Source: Clostridia bacterium (GTDB taxonomy: Bacteria > Bacillota > Clostridia > Christensenellales > Aristaeellaceae). Taken from it: a stretch of DNA of 32,086 nucleotides. The translations under genes and the position numbers were made by a program. Of this stretch, positions 1 to 32,086 are shown one piece after another. Position 1 is the first letter of the stretch. Every line of letters begins with the position of its first letter. The stretch is from contig JAGBAV010000122.1 of the NCBI GenBank assembly GCA_017938795.1, positions 1 through 32,086 of the forward strand. The letters are read 5' to 3'. The notes under the pieces were generated by a model. That model saw nothing but the letters and a program-made list of their open reading frames with translations. It ran no database searches and had not been told where the DNA came from.

Positions 1-244
1 CAGAGAGGCGCTCGGCGACCGGCGCGAGGGAGAACTTGGCCTCCGGGCCGTTCTTCGGCTTGCCCAGGTGGCTGCACAGGATGACCTTGCCGCCGTCAGC
101 GATGAGCTTCTTGATGGTGGGCAGAGCAGCGACGATGCGCTTGTCGTTGGTGATCTTGCCGTCCTTCATCGGGACGTTGAAGTCGCAGCGGACAAGCACG
201 CGCTTACCGGTAACGATGATGTCCTCAACAGTCTTCTTGGCCAT
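1..244 (-). CDS. pgk: Phosphoglycerate kinase, N-terminal part (runs off the left edge)
   Basis: Phosphoglycerate kinase transfers phosphate from 1,3-bisphosphoglycerate to ADP in cytoplasmic glycolysis. Only the first 81 or so residues are in the window. They carry the hallmark phosphoglycerate-binding segment [19 protein letters not shown] near residues 19-37 and the [14 protein letters not shown] segment near residues 51-64, both diagnostic of Pgk. The ATG follows a GGAGGAG ribosome-binding site. Upstream on the same strand is cggR, separated by a terminator and a strong promoter, so pgk has its own transcription start. In Bacillus the order is cggR-gapA-pgk; gapA is missing between them here. 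Identity is certain; the C-terminal domain cannot be seen. Confidence 0.96.
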
Positions 245-366
245 GGGAAACTCCTCCATTCATGTATGTCACTGAATCGGTAACCCGTATTGTATACCGG
301 TGCGCACAGCGGGATCTGCGCGCGCCGTGAAAGCGCCGGCAGAGCCGGGCTTTGCTCGCTTTCCCT

Positions 367-386
367 CGCCGGAACAAGCCCCGGCG
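367..386 (-). repeat. Hairpin at the predicted 5' end of the pgk transcript
   Basis: Perfect 6-bp inverted repeat CGCCGG / CCGGCG with an 8-base spacer, starting only a few bases after the predicted transcription start. It may be an operator or a 5' stabilising stem; neither is proven. It does not match the CGGGAC/TGTC operator known for Bacillus CggR. Confidence 0.45.
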
Positions 387-395
387 ATCCTAATT

Positions 396-424
396 AGTTT
401 ATCATCTTTTCTTGTAATTGTCAA
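396..424 (-). promoter_or_regulatory. Promoter of pgk
   Basis: Minus-strand -35 TTGACA (424-419), 17-bp spacer and -10 TAAACT (401-396) with an extended TGA just upstream of the -10. It lies directly downstream of the cggR terminator. The predicted start near 389 leaves a leader of about 145 nt before pgk, long for a constitutive gene. Confidence 0.75.
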
Positions 425-434
425 AGTTTTCGCG

Positions 435-473
435 AAAAAACCGCAACCCGGACAAGGTTTCTGCGGGTTTTTT
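435..473 (-). terminator. Intrinsic terminator downstream of cggR
   Basis: An inverted repeat of AAAAAACCGCA against TGCGGGTTTTTT (one bulged G) ends in a run of six T on the minus strand, a few bases past the cggR stop. It separates cggR transcription from the pgk promoter. Confidence 0.75.
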
Positions 474-478
474 CAGCG

Positions 479-1504
479 TTATGCCCTCAGCAGCACCATC
501 AGCCTCTGCGCCGCGCTCTCGTCAGTCACCAGAAGCTTATGCGGATGATGCGCGCAGACCGCCGCAATGGCCTCCGCCTTGTCCGCGCCGGCGGCGACGG
601 CAGCCGCCCGGGCAGTCCTGCCCAGCTGCTCCTCGCGCAGCAGCAGCGAATGCCCGCCGACCACGCGGCCCTGCGCGTCAAAGTAAAACCCCAGCGCCTC
701 GGCAACCGCGCCGGATGCGGCCAGCGCCTCCCGCTCTGCAGCGCTCATGCCCCTGCGCATGGCGGATACCTGTGCGCGCCCGACGCCATAAAGCAGCACG
801 TCCGCATTCTCCAGCAGCTCCAGCGCCTCGCGCACCTGCGGCAGATGCGCCAGCCCATCCGCAGCGCCGCGGGACAGACCGTCCGGCAGATGCAGCAGCC
901 GGAAGCTGCCGCCCAGCCGCGCGGCAAACACCTCCGCCAGCGTGTTGGCCTGCGTGCGCACGTCGCCGCTCATGCCGCCGCGCGCGGGAACCACCGTGAC
1001 GTCCATCGGCGCGGCGGGCTCGATGGCCTCCGCTGTCAGCGCAATGGTCCGCCCGCCGGAGACCGCCATCACCTGCGCGCCCTGCAGCAGGAAGCGGATC
1101 TGCCGCGCAGCTGCGCGCGCCGCTTCGACCAGCACGCTCTCATCCTGCTCCGCGCTGCCGCGCACGACGCATACCCGCTCGACATTCAGCTTTCGCGCGA
1201 GCGCGCGCTCCATATGCTGCAGCGCCCTGCGCCCGCTGGACACCGTGCGCGCCGTCTCCACGAGCATGCGCCCCTGCGCCGTCGGCTCCATGCCCGCCGC
1301 AGTCTGTATGATACAGCCCGCGTCGCGCAGCGCATCCGCAGCGGAGCGCACCTCGCGCTCGGTCAGCCCGAGCCTCGCCGCGAGAGCACGCCGCCCGATG
1401 GGCGCCAGCGCGGCAATGCGCTCCATCAGCAGCGCGCGAAGCTCCACCTGCTCCATCAGATCCGGCGCAATCAGCGACAGTGTGGCAAGAATTGACGTAT
1501 CCAT
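479..1504 (-). CDS. cggR: Central glycolytic genes regulator, SorC/CggR family
   Basis: A DNA-binding repressor that, in Bacillus, senses fructose-1,6-bisphosphate and controls the triose-phosphate part of glycolysis. The 341-residue protein matches the usual length (about 340). A winged-helix segment (LAARLGLTEREVRSAADALR) lies near residues 39-60, followed by the SorC sugar-phosphate-binding domain with the glycine-rich AVSGGRTIALTAEAI stretch and the VVPARGGMSGDVRTQANTLA segment. I chose the ATG at 1504 because GGAGGAGAAGCC sits directly before it; the frame is open upstream to 1588 but without a ribosome-binding site. The next gene in the same direction is pgk, which supports the CggR assignment within the SorC family. 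Confidence 0.92.
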   Translation of the reverse strand: MDTSILATLSLIAPDLMEQVELRALLMERIAALAPIGRRALAARLGLTEREVRSAADALRDAGCIIQTAAGMEPTAQGRMLVETARTVSSGRRALQHMERALARKLNVERVCVVRGSAEQDESVLVEAARAAARQIRFLLQGAQVMAVSGGRTIALTAEAIEPAAPMDVTVVPARGGMSGDVRTQANTLAEVFAARLGGSFRLLHLPDGLSRGAADGLAHLPQVREALELLENADVLLYGVGRAQVSAMRRGMSAAEREALAASGAVAEALGFYFDAQGRVVGGHSLLLREEQLGRTARAAAVAAGADKAEAIAAVCAHHPHKLLVTDESAAQRLMVLLRA

Positions 1505-1545
1505 GGCTTCTCCTCCGGGCGCAGATTGCCCCGCGCGCATATTAT

Positions 1546-1588
1546 GTCCCGCTCCGGTCAGCATAGCATATCGCCCGGCAAAAGACAA
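1546..1588 (-). promoter_or_regulatory. Probable cggR promoter with CGGGAC motif
   Basis: Minus strand: TTGTCT (1588-1583), 17-bp spacer, TATGCT (1565-1560). A CGGGAC hexamer (1551-1546) lies just past the start, followed by an imperfect second copy, CGGGGC, 18 bp further on. CGGGAC is the core of the Bacillus CggR operator, so autoregulation is possible, but the repeat period (18 rather than 20) and the TGTC half do not fit well. Confidence 0.45.
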
Positions 1589-1610
1589 GAGGGCCGCCGA
1601 AGCAGCCCTC
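1577..1610 (-). terminator. Terminator of the MATE gene
   Basis: GAGGGCTGC / GCGGCCCTC-type hairpin with a TTCG loop, followed on the minus strand by TTGTCTTTT. It lies directly after the MATE stop codon and overlaps the -35 region of cggR. Confidence 0.7.
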
Positions 1611-1616
1611 CCGGAT

Positions 1617-2960
1617 TTATTTCATTCTGTCTCTTTTCAGTTCATGCATGAAGTACAGACCGCAGAGAATGATCTGCACCAGCGTGGACGCCGGCGTCGC
1701 AAGGCCGATGGCGAAAAGCGACACGCCGGGGATGCGGCTGACGAGGAAGGACACCGGCACACGCACACAGAACGCGCCGGCAATCCCCTGCAGCATGACG
1801 AACACCGTCCTGCCCCTTCCGCTGAAATAGCCGATGAAGCAGAAGAGGAACGAGGTCAGCAGGCAGTCAAGCCCATAGGCGCGAAGGTAATCCGCCGCGG
1901 CGAGGATGACCGCCTCATCCTTGGCGAACAGCCCGGAAAGCGCCTCGCCGCGGAAAAAGGACAGCCAGAACATGAACACACCCGCGCACAGCGAAGCGCC
2001 GATGCCGTAATAAAGCGCCCTGCGCGCGCGCTCCGGCTTGCCCGCGCCTGTATTCTGCCCGACAAAGGCGCTCATCGCCTGCGAAAAAGCGGAGGGCACG
2101 AGCATGATGAAGCCGCAGAGCTTCTCCGCCACGCCCACGCCGGCGGACTGAATGAGGCCGAGCGAATTGACGATCGCCATGATCACAAGGAAGGACAGAC
2201 TCACCAGCAGATCCTGCATAGCGATCGGCGTGCCGATGCGCAGGATATTGACTGCGCAGGAACGATCCGGCTTCAGATCGACCCGATGCAGCTCAAAGGG
2301 CAGGCTGCGCCGCGCGATGATCAGCAGCGAGAGCAGCACGCTGACGCCCTGCGCCGCGACGGTCGCAATCGCCGCACCGGCAGCGCCCATGCCAAAGCCC
2401 GCCACCAGCAGAAGGTCAGCGCCGATATTGACCACGCAGGCGATCGCCACCGTCAGCAGCGGAATCTTCGAGTCGCCGATGCCGCGGAAGACGCTGCCCA
2501 GCACATTGAAGGCAATGATGAACGCCGTACCCGCCGAGCAGATGCGCACATAGTCAACCGTCCGGGAGAAGGCATTCTCCGGCGCATGCAGCAGCGAGCA
2601 GAGCGGCGAGGCGAGGAACACAAGCGCCGCCGTCATCACCGCCGCCAGCGCAGCGAAAAGCGTGATGCCCGTGCCGATGACCTTCCCGGCGACCCTCGGC
2701 TTCCCTTCGCCGATCTTCTGCGCGAGCAGCACGGTGACGCCCATCGCCATGCCGACCAGCACCGTCGTGACGGTATGCATCAGCTGGCTGCCCGTGGCGA
2801 CGGCGGACACATCCGCTGTGCTGCCGAACCAGCCGACGATCAGCAGATCCGCCGCGCCGTACATCGTCTGCAGGAACATTGCAAACAGCACCGGCACGGC
2901 AAAGCCGATCAGCGGCGCGAGAATCCCGCCCTGCGTAAAGTCGTTGCTTCTCTTCTCCAT
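1617..2960 (-). CDS. MATE family multidrug/toxin efflux transporter
   Basis: An inner-membrane cation/drug antiporter of the MATE (NorM/DinF) superfamily; the substrate cannot be told from sequence. The 447-residue protein has two homologous halves of about six hydrophobic helices each. The first begins LIGFAVPVLFAMFLQTMYGAADLLIVGWFG, typical of MATE helix 1-2. The N half includes GMAMGVTVLLAQKIGEG, and the C half includes SQAMSAFVGQNTGAGKPERA, the matching loop. The ATG at 2960 has GGGAGAGGA eight bases upstream; a TTG start ten codons earlier overlaps the leader hairpin and is less likely. The gene stands alone between two terminators and has a promoter and a leader that looks like an attenuator. 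Confidence 0.93.
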   Translation of the reverse strand: MEKRSNDFTQGGILAPLIGFAVPVLFAMFLQTMYGAADLLIVGWFGSTADVSAVATGSQLMHTVTTVLVGMAMGVTVLLAQKIGEGKPRVAGKVIGTGITLFAALAAVMTAALVFLASPLCSLLHAPENAFSRTVDYVRICSAGTAFIIAFNVLGSVFRGIGDSKIPLLTVAIACVVNIGADLLLVAGFGMGAAGAAIATVAAQGVSVLLSLLIIARRSLPFELHRVDLKPDRSCAVNILRIGTPIAMQDLLVSLSFLVIMAIVNSLGLIQSAGVGVAEKLCGFIMLVPSAFSQAMSAFVGQNTGAGKPERARRALYYGIGASLCAGVFMFWLSFFRGEALSGLFAKDEAVILAAADYLRAYGLDCLLTSFLFCFIGYFSGRGRTVFVMLQGIAGAFCVRVPVSFLVSRIPGVSLFAIGLATPASTLVQIILCGLYFMHELKRDRMK

Positions 2961-2987
2961 ATTCCGTATCCTCTCCCATGCCTTAAG

Positions 2988-3039
2988 CAAAAAGGCCGGA
3001 TAAAGCTCCGCAGCATACGCTGCGGCATCTTATCCAGCC
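2988..3039 (-). terminator. Leader terminator (putative attenuator) upstream of the MATE gene
   Basis: A long hairpin lies between the promoter and the MATE start. CCGCAGC/GCTGCGG closes a four-base loop, a second block GGATAA/TTATCC follows, and the stem is capped by GGC/GCC. TTTTT follows at once on the minus strand. A terminator inside the 5' leader of a pump gene suggests conditional readthrough. Confidence 0.65.
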
Positions 3040-3047
3040 CGGTACAA
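3030..3047 (-). CDS. Possible five-codon leader peptide (MYRAG) before the MATE gene
   Basis: On the minus strand a good GGAGGG ribosome-binding site (3059-3054) is followed after six bases by TTG and a five-codon frame reading (f)MYRAG, then TAA. The stop codon lies in the 5' arm of the leader terminator, so a ribosome on this frame would physically block the hairpin. Very short leader frames of this kind control several antibiotic-resistance genes in Bacillota. The non-ATG start and tiny size make the call tentative. Confidence 0.35.
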   Translation of the reverse strand: MYRAG

Positions 3048-3072
3048 CCCAAACCCTCCGATGAACAAGGGA

Positions 3073-3101
3073 AGTGTAGCACATTGCGCGGCGAAGGTCA
3101 A
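3073..3101 (-). promoter_or_regulatory. Promoter of the MATE gene
   Basis: Minus strand: TTGACC (3101-3096), 17-bp spacer, TACACT (3078-3073) with an extended TGC. The start is predicted near 3066, about seven bases before the leader-peptide ribosome-binding site. Confidence 0.7.
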
Positions 3102-3165
3102 GCGCACAGGAGCGCATCTTCACGGAAAAACAGGCCAAAGCAAGGTGATGCGCATTTTCCGGCAA

Positions 3166-3200
3166 AGGAAAAATCCCCTTCCCGGAACAGGAAAGGGGAT
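3166..3200 (-). terminator. Terminator of glycogen phosphorylase gene
   Basis: ATCCCCTTTCC / GGGAAGGGGAT hairpin with one mismatch and a six-base loop, followed on the minus strand by TTTTTCC. It begins eight bases after the glgP stop codon. Confidence 0.85.
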
Positions 3201-3207
3201 GGATGGA

Positions 3208-5670
3208 TTACTTCCTCGTGAGGGTCGGCAGGTGCCAGATCATGTCGTTGTACTCCTTGATCGTGCGGTCGGAGGAGAACACGCCGGACTTGGCGACGTT
3301 GATGATCTCCTTGCGCGTCCACGCCTTCTGATCGAGGTAGTCGCGGCCGAGGCGGCCCTGCGCCTGCTGGTAGGAGCCGAAGTCCTGCAGCACCAGATAC
3401 GGATCGGCCAGGCCGCCGTTGTCGGAGAAGACCAGCGCACGGAAGAGGCCCTCGAACATGCGCGGGTTATCCGGCGTGAGGCTGCCATCAAAGAGCATAT
3501 TCAGCGCGCGGCGCAGCTCGCCGTTGCGCTCATAGATATCCAGGCTGCGGTAGGTGCCGGCAGCGTAGACCGCCTCCACCTCATGGGAGCGCATGCCGAA
3601 GATGTAGCAGTTGTTCTCGCCGACAAGCTCCGCGATCTCAACATTCGCGCCGTCCAGCGTACCAATGGTGACCGCGCCGTTCATCATGAACTTCATGTTG
3701 CCGGTGCCGGAGGCCTCCTTGGACGCGGTGGAGAGCTGCTCGCTGACCTCGGAGGCCGGCATCAGCATCTCCGCGGTGGAGACGTTGTAGTTCTGCAGGA
3801 AGACGATCTTGATCATCTTGCTCGCGCGCGGATGCTCCGCAATCTTCGCAGCCAGCACGTTGATGAAGTGGATGATCTCCTTCGCGCGCTTGTAGCCCGG
3901 GGCCGCCTTCGCGCCGAAGATGAAGGTGCGCGGCACCATGGTATAGTTCGGGTCGTCGCAGATGCGGTTATAGAGCACGAGGATGTGCAGCGCGTTGAGC
4001 AGCTGACGCTTGTACTCATGCAGGCGCTTGACCTGAACGTCGAACATGGTGTCCGGGTTCAGCTCCAGGCCCTGATGGCGGTTGATCCAGCGGGCGAAGC
4101 GCGCCTTGTTCTCATACTTGACCTTCGCAAAGGCGTCGATGAAGGCAGCGTCGTCCGCCAGCGGGAGCAGGCGCTCCAGCTCCATCGTGTCGCTGCGCCA
4201 GCCCTGACCGATCGCCTCATCCAGCAGGGAGGAGAGCGCCGGGTTCGCCAGCATCAGCCAGCGGCGCGGGGTGATGCCGTTGGTGATCGCGCAGAACTTC
4301 TCCGGCATGATCTGATAGTAGTCGGCGAAGGTGGTGCGCTTGAGGATATCGCCGTGCAGCTGGGACACGCCGTTGACCGCCTTCGAGTAGGCGATGCACA
4401 TGTTCGCCATGTGCGCCTGATCATAGGCGAGGATGGCCATGTGGCCGATGCGGTCCCACTCGCCCGGGAAGCGGTCAAACAGCTTCTGGCACAGGCGGCG
4501 GTTGAGCTCCTGCATGATGGAGTAGATACGCGGCAGGGTCTCGCGCATCATGCTCTCCGGCCACTTCTCCAGCGCCTCGGCCATGATGGTGTGGTTGGTG
4601 TAAGCGACGGTGTTCTGGGTGATGCGCTCGGCGGCCTCCCACGGCAGATGCTCCTCGTCCACGAGGATGCGCATCAGCTCCGGGATGACCATCGCCGGGT
4701 GCGTGTCGTTGATGTGGAAGGCGACCTTCTCCGGCAGCAGATCCATGTTATTGCCATAGATGCGCTTGAAGTCCTTGATCGCGTACTGCAGCGTCGCGCT
4801 GACAAGGAAATACTCCTGCATCAGGCGCAGCTTCTTGCCGTTGGGGGTGTTGTCCTCCGGGTAGAGCACCTTGGATATCTGCGCGGCGATGGAGTCGTTG
4901 TCCTCGGTGGAGCCGTTGTAGTCGCCGGCGGAGAACTTCTCCAGGTTGAAGTTGCGCGGGAGCACAGCGCTCCACATGCGCAGGCGGTCGACGACCTCAT
5001 TGTTATAGCCGACGATCGGCAGATCATACGGCACAGCGATGACGTCCTCGGTGTTCTGCAGGTAGACGTAGTTCTTGCCGCCCATCCAGCTCTCCATCAT
5101 CTGGCCGCCGAAACGGACAGTGACGGCGTCGCGCTGGGTCGGGATCTCCCAGGAGTTGCCGTAGGTCAGCCACTCGTCCGGCACCTCGACCTGCTGGCCG
5201 TCGACGATGCGCTGACGGAACAGGCCGTACTCGTAGCGAATGGTGCAGCCCATGGCAGGCAGATCCAGCGTGGCAAGGGAGTCAAGGAAGCACGCAGCCA
5301 GACGGCCGAGGCCGCCGTTGCCCAGAGCCGGTTCCGGCTCCTCATGCAGGACGCCGCGCAGCGTCAGGCCCAGCTCCTCGAAGGCCTGCTCGTATTCCTT
5401 GGTGGAGCAGAGATTGAGCAGGTTATTGTGCAGCCAGCGGCCGGTGAGGAACTCGATGGAGAGATAGTACAGGCGCTTGGCCTTCTCCTCGCGGCGGGCT
5501 TCTTTCTCAAAGCGCCACTTGAGCATGATCTGGTCGCGGACGGTAGACGCAACAGCGGCATAGATCTGCTTCGGGGTCGCCTCCTCAATCGTCGTGCCGT
5601 AATAGCGCAGCAGCTTGTTGAGGATGGACTCCTTGATGGCGTCCTTGGTGTATTCGTTCATCAGAGGCAT
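3208..5670 (-). CDS. glgP: Glycogen/starch/maltodextrin phosphorylase (GT35)
   Basis: Releases glucose-1-phosphate from alpha-1,4-glucans by phosphorolysis in the cytoplasm, using pyridoxal phosphate. The 820-residue protein is the usual family length. The PLP-lysine motif EASGTGNMKFMMNGA is intact (Lys near residue 660). Other family blocks are GNGGLGRLAACFLDSLATL, which forms part of the active site, HINDTHPAM, and VQVKRLHEYKRQLLN. The first ATG is taken because GGGAGGG precedes it by nine bases. The gene is monocistronic: its own promoter is about 90 bp upstream and a terminator follows directly. No other glycogen gene is adjacent, so whether it acts on stored glycogen or imported dextrin is open. 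Confidence 0.97.
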   Translation of the reverse strand: MPLMNEYTKDAIKESILNKLLRYYGTTIEEATPKQIYAAVASTVRDQIMLKWRFEKEARREEKAKRLYYLSIEFLTGRWLHNNLLNLCSTKEYEQAFEELGLTLRGVLHEEPEPALGNGGLGRLAACFLDSLATLDLPAMGCTIRYEYGLFRQRIVDGQQVEVPDEWLTYGNSWEIPTQRDAVTVRFGGQMMESWMGGKNYVYLQNTEDVIAVPYDLPIVGYNNEVVDRLRMWSAVLPRNFNLEKFSAGDYNGSTEDNDSIAAQISKVLYPEDNTPNGKKLRLMQEYFLVSATLQYAIKDFKRIYGNNMDLLPEKVAFHINDTHPAMVIPELMRILVDEEHLPWEAAERITQNTVAYTNHTIMAEALEKWPESMMRETLPRIYSIMQELNRRLCQKLFDRFPGEWDRIGHMAILAYDQAHMANMCIAYSKAVNGVSQLHGDILKRTTFADYYQIMPEKFCAITNGITPRRWLMLANPALSSLLDEAIGQGWRSDTMELERLLPLADDAAFIDAFAKVKYENKARFARWINRHQGLELNPDTMFDVQVKRLHEYKRQLLNALHILVLYNRICDDPNYTMVPRTFIFGAKAAPGYKRAKEIIHFINVLAAKIAEHPRASKMIKIVFLQNYNVSTAEMLMPASEVSEQLSTASKEASGTGNMKFMMNGAVTIGTLDGANVEIAELVGENNCYIFGMRSHEVEAVYAAGTYRSLDIYERNGELRRALNMLFDGSLTPDNPRMFEGLFRALVFSDNGGLADPYLVLQDFGSYQQAQGRLGRDYLDQKAWTRKEIINVAKSGVFSSDRTIKEYNDMIWHLPTLTRK

Positions 5671-5761
5671 AGGTGTGAACCCTCCCGGTTTATTCGGCGC
5701 GATGGAATGCGCCGGTCAGATTGATCTATGATAAACTGCCTTTTTCGGGCAAGTATCGCAC

Positions 5762-5790
5762 ATTATAGCATAGAATAAAGGGCATGACAA
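5762..5790 (-). promoter_or_regulatory. Promoter of glgP
   Basis: Minus strand: TTGTCA (5790-5785), 17-bp spacer, perfect TATAAT (5767-5762) with an extended TGC, plus an A/T-rich UP-like tract just upstream. The leader of about 85 nt contains a CGGCGC/GCGCCG hairpin (5695-5714) just before the ribosome-binding site. The rest of the interval 5791-5900 shows nothing recognisable. Confidence 0.8.
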
Positions 5791-5902
5791 GAAAAAATGA
5801 CGCAATATTTCGTTTTTTGCGTTCATTCAGCCCCATTCTGCCTGCCCTTGCGGCGTGTCAGGCTGCCGTTGATCCGCAGTCTCCCTGTGCCGGGCGCAGA
5901 AA

Positions 5903-5928
5903 GGCCCTGCGGCATATGCCGCAGGGCC
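5903..5928 (-). terminator. Perfect 26-bp palindrome, terminator of the flavoprotein gene
   Basis: GGCCCTGCGG CATATG CCGCAGGGCC is a perfect palindrome 13 bases past the flavoprotein stop codon, followed by TTTCTG on the minus strand. The T-run is short, so it may act as an mRNA 3' stabiliser as much as a terminator. Confidence 0.65.
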
Positions 5929-5941
5929 TGATGGGATGCAA

Positions 5942-7789
5942 TTACTCCGCGATGTACGCAGCAGCGCTCTGAGCCGCGATACGGCCGTAGACGACGATGT
6001 CGCACACGGCGTTGCCGCCCAGACGGTTGCCGCCGTGGACGCCGCCGGTGATCTCGCCAGCCGCGAACAGGCCCGGGATCGCCTCGCCAGCCTCGGTCAG
6101 AACCTCAGCCGCGGTGTTGATCTTCAGACCGCCCATGGTGTGGTGGATGCCCGGGGCAACCTTGATGGCATAGAAGGGAGCGGTATCCAGCGCATTGGCG
6201 AAGGACAGACGGCCGAACTCGGCGTCGTTCTGCGCAGCCAGAGCCGCATTCCAGGTGTTGAGGGTCTCTTCGAGGACCGCAGCGTCGGTGCCCATCGCGG
6301 CAGCCAGCTCAGCGATGGTCTCGCCCTTCAGGGCAAAGCCCTTGGTGTAGTAGCCGGCGTAGGTCGCAGAAGCGTCCATCATCTTCTGGTCGACGATGGT
6401 CCAGGCGTAGCCGCCCTCCTGCGCGAGCTCAGCGGCGGAGACGACATTGCGGGTCTCCAGCTCGTTGACAAAGCGCTTGCCGCCCTGATTGACCAGGATG
6501 GCGCCGTCGCCGCGGATACCCTCGGTGATCAGGGCAGCGGTCTCGGTGTAGACGGACGGATGGATCTGGATCTGCTCCATATCAACGGTCGCAGCGCCGA
6601 TGGCAACAGCCATGTCGATGCCGTCGCCGGTGACGGTCAGGGCATTGGTGGTGACGAAGCCGTCGAGGCTCGGCTGATAAGCAGCCACGCGCTCGAGGTC
6701 GGCGCCGAAGCCGCCGGAGGCCAGAATGACGGCCTTGGCGTTGATGGTGTAGTCGCCATGCTCAGAGGAAACCTTCACGCCGGTGACCTTGCCGTCGGTG
6801 ACGACGATCTCGGTGGCGGCGGTGTTCAGGCGCAGGTCGATCTTCTCAACGGCCTCGACCTCAGCGGTCAGGGTCTTGACGAGGTAAGCGCCGACCGGAG
6901 TGGTCTTGCCCTCGGCGGTCAGAGCGCGGTGGATACGCATGACGGAGGCGCCGCCGAAGGAACCGACGGAGACCAGATCAGCGTTCTTGGTGGCGAGCCA
7001 GTCGATGGCCTCGGCAGAGCCGTTGACCATGGTCATGACCAGATCGACATCGTTGATGCCGGAGCCGCCCACGATGGTATCCAGAGCGAAGAGCTCGGTG
7101 GAATCGAAGTAGCCGGTCGGGTTGGCCTTGTAGGCCTCGAACTGCTCCTCAACCTTGGCGGTCAGGTCAGCAATCTTATCGGCATAGGCAGCAGCCTTCG
7201 CCTTGGCGATGGTCGCCTCAACGGCGGTGGTGGTGGCGTCCTTCCACTCGTTGGCGTCCTGAGCAGCGGTCTTCGCCGCGTTCATGCCGCCGGTCGCGCG
7301 GGAGGTGTTGCCGCCGGTGGAGCCGCCCTTCTCAACGACGATGACGCTCTCCACGCCGGAGTCGATGGCCTGCAGCGCAGCGCTCATGCCCGCGCCGCCC
7401 GCGCCGACGATCACGACGTCGCAGGTCACGTCTTCGACGACGACAGCCTGAGCCTCAGCGAGGCCCGCAGCTTCCATCGCCTTGAGGGTAGCGGCCTTGA
7501 CGGCGTTGCTGGTCACGGTCGCGCCCGCGATCGCGTCGAACTCAGCGCCCTGAGCCTCAACGATCAGGCCAGCGAAGGTGCCGTCGGCGCACTGCTCGTA
7601 GGCAATGCCCTTGGTCTCCTGCTCGCCAACGACGGTGGCGGCAACGATCTTGCCGTCCTCAACGGTCAGAGTAACGACGACGTCGCCGCCGTTGCCCATG
7701 GCAGTGCCGGTGAAGTCGTCCGCAAACGCGCCGGTCATCAGGCCGGCCAGCATCAGCAGAGCAATCAGAATAGATGCAAGCTTCTTCAT
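5942..7789 (-). CDS. Secreted FMN-binding-domain flavoprotein, fumarate-reductase-like
   Basis: Probable extracytoplasmic reductase of the FAD-dependent fumarate/urocanate reductase family. The 615-residue protein begins with a Sec signal peptide ending AFA|DD (cleavage near 23, no lipobox cysteine). An FMN-binding domain (about 25-105) carries the flavinylation motif DAIAGATVTS at 85-94, where ApbE is expected to attach FMN, probably at Thr93. The FAD/flavoprotein domain starts at VVIVGAGGAGMSAAL (GxGxxG 129-134). Conserved active-site segments are IQIHPS, TEGIRGDGAILVN, GKRFVNE, PGIHHTMGG and GGVHGGNRLGGNA, very close to soluble fumarate reductases. There is no CxxCH haem motif, unlike Shewanella Fcc3. 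The true acceptor (fumarate, urocanate, a cinnamate or other enoate) is not known. A TetR gene lies upstream. Confidence 0.9.
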   Translation of the reverse strand: MKKLASILIALLMLAGLMTGAFADDFTGTAMGNGGDVVVTLTVEDGKIVAATVVGEQETKGIAYEQCADGTFAGLIVEAQGAEFDAIAGATVTSNAVKAATLKAMEAAGLAEAQAVVVEDVTCDVVIVGAGGAGMSAALQAIDSGVESVIVVEKGGSTGGNTSRATGGMNAAKTAAQDANEWKDATTTAVEATIAKAKAAAYADKIADLTAKVEEQFEAYKANPTGYFDSTELFALDTIVGGSGINDVDLVMTMVNGSAEAIDWLATKNADLVSVGSFGGASVMRIHRALTAEGKTTPVGAYLVKTLTAEVEAVEKIDLRLNTAATEIVVTDGKVTGVKVSSEHGDYTINAKAVILASGGFGADLERVAAYQPSLDGFVTTNALTVTGDGIDMAVAIGAATVDMEQIQIHPSVYTETAALITEGIRGDGAILVNQGGKRFVNELETRNVVSAAELAQEGGYAWTIVDQKMMDASATYAGYYTKGFALKGETIAELAAAMGTDAAVLEETLNTWNAALAAQNDAEFGRLSFANALDTAPFYAIKVAPGIHHTMGGLKINTAAEVLTEAGEAIPGLFAAGEITGGVHGGNRLGGNAVCDIVVYGRIAAQSAAAYIAE

Positions 7790-7823
7790 GGTGAAAATAA
7801 CCTCCTTCTTGCAAATCGGCTAT

Positions 7824-7852
7824 ATTGTAATGCTTTGTCAAGTCGTTGTCAA
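7824..7852 (-). promoter_or_regulatory. Promoter of the flavoprotein gene
   Basis: Minus strand: consensus TTGACA (7852-7847), 17-bp spacer, TACAAT (7829-7824). A second TTGACA lies inside the spacer. The ribosome-binding site AAGGAGG follows soon after, so the untranslated leader is short. Confidence 0.8.
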
Positions 7853-7862
7853 TCGGAAAATA

Positions 7863-7936
7863 TGCATGAATAGGCTGTATTTTCGATGAAAAACATTCAC
7901 CCGACATGTGCTTGGGGTTCATGCATTTTTCATGCA
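7863..7936. repeat. Three TTCATGCA elements upstream of the flavoprotein promoter
   Basis: The 8-mer TTCATGCA occurs at 7918-7925 and 7929-7936 (11 bp apart, one helical turn) and inverted at 7863-7870, ten bases upstream of the -35 box. The spacing and location suggest an operator or activator site, perhaps for the adjacent TetR protein. No other function is evident in this interval. Confidence 0.5.
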
Positions 7937-7974
7937 GCATTCCCTGCATTCTTTCCCTTTCCTCCGAATATGAC

Positions 7975-8001
7975 AAAGGCCGCTGCAGCGATGCAGCGGC
8001 C
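7975..8001 (-). terminator. Terminator of the tetR-type gene
   Basis: GGCCGCTGCA TCGC TGCAGCGGCC, a perfect 10-bp stem with a four-base loop, followed on the minus strand by TTTGTCATATT. It lies about 65 bases past the TetR stop. Confidence 0.7.
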
Positions 8002-8065
8002 CATGCCATACTTACGGAGGGGGGACAATATCAGGAGCGGGGGACAAACCCGCAGACCTTCCTGA

Positions 8066-8626
8066 TCAGACAGGCGCGCCCATCAGGCGCTGCGCCAGCT
8101 CGTCGGCGCCGGGCAGGGACATATCGCCGCGACGCGCCGTCATCAGCAGGCCGTATAGGCCGACGCTGACCACGCGATGCGCCTGAGAGGCGTCCCTGCC
8201 GCTCTCCTCAAGGCCCTGCGCGGCGATCTTCTCCAGCGCGGGGCTCAGATGCTCGTACATCCTGTCGCACATATCCATATACAGCGCAGCATGCTGCGGC
8301 AGGCAAAGGTCGTTGACCAGCGGCGCGGTGAAGCAGGAGCGCAGCGACTCATGCCCGAGGATTGCAGCGATCTTCTCGCGCGTCGTACCCTCGCCGTCGG
8401 CGATCTCCTGCGCGACTGTGCCCAGATAGCTGCAGAAGCCCTCGACCACCGCCTTGACCATATCATCCTTGGTCGTGAAATAATAGTAGAAAAGGCCCTT
8501 GGCAACGTCCACCGCGGAGACGATCTCCGCCACGGACGTCCTCACAAAACCCTGCTGAACGAAGAGCTTGCTCGCGGCGGCAACCATCTCCGCCCTGCGC
8601 TCTTCCGGCTTCTTGACGATACGCAT
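8066..8626 (-). CDS. TetR/AcrR family transcriptional regulator
   Basis: A 186-residue ligand-responsive repressor. The N-terminal helix-turn-helix is typical: AAASKLFVQQGFVRTSVAEI leads into VDVAKGLFYYYFTTKDDM, with the signature GLFYYYF-x-TKDD at about residues 41-52. The C-terminal ligand-binding half is not recognisable to substrate class. I start it at the ATG at 8626, which has AGGAGG six bases upstream; the frame is open further but has no ribosome-binding site there. It sits upstream of, and on the same strand as, the secreted flavoprotein gene, its most likely target, with a terminator between them. Confidence 0.93.
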   Translation of the reverse strand: MRIVKKPEERRAEMVAAASKLFVQQGFVRTSVAEIVSAVDVAKGLFYYYFTTKDDMVKAVVEGFCSYLGTVAQEIADGEGTTREKIAAILGHESLRSCFTAPLVNDLCLPQHAALYMDMCDRMYEHLSPALEKIAAQGLEESGRDASQAHRVVSVGLYGLLMTARRGDMSLPGADELAQRLMGAPV

Positions 8627-8664
8627 GTGATTCCTCCTGTATCTGTGCGGCGCGTATATCTCCT

Positions 8665-8679
8665 CGTCCCGTCGGGACG
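8665..8679. promoter_or_regulatory. Palindrome in the tetR leader, candidate auto-operator
   Basis: CGTCCCG T CGGGACG is a perfect 7-bp inverted repeat around one central base, about 50 bases downstream of the predicted tetR start point. TetR-family proteins usually bind such short palindromes in their own leaders. Confidence 0.35.
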
Positions 8680-8729
8680 CCGGCGCCCGTCCTGCCCTGC
8701 GGCTGGGGGCCGTTTCCTTCGATGGCCGT

Positions 8730-8758
8730 ATTCTATCAGCCGCCGCCATCCGCTGCAA
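8730..8758 (-). promoter_or_regulatory. Promoter of the tetR-type gene
   Basis: Minus strand: TTGCAG (8758-8753), 17-bp spacer, TAGAAT (8735-8730) with an extended TGA. It leaves a leader of about 97 nt. Confidence 0.65.
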
Positions 8759-8831
8759 GGCGAAACCACCGAACGATACGCGCGCCCGCCTCAAATGTCA
8801 GTTTTGCGGTTTTGCCTCACAGTGTAAGGTA

Positions 8832-9413
8832 TCAGCTGCTCAGACTTTCCAGATACCGCTCAAGCTCCTGCACATCGTCAAACACCCTGCCCCGCTCCAG
8901 CTGTGCGCGCTCCTCCTGCGGCACGCGGGAGACCGGCACATCAGTATCCCGCACGGGGGACAGCGTATCGCCTGTGCGGTTCTGCAGTACATGAAGCATG
9001 CCGTCCTCCCCGTCTGCAAGCACCCAATGCAGCGGGCATGGAATCTCCGCACCGATCGTCACATCCACCTCGTCCGCGGAGAAGCCTGTCACCTTCGCGC
9101 CCGGCAGCACGCCGCCAATCGCCTGATCAAGCGCCCCGCGCGTCAGCCCGCGCAGCTGCGCAGGGAGCTGCACACGCTGCTGCACGCTGTGCCCGCAGGG
9201 GAGATACATCGTCGTCCTGTGCAGCATGCAATGATCCCCCGTCCGCGCGGCAAGATCCGCCCCCGCCGCCATGCCCGCCTCCGTCATCTGCAGCGCGGTA
9301 TTCTCCCCGTCCGGCTCCTCCTGCGTGCGCACGGGGAACAGGCACAGCAGCGCGGCAATCGCCGCCGCCAGAAGCAGAAACCCATACGGCCTTCTGATCA
9401 TCTCTGCGAACAT
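8832..9413 (-). CDS. BofC C-terminal-domain-like single-pass membrane protein
   Basis: A 193-residue protein with an N-terminal hydrophobic helix (GFLLLAAAIAALLCLF, about 11-26) and an extracytoplasmic remainder. The conserved pattern is that of Clostridia proteins with a BofC C-terminal domain: YLPCGHSVQQ, LRGLTRGALDQAI, CPLHWVLADGEDGMLHVL, then TDVPVSRVPQEERAQLERGR and a final LERYLESLSS. In Bacillus, BofC regulates a sporulation signalling protease, but many family members have no known role. The ATG at 9413 has AAGGAGG ten bases upstream; the frame stays open far upstream only because it runs antisense to the helicase gene. It diverges from that gene. Whether the host sporulates cannot be judged here. 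Confidence 0.75.
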   Translation of the reverse strand: MFAEMIRRPYGFLLLAAAIAALLCLFPVRTQEEPDGENTALQMTEAGMAAGADLAARTGDHCMLHRTTMYLPCGHSVQQRVQLPAQLRGLTRGALDQAIGGVLPGAKVTGFSADEVDVTIGAEIPCPLHWVLADGEDGMLHVLQNRTGDTLSPVRDTDVPVSRVPQEERAQLERGRVFDDVQELERYLESLSS

Positions 9414-9626
9414 ATCCTCCTCGCCTCCTTGCCATGAGTCTGCTCCGTCCCCGCCGCATTCATGAGGCGGCGCGCCTGTCAATCGCTGCCAATGACGCAT
9501 ACAGCCCGTTTTTTCTTGCGCACATCCTGTCCGCCGGCAGGAATCCCATGCGCGGCGAAGAAATAATACTGAATTGCCCTTTATGGAAAACGAGGATGTC
9601 CGGCTCAACGCCGGCGGAGGAAAAGC

Positions 9627-12600
9627 ATGACAGAGGGAATGGAAATCATCCGGCGCATCACGCCGGAAGAGGAATATACCGCAGGGCTGGCGATCTACCG
9701 CGCGGGCAGCGTGCACGCGATGGAAGAAGAGGGCGGCATGCTGCGCTATGTCGTGGACGGCGATCCGCGCCGCGTCGTGCGTGTGGGCACGGGCAGCAGG
9801 CTCAGCGGCCGCTGCTCCTGCGACTTCTTCGGCAATGTCCATAAGCCCTGCAGACATCTGGCGGCGGCGATGATGCTGGCCACGTCCTCCGGCGCACTGG
9901 AGGAGATGCGCAGGCGGCGCGCAAGGGAGAATGCCGGCGCGCTGCTGCAGACGCTGCAGAGCGTCCTGCCGGAGCAGAGCCCGCTGCAGCTGGAGGTCAC
10001 CCTGCGCGTCATCGGCGAGCGGGAGCCTATCCGTGTTGCGCTGCGTGTCGGCCAGGAACGCATGTACGTCGTCAAGTCGATGGCCGCTTTCCTGCAGGGG
10101 CTGCGGGAGAAGACAAGCATGCCCTTTGGCAAGGGCTTTGTGCTGGAGCCGGAGTGGATGGGCTTTGACGGCGTGGACAAGAAGATCATCGCCCTGCTGC
10201 AGGACGCAGCCTACGTCTGCGAGCTGGAGGGGCGTCTTGTCCAGACCGGGCTGGATGCCAAATTCCTCACCCTGCCCGACCGCTTCCTCAAGCGGCTGAT
10301 GCAGCTGCTGATGGCGCGCCCGTTCCGCATCTCCTTCGGCGAGGAGGTCGTCACCGTGCCCTGCGTCTTTGACGGTCAGGCCGAGCTGCTTTTCGGCGTG
10401 ATGGCCAGCGGGCGCGAGCTGGAGATCCGCGCGCAGATGCCCAAATCGCTGCGGCTGCTGGAGCCGGGCGCGTCGTTCGTCTTCTGCGAGGGCGACGTCC
10501 TGCGTCTGCCTAAGGAGCAGCGCGAGATCGTGAAGGTCATGGCGGCGTCCGGCCGCGAGGGCACAGCCGCCTTCCGCTTTGATGCGGCGCAGAGCGGGCG
10601 CGTGATCTCCGAGCTGCTGCCCGCGCTCGAGCGCGCTGGCACGGTGACCATCGACGGCGCGCTGGCTGAGCGCATCGTCCGCCGCCCGCTGAAGACCCGC
10701 GCCTACTTTGACCGCGAGGATAAGGCTGTCCTCTGCCGCATCGTCTTCCAGTACGGCGACGACGAGATCGATCCCTTCAGCCCGCAGCCCGCGCCCCTGC
10801 CGGGGGACGAGCGCCTTCTGATGCTGCGCGACAGCGAGGGCGAGCGCCGCGTGCTGGATCTGCTGGCCTCTGCAGGCTTCAGGATGCAGAAGGGACGCGT
10901 CGTGCTGCTGGGGCAGGAGCCCGTCTATCGCTTCCTCACCGAGGGCATCTACGAGATGCGCTCTGCGGCGGACGTGTACTGCTCCGATGAATTCCGAAAG
11001 ATGTCCCCGCGCAGGCCGCACTTCACCGGCACCCTGCGCATGCAGGACGGCGCGCTGAAGCTGCAGATGACCGAGGACGGCGAGCCCGCGCCGGAGCTGA
11101 TGGCGATCCTGCAGGCGCTGCGCGACCGAAAGCGCTATTTCCGGCTGAAGGATGGCTCCTTCCTCGACCTGACGGATATGGAGGAATGGCGCGAGCTGGC
11201 CGAGGCCGCCGCCGCGCAGGAGCCCGTGCAGGAGGAGGACAACGCCTCGCAGCTTCGCGGCGAGGTGGAGGTCGCCGCCTTCCGCGCGGCATATCTCATG
11301 AGCCTGCTCGAGGCGGGCGGCCTGCCCGTCTCGGCGGATGACTCCGTGCAGCAGGCCGTGCGCGCCATGGACGCGGACGGCGAGCCCTGCCCGGAGCCGC
11401 TCTACAGCATGCTGCGCCCGTATCAGCGCCGCGGCTTCATGTGGATGCAGGCGCTGGACCGGCTGCATATGGGCGGCGTGCTCGCCGACGACATGGGCCT
11501 TGGCAAGACGCTGCAGGTCATCGCGCTGCTCTCGTGGGCGCGCGGCAGCGGCGAGCGGCGCCCGTCCATCGTCGTGGCGCCGACGTCGCTGGTCTATAAC
11601 TGGATGGCGGAGATCCGCCGCTTTGCGCCGGAGCTGTCCGTCGTCGCCGGGGAGGGCACGCAGGCCGCCCGCGCACAGACTATCGCGCGCCTCGCCGCGC
11701 CGGACTGCGGCGTGGACGTCTACATTACCAGCTATCCGCTCATCCGAAGGGACATCGCGCAGCTGTCGCAGATCCCCTTCCGCTTCGCGATCCTTGACGA
11801 GGCACAGTACATCAAGAACGCGATGAGCGTGGGCGCAGGCGCGGTTAAGCAGCTGAAGGCCGGCACGCGCTTTGCCCTCACCGGCACCCCGATGGAGAAT
11901 CACCCGGGCGAGCTGTGGTCGATCTTTGACTTCGTGCTGCCGGGATATCTGCTCTCCTTCGCGCAGTTCATGCACCGATTCGGCACAGGCGAGGAGCTCG
12001 ACGTGCTGCGCAGGCGCATCCGTCCGTTCCTGCTGCGCAGACTGAAGGGCGATGTGCTGCGCGAACTGCCGGAGAAGATCGAGATCCAGATGACCGCCGA
12101 CATGACCGAGGAGCAGCGCCGCGTCTATCAGGCCAGCCTGCTGCGCCTGCGCCCGCAGGTGGAAAACATGATCGGCCGGCGCAGCCGCATTGAGGTGCTC
12201 GCCGCCATCACGGAGCTCCGCCAGATCTGCGGCCATCCCTCGCTGGTGCTGCCGGACTATGCCGCCTCCAGCGGCAAGATGGATCTGCTGCTGGATATCC
12301 TGCCCGGCGCGCTGGAGGCCGGGCACCGCGCGCTCATCTTCTCTCAGTTCACCCGCATGCTCCGCATCCTGCAGCGCAGGCTGGAGGCGGCGGGCGTCTC
12401 CTGCATGTATCTGGACGGCGACACCCCGCCAAAGCGGCGCATCGAGCTGGTGGAGAGCTTCAACGGCGGCGAGGGGCAGGTCTTCCTGATCTCGCTCAAG
12501 GCGGGCGGCTCCGGCCTCAACCTCGTCGGCGCGGATACCGTCATCCACTTTGACCCGTGGTGGAACCCCGCCGCGGAGGATCAGGCGACCGACCGCGCGC

Positions 12601-12779
12601 ACCGCATCGGGCAGAAGCACACCGTCAACGTCATCCGGCTGATCACGCGCGGCTCCATTGAGGAGCAGGTCGTCCGCCTCGGCGAACGCAAGCGCGAGCT
12701 CTTTGACCAGATGATCACCGCAGGCGAGGCCATGCCCACACAGCTGACGGCCGAGGATATCCGCGCGCTTTTCGAATAG
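9627..12779 (+). CDS. SWIM zinc-finger SNF2-family DEAD-like helicase
   Basis: A Swi2/Snf2-type dsDNA translocase of 1050 residues. The N terminus has a SWIM zinc finger, CxC...CxH (C63, C65, C75, H77). A long middle region of the SNF2-associated type follows, then the ATPase core: ADDMGLGKTLQV (Walker A, about 620-631), DEAQ box (724-727), and LTGTPMENHPGELWSIFDF. The C-terminal helicase domain shows LIFSQFTRMLRIL, LKAGGSGLNLVGADTVIHFD and DQATDRAHRIGQ near 985. The ATG follows GGAGGAAAAGC. The role of bacterial SWIM-SNF2 proteins is not settled; RNA-polymerase recycling or DNA remodelling is possible. No methylase, nuclease or other defence partner is adjacent, so a defence-system reading is not supported. 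Confidence 0.95.
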   Translation: MTEGMEIIRRITPEEEYTAGLAIYRAGSVHAMEEEGGMLRYVVDGDPRRVVRVGTGSRLSGRCSCDFFGNVHKPCRHLAAAMMLATSSGALEEMRRRRARENAGALLQTLQSVLPEQSPLQLEVTLRVIGEREPIRVALRVGQERMYVVKSMAAFLQGLREKTSMPFGKGFVLEPEWMGFDGVDKKIIALLQDAAYVCELEGRLVQTGLDAKFLTLPDRFLKRLMQLLMARPFRISFGEEVVTVPCVFDGQAELLFGVMASGRELEIRAQMPKSLRLLEPGASFVFCEGDVLRLPKEQREIVKVMAASGREGTAAFRFDAAQSGRVISELLPALERAGTVTIDGALAERIVRRPLKTRAYFDREDKAVLCRIVFQYGDDEIDPFSPQPAPLPGDERLLMLRDSEGERRVLDLLASAGFRMQKGRVVLLGQEPVYRFLTEGIYEMRSAADVYCSDEFRKMSPRRPHFTGTLRMQDGALKLQMTEDGEPAPELMAILQALRDRKRYFRLKDGSFLDLTDMEEWRELAEAAAAQEPVQEEDNASQLRGEVEVAAFRAAYLMSLLEAGGLPVSADDSVQQAVRAMDADGEPCPEPLYSMLRPYQRRGFMWMQALDRLHMGGVLADDMGLGKTLQVIALLSWARGSGERRPSIVVAPTSLVYNWMAEIRRFAPELSVVAGEGTQAARAQTIARLAAPDCGVDVYITSYPLIRRDIAQLSQIPFRFAILDEAQYIKNAMSVGAGAVKQLKAGTRFALTGTPMENHPGELWSIFDFVLPGYLLSFAQFMHRFGTGEELDVLRRRIRPFLLRRLKGDVLRELPEKIEIQMTADMTEEQRRVYQASLLRLRPQVENMIGRRSRIEVLAAITELRQICGHPSLVLPDYAASSGKMDLLLDILPGALEAGHRALIFSQFTRMLRILQRRLEAAGVSCMYLDGDTPPKRRIELVESFNGGEGQVFLISLKAGGSGLNLVGADTVIHFDPWWNPAAEDQATDRAHRIGQKHTVNVIRLITRGSIEEQVVRLGERKRELFDQMITAGEAMPTQLTAEDIRALFE

Positions 12780-12783
12780 ACGC

Positions 12784-12812
12784 TTGCGAAGACGTGCGAT
12801 CCATCGTATACT
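12784..12812 (+). promoter_or_regulatory. Promoter of the HAD-radC-ydcF-rsmG operon
   Basis: TTGCGA (12784-12789), 17-bp spacer, TATACT (12807-12812), starting five bases after the helicase stop codon. Confidence 0.7.
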
Positions 12813-12842
12813 GACCATGAATACCGACGGAGAATAAGCGCC

Positions 12843-13484
12843 ATGAAACACATCATCTGGGATTTCAACGGCACGCTGCTCAACGACACGCAGCTGTCCG
12901 TGGACGTGGATAACTACGTATTTGACAGGCTTGGCCTGCCCCGCATCACCATCGACGATTACCGCCGCCACATGACCATGCCCGTGCGCGGCTTCTACCC
13001 CGCGCTGGGCGTTGACTACAGCGTCCATCCCTATGAGACGATCAGCCGCCTCTGGCTGGACGCCTTCAACGCGCAGGTCGTGGATGCCGGGCTGATCCCC
13101 GGGATCACGGACGTGCTCGCGCGCCTGACGCAGGCGGGCTATACGCATTCCGTGCTCTCGGCGACCTACCAGCCCTCGCTGGATGCGCAGTGCGCCGCGC
13201 TTGGCCTGACGCCGCACATGCTCGCCGTGGATGGCCTCAAGGACGAGAGTGCCGCCAAAAAGACCGACATCGGCCGCAGGCAGATGGAACGCCTCGGCCT
13301 CGCCGGCAGCGATATCGTGCTGGTGGGCGACATGGTCGCCGACGCGGAGCTCGCCGCGGCGCTGGGCGCATCCTGCGTGCTGGTCTCCTGGGGGCATAAC
13401 GACGCGCAGCGCCTGTATGCAACGGGGCGGCCCGTCGCCGATACGCTGCAGGCGCTCTGCGATCTGCTGATGAACAACGCATAA
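12843..13484 (+). CDS. HAD superfamily hydrolase (phosphoglycolate phosphatase-like)
   Basis: A 213-residue HAD-type phosphatase; the substrate is unknown. Motif I is DFNGT (D7-F-N-G-T11), motif II LSAT, motif III a KKTDIGRRQ segment and motif IV VGDMVADAEL, with an alpha-helical cap between I and II. The usual second aspartate of motif I (DxD) is Asn9, seen in a subgroup of Gph-like proteins whose activity is less certain. The ATG at 12843 follows GGAGAA. It is first in an operon with radC (16-bp gap), a YdcF-like gene and rsmG. Confidence 0.9.
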   Translation: MKHIIWDFNGTLLNDTQLSVDVDNYVFDRLGLPRITIDDYRRHMTMPVRGFYPALGVDYSVHPYETISRLWLDAFNAQVVDAGLIPGITDVLARLTQAGYTHSVLSATYQPSLDAQCAALGLTPHMLAVDGLKDESAAKKTDIGRRQMERLGLAGSDIVLVGDMVADAELAAALGASCVLVSWGHNDAQRLYATGRPVADTLQALCDLLMNNA

Positions 13485-13500
13485 AAAAGGAGGGGCTGCA

Positions 13501-14298
13501 ATGACGGACAAGGACAGCTCAATCCACGCGGGGCACAGAGAGCGCCTGCGCGAGCGATTCCTGCAGGAGGGGCTTGACGGCTTCTCCCAGCATGAGGTGC
13601 TTGAGCTGCTGCTCACCTTTGTCATTCCCCAGAAGGACGTCAATCCCCTTGCGCATACGCTCATCGATCATTTCGGCTCGCTCAGCGGCGTGCTCGACGC
13701 AGACCAGAATGACCTGATGCAGATCAGCGGCGTGGGGCCGAAGACGGCGTCCTTCCTCTGCCTGATCCCCAGCCTGCTGGGGCGCTATGTCAAAAGCGCC
13801 ATGGGCGACCGTCCCCTGCTGGAGACACCCGCGCTGGCCAAGCGCTACGCCGCCTCGCTCTTCTTCGGCGTCCACGACGAGCGGTTCTACATCGTCTGCC
13901 TCGATAAGCAGAGCCGCGCCATCTACACGCGGCTGCTGCATCAGGGAACAGTGGACGAGGTGCCCGTCTATCCGCGCACCGTGGCGCAGATCGCCATCCG
14001 TCATCACGCCTGCGGCGTACTGCTCATCCACAACCACCCCGGCGGCATCGCGCAGCCGTCTCAGGCGGACTACGAAGCCACCACGGCGGTCATTCAGGCG
14101 CTGAGCCCGCTGCACATCGGCGTGGTGGATCATCTGATCTTCAGCGGCAGCGAGGTGTACTCCATGACGGAGCACAGCGAGACGGGCGGCGAGAGCAGCG
14201 TCAGCTATGTGATGCGCAGCAGCAATGTGCCCGGCCGGCGCGGCACCCTCAAGGAGGAGGACGAGGGGCTCCTCTTCCTCTCCGCGGTTACCCGATAA
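13501..14298 (+). CDS. radC: RadC-family JAB/MPN-domain protein
   Basis: RadC-like protein (UPF0758) of 265 residues. An N-terminal helix-hairpin-helix (QISGVGPKTASFLCLIPSLL, about 77-96) precedes the JAB1/MPN metalloprotease-like domain with HNHPGGIAQPSQAD (His177, His179, Ser, Asp), the expected zinc-ligand pattern. Its biochemical role is unresolved; the early claim of a DNA-repair function in E. coli was withdrawn. The protein is about 40 residues longer than usual at the C terminus, with a charged tail (GTLKEEDEGLLFL). The ribosome-binding site AGGAGG is seven bases before the ATG. Confidence 0.94.
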   Translation: MTDKDSSIHAGHRERLRERFLQEGLDGFSQHEVLELLLTFVIPQKDVNPLAHTLIDHFGSLSGVLDADQNDLMQISGVGPKTASFLCLIPSLLGRYVKSAMGDRPLLETPALAKRYAASLFFGVHDERFYIVCLDKQSRAIYTRLLHQGTVDEVPVYPRTVAQIAIRHHACGVLLIHNHPGGIAQPSQADYEATTAVIQALSPLHIGVVDHLIFSGSEVYSMTEHSETGGESSVSYVMRSSNVPGRRGTLKEEDEGLLFLSAVTR

Positions 14299-14307
14299 GG
14301 AGATACT

Positions 14308-14904
14308 ATGAAAACAGGCTGTATCATAAGGAGGCTGCTGATGGGGATTGCTGCGCTTGTGCTGCTCTGCCTGCTCGCGGCGGCGGGGCTGATCGGCTTC
14401 GTCTATATCAAAGAAAAGACGCTGCCCCCGCAGCAGGAATCCGACGTGATCATCGTGCTTGGCGCGCAGGTCAAGCCGGACGGCACGCCCTCCGAGGCGC
14501 TGCGCCGCCGCCTGACTGCCGCGCTGGAAACCTACCGCCAGCATCGGCAGATCATCATCGTCTGCGGTGCGCAGGGAGGAAACGAGCCGCGCGCAGAGGG
14601 CGACGTCATGCGCGACTGGCTGATTGACGCCGGCGTCCCGCAGGAGGACGTCATCGCGGAGACCGCCTCCTTCAACACCCGCCAGAACCTTGACTACGCC
14701 AAGGCGATCATGGAGCACAGGGGGCTGACGCAGGCGCTCGTCGTCACCAGCGACTACCACGTCGCGCGCGCGCTGGAGCTGTGCCGTCAGGCCGGGATCC
14801 GCGCCACGGGCAAGGGCAGCCCATCCAAGCCCGAGTACTTCATCAAAAACCATTTCCGGGAGGGACTCAGCTGGATCAAATTCTGGCTGGAGAGCATGCT
14901 ATGA
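14308..14904 (+). CDS. YdcF/SanA-type DUF218 membrane-anchored protein
   Basis: A 198-residue protein with one N-terminal membrane helix (about 11-33) followed by the DUF218 (ElyC/SanA/YdcF) domain. The domain shows the opening SDVIIVLGAQVKPDGTPSEA, then IIIVCGAQGG, ETASFNTRQN and VVTSDYHVARALEL. Family members are linked to cell-envelope integrity; no enzymatic reaction is established. It begins nine bases after the radC stop with an AAGGAG site, and its stop overlaps the rsmG start (ATGA), so it is translated in coupling with its neighbours. Confidence 0.9.
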   Translation: MKTGCIIRRLLMGIAALVLLCLLAAAGLIGFVYIKEKTLPPQQESDVIIVLGAQVKPDGTPSEALRRRLTAALETYRQHRQIIIVCGAQGGNEPRAEGDVMRDWLIDAGVPQEDVIAETASFNTRQNLDYAKAIMEHRGLTQALVVTSDYHVARALELCRQAGIRATGKGSPSKPEYFIKNHFREGLSWIKFWLESML

Positions 14905-15617
14905 ACAGAGAGAGACTGGCCAACGGCCTGACGCAGATGGGCGTCGCCTTCGATCAGACGGCGATGGAGCGCTTTGAGGCCTTCCATGCCATACTGGATG
15001 AATACAACGCGCGGATGGACCTGACCGCCGTCCTTGACGAGGATGAGCGCGTCGACCGCCACGACCTGGACAGCGCCGCGCCGCTGGCGCAGGGGCTGCT
15101 TGTGCCCTCGGCGAAGGTGATCGACGTGGGCACGGGCGCGGGCTTTCCCGGCATGCCGCTGCTCATCCTGCGCCCCGATCTTGAGATGACCTTCCTCGAC
15201 GCGCTGCAAAAGCGCATCGGCTTCCTCACGGACGCACTCTCCCGCCTCGGGCTGAAGGCAACGACCCTCCATGCCCGCGCGGAGGATGCCGCCCGCATGG
15301 AGGCGCACCGCGAGCAATACGACGCCGCGGTCTCCCGCGCCGTGGCGAGCGCCGCCGTGCTGGCGGAGCTGACCCTCCCGTTCGTAAAGACGGGCGGCGC
15401 AGCCATCGCATGGAAGGGTCCCGGCGTGCAGGACGAGCTCACCGCGGCCAAGCGCGCCGCCTTCGTGCTCGGCGGCGCGGTGCGCGGCGTATACCCCGCG
15501 CCCATCCCCGGGCGGGACGACTGGCAGCACATGCTGCTGGTCACCGACAAGACGGGAAAGACCCCCAAGCCCTACCCGCGCAAGGCGGGCACGCCCAGCA
15601 AAAAGCCGCTCGCCTGA
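14901..15617 (+). CDS. rsmG: 16S rRNA (guanine-527-N7) methyltransferase RsmG (GidB)
   Basis: SAM-dependent methyltransferase that makes m7G527 in 16S rRNA. The 238-residue protein carries the SAM-binding motif KVIDVGTGAGFPGMPLLIL (about 73-91), the upstream RHDLDSAAPL segment typical of RsmG, and the SRAVASAAVLAELTLPFVKTGG segment. The start is the ATG overlapping the stop of the preceding gene by four bases (ATGA). It is more often found beside mnmG or parA; here it closes an operon with radC. A bidirectional terminator follows. Confidence 0.95.
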   Translation: MNRERLANGLTQMGVAFDQTAMERFEAFHAILDEYNARMDLTAVLDEDERVDRHDLDSAAPLAQGLLVPSAKVIDVGTGAGFPGMPLLILRPDLEMTFLDALQKRIGFLTDALSRLGLKATTLHARAEDAARMEAHREQYDAAVSRAVASAAVLAELTLPFVKTGGAAIAWKGPGVQDELTAAKRAAFVLGGAVRGVYPAPIPGRDDWQHMLLVTDKTGKTPKPYPRKAGTPSKKPLA

Positions 15618-15641
15618 CCAGCGGCAGCGCCCAAAAGCAAA

Positions 15642-15670
15642 GCAGAGGATCCGCGATCCCCTGCTTTTTT
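15642..15670. terminator. Bidirectional terminator between rsmG and the DAHP synthase gene
   Basis: GCAGAGGATC CGC GATCCCCTGC stem (one mismatch) followed by TTTTTT on the plus strand; on the minus strand GCTTTGCTTTT follows. It serves both convergent genes. Confidence 0.85.
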
Positions 15671-15685
15671 GTGTCCCTCCGGCCC

Positions 15686-16699
15686 TTACTGCATGGCCTT
15701 TCCCTCGAACTCCGCGCGCCTGCGCACATCCTGCATCAGCGCGTCAAACTGATCCGGCCTCAGGCTCTGCGCGCCGTCGCACAGTGCCTTCTGCGGGTCG
15801 TTGTGCACCTCGATCATCAGGCCGTCCGCGCCGGCGGCGATAGCCGTGCGCGCCAGCGGCTCCACCATCCATGCGATGCCCGCCGCATGCGACGGATCCA
15901 CGATCACCGGCAGGTGCGTCTTTGCCTTGATCAGCGGCACGGCGGAGATATCCAGATTGTTGCGGATCATCTTCTCGAATGTGCGGATGCCGCGCTCGCA
16001 GAGGATCACGTTGTCGTTGCCGCCGGCGAGGATGTACTCCGCGCTCATAAACAGCTCCTCCATCGTCGAGGAGAGGCCGCGCTTGAGCAGCACAGGCTTT
16101 TTGCTGTGCCCCAGCTCCTTGAGCAGGCGGAAATTCTGCATATTGCGCGCGCCGACCTGAATGATATCCACATCGGCGAAATCATCCAGCTGCATCTCGC
16201 TCATGATCTCCGTGACAATCGGCAGGCCCGTCACGCGGCGCGCCTCGCGCAGCAGCGCCAGCCCCTGATTCTCCAGCCCCTGGAAGGAATAGGGCGACGT
16301 CCTCGGCTTGAATGCGCCGCCGCGCAGGCAGGTCGCGCCGCTCGCCTTGACGGCCTGCGCCACCCCCAGCAGCTGCGCCTCGCTCTCCACCGAGCAGGGG
16401 CCCGCCATCACCGCGAATGTGCCCTCGCCGATCCTCCTGCCGCACACGTCAATGTGCGTATCGTCCGGATGAAAGCGGCGATTGACCAGCTTGTACGGCT
16501 CGGATATGCGGCGGACATCCGCCACGATATCAATCGCCCGGAGCCAGTCCTCATCCACATGTGTCGTATCGCCGACGAGGCCGAGAATGGTCTCATGCAC
16601 GCCCCGGCTGAAATGGATGGAGACGCCCTTCTCCTCGATCTGCGCAATCAGCTGCTTTATCCGGCCCTCGGCCGTATCCGGTCTCAGAATTACGATCAT
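15686..16699 (-). CDS. aroF: 3-deoxy-7-phosphoheptulonate (DAHP) synthase, type I-beta with N-terminal regulatory domain
   Basis: First enzyme of the shikimate pathway, joining phosphoenolpyruvate and erythrose-4-phosphate. The 337-residue protein has a ferredoxin/ACT-like N-terminal domain (about 1-66), as in Thermotoga DAHP synthase, where it mediates feedback inhibition by tyrosine. The catalytic barrel has AGPCSVES (99-106, metal-binding Cys102), GGAFKPRTSPYSFQG (127-141), KRGLSST and the metal-ligand DPSHAAG. The ATG is preceded by GGAGGG at six bases. The gene is separated from its promoter by a 240-nt leader with a Tyr-rich leader peptide and a terminator, so expression is probably attenuated by charged tRNA-Tyr. 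No other aro gene adjoins it. Confidence 0.96.
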   Translation of the reverse strand: MIVILRPDTAEGRIKQLIAQIEEKGVSIHFSRGVHETILGLVGDTTHVDEDWLRAIDIVADVRRISEPYKLVNRRFHPDDTHIDVCGRRIGEGTFAVMAGPCSVESEAQLLGVAQAVKASGATCLRGGAFKPRTSPYSFQGLENQGLALLREARRVTGLPIVTEIMSEMQLDDFADVDIIQVGARNMQNFRLLKELGHSKKPVLLKRGLSSTMEELFMSAEYILAGGNDNVILCERGIRTFEKMIRNNLDISAVPLIKAKTHLPVIVDPSHAAGIAWMVEPLARTAIAAGADGLMIEVHNDPQKALCDGAQSLRPDQFDALMQDVRRRAEFEGKAMQ

Positions 16700-16776
16700 G
16701 CTGTTCCCTCCGAATTTGACGATTTGTCATGCCCAGCAGGAAATCCCGCTGCATACCAGCAGATAACGGGGCATAG

Positions 16777-16811
16777 GAAAAGCGGCCCTCCCAATGAAGA
16801 AGAGCCGCTTT
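16777..16811 (-). terminator. Attenuator terminator in the DAHP synthase leader
   Basis: A 13-bp stem counting G-U pairs: AAAGCGGC and its extension pair with the mirrored arm ending GCCGCTTT, with a 7-8-base loop and a short TTTT run on the minus strand. It lies 28 bases past the leader-peptide stop and about 80 bases before the structural gene. The U-run is short and partly in the stem. Confidence 0.75.
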
Positions 16812-16839
16812 GACTGGCTTTAATCTGAGCTGAATCCCA

Positions 16840-16914
16840 TCAGACGCCACACAAAGAGCCCGCACTGCGGCGGTAATACAGGGTATTCCTGCCATACGCA
16901 ATGCGAATCCTCAT
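16840..16914 (-). CDS. Tyrosine-rich leader peptide of the DAHP synthase gene (24 aa)
   Basis: A 24-codon frame starts MRIRIAYGRNTLYYRR and ends SLCGV. It has AAAGGAGGA seven bases before its ATG, stronger than many genes here. It has three Tyr codons (7, 13, 14), two in tandem (TAT TAC), and no Trp, Phe or His. It lies between a consensus promoter and a terminator upstream of DAHP synthase. Minus-strand 16861-16852 (GGGCTCTTTG), inside this frame, can pair with 16812-16802 (CAAAGCGGCTC), which includes the terminator's 5' arm, giving an antiterminator of ten pairs with two G-U and one bulge. A ribosome stalled at Tyr13-Tyr14 leaves that segment free; a ribosome at the stop codon covers it. 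This is the layout of ribosome-mediated attenuation. The peptide itself probably has no other role. Confidence 0.8.
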   Translation of the reverse strand: MRIRIAYGRNTLYYRRSAGSLCGV

Positions 16915-16945
16915 GCCGACGTCCTCCTTTGTTTGCTGTGTCATG

Positions 16946-16974
16946 ATCATATCATGCAAATGACACTTTGTCAA
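16946..16974 (-). promoter_or_regulatory. Promoter of the DAHP synthase leader
   Basis: Minus strand: consensus TTGACA (16974-16969), 17-bp spacer, TATGAT (16951-16946) with an extended TGA. The start is predicted near 16939, about 25 bases before the leader-peptide ATG. Confidence 0.85.
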
Positions 16975-16992
16975 CCCCAACATTTACAGAAG

Positions 16993-17694
16993 TCAGACAT
17001 AAAACTCCACCATGTCGTCAAGGCGCAGGCAGGCAAGCCGCCCGCCGGGGAACGCCGCGCCGCAGTCGATGCAGATGCTCTCGCCGCGGCGGAGGATCTC
17101 CGCCTTTCCGCTGAGCGCGAGAGTCGGCGTATGCCCGGTGACGATCAGGGTACGGCCGTCGCCGAAGTATACGCGATCCATATCGTGCCGGTCAAAGATC
17201 AGCTCGTCCGCCGTATAGCTGTCCATCGGGCGCGAAGCGTCAAAGCCGGACAGCCCCGCATGCACGAGGATGAACCTGCGCTCCCCGATATCAACCTGCG
17301 CATACAGGCGGAAGCCGTCCAGATAGTCAAGCATATCCAGCTTGCCGAACATGCTCAGCGCGCGGAACTCCGCCATCGTGCTGCGGCTGCCGTTCATCTG
17401 CCAGTCCATGATCTGGCGCATGAGCGTCATGTCTATATAGGTCTCGCAGTTCTCCGCCGTCACCTCGACCATCAGCTTGCGCAGCAGCACGCGCGCCATC
17501 GCATCGTGATTGCCGAGGATCGGGATCACGTTCGGCCGGCGCGCCATGTCCTGCAGGATGCGCATGGGATGCGGCCCGCGGTCGACCACGTCTCCGAGGA
17601 TATACAGCGTGTCCTCCGCGCCGAAGCCGATCTGCTCCAGCATCGCCCTGTACTTGCCGTATTCGCCGTGCAGATCCGCCATCACATAGATCAT
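16993..17694 (-). CDS. PPP-family metallophosphoesterase (ApaH/PrpE-like)
   Basis: A 233-residue calcineurin-type phosphoesterase. The metal-binding blocks are in order: ADLHGEYGKY (about 6-15), LGDVVDRGPHPMRI (about 33-46), ILGNHDAMAR (about 59-68) and VTGHTPTL near the C terminus. These fit the serine/threonine-phosphatase-like PPP branch. The substrate may be phosphoprotein or a diadenosine polyphosphate; sequence does not decide. An ATG two codons upstream (17700) abuts the GGAGGA, so the ATG at 17694, seven bases from it, is preferred. It lies between the rhamnosidase gene and the DAHP synthase promoter on the same strand, with no clear functional link to either. Confidence 0.9.
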   Translation of the reverse strand: MIYVMADLHGEYGKYRAMLEQIGFGAEDTLYILGDVVDRGPHPMRILQDMARRPNVIPILGNHDAMARVLLRKLMVEVTAENCETYIDMTLMRQIMDWQMNGSRSTMAEFRALSMFGKLDMLDYLDGFRLYAQVDIGERRFILVHAGLSGFDASRPMDSYTADELIFDRHDMDRVYFGDGRTLIVTGHTPTLALSGKAEILRRGESICIDCGAAFPGGRLACLRLDDMVEFYV

Positions 17695-17738
17695 CGGCAT
17701 TCCTCCGCTCTTTTCCCGTATATCCTATATATATCATA

Positions 17739-17784
17739 CTCCGGCGCGGGGCAGGGAGCTTTTCCCTGCAGGCCCGCGCCGGAG
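17739..17784. repeat. 46-bp near-perfect inverted repeat between rhamnosidase and phosphoesterase genes
   Basis: CTCCGGCGCGGG plus GCAGGGA pairs with TCCCTGC plus CCCGCGCCGGAG: a 19-bp stem with one three-base bulge and a five-base loop. No T-run follows on either strand, so it is not a standard intrinsic terminator. It lies 18 bases past the rhamnosidase stop. It may stabilise the 3' end or act with Rho. Confidence 0.7.
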
Positions 17785-17802
17785 CGCATATTCTTTTACC
17801 GT

Positions 17803-20220
17803 TCAGACACGGATGGCGCGCAGCGCAGGCTCCAGATCGAGCACCGCCTGCGGGTTGATATGCCACATGGTGCCCGCCGCCTGCCGGACCGTCATCGAGC
17901 CGTACTCGCCGTCCGGGTCGGACAGCTGCGCATAGAACACCGGCTCCGCCTGCCGGATCAGCTCCGCCGCCTCCCTGTTGGCCATCACATCCATGCACAG
18001 GGAATCGAGGCTGTAGGGATGGAGATAATCGCGCGTCGGCTGATAGGTATAGCTGTAGGAGCCCTCGCTAAGCTCCGCCTCATAGCCCTGCGGGTGATCC
18101 GGCAGGACGAGGTGCGCCGCCGCGCCCTGCGGCACCTGCGCCTCAACATGCAGCAAGCCGTCCTCCTCAATGCGCCACGAGACCGACCACAGGCCCGCCG
18201 GCGAATCAAACCGGATGAACGCATGCCCGAGCCTGCCGTCGATATACGGCGCAATCTGCGCGCGCGTCCAGCCCGGGGCGGCGCAGCGCAGGCCCATGAT
18301 GCGGCTGTAGATCGCCTCGCAAACGCTGCCGTAGGCGTAGTGGTTGAGGCTGTTCATGCCCGTGCCGGAGATGGAGCCGTCGCTCTCCAGGCTGTTCCAA
18401 CGCTCCCAGATGGTGGTCGCGCCGAGGTTCACGCTGTAGAGCCAGCCGGGGAACTGCTCCCTAAGGAGCATGCGGCAGGCCATGTCGCCCATGCCGTTGT
18501 CAAAGAGCACCGGCAGCATCAGCGGCGCGCCGGTGAATCCGCTGCGGATGCGGCACAGATCCAGCCGCAGACGGCGGCGCAGGCCGGCGATCATCTTCTC
18601 CCGGTCGCGGAAGAGGCCGTAGCGCAGGGCGAGCACAAAGCCCGTCTGCGTGTCCATCGTCAGGTTGCCCGCCGGGGAGACATACTCGTCAAGCAGCGCC
18701 GAGCGGATCTGCGCGCCGAACTCTCCGTAGCGCGCGGCGTCCTGCTCATAGCCAAGCTCCGCCGCAGCCTTCGCCGTCAGCTCGATGGAGTGCATACAGT
18801 ACACGCCCTGAATATACGCGTCGTCCGTGCTGCCCTTGAGGGACTGCGGGGTGATGCCGTCCTGCGCGAGCCAGTCGCCATAGGTGAACTGGTCATACAC
18901 CACATGCGTGCCGCCCAGCCGCGCGTCCTCTCGGATCAGATACTCGGCATAGTCGCGCATCATCGGGTAGGTCTCCGCCAGCAGCGCCTTGTCGCCGTAG
19001 TTCATATAGATATCCCACGGGATGATCGTGCCGGCGTCCGCCCAGACAGCGCCGCCGTGATTGCCCGCGCCCTTGAGGCTGGGGCTGTACTGCGGCAAAT
19101 CGCCGCCGCCGTAGAGCACCTGATCCGCGCGCATATCGCGCATATACTTCGTATAGAATGCCTTGCAGTCCATCTGGTAGCACGCCGTATTGACGAACAC
19201 CTGCGTATCCGCCGTCCAGCCAAGCCGCTCGTCGCGCTGGGGGCAGTCCGTCGGCACATCAAGGAAGTTGCTCCTCTGCCCCCACCATGTATTGCGCATC
19301 AGCTGGTTGATCCCGGCATGACCGGTGCCGGCCTCCAGCGTCTGCCTCAGGTCGGAGGAGAGGACGACCGCCGTGTAGTCCCCCGGGGCGACCGCGTCAA
19401 CGCCCTCGACCTTCGCATAGCGGAAGCCGAAGAACGTGAACATCGGCTCCACATCCTTCACCACGCCGTCGGAGGTATAGACAAACTCAGATTTCGCCGT
19501 GCGCAGATTGTCCCGGTAGAAGCTGCCCTGCTGCAGCACCTCGCCCGTCTGGATGCGCATGGTGCGCCCCGCAGGCAGGCGGTTGACAAAGCGGATCACG
19601 CCCGCCATATTCTGCCCGAAGTCGAGCACCTGCTCCCCCTTCGGCGTGATGATGAGCGTCGGCTTCAGCTCGCCTACAGCGCGGATCGGCGGGGAGAACT
19701 GATCCTCAAGGCGATAGTCCGTCTCCGCAGCCACGCAGGGTACGGTCTCGCCCACAGCGCGCGTGTCGTCCCGCGTCTCGCCGTCATAGATGTTGCCGCC
19801 GGTGATGCAGGAGGGCGCGGCCCGCCATGTGCCGTCCGCCGCGATCCGTGTCGCGCTGCCGTCGGCATTCGTGATGGTCAGCTCCGCGGCGAGCAGATAG
19901 CGGCTGCCCCAGCGGCAGGTCTGCCCGCCGTCAAAGCCGAGGCGGCCCATATACCAGCCCTCGCCCATATACACCTCAATGACATTCTCCTGCGCAAGCA
20001 GCTCCGTGACGTCATAGGTCTGCACGCGCAGATATGCATCGTAGTCATTAAAGCCAGGGGTCAGGTAATCGCCGCCCACGCGGCGCCCGTTGATGTATGC
20101 GCGATACAGGCCAAGGCCTGTGATCCTCAGCTCCGCCCGGCAAACGTCCCCACAGGCAAACTGATGCAGGAACCGGGGATGATCGACCGGCGCCGCCGGC
20201 GTGATGAATGTCATGCCCAT
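17803..20220 (-). CDS. Alpha-L-rhamnosidase, GH78 family
   Basis: Removes terminal alpha-L-rhamnose from glycosides or pectin side chains. The 805-residue protein has an N-terminal rhamnosidase beta-sandwich (AYINGRRVGGDYLTPGFNDY), then a (alpha/alpha)6 catalytic barrel with VPTDCPQRDERLGWTADTQV. The acid Glu331 lies in DER, and a second Glu606 in TIWERWNSLESDG matches the proposed base of the family. A C-terminal beta domain follows. No signal peptide is seen, so it acts in the cytoplasm. The start is the ATG at 20220, which has GGAGGATTTGT before it; the frame is open for 37 codons upstream but that part contains the leader hairpin and promoter. It probably feeds rhamnose to the rha genes about 2 kb away. 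Confidence 0.95.
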   Translation of the reverse strand: MGMTFITPAAPVDHPRFLHQFACGDVCRAELRITGLGLYRAYINGRRVGGDYLTPGFNDYDAYLRVQTYDVTELLAQENVIEVYMGEGWYMGRLGFDGGQTCRWGSRYLLAAELTITNADGSATRIAADGTWRAAPSCITGGNIYDGETRDDTRAVGETVPCVAAETDYRLEDQFSPPIRAVGELKPTLIITPKGEQVLDFGQNMAGVIRFVNRLPAGRTMRIQTGEVLQQGSFYRDNLRTAKSEFVYTSDGVVKDVEPMFTFFGFRYAKVEGVDAVAPGDYTAVVLSSDLRQTLEAGTGHAGINQLMRNTWWGQRSNFLDVPTDCPQRDERLGWTADTQVFVNTACYQMDCKAFYTKYMRDMRADQVLYGGGDLPQYSPSLKGAGNHGGAVWADAGTIIPWDIYMNYGDKALLAETYPMMRDYAEYLIREDARLGGTHVVYDQFTYGDWLAQDGITPQSLKGSTDDAYIQGVYCMHSIELTAKAAAELGYEQDAARYGEFGAQIRSALLDEYVSPAGNLTMDTQTGFVLALRYGLFRDREKMIAGLRRRLRLDLCRIRSGFTGAPLMLPVLFDNGMGDMACRMLLREQFPGWLYSVNLGATTIWERWNSLESDGSISGTGMNSLNHYAYGSVCEAIYSRIMGLRCAAPGWTRAQIAPYIDGRLGHAFIRFDSPAGLWSVSWRIEEDGLLHVEAQVPQGAAAHLVLPDHPQGYEAELSEGSYSYTYQPTRDYLHPYSLDSLCMDVMANREAAELIRQAEPVFYAQLSDPDGEYGSMTVRQAAGTMWHINPQAVLDLEPALRAIRV

Positions 20221-20248
20221 ACAAATCCTCCGTATGTCCAAGCCTATG

Positions 20249-20265
20249 CGCGGCATGCAGCCGCG
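20249..20265 (-). repeat. Hairpin in the rhamnosidase leader
   Basis: CGCGGC TGCAT GCCGCG, a 6-bp stem with a five-base loop, near the predicted 5' end of the transcript and about 30 bases before the start codon. Confidence 0.45.
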
Positions 20266-20280
20266 TTTCTTCCTTCCCTC

Positions 20281-20309
20281 ATTGTACCTGATGCCGTCCT
20301 TCGATTCAA
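20281..20309 (-). promoter_or_regulatory. Promoter of the alpha-L-rhamnosidase gene
   Basis: Minus strand: TTGAAT (20309-20304), 17-bp spacer, TACAAT (20286-20281). Its -35 box lies only 15 bp from the -35 box of the divergent degV promoter. Confidence 0.7.
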
Positions 20310-20324
20310 GCTGTACGCTGTTTC

Positions 20325-20353
20325 TTGACAAGATCCCGTTAAGCGTTTATAAT
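20325..20353 (+). promoter_or_regulatory. Promoter of the degV-type gene
   Basis: Perfect consensus: TTGACA (20325-20330), 17-bp spacer, TATAAT (20348-20353). An imperfect palindrome, TTAAGCG...CGTTTAA (20339-20361), overlaps the -10 box and could be an operator. Confidence 0.85.
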
Positions 20354-20442
20354 CCGTTTAAGTTCAATTTGTATACGATCAGCGCATTCATCCGGAGTCA
20401 CGCCGTTTTCTTCCGCGCGCAGCCCCATGAAAGGAACTCATC

Positions 20443-21285
20443 ATGGTTATCATCACCGATTCCGCAGCCGACATGAGCCGCGAGGAGCTGGCGCACTGGC
20501 GCGTCCAGTGCATCCCGACCGGCGTCATCTTCGGCGACGACGAATACATCTCCAGCGACGAGCTGACCGAGGAGGAGCTCTGGCGCCGTTCCTTCGCGGG
20601 CGAGCGCATCCGCACCTCCCAGCCCTCGCCGCAAGCATTCCTGAGCGTCTTTGAATCCGTGAAAGCTGCGGGCGAGACCGCGATCTACATCGGCATCTCC
20701 TCTGCGCTCTCCGGCACGCTGCAGAGCGCGAAGCTCGCCCTGTCCATGCTCGACTACGACGGGATTCACATCGTCGATTCCCTCTGCGGCGCCGCCGCGC
20801 AGAAGCTGCTGGTGCTCTTTGCCTGCCGCCTGCGCGACGAGGGCAGGCTGCTCGCCGCCGAGGCCGCCGCGCGCATTGCATCCATCCGGCACCGCATCCG
20901 CCTCTATGCCAGCCTTGACACGCTGGATAACCTCGCGCGCAGCGGGCGTATCCCCAAGGCCGTCGCCGGCATCGGCTCCCTCGCCCGGCTCAAGCCTTTA
21001 CTTGAGGTCACGCAGGAGGGGCGGATTGCGCTCGCCGGCAAGGCATTCGGCCGCCACCGCGCCATCGAGAGCCTCGCCCAGCGCGTCGCCTCCATGCGCA
21101 TCGACCCGGATCACCCGGTCATCCCGCTTTACTCCCATGCCAGGGACAACTGCCTGTCGCTCATCCGCAAGCTCTCCGAGCGCGGCGTCAGCGTCAATGA
21201 GGAGCTGCTCAGCGCGATCGGCCCGGCCATCGCCGCGCACATCGGGCCGGACGCATACGGCGTCACCTTCGTGGAGGCGGAATAA
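20443..21285 (+). CDS. DegV family fatty-acid-binding protein (FakB-like)
   Basis: A 280-residue cytoplasmic lipid-binding protein. DegV/FakB proteins present fatty acids to the FakA kinase for phosphorylation. Family landmarks are the N-terminal IITDSAADMS, IRTSQPSPQAF near residue 57, YIGISSALSGTLQSAKLAL, IHIVDSLCGAAAQ, and the C-terminal AAHIGPDAYGVTFVE. The ATG follows AAAGGA. No fakA homologue is adjacent. It has a consensus promoter divergent from the rhamnosidase gene and a terminator after it, so it is a single-gene unit. Confidence 0.94.
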   Translation: MVIITDSAADMSREELAHWRVQCIPTGVIFGDDEYISSDELTEEELWRRSFAGERIRTSQPSPQAFLSVFESVKAAGETAIYIGISSALSGTLQSAKLALSMLDYDGIHIVDSLCGAAAQKLLVLFACRLRDEGRLLAAEAAARIASIRHRIRLYASLDTLDNLARSGRIPKAVAGIGSLARLKPLLEVTQEGRIALAGKAFGRHRAIESLAQRVASMRIDPDHPVIPLYSHARDNCLSLIRKLSERGVSVNEELLSAIGPAIAAHIGPDAYGVTFVEAE

Positions 21286-21297
21286 ACCGCATACCAT

Positions 21298-21339
21298 GGA
21301 CGGTATGCCCCGGATACGGGCGCACCGTCCTTTCTTTCT
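21298..21339 (+). terminator. Terminator of the degV-type gene
   Basis: GGACGGTATGCCC pairs with GGGCGCACCGTCC (one mismatch, one G-U) across a seven-base loop, followed by TTTCTTTCT. Confidence 0.75.
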
Positions 21340-21355
21340 GCTCCATACCCTGGTC

Positions 21356-21384
21356 TTGCCCGCACGCATGATCCATGTTATACT
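21356..21384 (+). promoter_or_regulatory. Promoter of the small exported protein gene
   Basis: TTGCCC (21356-21361), 17-bp spacer, TATACT (21379-21384), about 32 bases before the start codon. Confidence 0.65.
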
Positions 21385-21415
21385 GCATGCAGCACTGCAA
21401 AAAGGAGTGACCGCC

Positions 21416-21979
21416 ATGAAGAGAATCGCCGCCCTGCTGCTTACCGTTATCCTCCTCGCCGCCTGTCCGGCGCTGGCGCAGCCTGCCTTTTCCCTGCGCA
21501 GCGGCGTCACATGGGACAGCACCATGATGGATGTCATGCGCATGGAAGGAACGCCCGATTCGGTATCGCAGATGACCTACTCCATCTGCATGTATCTGGA
21601 CGCCGCCGTCAGCAATTACCAGGCGGAGATGGACTATGTCTTCGCCGGTGAGGATCTGGCCGCCGTGCAGTATGTCTTCCGCACGCATGAGGACAGTGCC
21701 TCCCACGCCGGGTACAAGCGCCAGTACATCCGCGGCGCACTGACGCAGAAATACGGAAATCCCGGCACGATCTCCGGCGCGGAGAGCGAGGAGATCATGG
21801 CGCGCATCTATGACTATCCCTTCGATCCGTCGTGGGAGATCGACAACCGCGCCTGCTGGGCGCTGGCAGACGGCACGCGCATCATCTGGTATGAGATGGA
21901 GATCGGCTTCTCCGTCCTGTATGTCAATCCCCTGTTTGATACGCTCACGCCGGCGGAATACAACACCTCCGGTCTGTAA
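21416..21979 (+). CDS. Small exported protein of unknown function, possible lipoprotein
   Basis: A 187-residue protein not recognised as a named family. It starts with a signal peptide (MKRIAALLLTVILLAACPALA). LAAC could be a lipobox, giving a lipoprotein anchored at Cys17; ALA|QP would instead allow ordinary cleavage. The mature part opens FSLRSGVTWDSTMMDVMRMEGTPDSV, which resembles the conserved start of SmpA/BamE-like folds (a G-x-T ... G-x-P pattern), and is rich in aromatic and acidic residues. AAGGAG precedes the ATG, and both a promoter and a strong terminator bracket the gene, so it is a genuine single-gene unit. It is convergent with the rhamnose operon. Confidence 0.8.
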   Translation: MKRIAALLLTVILLAACPALAQPAFSLRSGVTWDSTMMDVMRMEGTPDSVSQMTYSICMYLDAAVSNYQAEMDYVFAGEDLAAVQYVFRTHEDSASHAGYKRQYIRGALTQKYGNPGTISGAESEEIMARIYDYPFDPSWEIDNRACWALADGTRIIWYEMEIGFSVLYVNPLFDTLTPAEYNTSGL

Positions 21980-21997
21980 CCCCAAAAAACAACAGCA

Positions 21998-22024
21998 GCA
22001 GGCTCCCCGCCCGGGGGAGCCTGC
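21998..22024. terminator. Bidirectional terminator at the end of the rhamnose operon
   Basis: GCAGGCTCCCC GCCCG GGGGAGCCTGC, an 11-bp stem. TTCATATTTTT follows on the plus strand and TGCTGTTGTTTTTT on the minus strand. It serves the exported-protein gene and rhaM. Confidence 0.9.
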
Positions 22025-22045
22025 TTCATATTTTTGGTTTAAGGA

Positions 22046-22363
22046 TCAGTCCAGTCTGAACACCGGCTCGAGCTTGGGCTGAGCGCCGGTCACCGGGTCC
22101 ATCTCCAGCTCAAGGATATCAGCCATGTACTCATTCCAGCGGTCGACGATCGGGCTGCCCGCCTGCGTGCGCTCGGCGAACTCAATGCCCTTCTCGCACT
22201 CGTAGTAGCCAAACAGCTCCTCGCCATTGGCGAAGATGGTGTAGTTGCAGATGCCGGCGGACTTGAGCAGCGCCTTCATCTCCGGCCAGATCTCATCATG
22301 GCGGCGGATGTACTCCGCCTTGCAGCCGGGCTTGATGCGGCCCTTCCATGCCATGCGTTCCAT
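22046..22363 (-). CDS. rhaM: L-rhamnose mutarotase
   Basis: Interconverts the alpha and beta anomers of L-rhamnose so that the isomerase is supplied with its preferred form. The 105-residue protein is the usual size (104 in E. coli). Family features are WKGRIKPGCKAEYIRRHDEIWPEM in shortened form (KAEYIRRHDEIWPEM), CNYTIFANGEELFGYYE and a C-terminal MADILE. The catalytic His (RRHDEIWPEM) is present. GGAGGG is six bases before the ATG. It is the last gene of the operon, 49 bp after rhaD, and is followed by a bidirectional terminator. Confidence 0.94.
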   Translation of the reverse strand: MERMAWKGRIKPGCKAEYIRRHDEIWPEMKALLKSAGICNYTIFANGEELFGYYECEKGIEFAERTQAGSPIVDRWNEYMADILELEMDPVTGAQPKLEPVFRLD

Positions 22364-22385
22364 ATGTTTCCCTCCTGATTTCTGT

Positions 22386-22403
22386 CGGCGGCGGACGCCG
22401 CCG
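22386..22403. repeat. Intercistronic hairpin between rhaD and rhaM
   Basis: CGGCGGCG GA CGCCGCCG, a perfect 8-bp inverted repeat with no T-run. Likely an mRNA-stabilising or processing stem. Confidence 0.5.
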
Positions 22404-22412
22404 CGCATCGTC

Positions 22413-23237
22413 TTAGTCGAGGAACTCCTCGCGCAGCTGAACCTTGAAGTCGCGGGCGATCGCCTTGAGCTCGTCGTCGGCGATGGTCTGGATCTCCGGC
22501 AGGCCGGTGGACTTCTGCAGCACCCAGATCTGCGCAGACTTCTCGATCGTATGCATCAGGCCGAACGTGGTGTCAAAATCCGGGCCAGAGACGAACAGGC
22601 CGTGGTGCGCCCAGACAGCCGCCTCGTATTCCTTCATCTTCTCGCAGGTCGCCAGCGCGATCTGCGCGCCGCCCGGCACCATCCACGGCACAACGCCCAC
22701 GCCGCCCGGGAAGACGACCGGGCACTCCGTCGCGCTCTTCCACAGCGCGCGGCTGAAGTCGCGGTCCGTCAGCGGGAGCACATAGGTCATGGCGATGATA
22801 TTCGCCGGGTGCGCATGATAGATCACGCGGCACGCGCCGTCCGTCGCCGCCACGCGCACGGAATGATTCATGAAGTGGCTCGGGAATTCGCTCGTCGGGC
22901 GGCCGCCGTTGACAAGGCCCCAGACGATGCGGTAGCTGTCGCCCTTGTCGTTGATCTCGACCACGCAGAGGCTGTCCGCCGGATCAAGAATCACATTGCG
23001 GAAGTACTTGCCGCTGCCCGTGGACAGGAAGTACTCGCCCGCAAGATTCGCGCCCGTCACGCCCATGTTCACCCACGGGCGCGGGGTCTCGTCGAAGAAG
23101 GGACGCATCTCGTCCACTTCCTCCTTCGTCAGGCGGTAGGTCAGATTGCCGCCGTTGCGCTCATGCCAGCCCTGATGCCAGCCGTCGTCCGCCATGCGGA
23201 TATATCGCTTCATGACCGAAATGTCAAGCATGCCCAT
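22413..23237 (-). CDS. rhaD: Rhamnulose-1-phosphate aldolase
   Basis: Class II zinc aldolase that splits L-rhamnulose-1-phosphate into dihydroxyacetone phosphate and L-lactaldehyde. At 274 residues it equals E. coli RhaD in length. The zinc ligands and catalytic acid fall at the same numbers as known for E. coli: Glu117 (SEF), His141 and His143 (YHAHPAN), and His212 (WAHHGLF). GGNLTYRL near residue 29 is the phosphate-binding start of the family. The ATG has AGGAGG eight bases upstream. It lies between rhaA and rhaM in the operon. Confidence 0.97.
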   Translation of the reverse strand: MGMLDISVMKRYIRMADDGWHQGWHERNGGNLTYRLTKEEVDEMRPFFDETPRPWVNMGVTGANLAGEYFLSTGSGKYFRNVILDPADSLCVVEINDKGDSYRIVWGLVNGGRPTSEFPSHFMNHSVRVAATDGACRVIYHAHPANIIAMTYVLPLTDRDFSRALWKSATECPVVFPGGVGVVPWMVPGGAQIALATCEKMKEYEAAVWAHHGLFVSGPDFDTTFGLMHTIEKSAQIWVLQKSTGLPEIQTIADDELKAIARDFKVQLREEFLD

Positions 23238-23278
23238 TTGTGTGTCCTCCTTCTCAGAGGCATTGCCCCTGAAACCCT

Positions 23279-23300
23279 GCGCAGGGAGCAGTCCCTGCGC
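23279..23300. repeat. Intercistronic hairpin between rhaA and rhaD
   Basis: GCGCAGGGA GCAG TCCCTGCGC, a perfect 9-bp stem with a four-base loop in the 98-bp gap. There is no T-run, so it is probably not a terminator. Confidence 0.55.
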
Positions 23301-23335
23301 CGTTCTTCGCTTTGCGCCAATTCAAGCGGGTCGGC

Positions 23336-24598
23336 TTATGCGCGCTTGAGCAGCACATCCTGCTCGTACTGCTTCACCTTCGGCAGCCACGCGCCGTCCT
23401 CCGGCACGCCGCACTCGCGGCAGTACTGCGCCCAGACCTCGCCGAACGGCAGGGTCTTGATCTCCTCCTGCGCAACCAGCAGGGTGGTGAAGTCGCCGCT
23501 GTCCTGCAGGTCCTTCAGGTACGCATGCGGGGTCACCAGCGCCATCAGCAGCGCCTTCTGCGCATTGCGGATGCCCACCGTCCACGCGGCGACGCGGTTG
23601 ATGGATGCGTCAAAATAGTCAAGCGCGATGTTCACGCTGCCGTCAAGGCCGCCGCAGCGCACGATCTCCTTGCAGATCTCCTTCGTCTCGTCGTCCAGCA
23701 GCACGACATGGTCGCTGTCCCAGCGGACGGGGCGGGTGACGTGCAGCGCAATCTCCGGGAAGAACGCCAGCAGCGCCGGGATCTTGTCGGAGACCATCTC
23801 GGTCGGGTGGTAGTGGCCATTGTCCATGAGCGGGATGCACTTATCCATGTTCATCGCGGCATAGACGAGGGAGAACTCGCTGCTGCCGGCGGTGTACGCC
23901 TCCACGCCGATGCCGAAGACCTTGCTTTCCACACAGGGCTTGACCTTCTTGAAGTCAAACGGCTCGGAGAGGATCTCGTCGATCGCCTCGCGGTAGCGCT
24001 TGCGCGGGCCAAGGCGGTCGGCCGGGATGTCCTTGAAACCGTCGCCCGTCCAGATGTTCATGACGCAGGGCTGGCCCAGCTCCTCAGCCAGATACGTGCT
24101 GATGCGGATGGAAGCCTTGCCGTGCTCAATCCAGAACTTACGGGTCTCCTCATCCGGGGAGGACAGGGTCAGCGGATCGCACTTGGGATGGGAGAAGAAC
24201 GTCGGGTTGAAGTCCGCGCCGATGCCGCGGGACTTGCAGTAGTCCACCCACTGCTTAAAGTGCTTGGGCTCCAGCTTATCGCGGTCGACCCAGCCGCCGT
24301 TCTCCTCGCTAAAGATCGCATAAGAGGCGTGCAGGCTGATCTTCTTCATGCCGGGGCAGAGGGAGAGCACGACGTCAAAGTCGGCCATCAGCTCTTCCGG
24401 CGTGCGGGCGCGGCCCGGGTAGTTGCCGGTGGTCTGGATGCCGCCGGTCAGGGGCTTGCTGGGGTCGGTGTCAAAGCCGCGCACATCGTCGCCCTGCCAG
24501 CAGTGGATAGAGACCGGAACAGTCTTCAGCCTCGCAATGGCCGCCTCCACATCGACGCCCAGCGCCTCGTACTTTGCCTTTGCTTCCATGTAGCTCAT
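23336..24598 (-). CDS. rhaA: L-rhamnose isomerase
   Basis: Metal-dependent isomerase converting L-rhamnose to L-rhamnulose. The 420-residue protein matches the family length (419 in E. coli). Landmarks are the N-terminal VPVSIHCWQGDDVRGF (about 27-42), KISLHASYAIF, DFNPTFFSHPKCD, CVMNIWTGDGFKD, and ALHVTRPVRWDSDHVV, which carry the metal and substrate ligands of this xylose-isomerase-like barrel. The ATG has GGAGG ten bases upstream. It follows rhaB by 18 bp and is therefore co-transcribed. Confidence 0.97.
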   Translation of the reverse strand: MSYMEAKAKYEALGVDVEAAIARLKTVPVSIHCWQGDDVRGFDTDPSKPLTGGIQTTGNYPGRARTPEELMADFDVVLSLCPGMKKISLHASYAIFSEENGGWVDRDKLEPKHFKQWVDYCKSRGIGADFNPTFFSHPKCDPLTLSSPDEETRKFWIEHGKASIRISTYLAEELGQPCVMNIWTGDGFKDIPADRLGPRKRYREAIDEILSEPFDFKKVKPCVESKVFGIGVEAYTAGSSEFSLVYAAMNMDKCIPLMDNGHYHPTEMVSDKIPALLAFFPEIALHVTRPVRWDSDHVVLLDDETKEICKEIVRCGGLDGSVNIALDYFDASINRVAAWTVGIRNAQKALLMALVTPHAYLKDLQDSGDFTTLLVAQEEIKTLPFGEVWAQYCRECGVPEDGAWLPKVKQYEQDVLLKRA

Positions 24599-24616
24599 AT
24601 TTCGAAAACCTCCATA

Positions 24617-25912
24617 TCAGTTTTTCATCTGGATGATCAGGTTGCCCAGCGCCGTCGCCTCAATCGGCAGGGCGACGACCTGCTTGCCCGTCGCCTGCTG
24701 CGTGAGAGCGTTGAGGAAGGCATTCTTCGCGCCGCCGCCGACGATGTAGAGCTTCTCATACGTCCTGCCGGTGTTGCGCTCCAGCTCCTCAATCGCCTGC
24801 TGATAGCTGACGGCGAGGCTCGCATACGCGCAGCGGAAATAATCGCCGACGCTCACACACGCGCCGCCGGTCGCCTCGTCAAAGGCGGCCTTCATGCTCT
24901 TGGGGGCGAGGAACATCTGCGCATTGGCGTCCACCAGCGCAGCGCAGCCGCTTGCCTCGGCGGCCTTCACGATCTCCGGGAACGGCATGTCCGGGCAGAG
25001 CTCCTTCTGCAGGCAGTTCACCAGCCACATGCCCATGATGTTCTTCTGGTAGCGGTTGTACCCGACGCCGCCCTCGTTGGAGTAGTTGGCGGCCATACTG
25101 CCCGCGTCGGTAATGGGCTTCTGGGTCTTGACGCCCAGCAGCGACCATGTGCCGGAGGAGATGTAGGGCTCGTTGCCCTCCATCGGGATGCCCTCGACTG
25201 CGGATCCGGTGTCGTGCGTTGCGCAGAGCATGACGGTCAGATTGCCGCCGACACGCGATGCAATCTCCGGGCGGAGCTGCCCGAGCGCCGTGCCCGGCTG
25301 GCTGAGCTTCGGGAAGAGCGCGCGCGGCAGACCCAGCTGATCGGCGATGTCCAGATCAAATTCGCCGGTCTCCGCGCAGATCATGCCCATCGTGGTGGCG
25401 TTGGTGTATTCCCTCGCCATCACGCCCGTGAGCTTGTACATCAGGTATTCCGGCATCATCAGCATGCCGGTCACGCTCGCAAGGCGGCCCGCCTGCAGAT
25501 CGCTGCAGAGCTGATAGATCGTATTAAACGGCTGGAACTGGCAGCCCGTATGCGCATAGAGCGTCTCGAACGGAACCTTCTCATGCACCATGGGGATGAC
25601 GGCCTCCGTCCTGCTGTCGCGGTAGGCGTAGCAGGGCATGACCTCCTCCTCACCCCGGAAGAGCACATAATCAACGCCCCACGTGTCGATGGACATGCTC
25701 GCCGTATCCGGGTAGGCCGCAAGCGCACGGGCTATGCCCTCGACGACATGCTCCGTCAGCGCAGCGGTATCCCAGATGAGATGCCCGTCCTGCTCCATGA
25801 CGCCGTTGGGGAAGCGGTAGACCTCCTCGGTGCGCAGCTCCCCATTCTCCATCCAGCCGACGATATGCCGCCCGCTGGACGCGCCGATATCCACGGCAAG
25901 ACAACGCTTCAT
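24617..25912 (-). CDS. rhaB: Rhamnulokinase, FGGY family
   Basis: Phosphorylates L-rhamnulose with ATP to rhamnulose-1-phosphate. The 431-residue protein has the FGGY N-terminal phosphate loop CLAVDIGASSGRHIVG (about 4-19), SIDTWGVDYVLF, an ATHDTGSAV-type segment (MLCATHDTGSAVEGIP) and the C-terminal LYIVGGGAKNAFLNALTQQ. It is shorter than E. coli RhaB (489). The start at 25912 is chosen because AGGAGG lies nine bases upstream; the frame extends twelve codons further into the end of the GH28 gene without a better site. Only four bases separate it from the GH28 stop. Confidence 0.96.
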   Translation of the reverse strand: MKRCLAVDIGASSGRHIVGWMENGELRTEEVYRFPNGVMEQDGHLIWDTAALTEHVVEGIARALAAYPDTASMSIDTWGVDYVLFRGEEEVMPCYAYRDSRTEAVIPMVHEKVPFETLYAHTGCQFQPFNTIYQLCSDLQAGRLASVTGMLMMPEYLMYKLTGVMAREYTNATTMGMICAETGEFDLDIADQLGLPRALFPKLSQPGTALGQLRPEIASRVGGNLTVMLCATHDTGSAVEGIPMEGNEPYISSGTWSLLGVKTQKPITDAGSMAANYSNEGGVGYNRYQKNIMGMWLVNCLQKELCPDMPFPEIVKAAEASGCAALVDANAQMFLAPKSMKAAFDEATGGACVSVGDYFRCAYASLAVSYQQAIEELERNTGRTYEKLYIVGGGAKNAFLNALTQQATGKQVVALPIEATALGNLIIQMKN

Positions 25913-25916
25913 CTGC

Positions 25917-27428
25917 TTACACCTCCTGCTGACAAGTGATTCGCTCAAGGGTTACATCCTTCGTGTATTTCATCATGACGCCCATATCGCCGTTGGCCAT
26001 GGTCACGTCCCTGAAGGTGATATTCCGGGCCTCATGCCCCGGCACGTCAAAGCCGATCAGCTCAATCGGCCAGCACGGGCGCAGGTCGCCTCCGTCATGC
26101 GACGCCTGATACATGCCCGTGAGCTGAAGCCGCTCAAACAGGCAGTCCGACAGCACGGGCGGCACAGCCGCGCCGATACCGTCATCATTATAGAGCACGG
26201 AGTGCATCATCACGCGCGGGATCACGCAGTCGCGCACGGAAACATGGCGGACATAGCCGCCGCGCTTCTTCGTCGCCTTGATCTCAAAGCCGCTCATCGA
26301 GATGCGCAGGTCGCAGTCCCAGATCGCCACATCCTCCACACCGCCGCTCATTTCGCTGCCGATGACAATGCCATGGCCGAACGCGCTGTAGCAGTCGAAT
26401 ACGCGAACATGGCGTGTGGGCTTGTTGATCACATTGCCCTCCGGGTTCTTGCCGGACTTGATCGCCACCGCGTCGTCGCCCGTATAGAACTGGCTGGCAA
26501 AGAGCGTGCAGTTCTCGCTGGAGTCCGGATCCCAGCCGTCGCCGTTCCATACGCCCTCGGAGCGGAAGGTACAGTGATCGGTGACGATCCCGTCGCAGTA
26601 GATCATGTGCACATTCCAGCATGCGCCGTTCTGCAGCGTCAGCCCGCTGATGCGCACATCCTTGCAGTTGCTCAGGTTGATGAGCCTCGGGCGCACACGG
26701 CCGGGGATGGTATGGTCGTTTTCGCAGGTGGCGACCAGCGCAGCGTTGGCGGCGAGGAAATCCTTGAGCCGCTCGCGCTCGCTCTCAATCACGCGCAGGG
26801 CCAGCGTCTGACCGCCGCTGGCGATCGTGCCATGGCCGTGGATGAGGATATCCTCGCAGTTCGGCCCGGACGCATGGTCGAGCTCGCCGAAATTGAGCAC
26901 GCTGGAATAGCACTCCATCTCCGTGCCCTCAAAGCGGCTGCGGATCCGGGGCAGATAGTCCTCCACATTCGCCGTACCCTGCAGCACAGCGCCCTCGTCC
27001 AGCCAGATCTCCGTATGGCTGTGGCCGCGCAGCGCGCCGGTCATATACACGCCGGCGGGGAAAACCACGCAGGTATCCGCCGAGGCGTCGTCAAGCGCGC
27101 GCTGCAGCGCTGCGGTATTGAGCGTCTGCCCGTCGCCAACGGCGCAGTACGGCGGCTGCGTCACGTCAACGCGCCTCCTCGCGGCGCGGGTGACGATCTC
27201 CGCCTGCGCGCACATCGCCTCCCCGCCCGCCGTACAGCGGACGGATACCGTATGTGCAGACGCCGGCGCAAGGCCGTCAAATGTGTAGTGCGAGCAGCCG
27301 ACGTCGATCGCCTCGCCGTCGTCATGCGTCACCTCATAATGCTGGTCCCGGGAGGCCTTCGCCGGCTTCTCCCACCAGAGGGTGACAGCGCTGTCCGTCG
27401 CAAGGACGTTCAGCAGCAGCTTCTCCAT
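25917..27428 (-). CDS. GH28 polygalacturonase-like glycoside hydrolase with N-terminal FN3-like domain
   Basis: A 503-residue pectinase-type enzyme, probably an exo-acting polygalacturonase or rhamnogalacturonase working on imported oligosaccharides. The N-terminal 80 or so residues look like a fibronectin-III sandwich (VTLWWEKPAKASRDQHYEV ... AHTVSV). The right-handed beta-helix that follows has all GH28 catalytic blocks: NGDGWDPDSS (Asn295, Asp297), TGDDAVAIKSG (Asp318, Asp319), FGHGIVIGSEMSGG (His352) and FEIKATKKRGG (Lys384). No signal peptide is present. AGGAGGAAACGAAC precedes the ATG. It is flanked by the DUF6171-like gene and rhaB in one operon, which favours a rhamnogalacturonan substrate. 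Confidence 0.93.
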   Translation of the reverse strand: MEKLLLNVLATDSAVTLWWEKPAKASRDQHYEVTHDDGEAIDVGCSHYTFDGLAPASAHTVSVRCTAGGEAMCAQAEIVTRAARRRVDVTQPPYCAVGDGQTLNTAALQRALDDASADTCVVFPAGVYMTGALRGHSHTEIWLDEGAVLQGTANVEDYLPRIRSRFEGTEMECYSSVLNFGELDHASGPNCEDILIHGHGTIASGGQTLALRVIESERERLKDFLAANAALVATCENDHTIPGRVRPRLINLSNCKDVRISGLTLQNGACWNVHMIYCDGIVTDHCTFRSEGVWNGDGWDPDSSENCTLFASQFYTGDDAVAIKSGKNPEGNVINKPTRHVRVFDCYSAFGHGIVIGSEMSGGVEDVAIWDCDLRISMSGFEIKATKKRGGYVRHVSVRDCVIPRVMMHSVLYNDDGIGAAVPPVLSDCLFERLQLTGMYQASHDGGDLRPCWPIELIGFDVPGHEARNITFRDVTMANGDMGVMMKYTKDVTLERITCQQEV

Positions 27429-27460
27429 GTTCGTTTCCTCCTGTTGATCGGGCAGACGCC

Positions 27461-27724
27461 TCACCAGCGCCTGCGCGGCGGCGGGCAGTGGCTGTCCCTG
27501 CGCATCGCGCGCATCTCCACCATGCAGCCGCACTGCATGCAGGTGCCGTTCTGCAGCTGGTCGCATGCGCGGCAGGCCGCCAGCCTCGCCTCATATTCCT
27601 CGTCGGGCGTGCGGGCGCGCGGGCTCAGCGCCCGGCGCACACGCTCCACCGTCCTCTCATATTCCTGCGGGTCAAGCATCTCGCGCAGCAGGCACTGCCG
27701 GCAGCGCGTCTTCCCCGTCTCCAT
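27461..27724 (-). CDS. Small eight-cysteine protein, DUF6171-like
   Basis: An 87-residue protein with eight cysteines in pairs: CRQC (8, 11), CRAC (51, 54), CMQCGC (62, 65, 67) and Cys80. The arrangement suggests one or two zinc or iron-sulfur sites. A charged helix (about 18-48) lies between the first pair and the rest. From memory it resembles small Clostridia proteins of DUF6171; no function is known for them. It starts two bases after the GH51 stop (TAA GC ATG) with only a weak ribosome-binding site, so translation is probably coupled to GH51. It sits in the middle of the pectin operon, between GH51 and GH28, which is unexplained. Confidence 0.8.
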   Translation of the reverse strand: METGKTRCRQCLLREMLDPQEYERTVERVRRALSPRARTPDEEYEARLAACRACDQLQNGTCMQCGCMVEMRAMRRDSHCPPPRRRW

Positions 27725-27726
27725 GC

Positions 27727-29208
27727 TTACGCCTTAAGCGTGATGGCGCAGACGCTGCAGGCCGGCAGCACAGCGCAGATCTCGCCGTTCTCGACCGTGA
27801 CGGCGAATTCCACCGGCACCACATTCTCCGGGCTGTCAAAGGTGTTATGCGCATGCGGGTCGCCAGCCAGCACGCGCGCGCTCACGGAGGTGAAGGCCGC
27901 ATCCGCGATCAGGCAGCTGACCGGGCAGCTCTCGCTCTCGTCAAGGTTGGCGATGGTCAGCAGAATATTGCCCTGCTCATCGCGGCTGGCGCTGGCATGC
28001 AGCTGCGGCACCTTCGCGCTCTCCACGCCGATCATCCTCGTCTGGGCGTAGCACTCCAGCTGCTGCGCGCCCTGATGATTCTTGTACATTTCAAAGACAT
28101 GGTAGGTCGGCGTGAGCAGCATCTGGTCGCCCTCGGTGAGGATGACAGCCTGCAGCACGTTGACCACCTGCGCGATGTTCGTCATCATGACGGTATCGCA
28201 GTGGTTGTTGAAGATATTGAGGTTGATCGCGGCGACCAGCGCGTCGCGCATGCAGTTCTGCTGGTAGAGGAAGCCGGGGTTCGTGCCGGGCTCCACGTCA
28301 TACCACGTGCCCCACTCGTCCACAACGAGGCCGATCTTCTTGCCCTTGCCCGCCACGCGGATGACGCGGCTGTGGTTCTCCACCAGCTCGTCCATGAAGA
28401 GCGTGTGATCCAGCGTCTCATAGTAGAGCTTGGTGTCAAACTCGGTCGAGGAGCCCTTGCTGCCCTGCCAGTCGTTGGTCGGCAGCGTATAGTAATGCAG
28501 GCTGATCGCGTCAATCATATGGCCTGCATGCTCGACGACGGTCTTCGTCCAGTTGTAGTCCAGCGCATTCGCGCCGCAGGCGATCTTCACGATCTTATGA
28601 TCCGGGCTGTAGTTGCGCATGTAGGTGGAGTACCTGCGGCACTCGTCGGCATAGTACGCCGCGGTCATGTTGCCGCCGCAGCCCCACGCCTCGTTGCCGA
28701 TGCCCCAGAACTTGACGTTCCACGGCGCATCCTGCCCGTTCGCGCGGCGCAGCTGGGACATCGGGGAGATGCCGCCCATGTTGCAGTACTCGATCCAGTC
28801 GCTCATCTCCTGCACGGTGCCCGAGCCGACGTTGCCGGAGAAATACGCCTCGCAGCCCAGCTGGCGGCACAGCTCCATGAACTCATGCGTACCGAAGCTG
28901 TTATCCTCGGTCACGCCGCCCCAGTTGGTGTTGACGATGGTCGCGCGGCTCTCCTTCGGGCCGATGCCGTCCTTCCAGTGATAGGTGTCGGCGAAGCAGC
29001 CGCCCGGCCAGCGCAGCACCGGGATGCGCATCTTCCTGAGCGCCTCCACGACGTCCACGCGCATGCCGTTGACATTCGGGATGTCGGAATTCTCGCCGAC
29101 AAAGATGCCTCCGTAGATCAGACGGCCCAGATGCTCCGCGAAATGACCATAGATATTCGGATTGATCGTACCCACAGAGCGGCTTGCATTGACGATAATC
29201 TTCGCCAT
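27727..29208 (-). CDS. Alpha-L-arabinofuranosidase, GH51 family
   Basis: Releases terminal L-arabinofuranose from arabinan side chains of rhamnogalacturonan-I or from arabinoxylan oligosaccharides. The 493-residue protein has the family opening INPNIYGHFAEHLGRLIYGGI (shortened: INPNIYGHFAEHLGR, 15-29), LRWPGGCFADTYHWKDGIGP, the acid/base Glu173 in WGIGNEAWGCGGN, and the nucleophile Glu298 in VVDEWGTWYD, followed by a C-terminal beta-sandwich. No signal peptide is seen, as is usual for intracellular GH51 enzymes. AGGAGG is eight bases before the ATG. It is the second gene of the operon, 59 bp after the acetylesterase-like gene. Confidence 0.97.
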   Translation of the reverse strand: MAKIIVNASRSVGTINPNIYGHFAEHLGRLIYGGIFVGENSDIPNVNGMRVDVVEALRKMRIPVLRWPGGCFADTYHWKDGIGPKESRATIVNTNWGGVTEDNSFGTHEFMELCRQLGCEAYFSGNVGSGTVQEMSDWIEYCNMGGISPMSQLRRANGQDAPWNVKFWGIGNEAWGCGGNMTAAYYADECRRYSTYMRNYSPDHKIVKIACGANALDYNWTKTVVEHAGHMIDAISLHYYTLPTNDWQGSKGSSTEFDTKLYYETLDHTLFMDELVENHSRVIRVAGKGKKIGLVVDEWGTWYDVEPGTNPGFLYQQNCMRDALVAAINLNIFNNHCDTVMMTNIAQVVNVLQAVILTEGDQMLLTPTYHVFEMYKNHQGAQQLECYAQTRMIGVESAKVPQLHASASRDEQGNILLTIANLDESESCPVSCLIADAAFTSVSARVLAGDPHAHNTFDSPENVVPVEFAVTVENGEICAVLPACSVCAITLKA

Positions 29209-29240
29209 ACTGATGTCCTCCTGAATTGTTTCTTATTGAT

Positions 29241-29258
29241 ACAGGCTTCCCCGCCTGT
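29241..29258. repeat. Intercistronic hairpin between the esterase-like gene and GH51
   Basis: ACAGGC TTCCCC GCCTGT, a perfect 6-bp stem with a six-base loop. No T-run follows. Confidence 0.45.
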
Positions 29259-29267
29259 CGGTTCCCG

Positions 29268-30722
29268 TCAGATCTGCACGCTGCGGCAAAGAGCCGCCGC
29301 CTGCGCCCTTGTGATCATACCCGGCGCGGCCTCCGGCAGCTCCGCCGCATGGCGGCGCATCGCATAGCCCCGCGCAAGGATGCGCATAAACATCTCCGCA
29401 CTCACCGGCTCATGCGGCAGCAGCGGCCCCTGCTCCATCAGCCGGGACTGCAGCGCACAGCGCACATTGTCGATATCCCCCTGCGGCAGGCCCGCAGCAT
29501 CCTGCGGCAGCTCGGTCTCCGCGTTCGAGGCGAACAGGCCGCACGTACGGCAGACCAGCTCCAGCGCCTCAATGCGCGTGAGCGCCCTGTCCGGCGCGTT
29601 CTGCTCATACCCGCGGTACAGCGCCTCAAGCCCCGTCGGCGGCAGCGACTCATCGCCCTGATCATTTGCTGCGACGTCGTACGGGCCGTGCGGCGTCCAC
29701 GCCGCCTGCTCCTGCGCGGGTGCTATCCCCTGCGCCGCCATCTGCCCGGCGACATAGCCCGCTGCCAGATACGCGCCAAAGTCGTTGGTATGCGTATAGT
29801 CGCCGATATGGAAGAGCGGCTTCGCCGCATCGCGGCCTGTATCCAGAAGGACGCCCTTCATATAGCCATGCAGGTCGATGAGCGGCACGCCCTTCTCCGA
29901 CGCCACGCGCGCTGCCGCGCCCGCAAACGGCAGGAGCATATCGTTATACTCGCGCTCGTTCCACCAGCTGTTCCTCGCCAGCGGCGTCACGACGCCGGGC
30001 GTTGCCCCGCGGGCGCGCAGCTCGTCAATGAAGACGCGCAGCGCCTGCGCATAGCCGCCGTCCGCCTGAAGATGCGGCCGCTTCTGATCGTTATGGCCAA
30101 ACTGCATCAGCGCCAGATCGCCCGGCCTCAGCTGCCCGTTCACAAGCGCGTAAAGTCCCTGCTCCCGGCAGGTTTCCACCGTCAGGCCGGAGCGGGCAAA
30201 GTTGATCACCACGGCGTGCAGCCCCAGATACAGCTGCATCATCTGACCCCAGCCGCAGTACGTCGCGCCCGGCGCATACGGCGCAAACGCACCCTGATCG
30301 GTGACCGTGGAATCGCCCATCAGCAGCAGCGCGGGAACGTCAGTCGTCTCCGCCTGCGCAGCCTCGATCCGCGCGCCGGCGGCGGCAAGCGCCAGCTCAA
30401 CCCCCTCGCTCTGCACCGGCTCCTCCACGCCATCGGGCAGATACGGATGCACGGCGCACAGCGCCTCAATCTCTGTAATGCTGCCCGCCGCCAGATCGCC
30501 GCGCCAGAGCAGGCGGCGCCTGTTGCCAAAGAGCAGCGCATCCTTCACATCCTGCTGCGCATCGATGCGCACGCGCACGCGGTATCGCCCGTCCGGCGCA
30601 GGCACGCGCACAAAATGCGGCGCTGTCCTGCCCGCCGCAGACGCTGCGCCGGCAGAGAATCCTGCGCCGATTTTCACCTCTGTCATCTGATCATATATCA
30701 CAAGGCTCACGTCCTTCCGCAT
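29268..30722 (-). CDS. SGNH-family rhamnogalacturonan acetylesterase-like protein with C-terminal SLH-like region
   Basis: Probable esterase removing acetyl groups from rhamnogalacturonan-I. The 484-residue protein has an N-terminal beta-type domain (about 1-125). An SGNH hydrolase domain follows, with LLLMGDSTVTDQ (Ser138), INFARSGLT, LMQFGHNDQKRP and GDYTHTNDFGA, the catalytic Asp-x-x-His block of the RhgT/YesT group. The last 110 or so residues contain two segments like S-layer-homology motifs (ALTRIEALELVCRTCGL and ITRAQAAALCRSV). No signal peptide is seen, so true surface anchoring would be odd. The start at 30722 lies about 18 bases from the predicted transcription start with a weak ribosome-binding site. 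First gene of the pectin/rhamnose operon. Confidence 0.85.
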   Translation of the reverse strand: MRKDVSLVIYDQMTEVKIGAGFSAGAASAAGRTAPHFVRVPAPDGRYRVRVRIDAQQDVKDALLFGNRRRLLWRGDLAAGSITEIEALCAVHPYLPDGVEEPVQSEGVELALAAAGARIEAAQAETTDVPALLLMGDSTVTDQGAFAPYAPGATYCGWGQMMQLYLGLHAVVINFARSGLTVETCREQGLYALVNGQLRPGDLALMQFGHNDQKRPHLQADGGYAQALRVFIDELRARGATPGVVTPLARNSWWNEREYNDMLLPFAGAAARVASEKGVPLIDLHGYMKGVLLDTGRDAAKPLFHIGDYTHTNDFGAYLAAGYVAGQMAAQGIAPAQEQAAWTPHGPYDVAANDQGDESLPPTGLEALYRGYEQNAPDRALTRIEALELVCRTCGLFASNAETELPQDAAGLPQGDIDNVRCALQSRLMEQGPLLPHEPVSAEMFMRILARGYAMRRHAAELPEAAPGMITRAQAAALCRSVQI

Positions 30723-30746
30723 GTCGAATCCGGCTTCATCATTCCT

Positions 30747-30775
30747 ATTATACGGCCTGCACACACAAAAATAAA
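30747..30775 (-). promoter_or_regulatory. Promoter of the pectin/rhamnose operon
   Basis: Minus strand: perfect TATAAT (30752-30747), 17-bp spacer and a poor -35, TTTATT (30775-30770). A consensus -10 with a weak -35 usually marks an activator-dependent promoter. Confidence 0.6.
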
Positions 30776-30939
30776 GAACGCAAATAAACTTTCATTACGT
30801 CCTGAATTAACCTATTTGGTCTTTCAATTGCTCCGGGTGCGTCCGCACTTTCCCGCGCATCCGCCGTATCCGCACCACGCCGCGCGGCGCTGTCCGCCCG
30901 CCCCGCCGCCTGCCCCGGTCCGCGCCGGAAAGGATGGTC
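30776..30939. other. Intergenic stretch between the two divergent pectin units
   Basis: The 364-bp gap between the operon and the GH105 gene begins A/T-rich (30776-30830) and continues very GC-rich (about 30835-30935). No frame with a ribosome-binding site was found in it. ATTTGCG, part of the repeat described at 30940-30972, recurs on the minus strand within 30776-30785, next to the weak -35 box of the operon. Otherwise I see nothing in it. Confidence 0.4.
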
Positions 30940-30972
30940 GGATTTGCGCAGAAGTTGCTTGAATTTGTGCAG
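30940..30972 (+). promoter_or_regulatory. Direct repeat, candidate AraC-family activator site
   Basis: GGATTTGCGCAG (30940-30951) and GAATTTGTGCAG (30961-30972) share ten of twelve bases and are exactly 21 bp apart, two helical turns. The second ends 18 bases before the -35 box of the GH105 promoter. This is the geometry of AraC/RhaS-type activators. Confidence 0.5.
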
Positions 30973-30990
30973 TCTGAACCGTTGTCCGGT

Positions 30991-31020
30991 TTGCTTTCTT
31001 CCCATGCGTTCTGATATAAT
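30991..31020 (+). promoter_or_regulatory. Promoter of the GH105 gene
   Basis: TTGCTT (30991-30996), 18-bp spacer, perfect TATAAT (31015-31020) with an extended TGA. The leader contains a GCGGGC/GCCCGC hairpin (31041-31063) before the AGGAGG site. Confidence 0.7.
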
Positions 31021-31086
31021 TATATTAACAATCAAACGCTGCGGGCAGAGCGATACAGCCCGCGTCCATATCAGGAGGGAACCACG

Positions 31087-32086
31087 ATGGCAAAAATCAG
31101 TTTTGACCGGGAGCGCGTCCTGTCCGCAATTGACGCAGTCGTCCGTCAGACCATGAACATGGATATGATGTGGGACTGGCCCTGCGGCGTCGCCTATCTG
31201 GGCATCTGCGAGGTATACCGCGTCACCGGCAACAAGGAGTATTTTGATCTGCTCAAGGCGCGCGTGGACGAGTATATCGAGCTGGGTCTGCCCAACTGGA
31301 CGGTCAACACCTGCGCGATGGGCCATGCGATGCTCACGCTCTACGAAGCGACCGGCGACGAGAAATACAAGACCATCGCCATGAGCAAGCTCAACTATCT
31401 GCGCCATAATGCGCTGCGCTTTGCAGACAATGTGCTTCAGCACACGGTCTCCGACAAGAACGACTTTCCGGAGCAGTGCTGGGCGGATACACTCTTCATG
31501 GCGGCGTATTTCATGCTCCGCGCCGGCGTCATGTTCGGCGACAAGGAACTCGTCGACGACGCGCTCAACCAGTATTACTGGCATATCCAGTACCTGCAGG
31601 ACGAGAAGACCGGCCTGTGGTACCACGGCTACAGCCATGTGAGCAAGACCCATCTCTCCGGCTTCTACTGGGGCCGCGCCAATGCATGGGCCGCCTACAC
31701 GATGAGCCAGGTCGGCCGCACGCTGCCCGAGTGCTATCTCTACCCGAAGTATCTGGAGATCGCCGGCTCGCTCGCCGAGCATCTGGCTGCACTCAAGCTC
31801 CTGCAGACGGAGAACGGCCTCTGGCGCACCATCCTCAACGACGAAGAGAGCTATGAGGAGGTCTCCGCCTCCGCCGGCATCGCCGCCGCGATGGTCGTCA
31901 AGGGCAATCCGCTGCACCTGAAGTACATCAACAAGTCCGTCGAGGGCATCCTCGCCAACATCACTCCCGAGGGCCGCGTCTCCAACGTCTCCGCCGGCAC
32001 CGCCGTCATGCGCGACCGCGAAGGCTATCTGGGCATCCCGCGCAAGTGGACGCAGGGCTGGGGCCAGGGTCTGGCGCTCGCCTTCC
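31087..32086 (+). CDS. Unsaturated rhamnogalacturonyl hydrolase, GH105 (YteR-like), runs off the right edge
   Basis: Removes the unsaturated galacturonyl residue left at the non-reducing end of rhamnogalacturonan-I oligosaccharides by lyases. The first 333 codons are present without a stop. The (alpha/alpha)6-barrel landmarks of GH105 are DWPCGVAYLGICEVY near residue 30, FPEQCWADTLFMAAYFMLRA (catalytic Asp in WADTLFMA, about 135), LWYHGYSH and FYWGRANAWAAY, GLWRTIL, and EVSASAGIAAAM. No signal peptide is present, as in Bacillus YteR. AGGAGG lies eight bases before the ATG. It is divergent from the pectin/rhamnose operon and may itself lead another transcription unit. Confidence 0.94.
   Translation, partial: MAKISFDRERVLSAIDAVVRQTMNMDMMWDWPCGVAYLGICEVYRVTGNKEYFDLLKARVDEYIELGLPNWTVNTCAMGHAMLTLYEATGDEKYKTIAMSKLNYLRHNALRFADNVLQHTVSDKNDFPEQCWADTLFMAAYFMLRAGVMFGDKELVDDALNQYYWHIQYLQDEKTGLWYHGYSHVSKTHLSGFYWGRANAWAAYTMSQVGRTLPECYLYPKYLEIAGSLAEHLAALKLLQTENGLWRTILNDEESYEEVSASAGIAAAMVVKGNPLHLKYINKSVEGILANITPEGRVSNVSAGTAVMRDREGYLGIPRKWTQGWGQGLALAF

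Follow-up and report, generated by a model that had tools for sequence, protein, structure and literature searches.

The DAHP synthase gene of the window, which denotes here the whole analysed stretch of 32,086 nucleotides, is very probably controlled by a ribosome-mediated transcription attenuator. The evidence for this reading comes from the arrangement of the leader upstream of the gene, from the fixed position of a tyrosine codon in relatives, from alternative hairpins common to aligned leaders, and from computed folding, in which the position of a ribosome on the leader decides between opposite structures.

Organization of the leader

A preliminary description of this DNA, made from its letters, had placed before the gene a consensus promoter, a short frame with tyrosine codons, a 13-bp terminator and a pairing that would compete with this terminator. 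All of these elements were recovered one by one, and all lie on the minus strand. The promoter matches the consensus at 11 of 12 positions (TTGACA at 16974-16969, a 17-base spacer and TATGAT at 16951-16946). Three promoter-like sites were observed in 15500-17800 vs 0.8 in shuffles, and several relatives have, as judged by eye, similar promoter hexamers at the same place. The leader frame of 24 codons starts with ATG at 16914-16912, ends with a stop codon at 16842-16840, follows the Shine-Dalgarno (SD) sequence GGAGG, and contains tyrosine at codons 7, 13 and 14 but neither phenylalanine nor tryptophan. The terminator arms (16810-16798 and 16792-16780) form 13 pairs, followed by a short T run (16781-16778). 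Segment 2 (16861-16852) can form ten pairs with segment 3 (16812-16802), two of them G-U, with C16807 bulged. The preliminary description lacked one further hairpin, 1:2, formed by 16882-16876 with 16865-16859, which a stalled ribosome would break. As in the classical scheme, segment 2 and the 3' strand of this hairpin have bases in common. None of 200 dinucleotide shuffles folds as well as the leader RNA of the window (z -4.1). The features of the locus are as follows:

16961-16973, minus strand: operator-like inverted repeat TGACAAAGTGTCA over the -35 element (repeat search)
16946-16974, minus strand: predicted promoter of the leader transcript, TTGACA-17-TATGAT, with TG before the -10 element (sequence)
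16923-16927, minus strand: predicted ribosome-binding site GGAGG of the leader frame (sequence)
16840-16914, minus strand: predicted leader peptide frame of 24 codons, MRIRIAYGRNTLYYRRSAGSLCGV, with tyrosine at codons 7, 13 and 14 (sequence and relatives)
16876-16882, minus strand: segment 1 (CCTGTAT), 5' strand of the 1:2 hairpin (alignment and folding)
16873-16878, minus strand: tandem tyrosine codons 13-14, predicted stall site (alignment and folding)
16859-16865, minus strand: 3' strand of the 1:2 hairpin, GTGCGGG (alignment and folding)
16852-16861, minus strand: segment 2, predicted antiterminator strand GGGCTCTTTG (sequence, pair scan and folding)
16802-16812, minus strand: segment 3, antiterminator partner of segment 2 or 5' arm of the terminator
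16798-16810, minus strand: terminator 5' arm (terminator finder; covariation among relatives)
16780-16792, minus strand: terminator 3' arm (segment 4), followed by the T run to 16778
16717-16729, minus strand: second operator-like repeat TGACAAATCGTCA, between the terminator and the gene (repeat search)
15686-16699, minus strand: DAHP synthase (3-deoxy-7-phosphoheptulonate synthase) with an N-terminal ferredoxin-like domain (family search)

Three tyrosine codons among 24 are a weak signal by themselves: the frame reaches 0.12 on the Tyr/Phe scale, below all thresholds used, the leader is among the Tyr/Phe-poorest of its family, and its tyrosine content alone would not exceed chance. It is therefore the relatives that decide, and conservation that lifts the frame above chance. 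The SD sequence and this conservation together suggest that the frame is translated.

The protein encoded downstream matches PF18152 and PF00793 (DAHP synthase with ferredoxin-like domain), and its nearest solved chains are 1rzm and 3pg9. The preliminary description had also proposed that tyrosine acts twice, on the leader and on the enzyme. The N-terminal domain that this requires is present (PF18152); inhibition by tyrosine would hold for the window enzyme by analogy with its relatives 1rzm and 3pg9, whose regulation we presume to be of this kind. Elsewhere in the window, at 17803-24598, lies a cluster for rhamnose use that has no evident connection with the attenuator; its genes encode alpha-L-rhamnosidase, class II aldolase and L-rhamnose isomerase.

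Conservation of the leader and its tyrosine codons

Orthologues were collected by a DAHP-synthase search of 100 related genomes and from named genome contigs (best 80 kept). Among 29 genomes of the same genus, including that of the window, 17 hold an orthologue with upstream DNA, and the leader is present in 12 of these 17 (L009-L016, L019, L021, L023 and L024). The five genomes lacking it (L017, L018, L020, L022 and L030) form one clade with 100/100 support in a tree of 106 DAHP synthases, beside leader-bearing relatives, so that a single loss suffices to account for them. Over the whole 106-protein tree, leader presence changes often, with 29 changes vs a shuffled mean of 35. Four more leaders were found outside the genus (L025, L026, L207 and L208), in three genomes of the same family (G053, G132 and G156) and one of another family (G081).

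An in-frame tyrosine codon occupies the predicted stall site in all 16 leaders, comprising that of the window, 11 more of the genus and four beyond it; leader-bearing relatives without tyrosine there, which the preliminary description had named as evidence against its reading, were not encountered. All 14 aligned leaders (L019 and L026 were added by hand) have the TAT of codon 13 in frame and at a single column of the alignment, and tyrosine is also present in L207 and L208, which were left unaligned. On average, the 16 leaders contain 3.56 tyrosine, 1.50 phenylalanine and 0.06 tryptophan residues per 24.3 residues. Phenylalanine codons occur in 12 of the 16; the four leaders free of them are L009, L021, L023 and L026, and the leader of the window is among these. 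The proposed specificity for tyrosine is thus supported by the codon fixed at the stall site but qualified by the frequent presence of phenylalanine, and tyrosine-only sensing suits some members better than others. Many relatives have a similar C-terminal end of the leader (TGCLRC-A); the leaders vary in their N-terminal sequence and in how many tyrosines they contain. The frames of L014 and L023 terminate upstream of segment 2, whose nucleotides are still kept; this indicates that selection there acts on the RNA and not on the peptide.

Alternative hairpins in 14 aligned leaders

The 1:2 hairpin, the antiterminator 2:3 and the terminator 3:4 form one layout common to the 14 aligned leaders. 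RNAalifold, applied to these rows unprompted, returned the 1:2 hairpin (CCUGU with ACGGG) and the terminator. For the 14 pairs of these two structures, 91.8% of cells in the alignment can pair, a value reached by 0 of 500 shuffles, and versions slid along the alignment stay below 46%. Three terminator pairs show changes on both sides, and variation in the 1:2 stem is confined to one side. For the 2:3 pairing, 87.9% of cells pair vs at most 64.2% when slid. In a blind scan of 4807 pairs of scanning windows, leader against terminator arms, the top-ranking combination joined segment 2 to the 5' arm of the terminator (97% paired), and at least six of seven 2:3 pairs were kept in 14 of 14 rows, so the alternative pairing predicted from one sequence is retained throughout the aligned relatives. 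The expectation that both alternative stems would covary was borne out for the terminator but not for the antiterminator, whose covariation across the 14 aligned rows did not exceed that of shuffles (164 of 500 reach it) because both of its strands hardly vary. Taken together, sequence and comparison support the predicted promoter, the frame, the conserved tyrosine position, the hairpins and their layout as established parts of this leader.

Computed folding and ribosome position

Folding was computed for the 14 leaders on the transcript as it stands before the terminator 3' arm exists, and was expressed as the expected number of the eight 2:3 pairs. Leaders without a ribosome formed a mean of 3.08 pairs. 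Covering the transcript all the way to a ribosome placed at the conserved tyrosine codon raised the mean to 7.59, and each of the 14 leaders then formed more pairs than in the free state. A footprint of just 27 bases at the same codon gave a mean of 5.06, with at least four pairs in 10 of 14; 2:3 was above the free state in 12 leaders and above the stop-codon state in 13, and it did not form in L010, L013, L016 and L023. A footprint at the stop codon reduced the mean to 1.13, and at least four pairs remained in only one of the 14 leaders (L019, 6.94). Covering the start region gave a mean of 6.35 and at least four pairs in 11 of 14, hence the tyrosine codon is not the sole antiterminating position. 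In the window, the values were 6.03 for the free leader, 6.25 and 6.87 for footprints at Tyr13 and Tyr14, and 0.01 for the stop codon; its leader is one of five in which 2:3 is mostly formed already without a ribosome.

The dependence of 2:3 on ribosome position is thus a computed property of these leaders, and its firmest part is that 2:3 is lost when the ribosome terminates and can form when the ribosome is held farther upstream, at tyrosine or earlier. The opposite effects of a stalled and a terminating ribosome, which the preliminary description had deduced from distances, were therefore reproduced by computation, with 2:3 formed for the tyrosine codon in 10 of 14 or 14 of 14 leaders, depending on how much RNA is covered, and for the stop codon in one of 14. 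When codons are classed by whether a footprint on them would antiterminate, 34 of 47 tyrosine codons qualify, compared with 12 of 22 phenylalanine codons and 109 of 258 codons other than these two; the rows are related, so that the P value of 2e-4 is not independent and the comparison is descriptive. All three tyrosine codons of the window sit where a footprint would antiterminate.

These results fit a mechanism in which RNA polymerase would transcribe the leader during translation of the 24-codon frame by a ribosome. With ample charged tRNA-Tyr, the ribosome would reach the stop codon and cover part of segment 2, and the terminator 3:4 would then form ahead of the DAHP synthase gene. Under a shortage of tyrosine, the ribosome would stall at Tyr13 or Tyr14 and hold 1:2 open; segment 2, left free, would pair with segment 3, the terminator would be blocked and DAHP synthase would be transcribed. 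We infer that translation, stalling, termination and a response to tyrosine occur in this manner in the cell.

A second DAHP synthase with a phenylalanine-rich leader

The genome encodes a second DAHP synthase (G000:C7; L241:2564-9740, L119), which has its own Phe-rich leader, MFVFSFARFSGYGFMGCGLAFVRA, and terminator. It is followed on the same strand by tyrA, aroB, aroA, aroC, a gene for chorismate mutase-prephenate dehydratase (pheA) and one for shikimate kinase (aroK), and this aroF-tyrA-aroB-aroA-aroC-pheA-aroK cluster probably forms one operon. Leaders of the Phe-rich type precede all 19 other same-genus copies of the second isozyme with enough upstream DNA. Across 19 of these leaders, a count that includes the genome's own and leaves out L134, whose leader was missed by a pattern, the means are 4.79 phenylalanine and 1.89 tyrosine, with L142 (four tyrosine, two phenylalanine) as an exception. 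The stretch ARFSGY...GLAFVRA of this leader is strongly conserved. RNAalifold returned for it a 20-pair hairpin inside the frame and a terminator, with changes on both sides in 11 of 31 pairs, and the best partner in a pair scan was the terminator 3' arm. Anthranilate synthase (PF04715) was not found in the genome, which is 79% complete, so there is no tryptophan leader for comparison.

Distribution of tyrosine/phenylalanine leaders

A Tyr/Phe-rich frame behind an SD sequence, with a score of at least 3, was detected in 80 of 161 distinct upstream regions of DAHP synthases, compared with 1.7 per set in dinucleotide shuffles and none on the reverse strand. These regions remained after seven duplicates and three short regions were dropped; they were chosen by protein closeness and 36 come from the genus of the window, so the sample is uneven. 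When all 190 pairs of amino acids were ranked in the same way, Phe+Tyr came first with 82, followed by Ala+Phe with 69. A hairpin with a T run, identified with our own finder, follows all 80 positive leaders. The same finder applied to the 300 bases before other frames gave 0 of 170 at a score of at least 3; these control frames, of at least 150 codons with an SD sequence, were taken mechanically from both strands of 103 of the same loci, and some may not be genes. Among the regions from named contigs (best 80 kept, 73 distinct), 30 were positive, and the positive records include Lachnospiraceae, Gemmiger, Clostridium methylpentosum, Tissierellia and Gracilibacter. In the terminator set, L046 was dropped because of its weak terminator, and L009, L021 and L024, which were under the threshold or too short, were added by hand. 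Across 92 loci drawn from the whole set, with the terminators of six loci re-found using a stricter start, leaders were no more complementary to the 5' arm of the terminator than their shuffled versions (mean z -0.19; 6.5% at P<0.05), and the alternative pairing is accordingly demonstrated only for the clade of the window.

A covariance model built from the 14 rows matched 69 of 300 genomes of the family at E 0.01, and its 15 hits of at least 75 bits all lie at DAHP synthase. Those of the weak hits (at most 38 bits) that were read, L209-L230, were considered as further copies of the leader and rejected, since they proved to be other leaders, mere terminators or coding DNA. Candidate Phe/Tyr-rich frames with similar terminators stand before genes for ABC substrate-binding proteins in other genera of the family (L213, L216, L218, L219, L222 and L223); the protein of L216, the one of these put through a family search, matches PF04392 and scores under the cut-off of the TrpX model (222.9 of 390). 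In L212, a Phe-rich frame and terminator precede a CoA ligase gene resembling phenylacetate-CoA ligase, under the cut-off of the PaaK model. In L209 and L210, genes for MetN-like ABC ATPases are preceded by leader frames rich in Met and Cys (of the MYTRFAMRMSMCASVLSCCLCCAA kind), which have a GTGCTGTTTGTGYTGCGCC stretch in common with the segment 2 region of the tyrosine leaders; the L209 protein contains ABC and NIL domains and falls under the cut-off of the MetN model.

T-boxes, operator-like repeats and alternative explanations

The genome contains 14 T-box matches, three of them over the cut-off. The genes behind them, read from translations, appear mostly to be leuA-, leuC- and acetolactate synthase-like genes and tRNA synthetase genes (Leu, Cys, Met, Ser, Ile, Ala, Thr and Gly), and three could not be read. 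The genome also encodes two TrpR-family (YerC) proteins (L242 and L243), one of whose genes adjoins a hisZ-like gene. That T-boxes exist in the genome is what could favour a T-box or other riboswitch reading tyrosine or tRNA directly, an explanation that is almost certainly wrong for this locus, given that no T-box match lies at either DAHP synthase. RF00230 is not matched in the window, in agreement with the preliminary description, which had seen no T-box sequence; the Rfam scan of the window returned no match at gathering score and no leader family, and over 16690-17000 it gave only two sub-threshold matches, to unrelated families. It is also most improbable that the terminator merely ends the transcript of the upstream phosphoesterase gene, with the short frame accidental and DAHP synthase transcribed from another promoter. 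Such an arrangement would agree with the unremarkable tyrosine content of the window and with the phosphoesterase gene itself, which is on the same strand and ends at 16993. However, the consensus promoter is located after that gene, and 15 other leaders, of which 13 are aligned, repeat the frame, the tyrosine position and segments 1, 2 and 3.

Also very unlikely is an arrest peptide, which from within the ribosome tunnel would respond to free tyrosine or a different ligand instead of charged tRNA. The similar TGCLRC-A ends and the conserved stretch in the leader of the second isozyme would suit it, but the frames of L014 and L023 stop before the conserved stretch while its nucleotides are kept, the conserved stretch of the second leader is itself a hairpin with changes on both sides, and neither the N-terminal sequence nor the number of tyrosines is constant. 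Somewhat less improbable, though still unlikely, is that control lies with a DNA-binding protein acting at the paired TGACAAANNGTCA repeats and the leader adds little. Exact copies of TGACAAANNGTCA number seven in the 2.87 Mb genome (one for a control pattern), and four of these lie at the two DAHP-synthase loci, two at each, where they flank the leader (G000:C7:14629-14641 and 14916-14928 for the second isozyme). Near-gene copies with at most two mismatches occur in 9 of 14 sequences of the window's clade vs 0.013 expected per sequence, and in none of the five leaderless relatives. Half of the promoter repeat is, however, the -35 consensus itself, few near-gene copies accompany the second isozyme (3 of 20), and the frame and hairpins of the leader would go unexplained. 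A regulator could coexist with attenuation, and a putative one at TGACAAANNGTCA may act beside the attenuator, which we retain as the explanation of the leader.

Comparison with known systems

In the trp, phe and his attenuators of enterobacteria, tandem regulatory codons, 1:2, 2:3 and 3:4 hairpins and a terminator precede the first gene. The leader of the window has the same layout and differs in its codons and genes. Closer in gene is the uORFC-13-1 motif upstream of aroF in Acholeplasma, for which uORF attenuation has been proposed (PMC8632094). It likewise has a promoter, a ribosome-binding site and a short frame followed by a terminator upstream of DAHP synthase, but it uses phenylalanine (a run of U) and is confined to Acholeplasma and environmental sequences, with 24 representatives (PMC8632094). 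Compared by description, the window's clade differs from it in having tyrosine at a fixed stall site and the 1:2/2:3/3:4 layout, and belongs to another bacterial group. Two candidate Phe/Tyr uORFs at shikimate genes, found from a set of five genomes that includes Clostridium novyi, are similar to our leaders in that frames encoding these residues precede genes of the shikimate pathway (PMC6429828); for both, the available part of this source names no gene, genome, stall or antiterminator logic, and they may be of the same kind as the Clostridia leaders described here. Attenuators with histidine leader peptides in Bacillota (PMC2965389 and PMC9413887) resemble the present case in that Gram-positive bacteria use a leader peptide for attenuation although they also have T-boxes, and differ in serving histidine genes. 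In the open literature, among the matches listed and as far as their available parts go, no tyrosine leader before DAHP synthase in Clostridia was found beyond PMC8632094 and PMC6429828. The earlier Phe/Tyr uORFs and the histidine attenuation of Bacillota mean that the mechanism itself is not new. The tyrosine-fixed layout, the division of tyrosine and phenylalanine between the isozymes and the distribution across Clostridia were not found in the open literature among the matches listed.

A generalization to Clostridia, to which we give somewhat less than even chances, is that leader-peptide attenuators, and not T-boxes, are a common control of phenylalanine and tyrosine supply. Within one genome, tyrosine would then serve for the stand-alone DAHP synthase and phenylalanine for the shikimate-pathway cluster, further Phe/Tyr leaders would precede aromatic transporters, and a DNA-binding regulator at TGACAAANNGTCA would be layered on. 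T-boxes are the textbook control of amino-acid genes in Bacillota. Here, one genome has T-box matches before apparent Leu, Ile, Met, Cys, Ser, Ala, Thr and Gly genes and predicted translated leaders before both DAHP synthases, so that the choice between these two means of sensing tRNA charging becomes testable within a single genome. In E. coli, isozyme-specific control by tyrosine and phenylalanine is exerted via a repressor, and the pair formed by a tyrosine leader and a Phe-rich leader would reproduce this isozyme-specific control with RNA.
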